DNA of 64,000 nucleotides from Ischnura elegans (lineage: Eukaryota > Arthropoda > Insecta > Odonata > Coenagrionidae), in assembly GCF_921293095.1 (NCBI RefSeq), contig NC_060254.1, positions 61,488,069 through 61,552,068 on the forward strand, in the 5' to 3' direction. The translations under genes were made by a program, and so were the position numbers. Numbering within the stretch: position 1 is the stretch's first letter; every line of letters starts with the position of its first letter. Of this stretch, positions 1 to 64,000 are shown piece after piece. Below the pieces are notes generated by a model. It was given only the letters and a program-made list of their open reading frames with translations, did not search any database and was not told the DNA's origin.

Positions 1-640
1 TTCTAAATGGCTCTTGTACGTAATGCAATCTATAACCAAAATTTAGTAAAAATATTCCCTAAATGACGAAGGATTGGAAAACCACCAACGGTAATATGAT
101 AGGAAATTTTGACAGGAGACATTCAATGACGAATTATTCCACATATCACCAGGTATAACCATTTCTATAAGTATTCACCTCCTGCATTTTGAACTGACAG
201 ACAAGTTTCACCCGAATTCAAAATGATTATTTTCGTTAAATGAAAAAGAAAGTTCATAACCTTAATATGCTTCACAATGATTTGGGAATAAGCAGCTAAT
301 TTCAGATCGGATTATTATTTTTAATTGCAAATCATCTCTCTTGAGCCGAAAGTGGAATAGAGGAAAATCAGAAAATAAGCCAGCCACAATTTCCCGCTCT
401 ATACAATAGGATTCACAGGAAATTTTCCAAAAATATTACGCTCTAAATTCTCAGGTATCTTCCACTCAACCATTATCCAGAACGCGAACGGTGTCGCATA
501 CACCAATTCGATTTCGCCGAGCATTGGAAATCAGACGAGGCTCGTATGCGGAATAGTGGAGCAAAATAGTTTTGCCGGTAGAAACGGTGTCGAAGACACT
601 ACACGAATATAGGGCGCCCCGCCCCTCCGTTATCTAGCTA
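1..640. other. Intergenic, no gene seen
   Basis: AT-rich, with a GC-richer stretch at 475-640 that has CGAACGGTGTCG-type words. No ORF, RNA or repeat that I can support. Confidence 0.4.
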
Positions 641-644
641 ACAA

Positions 645-1345
645 CCATGGGAACTACATATAGGAGCCCCAATTCCATTCCTAAAGGTAATTTTACACTG
701 TGCAACATGTTATATGGTTATATGTAGCAAGTTACTTGTAACATTTGTTTTACATAACATTTTTTTATAAAAAGAGTCCAGCAGAGCCAAAACTGCACAA
801 ATAGCATATAAATAATTACAGATTCAGTCCTAGCCCACCCGTCAACTGGCTATCCCAACCATGCGCCTCACCTCTTTTTTTAACGTTACACATTTTCCCA
901 CTTCGTGCGGGAAACCAAAAACTTGTCATATAACACGAATGTTTGTTTTCTATAAAAACGTTGCATGCAACTTGTTACACAGATTTGTGAATTTTTCGTA
1001 AAACACGCTATATGTAACTTGTTTATGTAACATGTTACACAGTGTAAACCCTCCTTTACAAGGCTGATTTCTGTTTCCACTGCGGTTGCATTTCAATCTC
1101 TTTTCAAAAATGTCCACCATGCGGCGTAAATTTCGTACATATATTCTCTGTGCAGAAAATATGTAAATTTCGGTTAACACACCTAATTACACCTTACTTA
1201 CCCGTGAAATTCGGATGACATTGTCCGTCAGCGACGCGAGTGGCGACTTCTGTAAACCCACTGCAATGCGCGGTGGGAGACAACACATATGAGGCCGACT
1301 TGACTATCCTCTATTATAATATTCGTGCTAAAAACTCTAACCACC
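645..1345 (+). repeat. Interspersed repeat R1, copy a
   Basis: One of four related copies. Shared landmarks are GCGACTTCTGTAAACC, ATGCGCGGTGG and a GAGGCCGACTTGA stretch before TAATATTCGTG. This copy is interrupted by the 685-1054 MITE. Confidence 0.85.
685..1054. mobile_element. Foldback MITE with AACATGTT subterminal words
   Basis: The left GGTAATTTTACACTGTGCAA and the reverse complement of the right, GGAGGGTTTACACTGTGTAA, form the ends. ACATGTTA and its kin repeat inside both ends. It interrupts an interspersed repeat (645-1345): sequence equivalent to 15,075-15,003 (reverse) is continuous where this copy is split. Confidence 0.82.
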
Positions 1346-1689
1346 GTCTCCGAAAATTTTCCTGCCGGGGAAAAGCGAGAATTCTTCCCGAGAGGGTTAT
1401 TTTACACTCGTTTTCAGCGTTATTTTTCCTCCGAGCGGTTCCGAGTCGCATGAGTACTTCCCACCCGCTACACTTTGCTCATTCTCATTGGCTCGCACGC
1501 GTAAGCAGGAGACGCCTTCTTGTTCCACCGAGCCCACTTTCACTTCCTCAACCTCTTGATGCACCAGCAGTAGTCGGACGTGGCATGTGATATGCATTCA
1601 CCGCTATATATATTCCATCCACTATGCAAACGAACGGAAGCACAATGTGGGAGAGATAAGTAGACGAAATTCTGAACTTGGAGGTTCAC

Positions 1690-1800
1690 ACCAAGGACGA
1701 TGTGCGTCATGAAAAAATATTTGGATTAACCGATGTTCGAACCAGGATCTCCCGATTTTCCGCTAGGCGTGTAGCCAAATACACCACCAAGCCACTAAGT
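1690..1800 (-). mobile_element. tRNA-derived SINE of another type
   Basis: The minus strand has GTGGCTTGGTGGTGTATTTG (A-box-like) and, 35 bases on, CCTGGTTCGAACATCGG (B box GGTTCGAAC). The distance fits a tRNA promoter, but the acceptor stem does not pair. Confidence 0.6.
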
Positions 1801-4050
1801 TTTACATTTCGTATAAATCAACTCATTTTGGCGTGACTTGGTGAAACGATGAGATATTCATGGTGAAGCAAAAACCCAGTACCTACTGAAAAATAAAAGT
1901 TTGTGGAAGAGTACTGGGTTTTTACTTCACTACGAATTTTACATTGTTTTCCTGTATGTTTCTCATTCGCGATTAATGCAAATAAAACTGAATGGTTTAA
2001 AATTAGGTCTATCTTCAACCATAAGCCGAAATAGTCGAGCCTTGAAAAACATACTTATTATCCCAAATCCGCCTAGGAATAAGATCTATTCATCGAATGT
2101 AGATTTTCGCAGCGATTAGATACACTATGATAAATCATTTTCTCCTGTTGGCTTTCCCGGTAGGAAATTCCACACAGAAGTACACCCGAAAATGGTTTAT
2201 ATTAGGAAATAAGATGTGGCTTCAATGGCAGTGTAACTGGGGCGAACTTTTAACGCCCAATGCCAACTCCATCCATTGTAAAAATTCCACCAAAACCAAT
2301 ACATATGGAAATATGCCACACTCCAGGGCTGATATAAGTTGGCTCAGCAGCGGTGTGCAGACCTAAGAAATACCCATGAAAATACTTTCAATAAGAAATT
2401 ATTCCAATGACAAAACCGGAAAAAATCACGCGTCAAGCTCTCAAAATTGGATGAACAAAGAATGACAGAAATTAAATCGTAAAATAGCCAAAATTTCCTT
2501 ATTTATTCCTCTCAATGAACTTTCAAGGAAAATAATAGAATATCAGATAAATATTTTTAACAGATGCGTATACGTAAAAATATTTTTCAAAGGAAGCAGG
2601 TAAACTGCATATTTTCTATACTGAAAAAGCAATGCATAATTACCTAAATGGAAGAGTAAATAGAAGCGCTTTTACGATGTCTCCTTTAAAATTAATGATT
2701 TTTTGCTTCCGTAAATTCAGTCCACCGTTTCGGCAAATACAAAATAATTACCAAAACTAACTACTCAAATGCAAAGAACGTAAATATTAACCTATGAGTC
2801 TCCAGAGGAAAAGGTACTTTTTGCTTGTCAACGCGAGACTTTGAATTTATGGAAAAAATACGAAGTGCTAACAGCGAATTATTGTTCCCTGGGTAATTTT
2901 TTCATCTATGGACCAATTTATTGAACATAATGTGGTCAAATTTTATTTTCATTTAGAAATTCTCATTTCACTGAAATCACACTGGTTATTTTCCCAGTAT
3001 TCACCGAGATGTACTTCCATCCAAGTAATTTTAGTCTCTAGTGAGGGAAGAATCTCACACGAATTGCCTTATCAAACGAGAAAAATCGCGAAAGGCACTG
3101 ATTAAAACAGAACTTCTGAAAACAAAACTCAAAATATTCTCCCCATCACCCATCCCTGAACGAGCAATAGATTTCCCGAGTATGAGGCAAAATTAGAAGA
3201 AGATACACCGTTAAAATCGTCAATTACGCTTCGAGAAAAACGCCGAAACCTAAGGCGTTCAAAAAAAGCCCAATTATGAAATAATATTCCTTCCTTACAG
3301 CCTAGGTCTTTTCAATCATGAATGGTAATTACATCCCCCAGCTACCGATGTGTAGAATTAAGCCTGAAGTGAATACACGCATCGTAGGATGAGAACACGG
3401 AACACACTTGTACATGCTAATACCTCCACCAGCTCAACACCGCGAGTGGGAACAGCAATAATAACCGCGAGAGAGGCCTTGAGGAAGCGATTTTTCCCAC
3501 ATAATGTAAGTCACGGGGGATTTGCGAGTCCGTTAATGTATTTCGGGTTCCACACGTGAGAACACGACTACCGTACGGAAGTCCAAGCGATAAGCAACCG
3601 TTAAATCCATCTGAACACTCGTGTAGCTGTACTTGGGAGGTATTTTGCCTATCAATTAAATGCACGAAGTGGGCGCACTGCCATCGGATACTGAAGTCCA
3701 TGCCAATCCTATTCCAACGCATGGATCACTGCGCAGGTACGTACGCACTTTTCGAAGATTATCGCATTACTGTGGGCTGTCTAAACGCATGCATCATTCC
3801 ATAAATTAGGGAAGCAATACGTTCCTAAAAGGAGGACCAGATTGCCTGAGAAAAAGTATTTTTAAGCGTGATTTTGAGGGTCAAAGGTAACCTGATGAAA
3901 TCTATGCAGCATTATAATTAATCATTTTGAATAAATACTATTATAAAAAAATATCAGGTCCAACAAATGAATGATAGAGTTTACCTAACCTTGAATTTTC
4001 CGAATATTATAGGTTGTAAGTGATTTTAAGATTATTCCATTCAATAAATA
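1801..4050. other. Intergenic, no gene seen
   Basis: Short ORFs only, with no protein family resemblance. No tandem structure beyond simple A/T runs. Confidence 0.4.
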
Positions 4051-5092
4051 TCATGAGTATAATGAGCGCAATGAGTATAGATATATAAAAATAGATGGAA
4101 AAACGCGTTGTATGAAAATTTAATGGAAACATTTGTAGTATATAGAAAGAGTTCGATTTGCAAAAGGCTGCATGCCTGAGCTATGTAATGAAATAAGGAT
4201 TTTAAAAATAGTTATTTCCATACAATTTCCATTGTGTCGCATAACTTTCATCGAAAAAAATCATCAGGTGATGAGTGAATTTCGAAAATCTTACCTGGTA
4301 CGTGATGACCATAGCAAGAAATCGTGAAGAGTGAAACCAAAGAAAAGAACACTTAGCGCTCTTTCACTCACGAGAGTGTCGACCGCAACTGGGGTAATGA
4401 TGCCCACAATTGTTCGCGAAGGTATTTACGAGCACGCTCAAGTCCAGTTTTTCAATGAGACGTGAGCCACTGAGTTCACTGATTCTAATTGCCAATATTT
4501 CTCTCCCAGAAATGGAATTCAAGTCACTTCAAGTATTTTTTAAGTCCATCTTTAGCCCGCATTAACTTTCAATCTTCAAGCCAACATCTTTTATCATGAA
4601 TAAAAGATTTTTAGACCTAGATAAAACGCACAATATCACAGAAATCTGGCTGCATAGAGGAAGGTATCTATAATGAAAAAACATGAGGCACTTTACCATA
4701 ATTTTATTTCAAACACAAAACCTTTCGACACAAAAAGTCACCATTGGGAGCAAAACAAATAAGTTTCTTCCTAGCCAAATATTTTTCGTGTACCTGCCGA
4801 CGAATACGGGAGTCGAAAAGTACGGTATATAAGGTAGAAATACTGCTTTAAGACGAAGTAGAGGAAGGAAGTAGTTTTCATTTTTTCCCATTTCCTGCAT
4901 TGGTCATCATGTTCCAGCTAAGATTGTCGAAATTCACTCATCACTTGATGATTTTTTTCCAAGACAGTTATGCGAAACATTGGGAAATGGAAGGAAATAA
5001 CTATTTTTCAACCTTATTTCGTCCCGTCGCAACGCGTCGCTCCGTCTTTTTTCAACACTAAAACTCATTGCGCTTAATCATAGTATGTATCA
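4051..5092. mobile_element. Foldback element with long inverted arms
   Basis: The ends pair: CATGAGTATAATGAGCGCAA at the left and the inverse of CATACTATGATTAAGCGCAA at the right. Subterminal arms 4180-4315 and 4895-5030 also pair (CATCAGGTGATGAGTGAATTTCG against its inverse). It is about 1.04 kb with no recognised transposase. Confidence 0.82.
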
Positions 5093-8000
5093 GATGAAAT
5101 AATCTAAAACTATCACTAACAAACCTGAGTTAACTCACAAAGCCTAATTCGAAAGGAGAGAAAAAAGAGCACCAATTTTCCTTTTCATAGCCATTTGCCA
5201 ATAGAGTAATGCTACATGATATAGCAAAAATAAATTAGGCCTGTTCCAAACATATCATTGTTTATCTTTTTAATCAATTGAGAGCTATAAGAAGGTAGGA
5301 GAAGTTCGCTTAAGGCATTAATCGATCCTTGCAGGCATTTCAAAATGAAAGTTTCGAAATTAATGTCAACGGAAATCGAGTCAAAGCAACTACATTACTG
5401 CGAATAAATCTCAATAATAAATTTTAAAAAACCAACGAGTTCCCAACGTTGATACTCTTCTTGGAGATTAGCTAAGTCAGGCAGAGAGTCGTTAATACAC
5501 AACTCCATATGTAACTAATTTCTATAGTTTTCTTTCCTATAAAAAATTCTAAATTAATGCATAGTTAACAATGAATTGAAATAACGTCGGTCGTAACCAA
5601 CCCTAAGAAGGAAGAGTTTCTCGGTTTTTGAGTGAATGCATTATAATTCCACTTCATATCATTACATCCTAGAGTACCTAATTCAAATTATTGTATTACT
5701 ACAAGTAAAATCAGCATACGGAAACTGGCTACCATATCCGAATTCTGTAGGGCATAGTTGAGTGTAATATTTTAATGCGATAATTTTAACCTCCATGATC
5801 ATAAAAATTTACTTCAATTCTGGCCATGCAGTGTTGCACATAAAATATGTATAAAAATAAATAAAAACCTCGTATCGTTTTTCCAACGACTAACGTGGTT
5901 ATAAAGTCACTTGTTATTTCATTTTACTCGTACTAGTACAATGTTTGTGCTATAGTTTACAGAAGGAAAGGGTAAAGACAAATGATAAAATTTTAGAAAA
6001 TTATATCGGAAAAGGGTTTAGAAGGCTTCGGCATTGAATAAAAAACAAAAAAATCATATTAATTCCTTATTAATTCTGTATATAACAAATTCTACGATTA
6101 AACTGCTGGAGTTTCATTCACAGTTAAATACCCTCTTTCGATTTCTCGAAAAGGGTCGATTTTCATTCCGTGACTCGCCCATAATCACAAAAAGATTCTT
6201 CAAATGACTATCCTCACTTAAGATTAATTAAAGAGAAATTACCCTCACTTAAAGATTATTCTCGAGATTGAACACGAGGCACGATGCTTCATCTTTGATC
6301 TTTGCACGGCGGAGCTCACTTGCTGAGGAGCCTAAGGGGAACAAGTACGCTATTCGACCTCCTTCGTGAGCACCATCGCTGGCTTGTTTGATTCGCCGCC
6401 GCGATTGACTGAGATTACCTCAAAAGAATGCGCAAAAAAAACTGAGGACCAACCTTCTCTGGGTTTCTAACATGCATCGCAATATTGCTCCGATATATGG
6501 CTTTCACAAAGAGTAATAAATAGGATCAAACAAATCATTTTCAATGAGGATAATAAATAATATATAATAATATATAACAATAAATTAGGTTTTTCAATCG
6601 AAGCATAATAAAATTTAGAAAAAATTACGTTCATTCTTCAGACTCTCTCAATCATTTGATTTTAATTCGTGATTTTCTCTATTTAACCATGTAATGCAGC
6701 ATAATTGTCACTGGCGTAACTAGGGCTTGGCTTCGGAGGTAGAAGGTATGGATAACACTGAATAGTACGCCACTATGGGTAATAATACACGAACATTTGC
6801 TTTATATTCGGTGCGATAAAAACTAAACCAGTTATAATTCGCTAATTATGAAAATAAACTACTATTTTGAATAAATTATAGATTAAAAATTACAAATAAA
6901 CATTTAATTATTGTATTTCAAGCTAGTAGGATTTTTGTGATACGAATTCTTTAATATTGTTAGTTTTATACAGGATTGTATCCCCCCACCCCTCTCCTCG
7001 TAATTACACCACTAACAACTGTCACACGGGGGTATTTTATTACATCAAATGCATAGTAAGGATATTTTACAGACAAAAACAGCATTAAGAATACATAGGA
7101 TCAAAAATATCCCTACGAGGTTAGATGCGGCTGAACTAGAGTCTTATGAAGCATAAATACACCAGAAAATGTTTCTGAAGGTTCCATAAAAGACCAAAAA
7201 GCTAGGTGCTCCCAGTAAAAAATTTCTTGAGTAAGATGTAACATGTACCTACGCCGCCATGATATGAAGTCAAGAAAACCATTAATGAAAAATTCATTAA
7301 ATAAACAATCATTTTTATAGTGAATATGTGCACATTATTGAACAGATAAATACGTAAACGTATGTGAACAATTATTTTTTTTAAACAATAGCATTTGGAT
7401 TTTGGCAGAAAATTCTTTGGTATCTAAGTAACAGGAATTTATTAATAGAATACACAAAAATTCTTTTGATAATAACAACTCCTGAGTTCACTAATGTGCA
7501 CATCGCCAGCTATCGCTGATGTTACCTCACACAGAATAGGCTTTTTAGGTCGAGTTAAGGAGGGCTTTTGTTTGCCACATTTTAGAAAAATCACAAATCC
7601 GCCCACAGCCTAAAAAGGAGGACAATGTCGCCAAAATTGATTCCGTAAATGATCGCCACAGGAAGAGATATCTGGCCTTGATTTCGACCATCCGCAACCC
7701 CATTGAAGTAACCCGATTTCTGGACCGTGGAATCCTGCAGAAATGAGTCGCCAGGAAAATTTTTCACCTGTTCGGTGGTTTGCACCGCATTCCTGAAGAA
7801 GTCCGACTTTTCGAGCAAAAAAAAAAAGGATCGAGATTCTCTTTTCGATGTCTCGGCTTCAATAAGAGGTAAAGTTCCAATTGCCCGAATCTGGTTTTTG
7901 CTTGTTCTTTTCCAAAGGATGAATGAATTCAATATCAGAAGACGACACTTCCCGGCCAGAAGCTATGCTGAGGGAGAAAAGAATGGAAGTAGCAGCCTTA

Positions 8001-8450
8001 ATTTCGTAGGGATAACCCTGGTTTTGATTCCGAAACACTCTGAATGCTTCACGATATAAGCCTTAAGAACAAATATCCTTCTCCAACGTAGAAACTATAT
8101 CAGTTCCTTATCTTTCCGTTAACGAAACTTGCTTCGCAAGCCATTGCATAACACCACCTAGTTTCTCCTTTGTACCTATCTTTCCCTTCTATCAACCGAA
8201 TTCTTCTAATTAATAGCGACATTCCAAGATGCCGTTATGACAAAAAATGCCCTTTTCCAGAATAATTTAGTATTTGTGAGAGAGAGACAAGTGACTACCC
8301 CAACATATTCCGCAGAATTATTTATAATTATCGAGGAATACATTTAGTAAATGCCATATATTAGATCCTAATTACATGCTAAACTTTACCTACACGTCAA
8401 TATTTTAATTCATATCGATTATATGAACTCACTCGGAGTGTTAAACCGAA
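5093..8450. other. Intergenic, no gene seen
   Basis: Very AT-rich. Two overlapping ORFs on opposite strands around 7591-8059 share the same bases and have low-information composition, so neither is called. Confidence 0.4.
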
Positions 8451-8645
8451 GGTTGGTTCGGATACGTGAGGGTAAAATTCACCCCAGACTCAGCAAAGGG
8501 TAAGTGAATTTTATTCCCGGGGTAGGGAGGGCACTTCCTTTCCCTATGCCAGCTTCAAGTTAAAGGCTTTGTTTGAGGGAGGCCCTATGACTTACACTGG
8601 ATTTTAACCCGAGACCTTTCGAACAGCAGCACGATCGCCATTACA
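8451..8645 (-). mobile_element. tRNA-derived SINE, copy 1 (diverged)
   Basis: Aligns to the other two through GGTTCGGATACGTGAG, TCACCCCAGACTCAG, GGGGTAGGGAGGGCACTTCC and TTTTAACCCGAGACC. The tRNA-like head is decayed. Confidence 0.7.
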
Positions 8646-10014
8646 AGAGAATACATTAAATAAATACATCACAATCGGCATTACAAATGAAATCATCAGT
8701 CAGTAAGTTCTTAATTTCGGTAGTGTCGTATCCCGCTCGTCTTCGAACGAGATATTAGCAACAATACGAGCATCTCTCGAATGGAAGGAGGTGGAAATAA
8801 AAGGAGTCACTCTGGCCCAATAATAGTGACTTTATTCCCTTAAAGAATGAACAAATATGTTCCCTAGCCTCTTGGCCGTGACTATCCCAGCGAGTAGCCA
8901 CGCCACAACTCAGCCGCGAGCCAAGCTAGGCATACACTTTTAATCTTCCCCAAGGGAAGGTCTAAACCCCTCTTATCTACCCCTGGACCGACATCCACCG
9001 ATCACGTGCGGGTCATCTCGTAGACCTGCACTTTGGACTAGTATGCCTACGTGCAGGCTCACGAGCAGCAATGGCTGCTGGATGCTACAGTAGGAACACG
9101 CCGGATGGGCACCTCTCAGGGAAAATCGGTACTATTATTTGGAGCTGCGCTGCGGCAAGAAAATTTGATACGATTTGTCTTCACTTGTAAGTACAGTGTA
9201 CAAATAAAAATTTTTACAAATGTCATTGTTTTTTATATTCAAAAATACTTTTAATACTTGGTAAAACGTGATTCTTCATTATACCTTTTATCAATTTTTT
9301 TTTAATCCGAAGTTTTAAGCGTGCGGTTAATATTTAAAAATCATGTGTGGATAAAATGTGTGGGTATGCGTTCCGATGCCTAAAATGTTAGAAAATGAGC
9401 ACCGTCACCGATTGTGGCGTGACTGCATCAAAATCTGGTTACCACCTATAATTTAGAAACATTATTGTACTATGGTCGAGAAATGGTGCGACCATAAATT
9501 TAAAATATGCATTCCCTGCAAGGAAAAAGTCACGATAACAAGTTTGATGGAGTTGGAGGGTGGAAATAACGGGGTCCCTAAACCGCAGCCACACCTCTCG
9601 CGACTCGAAAGCAATATACCAATCCAAGTGTAAAGAGCGTGCGCTGAAATCATTTCGTCGGAGGTTTTGTGCGGCGCTGGCCAGACACTTGCTGCGCCCC
9701 TCCCACCACGAACAACCGACCTTTAACGGTATGGTGGTGCGGCCGGCTCCTGAACTGGTTTTCCCGGTGTCCTGCCGGAATCAGCAGTGTGGGAAAAATC
9801 ATAACAATTGCTTTTCATTTGGGGTTTTTGCTAGCCGATGGGCGACGAAGCGTACGAAAAAGCTTTGTTTCAAAATTTTCTAGGACAAGACATTGGAGAA
9901 TTTTGATCTGGGGAGAAGAATACATGATTTCGTTAATCAAAACGGATTTAATTAGATGATCCTAGAAACATACACGTTAAATACGCTCTATGATACAATG
10001 AGGGATTTTGGCAT

Positions 10015-10325
10015 TAATGTAGCGTAATTTTTTGTATGCCAACCTAGGGAGTAAGGTAGAAATGAAATAATATTTTCGGCGCTATCTACATTCAACCGTA
10101 GAAAGTCCATGCTCCCGGGCTTTGGTCTACATCAATTCCTTTTTATCGCTATTGATATGGCATAATAAGTGCGTAATTGTATGATTTTCAACCTATCAAG
10201 TAACGTAGAAAGGAATAGAACGTACAATATGTTCGGCGCTAACTCAATTCAACCAGTATTACATTAGCACTCATGGGCATTAGTCTACATGAATTCGTTT
10301 TAATAGGCATGATAAGCGAAACGAA
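10015..10325. repeat. Imperfect ~150-bp tandem duplication
   Basis: TTTTCGGCGCTATCTACATT and GTTCGGCGCTAACTCAATTC mark equivalent points in two diverged units; GGTCTACATCAATTCCTTTT pairs with AGTCTACATGAATTCGTTTT. No function is visible. Confidence 0.7.
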
Positions 10326-10330
10326 TTTCC

Positions 10331-10995
10331 TTTTAGTTTCCTTCATCAAAGAAAACAAAAGGCATTGATGGCGATTCGTTACCCACCATTAGTGTATTCA
10401 TAATACACAAATTATTTGGTTTTTGAAATACCGGTTTAGACGAATGGCAAGGGTCAAATTTTATCCTCATTTGAAAAAGGCCAGATTGGCGCCCATGCGA
10501 TTCCACTCCACGTGACGTCACAGGGACCTAGTTTCTACACGAGAGGATAGGAGTTATGCATCGTCAGAGGCTACCAATGCATGCATGAGGCACAGAGCTC
10601 AGGGAAACATGTATTAATAATCACCTATTAAAACTGGCTAAGGTCGGAAAGTTTTCTTCGCTTGATAAGGTATTAATAAACCTTTTTTAAGCCATGCGCT
10701 ACCAGACAGGAAGGTACTCAGCTACCCGTTAGCATCCTGCGTCCTATCAGCGGTCAGAGCCTCGATCAAGGTCACCTACCAGGCGGGAGGGGGAACCAGA
10801 AATGCGTCGCACGGACTTTTTCCCCTCATTCCTACTTACGCGTCGCGTTTTCGCGCGCTTGAAATTTTTCACTTTTCATTTGATCGCGAAAAATAGATAT
10901 CGTCTTTAAAAAATCTAAAAACGTGAAATATGTACTCCAGGAGTAATAATCTTTCGATTTAGGTAATAAAAAAATAATAGGAAACCACCCTATTG
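10331..10995 (+). mobile_element. CRE-box MITE family, copy A
   Basis: One of four ~665-bp copies in this window. The consensus ends are CAATAGGGTRGTTTCC as an inverted repeat; this copy's left end is eroded. It carries the conserved CACGTGACGTCAC box near 10510 and, toward the right end, the sequence matching AATAATCTTTCGATTTAG. A short ORF beginning MTSRGVESHGRQ is shared with copy D, but it overlaps non-coding-like sequence. Confidence 0.85.
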
Positions 10996-11483
10996 TGACA
11001 TATCTATCTAAAGACAATCTCCAAACATCTATTCTATAACTTACATTCTCAATTAGAATAATCAACTTAAGCCCTTCTAAGTTAATTTGAATTGTGAACC
11101 TTTCAAATTCTCTAAAATAGATCTTCTATATAATAGTTTATAGGTAATAGATTTTTTCTATTTTATCACGTCGACAGTCGAAAACTTGAGTCTCGTTCTA
11201 TATGATTACCAGCAATTTCAAACATTATCTTGCCACTTTGAGCAAGATTTTGCAAACTTTACAGAACAGTTGAAGAATAAATCCACGTAATTCTTATAGC
11301 CAGATCTAACGCAAAACCAACTCACTGTCTGCTAAAAACTTTCTTATCCAATCTGAATGAGAATTCAAAAGTAAAAGAAACTACTTTGCCATTCATGAAA
11401 TCACCAAGTATTGACTACAGAATTTCCTCATAATCTACTCACTATATAATCCGAAACGTTCAGTCTCTTAAACGGGCATTTTC

Positions 11484-11565
11484 ATACCCATGAGGGCTTC
11501 GAACCTATGACCTTTATGTTGTCAGGACGTTAACCTAACCGCCACCGAGGCCAATCTCAGAGAAG
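11484..11565 (-). mobile_element. tRNA-derived SINE fragment
   Basis: The minus strand reads TTGGCCTCGGTGGCGGTTAG (A-box-like) and then ATAGGTTCGAAGCCCTCATG (B-box-like). No intact cloverleaf is visible. Confidence 0.55.
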
Positions 11566-11803
11566 TGCAACCTAAAACTGGACCGTTTATACGCCGCCTT
11601 AAATAGTTTAATGCTTTTATTATCTTGCAGCGACGACGGAGTGAATTCGAATAATTTTGTAGGGGAGAGAGAAAAACAGTAAGGAGTCATATGGAGAGAA
11701 TGGAGCGTGAACTGAGCGTTGAGAGGATGCTGTTAAAATCTCAAAAGGAAAAGAGCAAAGCAGATGGTTGGGATGAAAGGGAATATGCCGTATGTCGATC
11801 TGA

Positions 11804-11954
11804 ATATTGAAATTAATACTTGCAATTTTCCGCGATTATAAAATTTATTACGACCTAGGCTCCAATGTTACTGCATCATCTTCAAGGCGATGTAGGAAAC
11901 CTAGGTCGTATTAAAATTGTAATCGTGGAAAATTGCAATTATTTATTTCAATAT
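11804..11954. repeat. 151-bp hairpin repeat
   Basis: ATATTGAAATTAATACTTGC and the rest of a roughly 65-bp arm are matched by an inverse arm ending TTGCAATTATTTATTTCAAT. The centre holds CGACCTAGG on one side and CCTAGGTCG on the other. Confidence 0.88.
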
Positions 11955-12031
11955 GGAAAAACTAAACTCCATAACGCTTCATTATTCAGGTTTTATTTGA
12001 TCCGAAGAATTAATTAGAGTATGAAAAAAAT

Positions 12032-12424
12032 TTCCTTGGATATTTCACTTTCACTTATGCCACTAGTTTTTTAACATAACGCTACCCGGGTTTCGATGAG
12101 TAATCACCATCTTCAGGCGTAAATTATTTTGTATTTATCTTATTATTGTTTCCTGGTTACCTAACGGAGTAGGAGATGAATTTTAAAACGGACACCAGAA
12201 TAGGGGAGAAAGAATGGGTAAAGATATCCGTTTATCACATTGCTGTCCTGACTTTCAATAATTTTTAAAACTCAAACTGCTCTCTAATTCACGGCGGTCA
12301 TTGCATAATTTTAAAATGTTCATTTTAAAATCGCTCCTATGGTAGTTGCATATTAAATTGAAACCCGGGTCGCGTTATGTAAAAAACTAGTGGTATAAGT
12401 AAAAGTGAAATATCAAAGATACCT
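12032..12424. mobile_element. MITE with ~65-bp terminal inverted repeats
   Basis: TTGGATATTTCACTTTCACT, then ACTAGTTTTTTAACATAACG and ACCCGGGTTTC on the left, are mirrored on the right by GAAACCCGGGTCGCGTTATG, CTAGTGGTATAAGT and GTGAAATATC. The core is unrelated and non-coding. Confidence 0.88.
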
Positions 12425-12527
12425 TGAGTGAAGAGCCTACCGCACAGTGAAGAATCAGTAAGTGAATTTTGTATGACACTTCAATACGAATCTGCTCAAA
12501 CTGGTACAGTAATAACTTTTGATGAAA

Positions 12528-12763
12528 TTAACAATTATTATTATTAGTTTTAAAACGCAATTTCATTGTTTTCGTCACCTTCAGGAACTGCCGTAGGGAA
12601 TACGCATGCCTATCATAAGGTTTTCCTTTAGAATAATATGCCGAAACTCTTTTCGTGTAGTCAACCAGGTAAATGGCTCTGTCTTTGGGAGATAGCTCCA
12701 GATTCATCTCTTGGAGATCTCTCATCAACGCGTGAAGAATCCTAATTAATCCGAGAAGCATTC
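12528..12763 (-). CDS. Candidate terminal coding exon, unrecognised
   Basis: Minus-strand ORF preceded by an acceptor (CCGTGCAG|GAATG) and open for 78 codons to a stop. The protein has normal-looking composition: LLGLIRILHALMRDLQEMNL, then SPKDRAIYLVDYTKRVSAYY, then KPYDRHAYSLRQFLKVTK. It looks more protein-like than other ORFs in this AT-rich area. No upstream exon or family was recognised. A 210-bp tandem duplication begins right at its acceptor (12768-13172). It could be the last exon of a gene whose other exons lie at higher coordinates, or a chance ORF. Confidence 0.35.
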
Positions 12764-12767
12764 CTGC

Positions 12768-13172
12768 ACGGTACTTACTGATTACTCAATCACGACTAAT
12801 ACGATTGGGTGTCAGTTGATATAAAAAAATTAATTAAATAACAGCACCATATCCCTAACATAATATATGACCAAAATACAATAACACCAACTCTCTTAAA
12901 GCCCATTTTTTGTAGATAGTACCTTAACAGTACCTACGTGAAATTATTTCCAAGACGGCATAAATAAATATTCCTGTATGGTTCTGACTGATTACTCAAT
13001 CACGACTAATACGATTGGGCGTCAGTTGATATAAAAAAATTAATTAAATAGCAGCGCCATACCCCTAGCATATGACCAAAATACAGAAACACCAACTCCC
13101 TTATAGCCCATTTTTTGTAGGTAGTAACTTAACAGAACGTGAAATGATTTCCGAGACTGCATACATAAACAC
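12768..13172. repeat. 210-bp tandem duplication
   Basis: ACTGATTACTCAATCACGAC at 12777 recurs exactly 210 bases later at 12987. The following text (TTAATTAAATA, CACCAACTC, GCCCATTTTTTGTAG) repeats in order with small differences. The duplication starts at the acceptor of the candidate exon at 12528-12763. Confidence 0.9.
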
Positions 13173-13424
13173 ACCCCACCTCCTCATCATACTCGGATGA
13201 CCCCTTCCTGGAAACTCGCTCGGACTTCCCGGAGCAATTTTCTCCCTTTTTTATCAAGAAGAGAAAAAAATAATAATTCCTTCATCCTCGCCGCGTTGGG
13301 ATGGCTTCTGATGAATTGAGGCAATCGAACTACAGCTGGGGGAGGAGGAATTTTCTCCTACGAAAAGGAGGAGATGAAAGTACGGAAGGATGGAGAAGGA
13401 GAGGAAAAGGTGAGGGCATGGCTG

Positions 13425-14190
13425 GGCAGCATTTAAAATAAAAGTATTTTAAAATACGTATATGAAGTACATTTGTAATTTTTATTTAGTGTTTCACATA
13501 CACGACCTGAATGTATCTGGCATTTTCTATTTCAAATATAGATTTTTGGTTTTTTCCCATTCTAAAATATAAAATACATTTGTAAAATACTTTTTAAGTA
13601 GCTCTGATAAAATTTCTGTAATATTATACCTCGTTTTCGTTAGAATCATTTTCTTCCTGTTTGCAACCATCCATAATGTGCCAAGACAGGTTTTGTTTTT
13701 GTAGTTTCCATTCAAATGTATTTTATATTTAAAAGGCATTTGAAATACTACTCTGTAGTTTATTTTTCAAATAACCAAGTTTAAGGTATTTTGCCAAAAA
13801 CATTTAATAATAAGAACTATTTTTAGATAATACGAAACTCATCTTGTACACAATTCAAATTAACTTAGAAGGACTCCCGTTGAGTATTCTATTTAAGAAT
13901 TTAAGTTATAGAATAGATTTTTGAGAACGTCTTTCGAATAGAAAAGTCACAATTAACTTAGGGGGTAAATAATTCATTTCGTTTATTATGCAATATACGT
14001 AGCGATAAAAACGAATAGATGCAGGCCAAAGCCCGCGAGCGTAAATGCAATGCTTATCGCCGAAAACAGTTTCCTTTTTAGATACACCAAGGATGAATTC
14101 AAAGGTATTTTGTATATTGCATTTCAAATTCATTTGGAGCTGTATTCTATATTTCAAATACTCCTTGGCCTGTATTTTGCCCAGCCCTGG
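13425..14190. mobile_element. Possible element with GGCTGGGCA ends
   Basis: GGCTGGGCAGCATTT near 13423 and the inverse of AGGGCTGGGCAAAATAC near 14188 are short inverted ends. Internal ATTTTAAAATAC- and TATTTCAAATA-type words mirror each other. The evidence is mainly from the ends. Confidence 0.5.
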
Positions 14191-14194
14191 GTGA

Positions 14195-15075
14195 GGAGGA
14201 CATTGATATTACAAAAGAGGATCCTCAAGTCGGCCTCTAAATATGTTGTCAACCACCGCGCATTGAAATGGGTTTACAGAAGTCGCCACTCGCATCGCTA
14301 ACGCACAAATTGATCCGAGTTTCACGTGTAAGTAAGGTATGATTAGGGGTGTCAACCGAAATTTATGTACATAATAATGTTATCTCTCAAATGCTATAAG
14401 CTCAATGCTTTTCCCTGCTGTTACAAACATTATACTGAAAAATATTGAAAAAGAAGTGGATCGCATTGCACTCATCACCGCGCAGTGGATATTTTTTAAA
14501 GCGATTAATCACTTTTTTCAATCACTGATCTCTCCCAACAAAGGATTAAAACAGACTTAAAACTTATTTACAATATTCTAAAATCACACATTGATTGTCC
14601 TGATTTGCTTTCATCCATTAATTTCAGAGTGCCTTGCCGACCCAGTCGTACACATTCCTTACTCCATACGCCGATCCCTAGACTAAGGGCCATATTCCAG
14701 GGATCGTTAAGCCCTCAATCCAACACCGCCTTTGCTCCCAGCTAAGTTCATTATGAGACAATATTGATCCGTCTCTTCTGCCCTTAAACTCATTTGTCAA
14801 TCTCGCCATGTCCCATTCCTCGGCTAATAAATAAACCTCCCTCTCCACCTCCCTTTCCTCGTGCCTTCTATTTTGTTCTTCACTATCTTATGCCTGTACT
14901 CTTTGTTCAGATTTTTTAAAGTTAAAATTTCATGTTTGTTACTGCGTCACTATAAATTGGCAGAAATGCTGTATGTGAGCAACTCCTTAAATAAATAAAT
15001 AAAATGCGACCCAATGGGCAACAGAAATCAGCCTTCTTTGGAATGGGATTGGGCCTCCTCTATGCAGTCCCCTAG
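14195..15075 (-). repeat. Interspersed repeat R1, copy b
   Basis: Reverse-oriented copy: GGTTTACAGAAGTCGCC at 14270 and TGCACTCATCACCGCGCAG at 14469. Sequence homologous to the other end (CTCTATGCAGTCCCC) reappears at 15058, so about 480 bp in between (14530-15003) is a secondary insertion. Confidence 0.8.
14530..15003 (+). mobile_element. Possible truncated non-LTR retroposon tail
   Basis: This block interrupts R1 copy b and ends in TTAAATAAATAAATAAAA, a tail typical of some non-LTR elements. No ORF survives. The assignment rests on position and tail only. Confidence 0.4.
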
Positions 15076-15440
15076 GGGGAAGAGATGAAAGGGAGGAGGT
15101 AGGGGGGTGAGTTGAGGGCGTGGACCAGGTGGTAGGGGAGAGGGAGGGAAAGGTTTCCAGAACCTGTTGGCCTCGCTCGGTCGGACGGGGTGGATGAAAT
15201 TCCAGCGACGGTCGGTCGTTCTTCCTCCCACTCGGGCCTGTTGACGCCTCGGGCAAGAGAAGATGTCAGTTGGGGCGAGGGGGGCTGAGGGGAGGAGGGA
15301 GGTAGACGGCTCCTCTCTTCTCGATTCGGAGGCTGGGAAAGGAGATCATGGAGGGACGAAGGGGTCATCTGAGGAGGAAGAGGAAAAAAAAAGTAACGAG
15401 GAAGATGGTCACGAGGAGACCGCTCGCTTTTTCGGATATG
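15004..15440. other. Purine-rich, GC-rich patch
   Basis: Long runs of GGGAGGAGG-type sequence with overlapping ORFs on both strands. The proline- or glutamate-rich translations are a by-product of the purine bias. It could be a promoter-like island or low-complexity DNA. Confidence 0.35.
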
Positions 15441-15486
15441 GCGGTCTCATTTCACCAAATTTTGATTTCTCATAAAACCGTCTCTA

Positions 15487-15724
15487 TAGGCCTGTTTACA
15501 CGATACATTAACACCTACGAGTTAATTTCTGTTTTCATGAATGGTTTTTGTGGACCGGAACGGAACATGTGCGAATGCATGAACCAAATTAGAACAGGTT
15601 CTATTTTCTGTGTATGCATTAGCACAAGTTGGGTGGTTACGCGGTGCATTTTGGCGTTCATTCTCGCGTTCATACATTTAGACATTAACCCGTACGTGTT
15701 AAGGTACCGTGTAAACAGGCCTTA
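15487..15724. mobile_element. GTTTACACGRTAC-type MITE, intact copy
   Basis: The termini TAGGCCTGTTTACACG and CGTGTAAACAGGCCTT are inverted repeats that extend into GATACATTAAC and GTTAAGGTACC. It is 238 bp with no coding potential of its own, and it accounts for the middle of a chance ORF across 15348-15875. Confidence 0.9.
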
Positions 15725-15729
15725 TCCGA

Positions 15730-18710
15730 TGGATTCCTCACGAAGTCGACAACTGTATAATTTTAATCACGTTCAAATCGCATATTGGATTGCATTACGC
15801 AATTTTTTTATTTTTTTCTTCGCCGGCATCGCACGAATTCCTCAGCAGTTGTGCATGATCTACATGAAAACGTAGTAGAGTAAATTAAATGGAACCACGT
15901 AATAATCTCTCAACTCTGAATTTCCTAAGTATTTAACTTTTTCAATTTCCGAAGCAACAAAAAACTTCACGTATTTACCGTCTCTCATTTTTTACAGAAG
16001 ACATCGATTTTGCAAGAGCATTTGGAATGAAAAATTTACTTTTCCTTTCCGTAGATACCGGAAATTTTACTCAAAACCAATTTTTGGGGAATGTAAGGTT
16101 TTTTTTTTGTTTCCACTCACACGAAATTTATATTATTTAAAGAGTTGATATCTATATTCCGATCCTATTGGACTCATGGGATGAAAGGGTTATCACAGCA
16201 GGAAAAAGACTTAAACCAAAGAGTAACAATACGGATTACCGGATATTTTATCCGTTGGATTCCTCATAAATTCTAAAATATTACATGATTTGTACGTCCA
16301 CATTGTATTTTCGATTTCTACACGTGAAAAATTTATCGAATTTTAAAATTTCCACCCTTTTTCACTTTTTCTTCAATATGTGTATAAAAAATATGAGCAA
16401 GACGCATTTAAAAACGCCATTTTCGTTCAAAAAGCCTGATTTTCAAACATGACCCGGCAAATAATTCTGGGAGTAAAATTAGAGAAAGATATGGCATTTT
16501 CATAATATCGACAAATCACAAAATTTGTTAAATTAACTTATTCATTTTATTCAGCCTCTTATTTCCCAAATTTATTCTCCACGTGGGATGCAAGAATCAT
16601 CTTTCAATTATAATAATAAAAACATTTATTGACACTTGACATTTGACATAAAAAATACATGACAAATTCAGTATAAAATATTACAAAGTTAATTTATAAA
16701 AAAATTATTTCTTATTTTCATTAATTATGTATATTTTATCAATAATTGTTACAATTTTTGTCCTGCGAAGTCCGTTTGGACTTATCAGCGGGTGCCAGTT
16801 TTTAAAAAATTCATCTGCCGTATTGAATTCCTTGCTCAAATTGTTTACATTGATTATTTTGTATATTTTATCTTCATATTCACAGAAGGTTTGTTTAATA
16901 ATTTATGTCAATAGTCATTTTTTTACTTTTTCACTTCAGTGATATTTTTGATATTTCGTGTATCTTTACGTAATTGGTTCAACATTCTTGGTATTTCAAC
17001 AGACCCTTTTATTTTTGCCCTATTGAGAATAAAAGTAGTAGTAGTATTGAGCGTTAGGGTGCGTCGACGGCTAGGTCAAACTGCACCACTTGAGAATAAA
17101 ATTTTGGAACAATATACATTAATTACGTCTACGATTGACGTTGCCCACTTTGTCTCCCGTAGTACGTAACTCATTATAGTAATAGTTTTCTAATATAAAA
17201 ACGTATTAAATGAGAAGAATCTCAAGAGGAAACGGAAAAAAACAAATGATATCGAGCCAAATGGACTTCTCGAGGAAGCGACGCGACGATCTCACCGAGA
17301 AGTAAGCAGCGGAACAAAAGCCACCCCGAGATCAAGCCAACCGCGGAAAGGCCTTGCCGGAAAACGCATCTCTCGATCGGAAAATCGCGGCCCTCCACAA
17401 GACCAGAGACGGTTTGAATATTTAAAAAGCCTCGCCACAGAAATTACTCCTCGGCCGATCAGTTTGCTTTAACCGATGCGCGCACGCTCTCTCAACACTG
17501 GAGGTTTAGATCGATGTCAATGAACTTTATCCCCCGACATGGAGGAGGTTGAGGTCAGCTGATCGGGATGTAAAAATTACCCTGCCCGATTTCCAGGGCT
17601 TTGTGCTCGGGTGTTTCCGTATGCATGGACCTTGCTTTATGCCTTTGAAGCTTTGATGATGGCCGTAACGGAACAAAGGGGATTCTAAGCAGGTGTGGGT
17701 TATGGGTAATGCTATACGGAAAACCGCACTGCTTGCCTCCACAGCGGGAAGGCTCGGTTTTTACCCCTAATAGCCCATAATACTTGCATTCACGTTTCTC
17801 TTGGGTATCCTGCCTTCTCGACGCCTTATTTAATACTCAGAATTATTAATAACATTAAATAATTGAGATTGGACGAAAATGTGCTATTATAGTTGTCTGA
17901 AAAAATCTCAAAATGGGTGAGATTGCGAAATTGTATTCTTGATACTCGCTCAAAGCTAACGTTCAATTAAGCTTAAAGATTAATTATTTAAGACAATTAT
18001 AATCGCTTATTTTCTCCCAACCTTATTTATTTTATGCCCTTGAAAATCCAGAGTATTAAACAGTACGTCGATAAGGCTGGATGCCCAAGAAAAACCGTTT
18101 CAATGGTAATGTTTCATGAATACACTGTTATTCAACGGAGGATTTTAACACTCAAATCCCCGCTGACAAATCCACAGACTAGGGATTGCAAGGGAAATGT
18201 TCGCAAAATTCGATCAAAAGGATACTTTAAAGGCAGCAATAACAATCTTGTATCTCTCAAAGTTATGCATTTGAGCATGAAAATATATCAAAATAGCAAG
18301 CTCAAGCTAATTATGAAGAAATCAACAGCATAGAAAAGTAATACAATCGATTGTGAGCAATGAAAATATTGCCACGATAACCTCTAAGAGAAACGGGATG
18401 CTGGGAATGGATTGATTAACCAAAATGAATATATTGTGGGAGGTTCTGGGTGGAAAATAAAACTTTCCTTTCATAAAAACCAGACTAGGAAATTTGATGA
18501 TACCTTTTGACTCACGGAAGGCACCAAATTGACCTGAGAAGGAAAAATATGCGGTGAAAATCACCTTGGTTACGACAAGAATAAAATTAATTTATGTAGA
18601 AAATACAGAAAGCAGCATTTTTACCGTGATAAATTGTAACAAAAAATGTACAGCAAAAAATGATGAGGGTAAGACATTAGGAGCCAAGAGGACGATGAAT
18701 GTAAATATGC
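15730..18710. other. Intergenic with a GC-rich patch at 17220-17520
   Basis: Mostly AT-rich. TAGTAGTAGTA at about 17036-17046 follows AATAAAAG and could be a retroposon tail. The 17220-17520 patch (CGGAAAACGCATCTCTCG and similar) has CpG-containing words and might be a promoter. No coding exon is supported. Confidence 0.3.
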
Positions 18711-18713
18711 AAC

Positions 18714-19385
18714 CAATAGGGTAGATTTCTATTATTTTTTTATTGCCTAAATCGAAAGATTATTACTCCTGGAGTACGTATTTCAAGCTTTTAGATTTTT
18801 AAATGACGATATCTATTATTCGCGATTAAATACAAAGTGAAAATTTTCAAGCACGCGAAAACGCGACGGGTAAGTATGAATGCCGGGAAATCTCCGTGTG
18901 ACGTCGTTCTGGTTCCCGCTGCCGCAAGTGAGGTGACCTTGGGGCGAGGATCTGAGCGCTGATATGACGCAGGATGCTAGCAGGTAGCAGAGTACCATGC
19001 TAGCTGGTAGCTCTTGGCTTAAATAAGGATTATTAATACCATATCAAACGAACAAAACTTTCCGACCTAAGCCAGTTTTAACAGGTGATTATTAACACAT
19101 GTTTCCCTCTGTGAGCTCTGTGCCTCATGCATGCATTAGTAACCTCAGACGATGTAAAACGCCTATCTACTCGTATAGAAACTAGGTCCCTGTGACGTCA
19201 CGTGGAGTGGCATCGCATGGGCGCCAATCTGGCCTTTTTCAAATGAGGATAAAATTGACCCTTGCCATTCGTCTAAACCGGAATTTCTAAAACCAAATAA
19301 TTTGTATATTATGAATACAGTAATGGTGGGTAACGAATCGCAATCAATGCCTTTCGTTTTCTTTGATGAAGTAAACTACCCTATT
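18714..19385 (-). mobile_element. CRE-box MITE family, copy B
   Basis: Inverted relative to copy A. It begins CAATAGGGTAG and ends CTACCCTATT. The GTGACGTCACGTGG box is at about 19192-19205. The family region around GCATGCATTAG and the CTTATCTATC-like tail are conserved. Confidence 0.9.
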
Positions 19386-19389
19386 AGAT

Positions 19390-22300
19390 GACAGTAGATG
19401 ATGATCAATGGAAAAAACAACTACATATTTTCAGAATTGAGTCCCTACAGTCCGATCAGCTTCAATTTAATCGGAAATAAGCATTTTAAATGAAGAATTC
19501 AAGGCCCAACGAGGTCGCTTGATGAGCCCAGACTTTTCTCGACCTTGTGTGAGTTCAAAATTTTGGCTATGAGGCGCAAGCCGGTTGAGATTTTGAAGCT
19601 GACAATGAGCCGTAATATCTGAGAGTCGGAAAAAAAAAATTCCATTTGCTGTAAAAACCTTTCCCTTTGAGCATAAAATGGAACTTTAAAAAGAGAAACA
19701 ATAAACTTAAATGAATAAAGTTTAAATTTTGAAATGAAGATTTTTTCACGCGAACATTGTCTCTGTCATGAGCATTTTGCCTTGTTATTTAAGTCTCCCT
19801 TTAGCTTTTTATTTTATTTGTCAAATATTGGACTAGCAAACGTTTTCCTCGTTCCGTTTATTCAAGAGCGAAGGAAAACAAATACGCTAGCGTCGCCTCT
19901 TCATGACATTCCCATATGATATTCAATTCAAATCCAAACGTGTGCCCTAAAATCATGAAAATGGATTCCAGACACTGCAGAGGATTCAAACGATATGTAT
20001 AAGAAGCTTTTTAAATAAATGTATGACGATAAATTTAAGTTTAATACGAGGGCATTTATCAATATTAATCACTCAAACATTGTATAGCAATGTATATAGA
20101 TTTGCATCAGCAATGCGTTAGAAAACAAAGTTATTCTTCAGCTCGGTTTCTGGTTTCAAAAAGAAACTTAAGAGAAGAAGAGCGATTTGCAAGTCTCCGC
20201 ACACTTGCCTAATTTTCAGAAGTATAAGGCCACAATTTGCAGAGGTATATATGAAGCGGTGGTTTTCAATATTCATTAATGATTAGTACAGGTAAATACC
20301 ATTTCTTTGCTAATTTTTATACCAGGGTTATATCAAAATTTGTTGCCGATTTTACAAAGGTGCGCAGAAAAACAGTTTTCATAATTAGGGAATGTGCTGA
20401 ACTTTTAAAAAAAAATGTGCTGAAAAATCTAAAAAATATTTTAAGCCACTCTACTTCACAATTACCAAAAGTGGATTAATTATCAAATGTGGTTATGTCA
20501 ACCACATTACCCTCAACACCTAAAAATGTTCACTTTCAAACGTAACTTTATCTCAAACTTTTTTTAAAAATCGAAAATAAATACGACGAGTCACTCTACT
20601 TCAAAAACATCGTATCTCTTCACTTCTCCGAACCGTTCGATGCATTCTCTGACTCCGGCGAAGAAAGTTCAGGCGAGCACGGTGCAAGAAAAGAAAACCT
20701 ATGGGCGCGATCCTGTCAACCAGCCAGCCAGCTCAACAATGAAGAGGATATGCTCCCGACTAGCCGACGGACACCAAGGGCGACCGAGCAATCTAGCGTG
20801 AAGTCGCGACCTTCGCAGGTGTTCAGCTATCCCGCCCTTAGAACTTCCGTCCTTTTGAATACGACTTGTAGTACTTGCCGTTCGAAAAGTTACACGGCGA
20901 TCATTCAATTTTGGCCGGCCAGAGGAAGAGGCCCTTAAACCACCTCTGGCCATAGAAAAAGAGAAACGCTTTCCGAAGAATGACAAATAATATCCAACCC
21001 AGAGGAATTTAAAGAACGGCACCAACAAATTGAACACCTCGTCTGTGACGACGTATCCGAAGCTTGCCCTCCCTGATTTGTGACTGAAGAAGTGGAAGCG
21101 TCATTGACGGAGTGTGTGATAAATGCTTCCGGTTACCGAGTCAAGCCTTCAGGTTGCGCAATAAAAGAATCTCGCGCGAAAGAAAAGAATTGGCTTTTGC
21201 GGAGGAAGTGCATTGTACGCGTGAGCCCACTTCTAAAAGTCCGACCGACATTAAATAAATGGCATAATACGTAATAGAAGAGCCATCAATCACGCAGCAT
21301 TAGAAAAAAATAGTTTTTAATGAAAGAGGAAGTAAGCTAGACTTAGGCGTAAACCACATACGAGGTTCCTGCCCAGCACAGCTTCAAAAGGCAGGAAATA
21401 TATATTTTTTTATTACAGCTGCTAGAAAAAAGTCATATCTGCAGAAGAAAATAAATAAGTCATTTCCCTAGTTTTATCGACAACGAGTAGCGTTGAAAAC
21501 TTGATCCAACGGTCAAATTAACTGGGTACCTCCAACGTTAAGACCTTCACCACGGTGGTTCACTGATTACACAAGTTTCTTGAATAAATGGGGTATTCTT
21601 ACGTGAAAAGGGAGTAATTGTGTCTGATTGTGAACCAAACGAATTTCCACACATTTTAACATTCGTAGTTATTACCAAAATATTCAAGGTGCCAACAAGA
21701 AGAAAGACTAAAGTAAGATTTAGCGTGGTAATTCAATTCAATGCATCATTTGTATGCACTTGCACCCAACGATATCGCACAGCGACTAAACTGGCCGATA
21801 TTAAAATTATTTATGTGAAATCTACTAGATTTTTTTATTCAACTTAAATATCCAGTTTCTCAATGTTAGCCTCAAAGACCATACTACTGCAATAAAACTT
21901 ATTCAAATTATTTTTTTACAAATTTGTTTAAATTGTTAACCCTACCAACTTCGAAACTCCCGCATGATTGCCATGAATGTTCTGAAGTTCTTACATAGGC
22001 CAGCCCAGAAATATAGTACATACCTTCATGACGAAAGAGTGAATATACTGCAGGAGTTGGGTTGGCTGGGAAAGTATGAATAGGCTAAAATAATAAAATT
22101 GTTACATGTCAGAATGGATGGGCACTTTCTAAGGCGGAAAAAGCGCACGATAAAGTGGGGACAGGCTGAAGAGTACAAATTTATTTAAAAAATTCGGTCC
22201 ACGAGCCTAAATTAAGGAATTATCTTGAAATTGTCCAACTTTGCGCCTAAATGTTTCTTCTTTTAAATCGGAAATGTGATTACAATCAAATAAGGTACAG

Positions 22301-25300
22301 TATATTCATAAAATACCTCATCAAAACGCCATTAAGAACCGCTAATGACCTGGAACTGAGAAAAATGTAAATTTCAAATAAAATATCGAGCACCTTTCTC
22401 GGTGGACGTATAAAAAAAGCGAGTCGACGTGCGCGGAGAAATTGTCAGCCGCTTGACACGAAACTACTACGCTAACTCTTCCGCAAAGTCTTATTTCAGC
22501 CAGAACTTTCGCGTGGAATTCCAGGCGCTCTTCCAAAGACATTCCTCCCAGAGACCAATGACCCGGCATCATCTTAGGATTAAAAGATATCCTCACGCGG
22601 AATAAATGAGGTTCGAATTGCGGGCTGGGACAGTGACCGGATGGCAGCAGTACACGAAAGGCCACCAGCCGCCCTTTTGCCAATTAAAATTAGATATGAC
22701 AGGGCCCATTGTTTTCGCACACTAAGGTTACGAGAGATGAATTCCTGAATAGTTACGCATTCAATAACAGCCTTGCCACGCGCACGAGTTCATTCATGTG
22801 ACGTGTTCTCTCGCTATTCATTGTCATTATTACGAAAAATCAAAACCTTGGAATCAGATATGAGTGATTCTTCTAAAATCGCTAGGCATTGGTGAAAAAA
22901 CTTTTTCCACAAAAGTTTGCATTCTTAAAGTATTTCTTCCTACTTGAACTCGAAAATGATACTCGAAATATCGCATCACCTACAGTTGTGGCACAAACAC
23001 CCCAGACATATAGATAACAGGTGGTTAAATAGTATTCGCATGGCAAATAGATCATGTTCCAGATATAAGCAATATATGGAGATATTCACAAAGAGAACAG
23101 ATGCATTGAGAGAATTGGGACAAAAAAATTCGCTGATATTCACTCCGAGGTTCCTTAGTTACGACCCCTGCTTTTCCCCTCATGGTTTTTTTTTCGAGCT
23201 CACAGTGACGCATCCAGCAGTTTCCGCCCATCAATGGAATATTCCAAAATTTCTGGTACTTATCGTTTTTGCATTACCTTGATATTCTGATTAAACCTTT
23301 GACCCTGTTCCAAACATACAGTTAAAAGGATATATTAAAATATAAATTTATTTCTCGTAATCAATTGCAAATATGAGCGATTTGTGCAATAATTGTGGGG
23401 GATACGATGCTTGGAGTAACATTATTGTAATAAAAGGTGTAAATGTATTAAAAATACTTAAATTTTAGAAAGTTTTATTTTAGTCGGTGGAAGGCCAACA
23501 AAACAATTTGAGGCAAACCCTGAAGCCACGTCAGCTGATTCGAGACTTAGAATACTGAAAAAATCATTTTTAAGTTTTAGATATGTAGTTAATTAGAAAT
23601 TTTTCTGCGGTTTGAGCAGACTTTGGTGACTTTTGAGCTAATTTTCCTACTGTATGTTCAATTTCAGCATTGATTTGACACCCAAAAAAGTAGGAAGTTG
23701 AGATATCATTTTCTATTATGACTTACGACGCAGCTAACATCAGTTTTTTCTCGAAAAAGTTATATTATCCCTGTATAACACATATCTCAGGAATATAGGC
23801 AATTATATCCATTTGGATATCTATGATATAATTTTGAGTCATATCTGCCACTGCAAATGCAATAACGAAAGAAACTCCCAATATTATCACAGATGCGTAA
23901 AATTTATACTCCTAGCCACAAACACAAAAATCCTTACGCCATTGTAACCAAAGGACAATGTTCTGAAATTTCATCGTATATTAAGTTGTTCCGTTCCTAA
24001 GAAGCATACGAATTGCTGATTTAATTCACTGACGAATTTTTTGCAGAGAAAATTACGAAGAGCTGCATTTACTTTGAATGGTAACTTACCGAAAAAACAC
24101 TATGCCTCCTTAATTTCAAAACATATGCGCTCCACCTATATATTTTTGGCGCATAAGATAACCGCTCCGAATATCACGACTTATAGGATCGCATTCAAAA
24201 TCAAATTTCATACCCAGTTTTTATCCAACTTAATGACAGGCACTACATTTTGGTAAAACACTGGAGAGCTAATTTGCAAAGAATATTAGGAGTTTATGTA
24301 ATTCCAAAATATAATATCTCCCTAGAATTACATCTTACTGCATATTCTCAATAGGATATCAATTTGGTGATCACTTCTATGTCAAATTCAATTCCTCCAT
24401 CTCTTTTATTCCGTGTATTTCTCCTCATATCACTATAATAAGGGAGGTGTGTTTCTGTCGACTAAGTACCATCATATCAGAGAGACATTACCTAATAAGA
24501 CTTATGGAATGAAGAGACTCTCCATCGATCATGATAGGGCGAGGTGGTAACAGTAACTCTTGTCCGCAAATACGCTGCGATTTTGAAATTTGCGAAATTG
24601 GCCACATTTCAAGTTACTTCACTCCCTGATTTTTCTTGGCCCTCCTCATGAGTGACACTCCTTCGTTTCGTCGCCAAAATATTTCCTAACCCACGGAGAA
24701 ACACTCCGATTTTATCCAAAAACTCTTGGGCCACCGCAAAAGTAACACTTGTTTCATTCAGCAGACGGCGGTCAACATTTCAAATCGGAATACGAACACC
24801 AAGATTCTTGCTAAATAATAATTGCTAATATTACAACTGATGGAAAAAGTATCCACTGATGACAATTCTTACAATTCTCCACCACCAAAGTCAACCCTTC
24901 CTCATTTTACCGAAAGTGGCGCCCGAATTTATTTGCTATTGATGATTTTCGATTTTTTTATTCCAAAAATTTTTGTGTGTTTCTCTTTTGCGGCTTTACC
25001 TATAGGACTCACGATAAAAGAGATGAAACTTCACTACGTGCTTTCCAAGGTAGAACTGATAATTAATTACCTCAAGGAATTACTGTTAATGAAGTTAGCG
25101 TCGAAGCCTTAGTCGGTCAATGTCAGCGCGGAACGTACTAAGAGATTTTTCTAATACAGCAAATGTAATTTTCATTATATTATGTTTATGATAAAGTCCC
25201 AAAGAATCATATTCCGAGCCTGAAGGTTTAAAGGCAATTAAAACAACATCAATCAGCGGGTTATCAACTGACAAAAAGGCAGGTATGGTAGGAAATGATT

Positions 25301-27000
25301 TTGAAGAATACCATGAGCGAGGCAAATTTTAGTCAACTTAAAACCGGCATGACTTGAGGCAGGCACAATTTTGATGATAATACAGAGAATTTATTCTTTT
25401 AAATTCCACGGTGATCTAACCTAAAAAAAATGAAGTACATCGGGGAAGATTTTTAAACAATCATTGCATTTGATAATTTTACCCTTTACAGATCAATTTC
25501 CTGATTTTAAAATTTATTAAAGGATCAGAGGGTACGAGAGTATACTATTTATGCCATAAAATATATTAGATATTCACACCGTCCTACGACAAGCAATTTT
25601 CAATGCTAATGACAGCGACAACCCCGCAAACATCCGCATGCCATTCATCTCCATCTGAATGCTCTGATTGGAAGATGAATGATGAGCACCTGTGACATTA
25701 CGTCGTAAATGTATAAGTAATGCCAATGCGTAACGATACGTGAGAAATTGTTGCCATTGCATCAAGAAATAATAAATGTTGTACACATTTATTACGCTCA
25801 AATCCACCTTTTTTTTGCCGCCCAGTTCGATAAATCAGAGCCTTCACTTTCTGATACATTGAATGACTAGATCTTGAAACTCGCCTGGTTGAAGGGCAAC
25901 CGCGGGAAAAGTTCGATGACACGCGATCAAGTGATCCACATCAAGTAGACACGGAGAAAAAAACCTGACTGCCTTCGAGAAAAACCTACGCGCCAACTAA
26001 CTCCTTTGTGACGACGAAGGCCAGCGTGGGCAAGATGCGTATCAATGGTTTACAAAAAAAAACAGCCTATTTCCTCGATCGATTTCATCCCGTCGATTAC
26101 AATTTCCTCTCTCTTTCCAATTTTGTAGAGCAGAGGTCAACACATCCTCTCGATGCTTGATAGTGTGACGATAAAACAACACGCGCAACCATCGCAATGC
26201 TTCGGTTCATCTGAGCCATCTGCTTGGTTCATCTACGAGGAAAGATCAAATTGGAGATTTCGAGGTTCGCTCCAGCGGCAATTATAATCGCAGAATGGTT
26301 TGAATGACTGATTGGCAGTAACTAATATAAAAACACGATGAAGATAAACATTATATTAAAACCGTTTTGGGTCATGTGGAGGTGATTGGCATAGTAGAGC
26401 ATTCGCCAAAAGGATGTTGTATTCTTCCTCGATGAGTTTCTAACGGATATTCCACTTCCGACCAGCTCAGTAGACGATAAACATTTCTCATTATAACATT
26501 GTGACCTTTAACTCTAAGATAATTTTTAATAAATAAAAATACTAATTACATTCGATCAGACTGATTAGGCCATAAAATAAATATTAGAGAATCCTGGATT
26601 CATTATTAACCGATTTTCCTCACCCATCTCACAATTTGACGCATTCAATCGGCGCATCGTTTTAATGCAACCCTAAATTAAGTTCCAAATTCAAAAATTT
26701 TCACTGAGCCCCACCAGAGTAGCACGGATAAAAACTTGCGGTTAAAATCCAATTCTGAGATGAAACTTGAAAAAGATTTTGGATGATATATTGAGAACCC
26801 TACTGGATTTCTGTTTTTCATCGAAATAGCTCATTCATAGCAAAACCTTTCCTCTTCAGAGGACGCAAAACTCCCTATCGACCGGTCTTGTCTTGCCTGT
26901 TTTCACGAGGAAACATTCGTTTTAAACTGCATTATCATCTGAAATTTACCTGTACAGGGCAGACTTTAGTGAACATTTACCTACATTAAAGCAATACCTG
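19390..27000. other. Long region without recognised genes
   Basis: Contains a GC-richer patch at 20640-21260 and a minus-strand ORF at 22342-22683 (113 codons; RLVAFRVLLPSG at the start, MSLEERLEFHAKVLAEIRL inside) with no recognised family and no clear splice context. Otherwise AT-rich with no repeats I can define. Confidence 0.35.
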
Positions 27001-27006
27001 AGATTA

Positions 27007-27172
27007 CAGTGGCAGATCCATGATAGATAAAAGGGGGGGGGGGCTAAGTGGGGCTAAAAATTCCAGCAGTATTGGGGTTCGGAAAAAAATTACCATTCTA
27101 TCTAGTGTAGAATGGATACCCAAGGGAGAGGCTATAGCCCCCTTGGTCCCTCCCCCCATAGATCCGCCACTG
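27007..27172. mobile_element. Short hAT-type MITE
   Basis: CAGTGGCAGATCCATG and CATAGATCCGCCACTG are inverted ends with a long G run inside the left end. CCTGAGA occurs on both sides. A longer word, ACATTAAAGCAATACCTGAG, also recurs at 26982 and 27189, wider than a normal target duplication. Confidence 0.8.
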
Positions 27173-27254
27173 CCTGAGAATGTAAAACATTAAAGCAATA
27201 CCTGAGAAAATAGCGGGGCAAAATTTTAATTTTTACGATCACTCACTTAGTAAT

Positions 27255-27462
27255 TCAACCCTTCGGTTGCCTCGGTTAGGTGAGCGGAGAGCTCACCCCG
27301 GACTAGGACACAGGCGTGTGAACTTCGCACATTCAGGGTAGGGAGGCCAGTTCCACTCGCCGTGTTTTGACTTTAGGTGTCCGATGGCTTCACCCGGAAT
27401 TTGAACCTGGTGCGCCTATATCAGCAGCCAAGTGCCCTACCCACAAGACTACCACGCTCATA
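27255..27462 (-). mobile_element. tRNA-derived SINE, copy 2
   Basis: Shares GGCGTGTGAACTTCGCACAT and TCAGGGTAGGGAGGC with 33478-33680. The tRNA-like head lies at the high-coordinate end with a B-box-like word, CAGGTTCAAATTCC, on the minus strand. Confidence 0.8.
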
Positions 27463-27599
27463 TATATACGATACAAGCGAATACTGAGACGAGTCACCTG
27501 TGCGTACCCTGAAAATGTCAAGATGATGGCATAGGTATCAAACAAGCAATGCGTCACGATAACATACCGGCAGATAGGGATCAGCACCTCCACCTAAGC

Positions 27600-28110
27600 G
27601 CAAGTTAACTAAGACGCCGGGTTTCCCCAATCTTCCTCATCCCTCAATGGCACAAATAGTGACCTTGGCTGCTATCTGTCGCCTACTCCAATTACCACCG
27701 GGGAGTGATCCATGGCCAGACGGGTGCCAGAAACGTAACCGCCGCGAGGCACCTCTCCTCTTCGGCCCCATTATCCGGACCGAAGCCGAATGAAGAGAGG
27801 AGGAGGCGTCTCACTTTCTCTCTCTTTTTACGATTGCGTCAATCTGGCAACCGTCCATGGCTTTATCCCTCTCCTCGTGCCTCGAGGGGAGCAAGCCGTG
27901 GGCGATGCCCATTTCTGTCCATCCCGCGACGTCCCACTCATCTCATTCCCCGTTCCTTCCGACTCTCATTCCCTCCGCAGGTGGATACCGTGTGGCCATC
28001 GTCGTCCTTGCCTTTAAAAGGTGCACGCCCACCTCATCCTCCTCTCCGCGGACGTATCTTCTTTTTTTTGCGCGTCAGGCCAAAGACGCGCTTCCCTTGA
28101 ACAGATGCAA
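27600..28110. promoter_or_regulatory. GC-rich island, possible promoter
   Basis: About 500 bp rich in C and CpG (GCCGCGAGGCACC, CCGGACCGAAGCCGAATG, CCGCGGACG) in AT-rich surroundings. Overlapping ORFs in several frames argue against coding. It could serve the arrestin gene 6 kb downstream; inferred only. Confidence 0.25.
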
Positions 28111-28159
28111 CAATCGACCGATCGCATTTTGTTTCGATTTCCTGATGTTATCAGTAAAA

Positions 28160-28600
28160 TCAAGGGGATTGCATAGAGGAGGCACAATTCTATCCCATAG
28201 TGGGATGATTTCTGTTGCCACTTCGGTCGCATTTTAATCGGCTTCCAAAAACGTCCGCGGCGCGGTGATGAGTGCAATGCGATCCACTTTTTTCCAATGT
28301 TTTGCAGCATAATGTCAAACATTGCGAGGAATAGCATTGAAAAGAAATGAATTTGATAAATCACATCATCATGCATATAAATGTCGGTTAACACCTCTAA
28401 TTAGACCTGATTTACCCGTGAAACTCGGATCAATTTGTTCATCGGCGACGGGATTGGCGACTTCTGTAAACCTATTCAAATGCGCGGTGGTTGAAAACAC
28501 ATTTGGAGGCCGACTTGAGGATCCTCTTGTGTAATATTCGTGGGCCAACCATTGGCACCTACCTGGGGACTGCATACAGAATGCCCCAGTATACCCTTTA
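28160..28600 (+). repeat. Interspersed repeat R1, copy c
   Basis: The least interrupted copy: ATTGCATAGAGGAGGC, GATTTCTGTTGCC, GCGCGGTGATGAGTGCAATG, GCGACTTCTGTAAACC and GGCCGACTTGAGGATCCTC in order. Confidence 0.85.
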
Positions 28601-28628
28601 GTATGTTTTTTACACGACACATTGATAC

Positions 28629-29337
28629 TAGGGATGAGTCGATTCCAAATGTCGGCACTCGATTCCAACGATTCTGGTGCACGGAATCCGAATAGATTGC
28701 TCAAAGTCGATTCCCATTCCAGGAAGATAAATATTTTTTAAATAGACCCTAAGCTTGGGGCATAATGGCCGCTACATACCTAAGCCATTTTGCATTGTGC
28801 ATTATTAAGTTAACAATTTATGTCTAAAACAGTTAAAGCTTTTATTATTTTATTAACGCTGAGGATATATTGCTATAATACTAATTCGCTTTTTTTAATG
28901 AATATACTTGTTGAGCTACTTAATTGTCTTGGTATTAAATTCCATTCAATTCTTAAATTTTTATGGCATCAATGCTACTGACAAATAGATACACCACCCA
29001 GTGGCGTAGCCAGGAATTTCGTTCGGGGAGGGTCCAAAACCACGGGGGAAGATTTTTTAAAAAGAGGGTACTAACAAGTAGAGTAAGTAGAGAGTTTTTA
29101 ACTAATTTTAACACATTTCATAAAAAAAATTCATTTGTTAAAGAAATATTTTTTAAATTCATGATTTTCGAATATTTTGTTTTCTTTTATGAAGGAAAAT
29201 AATTGTTTTTTTTTTATTTATTTCGGGGGGGGGGGATCCAGACCCCCCCTCTTGTCTACGCCACTTATACCACCTGTGAGTATAAATAAGAATCGATGGA
29301 GTCGGAATCGAAAACGCGTGGAATCGACTCATCCCTA
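28629..29337. mobile_element. hAT-type element with TAGGGATGAGTCGATTCC ends
   Basis: TAGGGATGAGTCGATTCC begins at 28629 and its exact inverse ends at 29337. The flanks ATTGATAC and ATTTATAC form an 8-bp target duplication with one mismatch. Subterminal repeats of CGATTCC are present. It is inserted in a MITE (28605-29571) and hosts another MITE (28999-29266). Confidence 0.92.
28999..29266. mobile_element. hAT-type MITE with CAGTGGCGTAG ends
   Basis: The left end is CAGTGGCGTAGCCAGGAATT and the right end (reverse complement) is AAGTGGCGTAGACAAG, with G/C runs next to the ends. The flanks ACACCACC and ATACCACC are an 8-bp duplication with one mismatch. It sits inside the TAGGGATG element. Confidence 0.88.
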
Positions 29338-29571
29338 ATTTATACGTTCGAGTTAATGCTTGTTTGGATGAACGACTTTTGTGGACCGAAACGGAACATG
29401 TACGAATGTATGAACCACATTATAACAGCTTCTATTCTCTGTACATCCATTCGCACAAGCTAGGTGGTTACATGGTTGCAATTTAGTCTTCATTCACACG
29501 TTAATAAATTAATGCACTAACCCGTACTGTTTAGTGTACCGTGTAGGTAAACAGCCTTTAGAATCTAGATT

Positions 29572-29905
29572 TATGGTGCCACTAAGGGCGCATTTTAATC
29601 GTTTTTCAAGATCGTCCGCACCGCGTGGATGAGTACACAACGATCAATTCATTGTAAATATTTGCAATTGCTTATTTGCACCCGCCGGCAATAGAAATGA
29701 AAAATTTTACATTCGATAGATCATAAGATCACGCACATAAATTTCGGTTAACGACCTTAATCAAAGCTATTTCCCCGCAAAATTAGGATCGATATGCCGT
29801 CAGCTTCGGAGGTAACTCATTATAATGCGCGATGGGTGACAGCGGATTGGCATCCCACAAAAGAGTCCTGTATTTTAATATTCGTGGCCCAAGCATCGAA
29901 ACTTT
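29572..29905 (+). repeat. Interspersed repeat R1, copy d
   Basis: Diverged copy starting GGGCGCATTTTAATCG. It has GCGTGGATGAGTACACAACG, GGTTAACGACC and TAATATTCGTGGCCCAAGCAT matching copy c. It lies directly after the MITE that ends at 29571. Confidence 0.75.
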
Positions 29906-31139
29906 TTCAAGTTTCATTAGGAGCTTATCTTGTCACGCCTCATGAGTCACGCAGCTCATGCACAACTCCACACTACTGTTGTAGTAGCAACAGGGAATGA
30001 GATAGTTTGGCCGCTAAAAAGTCAGCCAATCGGTGAAGATCTTAGATACCGGTTGGAGTGGGGTGATGTTCCGGAGGGGCTCCTTACTAAGCAAATACGG
30101 CGACCTTTGTTCATATTATATTATTATGTCAACTCCGATAAGTTTTCATTCACTTACTGAGAATGTGGGAAGATTTCGTCTACATTTGATATGTTCATTA
30201 TATCGCAAAAGAAATCAACTTTTCATGCCTTTTTCTGCTACCTCTACAAGACTGCTTTTACATTCCGACTAAAATCTACTGCAGACAACGGTCTCTGGAA
30301 TTTCTATTCGCTTTTATTTATTTATTAAATTATTCTACCGATCAAGGTAGGTTTCTATGGAGTACTTAAGGAGCTTTCTCCGAACTCCATCTTCACTCCA
30401 TATTCGCTTTAAAGATTATTAATTTTTTCGCTTTACCTACAGTGGTTGATCTTTTATTTCAATTCATATTCATAGTTTTAGCGTTAATATCCCTAACACA
30501 CGGGTTTTCTTCTTCTTATTGTCGTAAGCATCAATGCACTCACTTCCGATAGAATGGAAATAATCAAAGGAACTCTCAAAGATTTCTATTACAACTTAAA
30601 TGGATTTTTATCGACATCGTACAAATTGAAATTTACAAGACCTAAACATATTACACCTACGTAGCGTCATTGTACAACCAGCACCGTTCGTATTTTCTGA
30701 ATTTTCTGAAATATCACATCCGCTATCACTTAAAATTTCTAGGGTATATAGAATGCACATTTATCTTTAACTCGTCCCCGGTATCAAAACAAGGGGGAGG
30801 AGGGGTTAGGCATGCCCGTTCATGATGTAACATTTTAGCACAGAAAAGGTTAATGAATCCAAAATTTTTAAGAAAATTATAACAGCGTTGGATTAGTTTT
30901 TTATTATTTTCCCGAAATAAATTATTTTGTTTTGCTATAAGTCGTATTTTTCTTGGGTTTAAAGAAAATTTGTTCATAACTTTCGTTTTAAACAACATTC
31001 ATAATTTCTTCTAGGGGGAGGGAGGAGCTGCCAATGGTAGCTCGAATATAAAAATTTCACGCCCGTAAGAATAGTGAGATGAAATTTTCAAAGTCGAGAC
31101 AAAGGAAAATTTTGGCAGGGGTCTGCTTAATTAACCCTC

Positions 31140-31700
31140 AACATTTCACGACGATATATCTACTTTCAAACAATTGATGTGACGGGGAAAAAGCCCGACC
31201 GAACGAGAGACACGTTTTCCTGAAAAGAACCTCCCACCTCTTCCCGATAGCTTTTTTTCACGGATGACCAAAGACGTTCCCCCCTTAAGGCACGAAGAGT
31301 GGAAGCAAACGTGGAAGCCGATCGAGAACGGTGGTGCGGAGGAGGTTGACTTGTTTTTTCTCTCCGTTTCCCGTCGCATCCGTATTTCCTTCTGAGATTC
31401 GCGAGGATTTTTCCTTCCCCTCGTGACCAAAAGAGCGGCGCCGTTGTTTAAGGGAAGAGATTCAATTAGGGAAGGAAGGAGACGAGGAGGCCGAATCGGA
31501 GCAAAAGTAAACACGCGGAGAAGCATGAAAGACGTTTCCTCACGCTTGTTTTCTGGTCAGTAGGTCGTCCAAGTTGGTTCACCTATTTTTTTGTTGTCTT
31601 TCGTTTCGGCGCCAAGTTCGCCAACCTTCGAATCGTTCCTGTTTTTATGGTTGAGTGAGAAGCGTGATAATAATTCAGCGTGGTGAGGAGGCAGATACGT
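31140..31700. promoter_or_regulatory. GC-rich island upstream of the arrestin exons
   Basis: The last GC-rich patch before the first visible arrestin exon, 2.4-3 kb upstream. It contains GGCGCCGTTG, CGGAGAAGC and CGTTTCGGCGCC. It is a candidate first-exon/promoter region, but no exon encoding the missing arrestin N terminus could be read there. Confidence 0.25.
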
Positions 31701-31707
31701 GAGTTAG

Positions 31708-32012
31708 TGATGCAGCGAGGGGGGGCGGTTTTTTGGGGGATAAACCCCCCCCCCCCCAGAACTCAGAAATTTTTTAATTTAATCCATTTTGCGTAATGGG
31801 ATAAATATTACTTATAGAATAGTGTAAGCATTAATAAAATATCCTTCAGCCGTAAAACTCACAATTTTGAACCATTTATCTTAAAATTTCGCAATTTATT
31901 AATCTCGCACCTGCCGCTTATCCTGGTGGGTATTCCATACCCCCACACACCCCGGTATTACTTTCACCTACACCCCCCCGCCCCCCAGCCTTAATTCCGA
32001 GCTGCGCCCTTA
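31708..32012. mobile_element. hAT-type MITE, G-rich family, second copy
   Basis: Shares the layout of the 32338 copy: TGCAGCGAGGGGGG, GGGGGATAAACCCCC, ATTTTGAACCATTTATCTT, then CTTAATTCCGAGCTGCGCCC. Its ends are more eroded. GTGAG on both sides may be the remains of the target duplication. Confidence 0.85.
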
Positions 32013-32337
32013 AGGTGAGCAGCAAGGGCGGATCCAGGCGTCAGATTTTGGCGATCAGCAAGTCTTGTGCCATGTCAAAAAAGTAAACACACGCATTAAC
32101 ATACAGAGTAGAGAGACATTATGTCATGAAATTTTAACCCGAGATAGCTGATGCCAGTAGGAACCAAAGTTACCAATGGTGTTCAGGTTGAAAACGCACC
32201 ATTTTTTAAGTACAGAAACTTTGACCCAAGCCCTTAGATTGGCAGCGAGTTTGCGCTGTTGCCGAATGCCTAGGATACATCACTATCTCTGGCAGGCAAA
32301 GCATTTGAAGTCATGAGTTGTCCAGAGCAGTGGCGCA

Positions 32338-32593
32338 GCAAGGAGTGGTGGGTTTTGGGGGATAACCCTCCCCCCCAAGAATTTTAATCCGTTTTACTTA
32401 ATTAGATAAATATTACTTACAGAATAGTTTAATTAATAAAATATCCCTCAGAAAACCGTAAAACTCACCATTTTCAACCATTTATCTTAAAAATTTTCTG
32501 GGGGAGGGCACCCGCACCTCCCGTATTCCATACCCCCCCCAATATTAGTAGCTCCTAAGACCCCCCTAGCCTTAATTCCTAGCTGCACGCCTG
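32338..32593. mobile_element. hAT-type MITE, G-rich family, copy with perfect TSD
   Basis: Runs from CAGTGGCGCAGCAAGG to CTAGCTGCACGCCTG. The flanks GTCCAGAG (32330-32337) and GTCCAGAG (32594-32601) are an exact 8-bp target duplication. G and C runs lie inside each end. Confidence 0.95.
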
Positions 32594-33477
32594 GTCCAGA
32601 GCTCCCGGCAACAGGGCAAAAAGGTCCAAAAGGAGCACTTGGCTCAAAGTTTCTGTAGTTTAAAAATGGTACCTAGTTTTCAACAAAAATATCATCAATA
32701 ATTTTGGTTTCTATTGGCATCAGCTACTGATCTATGGAAAATCAAAAAAATTTCCTTCCTATTAGGAATTTTTTTCCTTTCTATATAAATATAAAATCTT
32801 GGTTTTGCTAGTAGTAGACCCACCTCTGTGACGGTGCGGGATTCCTCATCCCCACCCTTCCACTCCCATCCTATCCCAGGAGGCATCGTCGAGCTCCTAT
32901 CGCAACGGTGCATCCTTCCTTTTTCCTTCCATGTCCCCCCCCTTCCGTGGTGCAGGAGTAAAAAGTGAAAGCTTAAAACCCCGCCCGGGAGTGTAACCCT
33001 ACAAGCCTGCCCTGGAGTCTCCATTCTCTCCATTGGCATCAGCTATCAAGGGTTAAAATTTTGAGACAAAATTTTTCTCCGCCAAATATATGTAAGGCGG
33101 CTAAGGTTCACACCTTACTCTAGGTAAAGACAAAATTTTTTTTCAAGAATACCACTGTTTCAAGTATTTAGTTATATTTTTTGCAAATTTTGTCTTCCAC
33201 TCAAAGTTTGCTGTGGGATAGAGGTATGCCCCCCTTGGTCCAAAACCAGACCTGCCCACTGGATATGACATCTGATATTTGGTGATGCAAAATATGTAGT
33301 TCTCCACTACAAGCCGTAAGAATAGACATCAAGAGCAAAAGACAGCGTGAGAGAGCAAGGTAATCGCGACCCTTAAATTGAATTAACCCACAACCAAAGC
33401 TTCAGAAAAACTGAATGATGCAACTTACTGATATCTTTTTAATATCGAGTCAAATGCCATTGCATTCAACCAAAGAA

Positions 33478-33680
33478 TTGTTTGGTTAGGTGAGAACAGA
33501 TTCAGAATATGCCAAAGGCGTGTGAACTTCACACATTCAGGGTAGGGAGGCTAGTTCCTTTCCGTGAGCCACCTCGCACTTCAAGGATTTTGATTTGGGG
33601 TGTTCTAAAGGCTTCCCCTGGGATTTGAACCCAGACCCCTGCTAACTGCTCTGCACACTAAGCTGCCATGCTCCCCATCA
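33478..33680 (-). mobile_element. tRNA-derived SINE, copy 3 (best preserved head)
   Basis: On the minus strand the head reads GGGGAGCATGGCAGCTTAGT (A-box-like TGGCAGCTTAGTG). It then has a perfect T-arm, CTGGGTTCAAATCCCAG, but no matching acceptor stem, so it is a SINE head and not a working tRNA gene. The body shares GGCGTGTGAACTTCACACAT with copy 2. Confidence 0.85.
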
Positions 33681-34124
33681 TAACATACGCTCATATAAAA
33701 AAACAGTCATAGGTAGACAGATACACATAAATATACCTCATTGTACTGAGAAATGTAATAACAAATATTATAATGGTAATCCCTAGACGAAGTCTTCATG
33801 CAACTGAACAAGCTTCAGCAGTTAGTCCAGAAAAAAAATCAGGTTCCACTATCTTACTTCGATTTTTTTATTCTCAACCATTAGTAAAAGACTTTCAACA
33901 AAGTAAGTCAACAAACCCTTAACTGCCAAAGTACATAGTAACTTTTCCGTTGATAAAAAATGGCATTGTCCGCTAAGATACGAAATTACGTATTTCATAT
34001 AAATCTTAACTAAATGCTATGTACAATTGATGTACATACATTTGTAAAAAAATACATATTCAATGAATGTGTATTACAACTGATTTCATTTTAAAAATAT
34101 AAAATAATTTTATTTTCATTTCAG

Positions 34125-37100
34125 GACTGCATTTCCATGTGGTGGGGGAAGGAGTGGTGAAGTTAAGGAGCCAAAGGCAGGAAAGAGTATATGACAGAGA
34201 AAATTACATTGACTTTCGGATGAGACTGCTTGGAGAGCCAGGTATTGAGTCATTGAGTTAAGTCTAGAGTTGTAGATGATATTGTAATCATAATTTACAG
34301 ATTTAAATTCTAAAATTATATCCTCAATAACAATAATATTTTAATCAGCATTAGTAAAACTTGATAGTATTACATGCTTGCCTTTATGACTCATTTTTAA
34401 TATGATTTGGTGAGAGTATATATCCTAGGAAAGAGTATGTGACAAATTATGATTATATTTAGTAAGTGATAAATTATATACATTAAATATCATACAAGTC
34501 CATAAAATAGTCATTTTTTTAACTTGGAAAGGGAATTCTCTTAGCACAGAAAGTGAACAATACTCATCAATTATTCTATGTGGTAACCTTGAGTCAAGCT
34601 TCATAAGATTGGAATCCACCAGAGAATCATGATCCTGACCACAGAATCATGATCCTGACCACAGTCATGTAAATGGCAGTTAAACGGTTGTTATTTATGA
34701 CTATAATGCACATGCAGTCCTGAGGCATCACAGCAAACCCCTGCATCATTAAGCAATAGCCTCTTAAGCAGGAGCGTACCACTGTATTAATGAGCGTGAT
34801 CCTGAACATGATGCTAAATCATGGAAACCCATGTTGTGTGCCTGTATTGTCTGTATTTATTTTGAGGTACCAGAATTATATCCAATATAGCCTGAAGAAA
34901 TGACTTTCACCTACCACTACCCAGATAACACGGCATTTGTATTACATCAATAATGCACAAAACATACGTGCCCAAATACATATGTATAAGATGGAATACG
35001 ATCGTATTACATCGGTATATTTCACGTAGAAGTGGTTCAAAAGTCCCTATGGATGTATGTATTCGTGCGTATTACAAATTGGAAATCTGAATACCCATAC
35101 ATGAATTATACATATGTATACAAAGGAATACAATCGTATTACGTCTGTATATTTCACGTAAAAGTGGCTCAAAAGTCCCTCAGGATGTATGTATACATGC
35201 GTATTACAAATTGGAAATCTGAATATCCTTACATGTAATATACATATGTATCTGCAGGCCCTCATGCACGAATTATACATATTGATTTTCTGACCCACAT
35301 CCACTTAATATCAATATGGATCAAACGGATGAATAAATAAAAGGAAACCAGAACATACAGATAATAAAACATATATTCGAAGAGAAAAATAAAATAATAC
35401 ACACAAAGAACAAGTGTAGCCATGAATATTGCTAACAAGCATTAAGGGCCAGCAAACAGTAGGTGAAACTTAGTTTTAAAACATGGCACAAAGATAAATC
35501 AAGTACAAACAATGGCTTGAGTTGGAAAGTAGAAAAAAATATTAGCACGGAACAAGCGTTGTAACCCATTGCACCAGAAGAAACCTGGATTCAGGAAACC
35601 AACTCTGCACCATTAGCCACTTCCTGAAAGGAGAAAAGAAGAAGTCAAGTTTAAAAGTCATGCAAAAATATATCTTTTTGTAAGATCTGAATAGGAGCTC
35701 AAGGCCTTTCAATTTTATTTTTTTTCAATTCATATAGGCAGTCAGTATTCTGTGAAGTCTGTAATTTTAGTACTAATTCTGTATTCTGAATGCAAATGAA
35801 AGTTTGGCTTCTCTGCTAGATTCCAGACATAAGTTTTAAATTTTTTCATTTACCAATAATGCCAAGGTCCCAGCTGGTGCAGATTTGACCTTGTCCTTTG
35901 AGAAATCATATATTTTGGGGAAATGCTTTCATTTTACAAAATTAATAGCCTTTCTCTTGAGAAGAATGAGAAATATGAGAAAAGATCATATGAATACTTT
36001 TAAATATAAATTAACAAGGAAAACGTGAATCCATTGGTATGCTTATTTAGTACATGATACTAATATATTAGTACCATGATTAAGTAGCGGATGACTCACA
36101 CAGAAAAAATATAAACTTGTGATATCAAATTTTCAAACAAATAAATTTCATACATAATAGATAATTTCAGGCTTAACTTTAAGAAACCTCTCGATTATGG
36201 TTTAAAAAAATTTTTCCCTCAAAGCTTACCTCGGTATTAACAATTCCACCTGGTCTTCTGGCTTTGCGTCGTCGTTTTTTTTCGTAATCCATTCTCCTCT
36301 TGTCCAGGCCAAGCTATTTACATCGTCGCCTGCTGGGTATGCGCGAAAGAGCATGAAAAGAAATTTACAATTAATTAATTTGGCCCGTACGCACCTTTTT
36401 CTTACATATAATGACAAACTTTCGCATGAAAATTACGTATTTATCTTGTGTTAATAATAATGACGAAATGCACCTTGATTGACTGCATTTCAAGATGAAA
36501 GAAATATTACATTTTGCTTTAAGGGAACCGATATTACACGACCAATACTTCTTGTTCGTTAAATAATTAGAAGTAGAGGGCAAAACCGCTCGGAACCTCG
36601 AGGAATCTATTAGTGACAAGGCTACGCTGATAAGTCTAAGGTCAAAGATGTTATGACTAAAGCATAGGATAACTAGGAATGCAAGAACTACAATACAGTA
36701 GGTTGTGGTAATAAACAGCGATAAAACAACCTACACGTGAACGAAAACATTCCTTTAAACAATTTTTTCTGCTCTTAATTAAGAGAAGAAAAAATGTAAC
36801 TTCAGCCGCGAAGCACGGAATTACTATACAACGCATAATCTATTAATTTATACGTACAAGATTGACATTACTATGTTTTACCATATAACTTCAATGGACA
36901 CCAGTCTCCTCGATACATAACTCAACAAAAAAGGAAAACAATAGCCAAACATAAACAAAATAATTACCTCTATTGGCGCAATGTGGTCAACACATTGCGC
37001 CAATAGTTGTATCCAAATATACTCAAATAACATAATTAATGTAGTCTATGTATGCGTACAATATAATAAAAGATAAATCATACCTTACCTTAATTATCCA

Positions 37101-40100
37101 GTGACAGGAAACTGTTGGAGCTGGCTTGCACGAATCGCAATAACGTGCGGGATTGAAGCACATTTCCAGCAAAACATAGCTTCGGTTTGAGCACACCATC
37201 CACACGCACCGGTTACGAGGATTAAAAGACTATGTCAATTCTTCCAATACGTATAATAATACAAACAAATATAAAATTTACTATACATCAGTAACCGGAG
37301 TTCCTCCTACAGCACGTTCTTGACGTTCTCGTAGTCTCGAACGAAATGCCGAGCTAACTGTTAACGAGATTATCACTCCCACTCACTTTCCTAGCCTGTT
37401 GCGACAGAATTGAGAATTTATTTTTTTTGTTTAAACAGTTAATTTAAAATATTGTTTAAAAAATTAAACTTCGCTTTTATACTTTTGCGCTGTGCAAGAA
37501 CTATTTTTTGTATTTTTCATGTATTGTGAACCATTTTCCATGTGTATATTTCGCGGATGGACACTGAATTTTACATATGTAATACGTCTGTATTTCGCGT
37601 GCATTTACAAATTAACATAAATATGGTCGCCATACTACCCTTGCTCACATCGATCAGTATATGATTTATTTTTAAGCTTTCTGGGTATAAATTCGAATGG
37701 GTGAATGATCATTGAAATGAGGAAATCTGGCGTTTGCAGTGAACATATTATTTCTGCAAAAATGTTTCTGAACATTTCACTAGACGCCACGAAAATCCAC
37801 CTCTCAAAAATTACAGGAAATATACATAATGTATATTTTGTGTATTTTTGACCACATTTACATATGTATTTCCTCTGTATTCATACATATGTAAAAGTAG
37901 CAAGTGTTACACGATATTTACATTTGTATTTTTGACCACATTTACATAAGTATTCAAATTTCAAAAATACAAATGTATTTATCGTGTAACACGTACCACT
38001 TTTACATATGTATGAATAGAAAGGAAATACATCCAATAATACATATGTATTACACATGTTATACATAACAAAAATACATATGTATGTGACCCATGAAAAT
38101 ACAATATAAATACATTATGTATATCCAAATGTGTGCTGTTGGGGTACTATGTCTGCACACATAGCTAGAATATTTCTCTGCTGTTATTTTGCTCAATCTG
38201 CAGATAGAATCGATTTGGTAGATGCGATAAGATGCAGTAAGAGTTGTAATTTTGCAGGAGTCCCATCATTGGGTTTCAAATAAAATCTCAGAAAGCCTGT
38301 TTTTGCCTACCTTCCAAGGGAAGTTTGGACTCTTTCTCTGATTAGTTTTCATAATACGGGTAAATAAGTTTTATATTTCAGCTTTCATAATAAATGCAAA
38401 ATAAATGTTTCTAGACAGTCATTAGTGCTTACATCAATGCACACATGATAGTTAAATCACTTTTGAATATCTTTCCAAGTTTTAATTGTTTGGATCAAGA
38501 CCAAGGATAACTTTGATGAAGTTTAGACACCTTAACAGCCTAATGGTTTGCACACTAGTGCAATTGGCTACTTCTAACACCATGACAGCACTAGGAAACA
38601 GATTACCCCCTGTGTCATTCGAACGACACAAGAGATAATTCAGCAATTGGATTTAAAAAAGTTGAAATCTGGAAATTTGAATCAAGAAGCCATGCACTAT
38701 AATCAGCACAGCATAACTGACAAAGCAGTTTTGCAAAGAGCTGAACAACAGAAAATTGTTTCATAAATGGATTTGGGACATGTAACAAAGATAACTAGAT
38801 TACATGTGTTAGTAGTGACCAAGAAATAGAAAGCATCCCTCATGGAGAGCAGTAGTGAGCCCAGTGGATGCGCTGCCTTAGACTCCCTCCACAAGGATCA
38901 CACCAAAACCTGATAGCTCAAATGTGATCGCACAAATAGAACTAATGAAACAATGTTCAGCGCATAACTACTGATAGATAGTGCATTGTGAAATGACTAT
39001 AGCTTGACCTAAAGAGAGCACACCATGCTATTTTTATTGATAACCAAGAAATATTAGGTATTTCCCACGGAGCTCGGTGACACACTCACCGAAGAGTAAA
39101 AATATTTCAAAATAATCAAACGATGGCTTGATTCTAAATCCAGATTTAAATAAGCACAAAAAAATATATTCTAAATTTATATTGAGTTGAATTGTACTTC
39201 CTTTACCCTTCCATTTGTTAAACTGGATAATTGTTAACTTGAGGATTAAGCAGAAAAATTTTTATGACTTACAGGTCAGCCTCCATCCCTGCTATCACCA
39301 GGTATCCACAGTTTCCCATTCAAATTGGGTCTGCCATTAGGGCTACCATCTACTTTCCTTGGAAAGCACGGATGGGTACAATATTACTGCAAAGCTGCAC
39401 TGCGAGAGCCAAATGGACTCACTCACAAGAACCAGCAAGTCTTCATAGTTATGAATCCGATTGACCTCAACCTTGAACCTCCAATTTTGGCAGTGAGTAT
39501 TAGCACTATTTTTACATTATTGTATACATTAAAGGTGGTCTACAAATCACCCCAGCTTGTCCCCATCTTACATTTAAATTCCCTCTTTTTTTATTAAATT
39601 ACTCCAAAATAAGATCTGTAACATATTCATTCCACCCACAAACCTCATTCTCTTCCTTCCCCTACCCTAGTTTTTTTTAACATCATTCCTTCCAAAACTA
39701 AATACATATTCTCAGCTATCTCTTCCCCAGATAGCATGCTAAACTTGCAGCAAGCTTGCTGCAAGCTTGTCATGACAAAGTTGCAAGTTTGCAGCAAGCT
39801 TGTCATGACAAGCCTGCAAGCTTGCGGCAAGCTTGAATCAAACCTCCTAGTTACGCTTTTTCAAACTTGCAGCAAACTTGTCGCAACAAACCTGCGGCAA
39901 ACTTGTCGCATCAAACCTGCAGCAAACTTGTCGTAACAAACCTGCAGCAAACTTGTCATGACAAGCCTGCAAGCTTGCGGCAAGCTTGAATCAAACCTCC
40001 TAGTTACGCTTTTTCAAACTTGCAGCAAACTTGTCGCAACAAACCTGCGGCAAACTTGTCGCATCAAACCTGTAGCAAACTTGTCACATCACACCTGCTG

Positions 40101-43100
40101 AAAACGTGTAGTGTCACACCTGCTACATACTAGGAAAACTAGTTCCACACCTACCATTTCTGTAGTGACACTTGCTGAGGAAAAACTGCCTTAAAATTTC
40201 TGTTAAATAAAATGCTCTCCTAAATAATGATCAATTTACAACAACAAAATTGAAAATTTTCCACTCTATCAATTGTTAGTCATTTCACATGCACAGAATT
40301 TGGCTGCTAAATTTATTTAATAAAATGTGCAACAAATAAATGCCGAAGAGTTTATTTTTCTCATTAATTATGTACATGTTGAGGCAGTGGTGGACATACC
40401 ATTAAGATAGATATCTAGTCATCGATAGTTAATCATTATTAATGAAGTGAGTGAAGTACTTACAAACTGAATAGGAAACATCTAAGACAGAAACACTTTA
40501 AAAAATTTATGACCCCCTAGGCCACACATGGTAATAACTAAATTACAGAAATCTTCAAAAGGTAAAAACATATTGCTCGAATTTTATCAAAATATTCACA
40601 AGTATGCTGATTGGCTTTGAGGATTTAAAATTAAAACTTCATTCTTTTGAATTGTTGTTTAGTTATGGGAGTACAAGGTTGTGCATGGAACTTACATGGT
40701 TACATACTTATAGATCGTTACTGATGAACTTATTAAGCAAAATTATTGTCTTCATCAGCCTGATCCTCGGTCTGTTTATCCTGCCAATCCCTGAAGAGAA
40801 AATAGTAATTACTCCATGTGAAATGATATATCATGTATCATTTGCTTAAATCAGGGAGGTAAATTGAGAAATTATTAACTAATATTCCAAAAAGAATAAG
40901 CAATCAGATTCAATAAATAAGATGTCCATATTGTACCCCCACATTCTCATAATGGCGGTTAATGATTCAACTTCCATGGAACATTATAGTGTATACCTAT
41001 TGTAAGAGGGAATGTAAAATATGAAGAAAATGTCTGGGATGATCGAATTAATGTGGCAGGGAAATGAGAAGCGACTACTTACGTTCTTATTTTCCTGACT
41101 TTAGCCTGGTTGAGCCAATTACTCAGACACCCTTTCAGCACCACATCTGATGCATCAGGGTAGACCCTTCTGCATACACCTATGAAATTATAAAAAACAT
41201 ACTTAATGTTGTACGTTAAAAGTTAATTTCAACGATCAATTATTATAATAATCTTAGAATATCTTATTGGATGCACTCACGAAAAATAACAGGACACACT
41301 GAAGTGCTATAAAATGATTTCTTAACCGAATTTTTCTGAAGTTTGCCCGTAAGGGAATACAGCTCTGCTTCATAGTCATTCTAAGACGACGCAACATATT
41401 TTGTAGAAGTGTTCATTCATTTCTTCTACCAACTGCTACCAAACATTGCATCTAGAGATAAAAAAGATCAGATCAATTAAGAGTTAACAGCTTATACAAG
41501 AATAACAAAAATCATGTTTATAGCCAGAAGAAAAATTCACCAAAAAAATTAACACAATTGTCATGGTTAGTATGCACATGTAGTATGTGTGCACAAGTGC
41601 ATATGAAATCACAAAAATCCAATCATACCAAAACTGTTTAATATTTCATTGGACAATAATCCATACGCACTTCAAAATTATGTTGTACTTGAGTATTTTT
41701 ATAGCACTTTGAATTCCAAACACCGAGTGTCTGGCGGGCTCCAGATTTACATCGATTTTGAAACTTTCTTACAAAAACTTAATTTTTCTTTCATTAAAAA
41801 AATCATACATTGTTTGAATCAGGATGGCAGCACACAAATTATCATTATTCACTTACCAACTTTGGCTCAAATGAGGGATCTTCACTTATCCTACGGCAGA
41901 GTTTGATGAAAGCCTCATCTGCTGTCAATGGCAATCGGCTGAAATTCATCTCCTCCACAGCAGCATCCTTTTGCGTTGGGTCACATGCCAATAAAGCATC
42001 TACTTTCCTCTCCAAGTGGAAAAACCCAGGTGCCATTTCTCCCATCCACATGAGGAGCTGGCCATTCTGTAGTTTTAATTTACTGCAGCCTGTAAATATA
42101 AAATTGTTATAAATACAATAATACCAATTGATTTGCTTATATTATACTACCTTAGCACACTTGGTACTTAATCATCATAAATCCTGCCTAGATGCTTATC
42201 GAACAGGTGCTAAACATAGATTTTAATACACCACTAATTTTTCTGTAAACAAACACAGAGTAATTGATTACTTTACATCACAAAAATTTTAAGGATTGCA
42301 ATCTTATTGCACAGAAACAGCTTAGAAATGTGTTACTTATGCCCTTGAGTGCAACATGCCTGTTAAGAATGTACTGGCAGAATGTGCGATATATACATGG
42401 GCATTTGTAAAAAAAATGAACTAAAGCACAAATCAATGCCAAAATTATAATGATCAGAGAGAGTTCAACTGATGGCTATGTTTAGAACAGCTAATTAACT
42501 GCTATTATTCTTCGACATATTCCCAATAGTTATTCATTTTCAAGAAAAATCCTTCATAAACGAGTTTACTGAGGTTGAGACAAATACTTTAACGTCATAA
42601 AGAACTGCTAACAAAGTGGATTCTACTGCGAGAACCCTGATAGTTCAACTTAAACCGTCTGAATGGAGTCTTTTCACTATGCCAGCGAAAGCAAAGATCA
42701 TGCTAAATTGTAATTACACTGAGAATAAAATAATGAATAATCTTACATGGATAGTAATTGGCGGTTCATTAATCATACATAGTATCGAATAGAAAAAATT
42801 TTTCCATTTACTCACATTTACGCATGGTCAGCACAGCAGAGATGAGTAGATGCTGACAGAGGCAACTTCTTAAATCTCTTCGTGCCGCTAAAAGCCACTG
42901 TTTCCGAGAATTCAGTAATCTTCCAATCCCCTTTTTCCATTATTCACTACGAAACACGGATTATTTTCTTCTTCCATAGCATACTTCAACGTAAATTTGC
43001 TTGTAAAACAGGATTTTACTTCACAGCTAAATTCACAATCACAAATTCACAAGTCACAAGCACAAAATAACGACAACCGTTAGGTCACGTGGTACAAAAG

Positions 43101-46100
43101 ACTGCCGCCGGGCGTTTTGGCGCGAGTTCAAAATACGATTTTTAATCCAAAATATTAAAATAAGTTCGTAATATAATGGGAAAAGTTTTTTACTTGAGTT
43201 TTTTTATGAGTATGAAGATAATTATATCAAATAACATTATATTGTTATATTACTATAATTCTCATTAAGTACATATTATTAAAATCTTACAACCAAGCCA
43301 AATAGGCTGGAAAGAGGCATGAAAAATTCAACCTTGAGATGGCAAGGAAAAGTCAAGCTTCACGTAAGCTAACATGCTATGTGTGGGTAGTAGCAGGTTT
43401 GATATGGCAAGTTTGCTGCAAGTGTGATATGGCAAGTTTGCTGTAGGTTTGATATGGCAAGTTTGCTGCAGGTGTGATATGGCAAGTTAGCAGCAGGAAT
43501 GATATGACAAATCTGCTATGGGTGCAATATGGCATGTATTCTGCAGGTGTGATGTACAAGTCTACGGCTTGTATGTGTTCACATAACTTGTAAGCTTTAT
43601 TCAAGCTTGTACATAGCTTTCATGCCAGAATAGGTTTGTCACAGCAAGTTTGCTGCAAACTTGCCACGACAAGGCTTGTCGTGACAAGCCAAGGACAAGC
43701 CTATGACAAGTTTGCTGCAAGCTTGCATGCTATCTGGGTCTCACTTAATTCTCGCTCCATTCAAATCATCTAGGTATCTCATTTCTGCTTCTATTCCCAC
43801 ATTCTCCATTTTCGTCAGTAGCAAAACCACAAATTCCTATAAGTTACCATCAATAAAAAACAAAAGGTCCACACCATTCCTGAAGTTTGATGTGAAAATA
43901 GCCACAACTATTTTTAAGTAGATTTTTACATCACAATAAACACAGAATTTTTCCACAACTGAATCAATGAATGAATGCATTCTACTATGAGTAATTTTTA
44001 ATAGATAGTTGTCCATATATGATTGCATATAAATTTAATAAAAGCCTTTAATCCCTTTACATCCATAAAACTTCAGGAGATTGATCAGCCATTGGCAATT
44101 TTCTAGCACTCGCTGAACATTTATTCAGCAGCCCTCTACCACTAAAAAGTTTTGATTCATTTGAATCAAGTAAGTTGTTAAGTGTCACCTTACAGCTACC
44201 TTATCACGTTCGCCAATGCTTTTGGTTAAAAAGTTCAAGCTGAAATAAGACTGAGATATATAAGAAAACAGGGGCCTCTGTTGAAGTTGATGGTTGGTGG
44301 TTAACTTTGAGGAAGTTATACATGATAAAATAAAATCACTGCGTACTTTCCACACAATTTTTAAATTTTGCGACTGGTTTCGACGTGTTCTACATCATTT
44401 TCAAGCTAGACTGCCATCTCCAAACAAGCCAAAGCTCATTTTCCCAATTCCGCACCCACATCCCAATACATAGTATGTGACCACCACTCAAACCACCAAC
44501 CTTCACCTGTCCTCCTTTCCACATTACCTACTAACCCCTCCCCCACCTTGAAGTATAAAAATGAACTTTGGCTTGTTTGGAGATGGCAGTCTAGCTTGAA
44601 AATGACGTAGAACATGTCCAAACTAGTCACAAAATATTAAAATTGTGGGGAAATTACAAAGTGATTTTATTTTATTTTATCATGGGCATCTGTGCCTACC
44701 TCATCAAGTATGAAGGAAAGGCCTCAAGGTAAAAATGTCCTCCTCATTAGTCTTCATTAAAACATCCATTTCCTTTTTCTATTCCAGCAACCTTTTAGGT
44801 GTGAGATAGAACATAAGCTTGGCATGAGCTGTGTCTCTTCAGGACCAGTCGTTTGCCGGGTATCACTTGACCGTGGTGGTTATGTTCCTGGAGAGACTGT
44901 GGGTATTTCTGCCACTGTTCAAAATAAGAGCAGAGTCACCATTAAGTCAACAAAAGCTTCCCTAACTGAAGTAAGTATTCAATATACATATCTCATTAGA
45001 AAATATTTATCAAAATTTCTAATTTCATACTTTGATGAAATATTATAGGAAAATATATTGAATTTTTAAATCATCACATTTTTCTTAACATCAAAAGACT
45101 ATATTAAAATTCATATTACTCAATTATCTTGTTTTCCTAGAAGATTTTAAGAGCATAAGCACAAAACGTAAAAAACTCTACTGCAAGTTTTCCTAATACC
45201 AGTAGCGGATACAGAAAAAACTCAAGGGGCGCAAAAGATATTTTGAGCTACCATTACTTTTGTAGCAATTACAAATAATTAAGTCTCAAGCAAAGTTTAA
45301 GAAAGTCATAATACAAATATACATGACAATACTATCTTATGACATAAAAAATTTACAATAGGGTAGTTTCCTTCATCAAAGAAAACGAAATACATTGATT
45401 CCGATTCCTTACCCTCCATTAGTGTATTCATAATATACAAACTATTTGGTTTTAGAAATCCCAGTTTAGACGAATGGCAATGGTCAATTTTTAATTCATT
45501 TGAAAAAGGCCAGATTGGAGCCCATGCAATTCCACTCCACGTGACGTCACAGGAACCTAGTTACTATACGAGTAGATAGGAGTTTTACATCATCCGAGGT
45601 TACCAATGCATGCATGAGGCATAGAGCTCATGGAAACATCTCTCAATAATCACCCATTAAAATTACCTAAGTTCGGAAAGTTTCCTTCGTTTGATAGGGT
45701 ATTAATACCCCTTATTTAAGCCAAGCGCTACCTGCTAGCAGGGTACTCTGCTACCTGCTAGCAGCCTGCGTCGTAACAGCGCTCAAAGCCTCGCCCCAAG
45801 GTCACCTCACACGGCGACAGCTGGAACCAGAAATACGTCTCACGGACTTTTCCCAGCATTCCTACTTAGCCGTCGTGTTTTCCCGTGCTTGAAAATTTTC
45901 ACTTTTCGTTTAATTGCAAAATAGATATCGTCATTCAAAAATCTAAGAGCGTGAAATGCATACTGCAGGAATAATAATCTTTCGATTTAGGCAATAAAAA
46001 AATAATAGGAAACCACCCTATTGTTGTTGTTCAATGTCAGGCAATTCGGGCGGCCCCACAAGGGGGGGAGCGTGCCCCCTCAGCCCCCCATATGTATCTG

Positions 46101-48091
46101 CCACTGCCTAATATATATCAGTAAGCATGTTTAAATTTTTGTGATGTGTCTAACATAATCCTTTCACTTTCTTGATGCATTGATAGACAATTCAGTATAT
46201 GGCAAGGAACAAGGTGATACAAGCTGAGACTAGAGAACTTGCTTCTCTCAGTCATGGGCGAATCCAGCCCGGAGAAAGTGATGAATGGAAGAACGAGCAA
46301 CTTTATGTGCCACCTCTTCCACCCACAAACCTTCGTGGTTGCCATTTGATTCGGATCCAATATGACGTCTATGTAAGTCCTATTATTGTATATAAAATAT
46401 CTAAACTGTATTATACATTCAGCTGCCAGTGCAAGCCATAAGGAGAACAGTATTCCCAAGCATGTAGCCTGTAAAAATGTTCTCCTGATTCTCAACCAAA
46501 TGAGTTCTTTCATTACTGCTAACATTTCAATGCCTCACTAAAGCATCACAATCAGGGCTGAAGACATTGCAATCAATATTAATGCTCTCTCTAGCCTGGA
46601 TGATGATCCTCAAGTTGGGCTTCAAAACGTAGTGAAGGAAGAATTCATCCTGTGAAAAACCTATGAGATTTTTATTCGATTGTGTGCAAGGAAAGCTTCT
46701 GATCTTATTGGACATCCAACTGATTGTCCAGGATCCTGATAGCATATATCACCATGCATAACACTCGGCCAGGGAGACTAATTAAAAATAAAATATGTAT
46801 AGGAAGAAACTATGCATTTACTATGTTCCAAAGAAATGTTTGATTTGATTTGAAGTCATAAATAATAATTAGTAAATTTGGAAATTCAACATGTACAATC
46901 TATAAAATAATTGCCACTTTAATACTCTATAGATTAAGCAAGCATTAATCCTCTCATGAAAGGCCATTTGACTATATTTTGTTTCTCTATTATAGAGTTA
47001 ATGGATTGTGGCACCCAACCCATCAACCAGTGGTAAAGTTAATCACGACAATCTTGCTCTTTCATTTTATCGTAAATTTACTCCTTTTCTTCCTTACTTT
47101 ACTCCCTTTCTTTACTCCTATCCTTTTCGTCATAAATAAAAATCATTTTCATTTCATAGATGTAAAACATTTAAGTGATCAAACACCTGCCTCACATTTA
47201 TTCTCACCCAATGTTTTAAGCAAATGATTGGTTAAAGTGGGGGTAGAGATCACTTCCAAGTAAGGCAAGGTTATTTGAATTCCATGTATTCAAGCCTGTT
47301 TGTTTCTATATGCTACATCTCAGTTTGGAGATTACAGTTATAATAAGGTCTCTACTGACTTCGCACTTGAGAACCTTCAAACAAGCCTTACATCTTCCCA
47401 CTAAACTTCCATTCTCCCCAATGCACTTTTCTCTTTAATTTCTCACTCTTGGCTACAAAGACTGTCATATCTTCACCATCCTACTCTAAAGAAAGATAGT
47501 ACCTATATCACCCATCTCAGGAGTTCAGAATGATTAATGGATTACAACAGGCAAGATTATTTGCAGCATACAATTGAATCCCTAATAACCATATAAATTC
47601 AAATGAAAGTTAGGTTGATAGGGGAAATTTTGCAGAAAACTTTCATAATGGCAGTATGCCATTCCTCCGTTAAAAAAGTCTAATAGGTCATAATGATATT
47701 CTTATCAGATGTTATAAAATCATTTTTATTTTTTAACAAAAGAATCTCACACGATTCTTGTTGGAAATAAGTTTTCCCAAATTTTTTGTTAGAATTTCTT
47801 AAATAGAAAATTTCTAATAAGGTCATGGTACGAAACGAAAGAAATAAGCCCATCACAAAAAAGTACAACAATCGAAAACTTTTGTGCCACTTAACTACCT
47901 AATATTTTTTTTCTCAGTTTATCATAGATCCAAAGAGCTTTGAGAAGGAAATTAAACTCCAACTGCCAATAATGATGGCCACATATCCCTTGAGGAGCCC
48001 TGATGGTACTCTGAGAAGAAAGCAAGGAACACATTATCCTTCAACTCTACCCATTTTCAGACCTTGGCTGGAAGAGAAGACTTTTGAGTAG
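34125..48091 (+). CDS. Arrestin domain-containing protein (alpha-arrestin, ARRDC family), 5' end not visible
   Basis: Five coding exons join in phase: 34125-34241, 39275-39492, 44788-44970, 46187-46372 and 47918-48091 (TAG stop), all with GT donors and AG acceptors. The joined protein (about 292 residues visible) starts in the arrestin N domain (GLHFHVVGEG), continues with the family hallmark PFKLGLPLGLPSTF, then GWVQYYCKAALREPNGLTHK and the linker VMNPIDLNLEP. Exon 3 opens the arrestin C domain (GGYVPGETVGISATVQNKS) and exon 4 carries VPPLPPTNLRGC. Family members are cytosolic adaptors that link membrane cargo to ubiquitin ligases and endocytosis. Exon 1 here enters in phase 1, so at least one upstream exon encoding roughly the first 40-60 residues is missing; I could not find it between 1 and 34,100. 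Oddity: the visible exons contain no PPxY motif, the usual NEDD4-binding site; the C terminus is short (FRPWLEEKTFE). The exon-4 acceptor could instead be 9 bases later, also in frame. The two largest introns hold transposon-like elements with antisense genes. Confidence 0.95.
35542..37205 (-). CDS. Candidate spliced gene inside element 1, unrecognised
   Basis: Three possible coding exons on the minus strand. X1 (37205-37089) encodes 39 residues rich in Cys (C5, C16, C23, C26, C34 followed by His) and ends at AAG|GTAAGG. X2 (36329-36230) has acceptor CCCAGCAG and donor GAG|GTAAGC and encodes GDDVNSLAWTRGEW followed by KKNDDAKPEDQVELLIPR. X3 (35623-35542) has acceptor CTCCTTTCAG and encodes KWLMVQSWFPESRF up to a TAA stop. 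X2 and X3 join exactly in phase. X1 ends in phase 0 while X2 needs phase 1, so X1 either belongs elsewhere or an additional small exon is missing; element 2's gene has such a 22-nt microexon. I do not recognise the family. The Cys spacing of X1 could bind zinc, but this is speculation. Confidence 0.35.
36970..37006. promoter_or_regulatory. Perfect 16-bp hairpin with CCAAT and E2F-like words
   Basis: CTATTGGCGCAATGTG at 36970-36985 is followed by a 5-nt spacer and then its exact reverse complement at 36991-37006. Each arm contains ATTGG (reverse CCAAT) and TTGGCGC (E2F-like). It lies inside element 1, in the intron after candidate exon X1. The function is unknown. Confidence 0.6.
39740..40110 (+). 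repeat. Left subterminal array of element 2
   Basis: Tandem near-repeats of a word containing GCRGCAAACTTGTCGCA. A 153-bp higher-order block occurs twice with very few differences, pointing to recent unequal exchange or slippage. The unit is the reverse complement of that in the array at 43381-43725. Confidence 0.85.
40733..42940 (-). CDS. Five-exon gene inside element 2, possible DUF4806-like protein (173 aa)
   Basis: The exon model on the minus strand is 42940-42822, 42082-41857, 41451-41430 (22-nt microexon), 41179-41083 and 40790-40733 (TAA stop). Every junction has GT/AG ends and matching phase, giving 174 codons including the stop. The protein begins MEKGDWKITEFSET, has a middle KLKLQNGQLLMWMGEMAPGF, then NFSRLPLTADEAF, CRRISEDPSFEPKL, the microexon MQCLVAVG, then RRVYPDASDVVLKGCLSNWL and an acidic tail DQADEDNNFA. 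The LPL, a later K-L-x6-VG stretch and a helix ending in a hydrophobic LSNWL resemble the DUF4806 domain of animal proteins as I remember it. This is a tentative family call. Weak points: the first donor is GTAAAT and the microexon is inferred from phase. An E-box CACGTG lies upstream near 43088. The enclosing TIRs suggest it travels with the element. Confidence 0.55.
43078..43140 (-). promoter_or_regulatory. Possible promoter of the gene in element 2
   Basis: A GC-richer patch in AT-rich surroundings just upstream of the minus-strand gene. It contains CACGTG in GGTCACGTGGTAC and GGCGCG. Inferred from position only. Confidence 0.3.
43381..43725 (-). repeat. Right subterminal array of element 2
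   Basis: About six clear units of roughly 27 bp (GGTTTGATATGGCAAGTTTG plus CTGCA) followed by more degenerate units, ending in GCAAGCTTGCATGCTATCTGGG. The orientation is opposite to the left array. Confidence 0.85.
44321..44684. mobile_element. Foldback MITE with ~110-bp arms in third visible intron region
   Basis: ATGATAAAATAAAATCACT and the downstream TTTTCAAGCTAGACTGCCAT, CTCCAAACAAGCCAAAG on the left are mirrored on the right (CTTTGGCTTGTTTGGAGATG through to TTTATTTTATCAT). It lies about 100 bp upstream of arrestin exon 3. Confidence 0.92.
45200..46106. mobile_element. hAT-type MITE, interrupted by copy C
   Basis: The left end is CAGTAGCGGATACAGA and the right end (reverse complement) is CAGTGGCAGATACATATG. 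The flanks CCTAATAC (45192-45199) and CCTAATAT (46107-46114) are an 8-bp target duplication with one mismatch. Without the inserted 668-bp element it would be about 240 bp. Confidence 0.88.
45356..46023 (+). mobile_element. CRE-box MITE family, copy C, nested in a hAT-type element
   Basis: Both ends are intact: CAATAGGGTAGTTTCC at 45356 and GGAAACCACCCTATTG ending at 46023. The CACGTGACGTCAC box is at 45538-45550. It lies inside the CAGTRGCRGATACA element at 45200-46106 and within an arrestin intron. Confidence 0.93.
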
Positions 48092-48860
48092 TAATTTATA
48101 TGATCAAGTATATTTCCATTTTTTCATGTATTCATTATCTTGTATCAAGTCTGTCCAGTCATTTAAAGTATTGAGCTGCTCACTATATGAAGAAAATCAT
48201 TTCTTCGAGATTAACATTCAATTATGTGGTGCAATAAGAGCAGTGTTCGCATAAAAGACTGGAATGGATGAGTATGTAGAATATGAATTCAGTAACTGCA
48301 ATTGTTGCAGAAGTAATGTGTGTCTAAACTTAAATGTATATCAGCTCACTGTGCCTATTCCAAGAAATCAGAGAAGATGGAAACTGTAGTTCTCATATGA
48401 AGGAAATATCCAGCGAGGTGACGCGACTATTCCATTGTGATGATGTATGAGCATATCAACCACAAAAGGTAAAAGTTCAATCAGTTGAGATCGGTCATTT
48501 TCCTGAAAGGAAAAGGATCATGGGAACCTTAGATTTATGAACTCATCTGCTGCATTTATGTTATTTACTAATACTGAGACACTTTTAAAATGTGAGTGGC
48601 ATTATGCATGCATAATGCATTGAAGTACCTAAAACTTTGATGATGCTGAGCTCGAGTAGTCTGAGCACAGTCAGTATACTTTGATGTTGTGCAAACGTCA
48701 TTGTTACTTTGGCCTTAAAGTCTTTCTAATGTTTTTTGCGAACAGATAAAACTTCAAGCGAATGAATAAATTATTAGCTAACAGAATTATATATGCATAA
48801 TTTTGTTTGTAATGCCATGATATATTGAGAAAGCAATATCTCTAGCAATAAATGTCTCAA
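48092..48860 (+). other. Probable 3' UTR of the arrestin-domain gene
   Basis: AT-rich, non-coding stretch directly after the arrestin stop codon. AATAAA hexamers near 48765 and at 48847-48852 are candidate polyadenylation signals. No ORF or repeat structure is visible. The extent is inferred. Confidence 0.4.
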
Positions 48861-49375
48861 AATTGAGGGAGACGGAAATTCTGTTTCCTCCAAAATTTAT
48901 TTAAACTGTAAAACTGCTGTTACTTAAGGCCTAAAAATTACAGCCTTACATTTTACAGCCAATAACAGGTATTCAATAACATTTAAATAAAATCACTGAT
49001 AATAGCAAATATGTTTGAGTCATACCTATACAATATTGTAAAAAAAACATTGAGTCTGATGTACTCACGGTGCTAAAATACAATATATTATATAATTTGA
49101 ACTCATCACTCCTGCAGTGGGTTATACCAGTTGTATATGTGAAGAAAAAATTAAAAGGCCTAATTCAAAGAAAAAAGTATAGTTACAATTTCAATGGTAT
49201 TTCATGAATATTATACATTAATAAAAAAATTATCAAACTGAATCAAAAAATTGCTTTTGTTATATTACACCTGAAATCCTTTCGTGAGAGTAATTTCATG
49301 TAAGTCACAGATGAGATTTAGAGATTCCCCCATTCTACATGCTAGAGAAAGTTAAGTGATGTAAAATGATAGTAA

Positions 49376-51746
49376 CACTAGAACCGCTGACTTTTTCGTA
49401 TACCTAGAACCGCGGAGGGGGTCATTTTGACTCCTCGTCTTTTCTTGCCATATTTTTAGTATTCTGGGTTTCTTTTGGACACTGCACTATGTGAAATGAA
49501 TTATCTGAGATTTACAATGAAATTTGAATGATATATGGGCGGTATAAGCGCTAGATAGGCTACATGCCTTGCACAAATAATGCGTTTTTCACATTTTTAC
49601 TGTATGTTCGGCTGAGGATGGGGGAAAAATGTAAACTTTTTTTAAGAAAAAGAAACCCTTTTATTGGTGCAGAGAAGCATACAGTAATGAAGAATGTAGA
49701 ATAAATTCGTTTCGTTGGGTAAAAAGAGAAAAACTGAACAAGGTTAGTGTAGAAAAGGTAAGTAAACCACATTGATTACTTTGGTTTTTTTGTACAATTT
49801 TCACTTTGCGAAACTAATTTCTATCTTTTGGCTTAGAGGATAGACATATTGCTTGCATTGTCGAAGTACATGGACCGCAGACAACTTTCTTACATTCCAT
49901 ACAGAGATAGGATGACTTGTTCTTGCTTTTCGCAGAGCATACTTCAAGTAACTGACATTTGCGTCGATTCTCCAGCTTCGAAGTTTCAGGTCCAAATCCA
50001 AATTTGCTTGTAAATTGGGTCTAGCCCTTACAATTTTATTTGTCACCGAAAGCTCCTCTGACAGCTTTCTGAGCAACTCGTGACGTGAAATCTTTTCCCC
50101 CGTGCATTCTGAGAAGAGAATGTAAGCATTGATAGCAGCAATATCCAATACGTTGTAAAAAAAAACATGTACTGGCCAGCGTCGCGTGGCAGCACGAACA
50201 GAGTAAAGCCTAGCCATCAACAGAGTCAACACCAGATTTATTTTTATTATAAACCTCAATAGTTTCAGGAAGTCTTTTCTCAGTTTCCCTCACTGTGATA
50301 TTGGGATACATAGTGCTTAGTACAATCACATTTTTCTCCCTTTTACCCTGATAAACTGTGAGAGGCGTCATTGTTTTTCAAAAATACTGTGGACTACCGA
50401 TGTCCTTTGGCTGCTTTTACCTCATGAGGTATTTCCCTTCTCTTCCTATTTACAGTACCCACTAAGCTTGTTTGTTGGGCTTTTAGAGCCCTTGCAAATT
50501 TCACAGTAGTAAAATAATTATCAGTAGTGATATTTCTTCCTTTTTTCATGCATGATTCAGACAACTTCAGAACGACATGCTCACCTATGTTTACATCTGG
50601 TGCCCGCTCGTCTGATTTATCTAGGTAAGGCATGGCATTACACATAAATTTAGTTTTAGCATCGCAGAGCATCCAGAATTTTATGCCGAATTAGTCAGGC
50701 TTGTTGGGCATATATTGTGTAAAAGGGCATCTTGCCTTTGACGGAAAAAGCTGCTCGTCAACCATGAGTTCAGGCCCTGGTTTGTACAAAGAGTTGCAGT
50801 TCATGATAAAAGAGTCCCAAAGGTGAGAGCAAAGTGCAAATTTGTCAGTATGCAGCCGTTGACTTCTCTCCGTTCTCAAATCAAACCTCAAGTACCGCAA
50901 TACATATTTCGCGGAAACGATCGCGACTCATTGTTTGTGAGAAGAAGGGTGGGTCCCATTCTTTGGACCACAAAAAGTCAAGCTCCAAGTTCCTTGCTCC
51001 GTACCAACCACGTGCATACAATACTGCAATGAAAGCTTCCAGTTCATCCATAGATACCGGCCAGTCCTTGTCCCCACTTTCTTCACGACGTGCTCGTTCT
51101 GTGAAAACCAATACGAGGCGCACTCCCCCTCACCCCCTCGACTCATCCGACTTCTCGCTTCACGCAATATAGCACTGCCGCGCAAACTGATGAATTCGGG
51201 TGAATTGCGAAGTAATACATTGTTATTCATGTAATAGAGATGGCAACTACAATGACGCCACACTGGTAGGGGAGACACAGTAGAGGAAGGAAGGAGCCTT
51301 GAGTGGGGGTAGCCGAGGAAAGGGGTGTCCCCGGAAATTTTCGCGTAGGTCCATTTCTACGCGGCTCGACTCTCACATTCTTTCAGGCGTCCGCTGGGCG
51401 GGATGCCTTTATCTGCGGCCTAATAAGAAACGACAGAGGTGATCCATGCCATTCACACACATTCGACCTTCGAAAATTACGCTTGCGGTGAATTTCTTCT
51501 GCGAAAATATGAAGTTCGGGATCGATCACAGAGCAGGGGTCAAAATGACCCCTACCGCGGTTCTAGGTATATTGTTGTCTAGTGTTCACAAAAATAGTCC
51601 TATAGCGTCGGAATTTCGCACGAATACGCCTTTTTACAATTAATTAAAAGTCAGAAAATATCAGGTTTTTGAAAAAAAAATTAAGTGTGAAATATACATG
51701 TTGAAAATCATAAGGGGTCAATTTGACCCCCTCCGCGGTTCTAGTG
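49376..51746. mobile_element. piggyBac-like DNA transposon, degenerate
   Basis: The termini are CACTAGAACCGC (left) and its reverse complement (right), flanked by GTAA on the left and TTAA on the right. This fits the TTAA target of piggyBac with one base decayed. A second, internal copy of the terminal motif, CTAGAACCGCGG followed by GGGTCATTTTGACTCC, lies at 49404-49438, with an inverted counterpart at 51541-51571. The palindromic GGGTCAATTTGACCC stretch also sits next to the right end. The element is 2.37 kb, about the usual size for the family, and carries a broken transposase on the minus strand. Confidence 0.93.
49814..51123 (-). pseudogene. piggyBac transposase, frameshifted and interrupted
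   Basis: Conserved blocks appear in order on the minus strand. FIAVLYARGWYG (about 51020) is the DUF4371/DDE_Tnp_1_7-type N-terminal helix region. MVDEQLFPSKARCPF with QYMPNKPD (about 50760-50690) holds the first catalytic Asp. TTDNYFTTVKFARAL (about 50500) holds the second. NKSGVDSVD followed by ARLYSVRAATRRWP (about 50220-50170) holds the third. The Cys-rich tail, CMECKKVVCGPC, is at about 49900-49850. Lesions: a frameshift near 50895; an in-frame TAA at 50691-50693 between PNKPD and FGIKFW; a frame change between 50394 and 50360; a frame change near 50220; and another before the Cys-rich tail. The N terminus is not recoverable in one frame. All three catalytic aspartates survive in the fragments, but the gene cannot make an intact enzyme. 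Confidence 0.92.
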
Positions 51747-52088
51747 TTAAATGATCGAAAACATTGTGTTTAAGGGAGATAAAATTTAATAAAGGGTTTC
51801 TACATTGGATATCCAGGATCTCAGGCGTGGGAAAGTGGGCCTAAACTTTGAGAGGATGGGTGCCTTTCAGCAAATAATGAAGCTGGTAGATAAACTCTAT
51901 ATTTGGTGGGTGGGAAGCTGCTTTCAAGAGGGACAATACAAGTTTGGAATTGCCAAGTTTTGAGTCCTCAACTTGCAATATGTATCCTCATAGTGCGCAG
52001 AAATAGACTTTCATTTTGTAACACAACAATCAGATTTGCAAAGTGTATCTGCACTACTGATAGCTGAGAGTGAACTGAATTTCCTAAA

Positions 52089-52567
52089 GGTGAAGCTGAA
52101 CCTACCACATTCCAGTTGAATTACACAACGTTATGTGACAAAAAATTTTCTCTTCCTCGCCCAAACAAATTTTAGGGTCGCTTACCAGAGATATTAATCT
52201 TACATAGTCATCAAGGTGGAGGAAATTTCAACTGCATTTTTCGCCATGGTGAAGCTGAACCTACTACATTCCAGTTGACTTACACAATGTTATGTGACAA
52301 AAAATTTTCTCTTCCTCTGCCCAAACAAATTTTAGGGTCGCTTACCAGAGATATTAATCTCGCTTAGTCATCAAGGTGGAGGAAATTTCAACTGCATTTT
52401 TCGCCATGGTGAAGCTGAACCTACTACATTCCAGTTGACTTACACAATGTTGTGTGACAAAAAATTTTCTCTTCCTCTGCCCAAACAAATTTTAGGGTCG
52501 CTTACCAGAGATATTAATCTCGCTTAGTCATCAAGGTGGAGGAAGTTTCAACTGCATTTTTCGCCAT
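52089..52567. repeat. Three tandem copies of a ~160-bp unit
   Basis: GGTGAAGCTGAACCTAC starts at 52089, 52248 and 52408. Each copy runs to AACTGCATTTTTCGCCAT. Copies 2 and 3 are nearly identical and copy 1 is more diverged. This is a small satellite-like array with no coding capacity. Confidence 0.93.
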
Positions 52568-54126
52568 TTACCCTCACACTTGTTCACAACGACACAATGG
52601 AGTTGGCAGTTTCAAATTCACCAGTATCCGGCAGTAAACATTCAGCCAATAAAATGATCGTGAATGGATTACCTGGACATTGAATGGACACAAGCTCACA
52701 TGAGCAAAGAGCATTCAGACATGCATGTGAGCTAGGAGATATCTGTGGGTCTGTGAAGTGATTATGGATTTCACTTTTATGTAGTGTCATTTACTCTTTT
52801 AGGACATTTACTAGAAATCAAATTTCACCTTAAAATGGAAGGGAAAGCCCAAACTGGCAATAAAACGAGACAGATGTTCCATTCATGATCATTTTCTCCT
52901 TCAATTTCAGCATTATGCTCTCTGTATCTTTTACATTCTTGTGTAGGAAAGAGATATGTTCAACTGAAGAGGTAACTGTAGGCAGATAATCCAGTTTAGG
53001 ATTAATAAAGTGAGAGATAATTATGGATTCAAATAAACATTGATCCACTTCAGTGCTGAATGGCATAACCCAATAAGGAGTTGGGAAAATGCATTCACAG
53101 GCCATGCAAGAAACCCTTACACTGACTTGACTTAGCCCTTCATTAAACCTGGCCTGGGTGAGACCACAATTCGGTCCCCTCTTCCCTCAGACCAGGATCT
53201 TTGCCAAGGTGTACCAACACAGATAAATAGTGTGGACTCGGGGAGGAAGTGGTTGATGAAAGAGGAGATCGGTATGGAAAAAAGAGGTACATTTTAATAA
53301 TTAAGACTTCAGCATTTTAAATTATTTTCAAATCGATTCAATGCATTTCTTATCATATCTAAAGCATGTAATGTAACCCATCTTAAAATGATAGAAAAAT
53401 ATATGTAAACAATTTTGAGTTATTGACAACTGATTGTATAGGTGGTTGACACATCCACAAGAAACACCTTATATCATAAAGCCAAACAAGTGGATCATGG
53501 ATATTGATGTCTTTTTGGAATTGAATGAGTATCCAGTTATGTGCCATTCCTTTGTATCAAAACGTGCCACAAGAGAGAAGAGAGGAAATCTAGGTGGGAT
53601 TTAAGATAGCAATGGAGGACAGATTAAATCCCTTCACACCAAATGGAATCATCAAATAAATTAAGAATGGACTCTGAATTCTACATTAAAATTACCAGAT
53701 CATCTACGAGAAAATTTAGCCACAAATAAGGAAAAAATATGGGATTCACCAAAAAAAAAAATATTTATCCAGACATTAAATATGGAAAAGAATTTAAAGA
53801 AATATATAGATGAAGAACACAGTCTTGAAAGAGAGTGGCAACCAGTTCTTCTTGAGCATAATAAGATGAGAAAGATTGGAGGGAAACAAAATCAGTTTTA
53901 AAAATCAAAAGCAGCAACCTCGGAATGTTTTGAGCTGCGTCACAAGAGGAGGTGGGACCTGCAAAACTAGGGATAGGGAGAGAGAGAGGTGAGTGTTGCT
54001 ATAAGTTTCTTAGAAAGTCGTTAGTTAGTTGTTTTCATCATTGGTAGCGAAAGGGCTAAATAAAAATAATTAAACAATCAATAACAAATAATCCAATGCA
54101 ATGAAGCATAGATTAACATATTTACA

Positions 54127-54965
54127 GTGCAAATATGCATTTTGAACAATCTCACGTAAGATTAGAGGGAGGGTGTCGAACCAAATCTCACCAAGTTGCC
54201 AAAATCACCTCACGTAATAATGGACGCCCCCTTATTACGGATGTAGAAGAGAAGAATTGCATAGATATGAAAAGGCTAGCTGAACGGAGAGCATAGAGTA
54301 GAGCTGTATCAAACCAATCATCAGAAAGATTGTGTGCCAGATTATTGACATATATTTATGTTAATTCTTTTTGCCAGCAGTTCCTGTACCGCCTAAAGCA
54401 GATGTCCTCTAGATGGTCTTCCTCAACATTTCTACCACACTGGATTACCGAAAATAGAGTAATACCATAGAGTAAGTATTTGGTAATACCGGCAATCCAA
54501 AGAACACGGCATCTAATAAGGCATACATCAAGGCTCAATTTTTATTCTATATTAGGCACCCACACCTTTGACGGCAGAAAGACATCTGACAGCAGCCTTT
54601 ACAGTTCCATATATATGCCGTACAATGCTATATCAAGGAATTAGAGGTGTCTATTAATTACGTGAGGTAATTTTGGCCAGTTTTCAGACCCCTCTCCCCC
54701 CTTAGTGAGATTTTACTGGACCCCCTTCCTCCCCCTAATCTCACGTGATATTGTTCAGAATGCGTTTTTTTTGTGTAAATACTTTAATATAAGCTTCATT
54801 GCGTTGGTATTATTACAAGAAAACAATTTGTTTAATTTAATTAAGATTTTCTTTCACAAAAAAAATTACGTGATACTTGCTCCCAATACCCATGTGAGAT
54901 TGGATGAGAATCAGCTTGACACCCTCCCCCTAAACGCCTCACGTAATTATTCGATGCCCCCTTAT
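54127..54965. repeat. Inverted repeat pair plus a third copy
   Basis: Arm 54127-54245 (TGAACAATCTCACGTAAGAT to CCTCACGTAATAATGGA) is inverted at 54645-54770. A third, partial copy in the first orientation lies at 54865-54965 (CATGTGAGATTGGATGAG to CCTCACGTAATTATT). Together they look like one palindromic element and a solo end. Confidence 0.75.
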
Positions 54966-55450
54966 TCTTAGCCACACACTTCTTACGTGAGCTACGCGCT
55001 GGAAAATGGTAAGGAGCTCTCTCATTCCGTAATTTGAAGTTCCCGGCTCGAGTGTAAAACGCACTGCGTATTGTTTGTATGAAAAATTTGAAGTTACGCA
55101 TAACACCGCAGCCGTCAATTCATTGTTTATGTTAAAATGCATTAGGTTTGAATGGAGTTGTTGTAAAGTTAATCACATTGGATCAAGAATCTCAAACGTC
55201 TGTGATAGTTTGACAAAGTTGAAAGTGTAGAATTGTGAATAATTTTTTTAACGTAGCCTGCCGATCGTCAGGAGAAAATTTACGAATAGTCAGCTAACCG
55301 TGATTAGTCGACTCGATAGTGTCATCCGGCTGAACCCTTGGATCATAGAAGACCAAAGTGAGCTGCAAAAATGCCAATAATATGCTAAAGAATGTATTTC
55401 CTCCGTACGAATCTGTGCTAAGTTACTTCAGACTGTACAGCTCCCGCAAG

Positions 55451-57056
55451 ATGCCTAAGAAGAAATCCGCGTCTTCCAGTAAAGAAAAAGAAGTAAGTTC
55501 ATTCGCTAATACCCTGCATATATATACGAAATGAAACTGGTTAGCACTTGAGACATAGAATACCGATATGAAAGAATTTAATCAATTCATTCTTAGCAGA
55601 TTTTAATTGTTTCCCTAATCAGTCTTTCCCATCGTCTTCCCTCATCTCCTTTATAATAATATATGCGAATAATATGCCGACTATTTATCCAAGGATTCAT
55701 TTCCTTATATCTCCACATCCAAGACTCGGTACATTATTCTTAGTGAACGAATAGTTCCAGTTAGGAGTATTATCCACGCTCTCCAAGCCCTCTATACCTA
55801 ACCGTGACTTCTGATGAATACGGGGAAACTTGACCATCTCATTTTAGCAAATTTAATACTAACGCTCCCATTGATTACATCGCAGTTGTAATAACTGCAT
55901 TGATGAGTGAATTAAAGATTTATTACACAATTCAGATTCTCAGAGCTAAGGCCTTACGCACAGGCTGATAATACCTCAGCCCAGTTTTCGGCTGACCACA
56001 GCTTTTGAACCGCATGGTCCTAAGCCCCTTGGACCTCAGTGAACGAACCTCAATCATAAGTGACCATGATTTTCGTGAAGGGCATCTTACGAGTACCCCC
56101 ATCAAGTTATCTTCGATGTACCCACGTACTAAGTCAAAAATTGCAATATAATGGCTTTAAATAGAAATTTAAACTACGGTGATGTCAATATCAGGCCGTC
56201 GATTTTTGGTGAAAAAAATTTTTTCTCCTGACTTATTGCTGACCACCTCTCTAAACCCTTAATAAGGCATGTTCCTATCACATTATCCTCTCGAGAGCAA
56301 AGACAGAAACTAGCAGCCTAACTACTCTCTATAACAGGTTACCTCCTTGGTAAGAAGGCAATAAGTCTTCATTTCAAATCAAGAATCCCAACTAAATTTC
56401 TTAAAGGAATCATCTTGAAATTCCACGATTTTATAATTATATCTTTTTATATAATTCTACCTATATACCTTTTTGTGCTTAATTGTACATGCAGCTCATG
56501 CATTTAAAATGGAAAAAAGTGGATAACCATCTGACAAACTTTTTTTTTTCAGGAAAACAAAGTTCAAAATCCTGTAACCCTTGATAAATCTGGAAATATA
56601 ATGATAAAAATTCTTGCCAAACCAGGAGCAAAACTAAATGCCATTACAGGTACAACTTTAAATGCATTCTTGTAGGTTTGCATGGGTTTCTTATATCGAA
56701 TAACTTTTAGCTTATGCTAATCTCTTTTTCAGGTATAAGTGAGGAAGGTGTTGGTGTACAAATTAATGCACCTCCTGTGGAGGGTGAAGCTAATACTGAA
56801 CTTATTCAGTACATTTCTTCGATTCTGAAAGTTAGGAAAAGTGATGTTTCACTAGACAGGGTAGGTACCATATGCACTTAGATGTATTCTTATGACTTTT
56901 ACGGGCTTGATTCCATTATCTTTCACTGTAGAAATTATGGAAAAATTGTTTTTTCAGGGTTCAAGATCCAGAAATAAGACTTTAATTGTAACTTCTAGTG
57001 GTTCAATTGGAGTAGACATTGTGTTGGAAAAACTGAAAGCTGAAATAAACAGCTGA
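55451..57056 (+). CDS. UPF0235 / C15orf40-like DUF167 protein (121 aa)
   Basis: Four exons, 55451-55492, 56553-56649, 56733-56860 and 56958-57056 (TGA), join in phase with consensus splice sites (GTAAGT donor after exon 1; TTTTTTTTTTCAG before exon 2). The product starts [14 protein letters not shown] and then has the DUF167 signature: [20 protein letters not shown], then [20 protein letters not shown], then [19 protein letters not shown]. The length and the lysine-rich N terminus match animal C15orf40 homologues. The fold is a small alpha/beta protein conserved from bacteria (YggU) to animals; its biochemical role is not established. An AATAAA at 57064 is unusually close to the stop, so the real polyadenylation site may lie further on. 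Confidence 0.95.
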
Positions 57057-57069
57057 AAAGTGAAATAAA

Positions 57070-59820
57070 CCCTATTCATCTCAAACGAGACTTATGCTAC
57101 ATTTGATTTGAAGAGCTGGAATTTCTTTTAATATGTTTACATATCCCTAATCTATGATGCTGACCTGGGCCAGAGTTGCAATATATATGCCTTTCAGAAG
57201 ACACATGTAGTAGCTCTTGAGGAGTTACATGCAATTAATAGAATAATTGAGCATCAATAGGTTAAAATTTTCCGCGTAGTCAATATCTAGTAATGTTCTC
57301 TCTGGGCAAACGTTTAAATATATATACCTTAGAAAGATTGCTATGTTTAAAACACAAATTTAGAGAAATTCCAATGTCAGTTTATACGCATTAGTGACAG
57401 AATACAAAGCTAGTGTAGATGTGAGTATGCTATTCCTTTGATATTTATCATCACATTCCCCTGAATGTATTGATATTTGCTGACCCTATATTTGATGCGA
57501 CATATACACTCGCGTAAGCCTTTTAATATCCATCAGGCTCCTGTGCACTGAATTCTCTGCTGTAAATTGACCTATGGCCATGTAGTGTTGCTAATTTTAA
57601 CCTCCTGAGAGCCATACTAAGCAATGGAAGGGCAAAGCCTTCACCTAACAAGCCAATGGTCAAGAATTTGAGGGAAATTGTGCTTTAACATTGCTAATTG
57701 GGGAAATACCTATGTAACTGCATTGCCACCAGTCAAAAAATTACTTTATTTTCTGCCACAATCGTTCAGCATTTTCTTAGACCACACAATTACCCTTGCG
57801 TACCAGGTCAAATAGAATTATCAGAATTTTTCGGATTAGCATGAATTATTACATGCAAAATCAGCATTCTAGATAAATCTTATCCTGCAGATCATACAGC
57901 AGAAGGCTTATTTACCAGTACCAGTTGATTGGTCTTACCATAATAGGCTTGGTGATATAAGGCACTATCTGGAGGAAATGTGGGCTAAATAACACAAAGG
58001 GGAGACTATGTATAGTCAGCACTTATCTGACAGCTAGTATGTGATTGTTCTCCAATCATTAAAGAAAGAAACAGAAGGGGTCATCCGCATAATATGCTGT
58101 ATGTGTAAACATAATTACAATTCTCTCGATCTCTCCCTTTCAACATTTTGCAGGCCAACGTGACCATTGTTATTAGGGCTGAAGCATGCCGTCTTTGAAG
58201 GCTGACCATTGGCATAAATAGAGGATAGCATTCAAGAAAGCATACTTCAGCTCCGATGACGATGCTCAAGTCTGGTGTCAAAATCCCGGAACCAATTGAA
58301 GAACTCGGCAGATGGGGAACCCAAAATTTTTATCCACCATGTCTCTAGGCAGCACAAGATTTCATTAAATATGAATATGCATTGGAAAAAAGAGGAGAAC
58401 AATGACTCGAGCAGAGGAGAATATTTATTCTAGCCATGAACTCATGAGGGGAGACTTACCAAAGTTACTCCTTCGGCCATATTAAGGATGGTGCCACTGC
58501 AACCGGCCAGAACTTACAATTAGTACACCATTTTTTAACAAGTAGATGGCCATCTTTTTCAAACATAATTTTTGCTGATGGAGATAATGAGGAGGGTAAG
58601 AAAATAATCCACACATCATTTTAAATAGAAGGTTAACACAATTGACATTAGCATCTTCGATAATGTCCAATTCTTAGTGGGATTCAAAGTTTGCTTTTTA
58701 CATGGCTGTGTGCATGAAAATTTTCAATGAAAAGTAACTTTAATAATGATGTCCGATCAAATGTTCAGAGGAACTGATTGCATACAGTTTCAAGAGCTGC
58801 TTCATCACTGGTAAAAATTCAGCCTTAGTTGAGGCTTCCTTGTAGCCCAATTTCCCCTACATTACCATCCCTGAAGAGATGCAAAAACAGAACACCTGCA
58901 AATACACGGTGTGATGAACCCTTTATGATTACATCAGGATTTGGAAATCCTCAATATCATAATGGTCTGCACATTAGATAGAAGTTCTAAGCTGTTGCCA
59001 TAAAATTTCCTCACTATAAAAGAAATGAAAACCAATTATAACTTTTAATCTGATTATAGCAGCCTTTATACCCAAGATAACAGGCACCAAGAGCTCTATG
59101 GGATGTCTTGCTACGTTCGCAGTAAATGAGCATATACTGGATGACTAACAGAAGTAGAAAGCAAGCATGGGAAGAGAGGCTACAGTTGGTGGTTTATTAA
59201 GTACATGATGATTTATAAAACCCTTAAGTAGGCATATTCATTCACGTAAGAGGCTCGCAACTGAATCACCCAGCACTTTGATTCTCATGAATGGTTAAGC
59301 ATGTGTTTGTAATTAATTTCTTAAATGACGAATTTTCATGAATATACATCTGGTCTAAAACAATTTCATTTGTTCCATTTTTTATCACTTCCGCCATAAT
59401 ATGGCACACAAAGATGGAATTATGAAGCATGAATATTAAATATCAATATAGAGCCAACATTCATTACAGCTCGCGTTGTAATAAATATATAACACATACA
59501 AATACAGCAATAATGTTTAAATGTGAATTCATGCATTTATTTGCATGCAACACTATTTATTATTTCAAGGTATTTTAAACAACACGACCGTCGCACAAAA
59601 AGTTAATGTTAAATATATGTGTAATACAATTAAAATTAGGCAACAACATCGTCTAACTTGTCAGTGACTCCAAATTAACATTAGCATGCAAAGTAAATAG
59701 TTCATCAAAATCCAATTTCATTCCTATGACGATACGCAAAACAATCGTATAGAGTCACAATTCCCATCAGAATTGGGTTATATGATGAGAAAGCAGTCGA
59801 AGATACATGAAAAAAGAGTA
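57070..59820. other. Intergenic between C15orf40-like and NR2C2AP genes
   Basis: Unique-looking AT-rich DNA. A stretch at 58160-58370 resembles 46550-46725 (GGGCTGAAG, GATGATGCTCAAG-type and ATTTTTATYC blocks in the same order), so both may be fragments of one repeat. No gene is called. Confidence 0.35.
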
Positions 59821-59825
59821 CTCAC

Positions 59826-60196
59826 AGTGCACAACAACTTTGACTGAAGACTTAGCGTATACATGGGCAACTTCAAATCCAGTCGTCATAGCGAAGACGT
59901 TCCATACTAGTTTAATGCATGCATAAACTACTACTTTCAAACTCCTAATACTATTCTTTTCTTGACGACAAGTAAGTTGACCCTACCAAATTTTCTTCAA
60001 ACCGTAATATGAAACACATGAGTTGGACCATACTAATGTCACAGATTTTACGCTTATAATCACGATATCCAACAAAATTTGAAAGCACCATGAAAAAAAA
60101 CAGCATGGAAAATACATATTATTCTTTAATATCTATAAGGTATTCGATCTTAAGACAGCAATGACTACTGTACTCGAATTAGAGGAAACACTCACA
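59826..60196 (-). other. Candidate divergent transcript with short coding exon
   Basis: On the minus strand, donor-like GTGAGT sites end possible exons at 60196 and 59826. The second is open for about 60 codons and reads VWNVFAMTTGFEVAHVYAKS followed by SVKVVVHC up to the donor. The first exon would start within the NR2C2AP promoter. No acceptor is convincing and no protein family is recognised. Confidence 0.22.
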
Positions 60197-60224
60197 AATT
60201 AAGTACAGCGAACTACGCGGTCTT

Positions 60225-60337
60225 CAGAAGACGGGAACGTGTTTCCGGTCGGTCCATCTTCCGCCCATTTCCGCTAAAAGTTGAAACGCGAAAAGCTAGT
60301 TGTGTCTTCTTCAAATCATGTAAATAATAAATATAGG
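60225..60337 (+). promoter_or_regulatory. Likely NR2C2AP promoter, possibly bidirectional
   Basis: A GC-richer patch immediately 5' of the NR2C2AP start. It contains three ETS-like words in one stretch (TTTCCGGTC, CTTCCGCCC, TTTCCGCT). It has no TATA box at a useful distance. A splice-donor-like AATTT|GTGAGT on the minus strand at 60196 suggests divergent transcription. Confidence 0.45.
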
Positions 60338-60920
60338 ATGTCTATTCTTGATGAATGTGGATATAAATGTCGGTAAGTTGATAATTTTTAAAATCTATTC
60401 AGTATTTTTAGTTACATGAGGTTGCCTGCTCTCTAATTTTCGCCCCATTTGCAGCATAAGCTCAGTCCTCAATAGGGATATCAAATCCTACGGCAAGAGC
60501 CATTTATTTGACGGAAATGATGATACCTGTTGGAATTCTGACCAGGTAGTGAATATTTGTTTAATGAATTCCATTATAATCATGTAAATTCAGCTTGTTC
60601 TATGATTTAGTGCCTGTCGTTTCTAGGGGTCACCACAGTGGATTTCCATCGAACTCCAGCATCGCGCCCATCTGACTGCCTTTGAGATTCAATTTCAAGG
60701 AGGTTTTGTGGGTGTGAATTGTTCGTTGGAGCTTAAGGACGATGGCGAATCGATATCTACGACTGAAGACTTTTACCCTGAGGATGTGAACTCGTTGCAA
60801 CGTTTTTCTCTGAAAAATCCGAGAACCGCCAAGGAAGTTAAGTTAGTTTTCAACCAAAGTACTGACTTTTATGGCAGGATAGTTGTATACAAGCTTGACG
60901 TGTTGGGGAGTAAAATTTAA
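60338..60920 (+). CDS. NR2C2AP: Nuclear receptor 2C2-associated protein homologue (139 aa)
   Basis: Three exons, 60338-60372, 60455-60545 and 60627-60920 (TAA), join in phase with GTAAGT and GTAGTG donors. The 139 residues equal the length of the human protein. Landmarks in order: SSVLNRDIKSYGKSHLFDGN, DDTCWNSDQGSPQWISIEL, FEIQFQGGFVG, DFYPEDVNSLQRF and DFYGRIVVYKLDVLG. The protein is a compact discoidin/F5-F8-type beta-sandwich. In mammals it associates with the orphan receptor NR2C2 (TR4) and represses its activity; whether that role holds in arthropods is unknown. The start is the first ATG in the exon, preceded by in-frame stops. The gene is short and compact, unlike the arrestin gene upstream. 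Confidence 0.97.
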
Positions 60921-62238
60921 TTTTTATAAAGTTTTCATCGTGCCTTTTCCTTTAGTTTCTTCACCCTTCACCCGTTAGAGGCGTACGTAATACCTCGAAT
61001 TTTATCATTTCATTTTATCGTTTAAGCTTGTGGAAGAGAACTACTTTGAAGCTATTTAATGTTAGTGTGTTAAAATGGAAGCAAGATTCTGCAGTATATA
61101 TTTTGATTAAAATTCACTACATATCGTGGTCGAGGAAAAAATGTTGAACGAAGAACTATCTCTAGCTTCAGTGAAGATCTAGGTGGTTTTGTAGCGGTAG
61201 TGATTAAGGCCTGATTATTTGCTTTTTTAAAACGTACCTGTTAAAATGTAAATGAAATTAAAACTTAGTTAAATCATATTGTGAATGCCCGTTTGAAGTA
61301 TTCACACTATTTACTTATGAAATTTCAAACCAGGCGTATTACAGTATTTTGTTGCATTTTCTTTGATTTTTTAAGTAAATTTATTTTGTCTGAAGGCCGT
61401 ACGAAGAAGGCAAAACATGAGGAAGAATGTATTCAGATCAGTTCTCCAGGAGAACATATAAGTCAAAGTCAACATCACATTCACTAAATACTAAGTTTCA
61501 GTATTATAATTCAGTAAATCTATTTATAATGAAATTAACAGTCATATTAGAAGTGAAGTATATTTCTTAATACCGGTTGTCTAGCATTTATCATCATGAA
61601 ATAGTAATTTGATGAAAATCCATTTAAACCCTAACATTGGCACATACCCAATGTGTGAAGAAGATAAGGTAAGAAAGTCTTCATTGACTATACAAAATTT
61701 AAAATTCAGTCCAAGAATTAATTTTCCACCGCATATTAAGTTTCATAGCATGAAAAGGTTAATCTGTAACTAAGTTTCATCATTAATCACTGCTTGTCAT
61801 AAGACCTTCAGTTATCTCTGGACATTGTTCAAGCTTTATACCTCATTGGTCGTGGTCCAGTATCTATTTCATCAAGTGAGTGCGACGTGCTGTAGTGGCT
61901 TTGAAAAGTTTTCTTCACTTTTACATGTCCTTTTGAAAACAAAATTCTTTCCAATCTTCTGTGAGAGAGTGGGAATAACTTTAAAGTGAACTAGTATGTA
62001 ATATAATTCCATTCAAACAACAATTTCACTCTTGTAGCCAAGTGAAAGCTTAAATTTCAATTTACAAAAAATATTGTTATTAAGGAACAAAAGGCATAAA
62101 AATTTACATCTCACAACAGCAAGATATTGTTTAAATTTTACTCACTGATAACATCAAATCATTAGAATTGATATTTTAGAGGTTTAAAGAAATAAGAAAG
62201 CCGTGCATTTCAGTCAGACAACAATACAAAGACAGCCA
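60921..62238 (+). other. NR2C2AP 3' flank
   Basis: AT-rich 3' UTR and flank. No gene or clear polyadenylation signal is unambiguous. The ORF at 61281-61487 has no recognised family. Confidence 0.3.
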
Positions 62239-62246
62239 GGGATGCC

Positions 62247-62581
62247 CAGGTGTGGAGGTAAGAATCAAGACTGGGGGGGGGGGGTTTAGGCTAACTAATA
62301 CTTACGGGTGTGGGGGTATTGCATACCCACCAGGGTAAGTGGGAGTTGCGGGGGCCCTTCTCCAGAAAATTTTAAGATTAATGGTTCAAAATGACATATA
62401 ATAAAGTTTATATGATGACATAACAATAAAGTTTTACAGCTTTATGAGAGATATTTGATTAATCCTAACACTATTCTATGAGTAATAATAATCCATTAAG
62501 TAAAATGGACAAAACTTAAAAATTTCTCTGAGCTCTGAGGGAGGTTTTATCCCCAAAACCCCCCCCCTCGCTGAGCCACTG
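62247..62581. mobile_element. hAT-type MITE, G-rich family, third copy (inverted)
   Basis: Same family in the opposite orientation: CAGGTGTGGAGG at the left, CTCGCTGAGCCACTG at the right. The flanks GGGATGCC (62239-62246) and GGGATGCC (62582-62589) form an exact 8-bp target duplication. Confidence 0.95.
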
Positions 62582-62932
62582 GGGATGCCAACATACAAAA
62601 AATATTGGGGGGCCCAAACCGGGGATATTGCCCCAGGAAATTTTATAAGTAGTGCCTGTAAGTTTTTTAATCATTTTAGAAGAGTCTCATGATCAACATT
62701 AGAACCCTGATAACTCGAATCTCGATATCTGAACACTTTGAGGAAAATCGACAAGCCTGACGCATTTTTTCCTCACACCCATAAGGAATTTTTGAGGGGG
62801 CTCGGGCCTCCTCAGGCCCCATGGAGTTGGTGCTACTTCAGACAGCCCGATACACGCATAAAGAACCTTTTTATTTATGTTTGAAACGTCTTAATAAATA
62901 GATAGAATTGCATACAGTCGAACACTCCACCT

Positions 62933-63591
62933 CAATAGGGTGGTTTCCTATTATTTTTTTATTGCCTATATCGGAAGATTATTACTCCTGGAGTACGTAT
63001 TTCACGCTTTTAGATTTTTAAATGACAATATCTATTTTTCGCGATTAAATGAAAAGTGAAAATTTTCAAGCGCGTGAAAACGCGATGGGTAAGGAAATCT
63101 CTCCGTGTGACGTATTTCTGGTTCCCCCTCCCGTCTTGTGAGGTGACCTTGATCGATGCTCTGAGCTCTGATAGGACGCAGGATGGTAGAGGGTAGCTGA
63201 GTACCTTGCTGGCTGGTAGCGCTTGGCTTAAAAAAGGTTTATTAATACCTTATCAAACGAAGAAAAATTTCTGACCTTAGCCAGTTTTAATAGGTGATTA
63301 TTAAGACATGTTTCCCTGAGCTCTGCGCCTCATGCATGCATTGGTAATCTCAGACGATGTATAACTCCTATCTTCTCCTATAGAAACTAGGTCCCTGTGA
63401 CGTCACGTGGAGTGGCATCGCAAGGGCGCCAATCTGGCCCTTTTCAAATGAGGATAAAAATGGACCATGGCCATTCGTCTAAACCGGTATTTCTAAAACG
63501 AAATAATTTGTATATTATGAATACAGTAATGGTGGGTAACAAATCGCAATCAATGCCTTTCGGTTTCTTTGATGAAGGAAACTACCCTATT
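62933..63591 (-). mobile_element. CRE-box MITE family, copy D
   Basis: Runs from CAATAGGGTGGTTTCC to AAACTACCCTATT, inverted relative to copies A and C. GTGACGTCACGTGG is near 63396. It is the best-preserved copy and carries the short ORF at 63397-63648. Confidence 0.92.
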
Positions 63592-64000
63592 CCAGCAATG
63601 GCCAAAAAACTGAAAAAAAACAAGCATTCCAATGTGGAAAACATGTGACACAAATTCTTTTAAATGTATACACAAGAACATAAATATCTTTCTTTCTGAA
63701 GAAAAGAAAAACAACAACAAATATAAACAAGTTGAACGAGGTCTAGTTCAAACTATTTGCTTCAAACCCAAACCAGTGCGATGATTGAGAAAAAATTCAC
63801 CCTCTAGTCCTTTAGTTAATATGTATGTCTGACTTCTGTTGAGCAGCGGTATATATTTTACTGAGAGAATTTTCTTCTCGACTTAGGCCAATTTCCAATC
63901 CACGTAGTATGCACTCATTCCCTTGTTCCCTTTCTCCCTTGCACCCTGCTCCCTTACTAATGCTCTGCTGGCACCATAAAGTGTGAACTGAAATAATGCG

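Follow-up and report, generated by a model that had tools for sequence, protein, structure and literature searches.

Two elements in consecutive arrestin introns of Ischnura elegans as probable non-autonomous members of the animal TRC group of CACTA transposons

Animal transposons of the TRC group, with examples in Tribolium and Aedes, have ends that start with CCC and leave a 2-bp target-site duplication (TSD); in the available part of the same account, shortened copies are described and one member, SmTRC1, was found filling an intron (PMC1636069). The terminal inverted repeats (TIRs) of the Tribolium element (beginning CCCTAGTAGCACC) and the Aedes element (CCCAGTCAAC) are both of the CCC type. 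Spongebob of Hydra, which starts CCCAGCC (EnSpm-4N1_HM: CCCAGCCAAC) and has a 2-bp TSD, has likewise been classed as TRC; the available part of its description records short non-autonomous forms in insects and a 5.8-kb form in Hydra (PMC4298943). Maize En/Spm and soybean Tgmt* have subterminal repeat arrays and a second protein in addition to the transposase, and CACTA deletion derivatives can be moved in trans, according to the accessible sections of PMC2613891.

Here we describe two elements, each occupying most of one intron of an arrestin gene. Their CCC-starting TIRs, 2-bp TSD, shortened copies and position within introns are those of the animal TRC group; unlike SmTRC1 and the Tribolium and Aedes elements, they contain no transposase. 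With Spongebob they share the type of start and the length of the duplication, but not the sequence. Subterminal arrays recall the plant systems; however, the termini of En/Spm and Tgmt* are 5′-CACTA whereas those studied here are CCCAGATA, and Tgmt* makes a 3-bp rather than a 2-bp duplication. We put at roughly 90% the probability that both elements belong to the animal TRC group, in the CACTA (En/Spm) superfamily, as non-autonomous members moved by the transposase of complete elements elsewhere in the genome.

Extent, copies and arrays of the two elements

The window is a stretch of 64,000 nt from the forward strand of Ischnura elegans contig NC_060254.1, and all coordinates are positions within it. 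The exons that flank the two elements, when joined, encode an arrestin-domain protein (Pfam Arrestin_N, E 6.2e-18; Arrestin_C, E 3e-9). The features are as follows.

34125..34241, plus strand: arrestin exon upstream of element 1 (limits set by eye, guided by splice signals)
34918..34919, unstranded: left TSD copy of element 1, TA (2 bp)
34920..38144, unstranded: element 1, non-autonomous TRC/CACTA-type transposon (probable), 3225 bp; left end CCCAGATAACAC, right end (reverse complement) CCCCAACAGCAC; TSD TA; defined by genome copies
34976..35251, unstranded: element 1, subterminal array on the left; a unit of 132 bp repeated 2.1 times, with TACATATGTAT / GTATTACAAATTG words
37820..38124, unstranded: element 1, subterminal array on the right; TACATATGTAT words, which are palindromic, and inverted arms inside
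38145..38146, unstranded: right TSD copy of element 1, TA (2 bp)
39275..39492, plus strand: arrestin exon between the elements (limits by eye)
39724..39725, unstranded: left TSD copy of element 2, TC (2 bp)
39726..43738, unstranded: element 2, non-autonomous TRC/CACTA-type transposon (probable), 4013 bp; TIR CCCAGATAGCATGC; TSD TC; defined by genome copies
39740..40123, unstranded: element 2, subterminal array on the left; units of 25 bp resembling CAAACCTGCAGCAAACTTGTCGCAA, with a higher period of 153 bp
43393..43720, unstranded: element 2, subterminal array on the right, in inverted orientation to its left counterpart
43739..43740, unstranded: right TSD copy of element 2, TC (2 bp)
44788..44970, plus strand: arrestin exon downstream of element 2 (limits by eye)

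The CCCAGATA word is no commoner in the window than chance would have it (three matches against 1.5 expected, with 21 of 100 shuffles reaching three), and the proof of the ends is therefore provided by copies elsewhere in the genome. These bear out the first-pass annotation of the locus, which had proposed two real elements with defined ends in consecutive introns: the right end of element 1 at 38144 is set by 10 other copies, and the limits of element 2 are exact, the same first and last bases recurring in 13 copies elsewhere. Ends and arrays, when searched for in the same genome, occur together elsewhere, which was one of the tests that the annotation had named for itself.

Both families are numerous and have left consistent duplications. 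For element 1 there are 346 candidate places in the genome, of which 40 were scored, all 40 at 99–100% identity over 401 bp; a 2-bp TSD was found at 10 of the 11 insertion sites read, the exception (L030) having no matching duplication. The first 400 bp of element 1 vary little among copies; these copies were selected by identity over that very stretch, and the low variation is hence no evidence. Element 2 has 221 candidate places (40 scored), and 13 of the 14 insertions read show a 2-bp TSD, L018 having no match; counting L025 and L027, which have common flanks, as one site, this amounts to 12 of 13 independent sites. The nearest element 2 copy read, on another contig, differs from the window copy at 0.1% of aligned sites, and divergence across 10 aligned copies ranges from 0.1 to 2.6%. 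The TSDs of the two families are varied: TC, GT, TA, CT, AG, GA, CA, TG, AA, TT and also AT. Two further CCC..GGG elements are nested within copies of element 2, each with a 2-bp TSD and with its unoccupied site known from element 2 itself. For the right side of the element 1 copy nested in L044, the end word searched for was absent from L079.

Subterminal arrays are present in both elements, and the orientation that had been claimed for them, inverted, holds for element 2, where 37 of the 11-mers common to the two arrays are inverted and four direct (shuffle mean 0.18). The counts for element 1 are 10 and 10; the common words being palindromic, inverted equals direct and orientation cannot be read from them. 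The elements have no interior sequence in common, the likeness being confined to the CCCAGATA-type ends. The earlier proposal of a single family of DNA transposons is thus right as to kind, the end type and the 2-bp TSD being alike, but wrong as to number: these are two separate, recently mobile families of a known transposon group, placed in one superfamily. That both inserted into one gene, and in the same orientation, had been considered striking, but is by itself weak evidence: orientations would agree by chance in one case out of two, and each family has many copies.

A complete element and its transposase

Neither window copy has a transposase of its own, as the first reading had noted, whether judged from the list of open reading frames, from Pfam or by tblastn. 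With the transposases of two loci described below (C3 and L070) as queries, the best tblastn match in element 1 has an E-value of 0.44 and element 2 gives none at E≤1; inspection by eye of the insertions carried by longer element 2 copies revealed none either.

A complete relative lies elsewhere in the same genome, at C3:79107100-79115743. It is 8644 bp long with CCCAGATAGCAC ends, both of which were located, and 2-bp duplications flank all three copies read. It contains an intact transposase ORF of 716 aa and, adjoining it on the same strand, a gene whose protein has a DUF4806 domain (25.2 bits, cut-off 25), a gene that sets it apart from the TRC elements of PMC1636069 and that the available part of PMC4298943 does not mention for Spongebob. 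Candidate places for the transposase number 669 in the genome. The motifs DGLP, CDAPA, CxKC, HxxxH and FEN are present in both long transposase sequences, and the C3 protein has the layout D-D-C(2)C-H(3)H-E. This fits the pattern ascribed to the CACTA/Mirage/Chapaev/Transib (CMCT) clade in the available part of PMC12730594, with a pair of D residues followed by C(2)C, H(3-4)H and E. Profile matches stay under their cut-offs: the best Pfam match of the C3 transposase is DUF1258 (E 1.8e-4, 21.5 bits, under the cut-off of 33.1), DUF4218 scores 16.2 and 13.1 bits in the L070 and C3 transposases (under the cut-off of 27; an approximate query sequence gave 24), and Transposase_21, the domain reported for SmTRC1, has no match at E≤1 in either. 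Searches of PDB (C3) and NCBIfam (C3 and L070) returned nothing useful.

Two other candidates were set aside. A complete element 1 near the L070 transposase (C9) was rejected, since the copy there stops at the right end normal for its family, some 4 kb short of the transposase locus. Transposase remains adjoining an element-2-like DUF4806 gene (C13: L071, L073) were dropped as direct proof: a repeat unit that C13 has in common with C8 (L084) starts at the point where homology to the transposase ends, and the 2.7 kb upstream yielded no right end. We therefore read the arrangement as a nested composite.

The first 12 bases are identical at 10–12 positions among the left end of element 1, element 2 and the C3 element; the right end of element 1 fits less well (8–9 of 12). 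Over the same length the Tribolium repeat agrees with elements 1 and 2 at eight positions (nine for the right end of element 1) and with the C3 element at nine. Between the interiors of the window elements and C3, blastn and tblastx found one weak 40-base match, in an array of element 1. Since there is no common interior, and since the genes meet only through a Pfam profile, the closest complete relative of the window elements themselves was not found; the link to C3 is one of ends, TSD, arrays and a DUF4806-type gene.

The absence of a common interior, together with the existence of further CCC-ended families in the genome, would also suit a different transposase, one not found here, with the likeness to C3 being convergence of short ends. 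We consider this improbable. The left end of element 1 matches that of C3 over 26 bases (21 identical), a level reached by none of 127,948 other 26-mers of the window; the TSDs are of equal length, subterminal arrays occur in all three elements, and element 2 carries a gene of its own, probably of the DUF4806 type, that is oriented like the one in C3.

Genes within the elements

Each element had been said to enclose a spliced minus-strand gene.

35560..37240, minus strand: spliced gene claimed for element 1; three possible exons, all short and of no recognisable family, not accepted as a gene
40760..43000, minus strand: broken gene of element 2 with several exons, probably of the DUF4806 type; the main exon is 41857-42089, and exon limits are by eye

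The claim is not supported for element 1, where there are short ORFs only, Pfam gives no match, and the supposed middle exon differs in length by 1 base in 11 of 15 aligned rows. It stands for element 2, though the gene is broken: exon 3 has an in-frame stop in the window copy and in nine of ten other aligned copies, the tenth being unread at that point because its anchor word is missing. Read with X, the broken gene scores 13.9 bits for DUF4806, and the same type of gene in L069, a relative in which that exon keeps an open frame, scores 24.1 bits (E 4.7e-5), against a Pfam cut-off of 25. It is through this profile only that the gene is linked to that of C3: tblastn with the DUF4806 protein of C3 gives no match in element 2 at E≤1, and the best match of the C3 proteins and the L070 transposase to the window elements and L069 has an E-value of 0.17. 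A PF16064 profile search of the genome gave no match, with controls equally silent. The likeliest identity of the antisense spliced gene in element 2 is that of a broken relative of the companion gene found in complete elements.

A spliced gene lying inside an element with no transposase adjoining it is what a Pack-type transposon, which captures host genes and spreads them, would show, and the first reading had spoken of host-like cargo. That description does not survive, and we regard capture as very improbable. The gene is probably of the DUF4806 type, and complete transposons with the same end type have such a gene adjoining their transposase; the L070 transposase, too, has a similar-looking exon downstream of it on its own strand; and the gene is broken in the window copy and in the nine other copies readable at the lesion. 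The companion suggestion, that the elements use these genes for their own mobility, is right in spirit, complete relatives carrying this type of gene beside a transposase, but not for the window copy, in which it is broken; such copies consequently need a transposase supplied from elsewhere. Identity with ISL2EU elements (PHIS superfamily), likewise found in animals and with a 2-bp duplication, was rejected and has a negligible chance of being right: as the available part of PMC4482050 describes them, these elements duplicate AT, usually start with GG and encode a THAP transposase and a YqaJ protein, whereas the window families have varied TSDs and CCC ends and the C3 transposase has the CMCT pattern.

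Mobilisation and the role of DUF4806

On the TRC reading, a transposase from complete elements elsewhere in the genome would recognise the CCC-type ends of both elements and move them in trans, probably by cut-and-paste, leaving the 2-bp duplication. Element 2 may have arisen from a complete relative by loss of the transposase part. The DUF4806 protein, a plausible candidate for a TNPA-like partner, would bind the subterminal arrays much as TNPA does in maize. More tentatively, with the odds somewhat against it, DUF4806 proteins in general may be the second, array-binding protein of animal TRC/CACTA elements, the counterpart of TNPA, with the arrays of elements 1 and 2 bound by different DUF4806 proteins. 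Tables of enriched domains in the Hydra viridissima genome paper list both DUF4806 and DUF4218 (PMC7642931); this fits an accessory-protein reading, an interpretation that the available part of that paper does not itself give.

What looked like a puzzling pair of gene-carrying elements thus resolves into two families of a known transposon group, both active very recently. The same genome also provides a complete element of 8.6 kb whose transposase ORF is intact. For DUF4806, a domain of unknown function, an accessory role in transposons is suggested; if this holds, binding by different DUF4806 proteins would account for arrays that vary from one family to another beside ends that remain similar.

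Two elements in consecutive introns of an arrestin gene

Three exons in the window, when joined, encode an arrestin-domain protein (Arrestin_N, E 6.2e-18; Arrestin_C, E 3e-9), and each of the two introns between them holds one transposon.

Arrestin exons (limits by eye) and elements in the window
34125-34241, arrestin exon before element 1
34920-38144, element 1, 3225 bp
39275-39492, arrestin exon between elements 1 and 2
39726-43738, element 2, 4013 bp
44788-44970, arrestin exon after element 2

The window corresponds to C9:61488069-61552068 of the genome (1.72 Gb, 110 contigs). A first look through this genome gave 346 candidate places for element 1 and 221 for element 2, of which 40 were scored in each case. 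Twenty copies of element 2 were fetched; the start CCCAGATAGCAT and the end ATGCTATCTGGG recur in all 13 that are readable at both ends, confirming the limits proposed for this element in the first-pass annotation. The other seven (L019, L021-L024, L026, L028) were left out of this reading, their blast pieces falling short of a right end within the sequence retrieved. Flanking dinucleotides are identical in 13 of 14 rows (window plus 13 copies: TC, AT, AT, GT, TA, TA, TA, CT, AG, TT, GA, TA, TA), the exception being L018 (AT vs AA). Two of these rows, L025 (C14) and L027 (C16), have common flanks, and the duplication is thus seen at 12 of 13 independent sites. This pair represents a single insertion within a duplicated segment or an assembly duplication.

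For element 1, left ends were read at 20 places and right ends fetched for 10 of the 19 outside the window: 10 of 11 rows (window plus 10 copies) have identical flanks (TA, TA, TC, CA, TG, AA, TT, TT, AG, AT), the odd one being L030 (CG vs TC). Identity by chance is expected in about 1/16. A search of the same genome, as had been suggested earlier, recovered full-length copies of both elements with 2-bp target site duplications.

Divergence is low. Ten of the 13 fully readable element 2 copies were aligned (L015, L025 and L027 omitted) and differ from the window by 0.1-2.6%, the closest copy read being L009 on C4 (0.1% of aligned sites). Over the first 1901 bp of element 1 the closest copy read, L030 on C8, differs by 0.16% and 13 others by 1.6-3.2%; five of the 19 (L040, L041, L046-L048), in which the match ends early, were omitted. 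In both families the spread is recent and marked by 2-bp duplications.

On C8 an element 1 copy (C8:114469341; L030, L049) – the one lacking matching duplications – is separated by 84 bp from an element 2 copy that follows it (C8:114472649; L019), in the order and orientation of the window. This pairing may be more than chance, or may mark a repeat-rich stretch.

Other repeats were noticed. Copies of element 2 contain CCC..GGG elements at L024:2034-4041 and L028:2519-4500, flanked by duplicated dinucleotides (TT and AT), with the pre-insertion site visible in the element 2 sequence itself; they represent two more such families, CCCATACAAA.. and CCCTGTCGAT.. respectively. In another element 2 copy, a 2.7-kb insertion of a different family (L026:558-3241) has AGGGAA..TTCCCT ends and an AT duplication. 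By eye, an open frame within a 0.53-kb insertion (L015:2702-3157) resembles the GIY-YIG endonuclease of Penelope-like elements, and a 162-aa minus-strand frame at 49801-50289 of the window the C-terminal part of a piggyBac-type transposase; neither matches Pfam at E<=0.001. A 160-bp unit stands three times in tandem at 52089-52567 (97% matches).

Interiors and enclosed genes

Elements 1 and 2 are alike at their ends, make duplications of the same length and both have long subterminal arrays. No common interior was found by blastn (best E 0.46) or tblastx (best E 0.025): rather than the one family first supposed, they are two families of one kind. Inverted subterminal arrays had been described for each; this holds for element 2, where the arrays are clearly inverted copies of one another, while those of element 1 are made of palindromic words.

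Each element had also been credited with a spliced antisense gene. That of element 2 stands, but is broken. Its minus-strand exons, read across lesions, give a weak DUF4806 match (E 0.069). In L069, a relative on C7 that is longer, with 7077 bp between its CCCAGATA ends, the frame is open in the exon damaged in element 2 and the match improves (E 4.7e-5, 24.1 bits vs cut-off 25); transposase queries gave nothing there below E 0.17. Because an in-frame stop in exon 3 is common to the copies read (the window and nine of ten other aligned copies, the tenth being without the anchor word), the gene was evidently broken before they spread. The supposed gene of element 1 consists of short ORFs, has no Pfam match, and its middle exon is 1 base shorter than in the window in 11 of 15 aligned rows; we do not count it as a gene, and it may be the remains of one.

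An element-2-like DUF4806 gene also lies in a composite repeat (L071:1681-7176, L084:1696-4001) enclosed between TATAC-rich arrays, read on both sides in L071 only. Eighteen places have the same exon score, two of which were read, which suggests a spread family.

A complete relative encoding a transposase

A sequence for an animal CACTA-like transposase (C-terminal part: DUF4218, E 3.8e-5, 24 bits, cut-off 27) was used as the genome query. It found 669 candidate places; all 150 that were scored lie at E <= 4.3e-37, many with open frames of ~700 residues. The copy at C3:79111517 led to a complete element:

C3:79107100-79115743, complete element, 8644 bp, start CCCAGATAGCACAAGATTTGTAATAC, end GTGCTATCTGGG, flanks AA and AA; on its minus strand a 716-residue transposase frame and, directly downstream, a multi-exon gene

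The C-terminal part of the multi-exon gene matches DUF4806 (25.2 bits vs cut-off 25). Two other copies, on C9 and C6, have the same ends (flanks TT/TT and AA/AA) and are mutually 99.6% identical over the 1.8 kb compared. A further locus on C9, L070, encodes a transposase of 727 residues; downstream of it, on the same strand, lies an exon that by eye resembles the one that opens the DUF4806 gene of C3. Complete elements whose ends are of the type seen in elements 1 and 2 carry transposase and DUF4806 genes.

Beside the C3 element, L022:1745-3054 separates it from an interrupted element 2 copy; the outer end of this segment, ..GCTTGTAGGG, adjoins TT of element 2 and is like the end of another CCC-type element. 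A search down to C3:79103600 did not recover the remainder of the interrupted copy.

The likeness of ends noted at first extends to the C3 element: its ends agree at 11 of the first 12 bases with the left end of element 1 and with both ends of element 2, and at 9 of 12 with the right end of element 1. The left ends of element 1 and C3 agree at 21 of 26 bases, a score reached by none of the 127,948 other 26-mers of the window. Duplication length also agrees, and element 2 shares a DUF4806-type gene. The left array of C3, with GTATTACA and TACAAATTGTATT words, looks like that of element 1 by eye; by blast they match over short stretches (best E 0.004). Two results speak against the link: apart from one weak 40-base match, within the element 1 array, the interiors have no sequence in common with C3, and tblastn of the C3 DUF4806 protein against element 2 gave nothing at E<=1. 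For neither element 1 nor element 2 was the closest complete parent found. Judged from these comparisons, the link marks elements of one kind rather than a parent and its offspring.

Classification and proposed mobilization

The C3 and L070 transposases are 40% identical, with DGLP, CDAPA, CxKC, HxxxH and FEN aligned in both, a pattern that fits the CMCT (CACTA/Mirage/Chapaev/Transib) clade as PMC12730594 describes it. PMC1636069 describes TRC elements, an animal group within the CACTA superfamily, from Schistosoma, Tribolium and Aedes; their inverted repeats are of the CCC type and their duplications 2 bp long. Over the first 12 bases, the repeat given there for Tribolium, CCCTAGTAGCACCGAATATTTGTAAAA, agrees at 9 with the C3 ends and at 8 with element 2 and the left end of element 1. 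On the strength of CCC-type repeats, 2-bp duplications and the transposase motifs of their complete relatives we file elements 1 and 2 as non-autonomous TRC members. Neither transposase matches Pfam Transposase_21; DUF4218, and DUF1258 (the best match for C3), appear below cut-off only. These profile results are against the textbook assignment, not against the clade.

The papers that our literature search returned for DUF4806 do not have the term in their titles or abstracts; an earlier note may exist in Repbase Reports, which this search probably did not cover. Element 2 may derive from a complete relative through loss of the transposase part, and the window copies would have moved in trans. 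In maize En/Spm, TNPA recognises subterminal repeats and is required together with TNPD (PMC2613891); because of this analogy we propose that the DUF4806 protein might bind the subterminal arrays.
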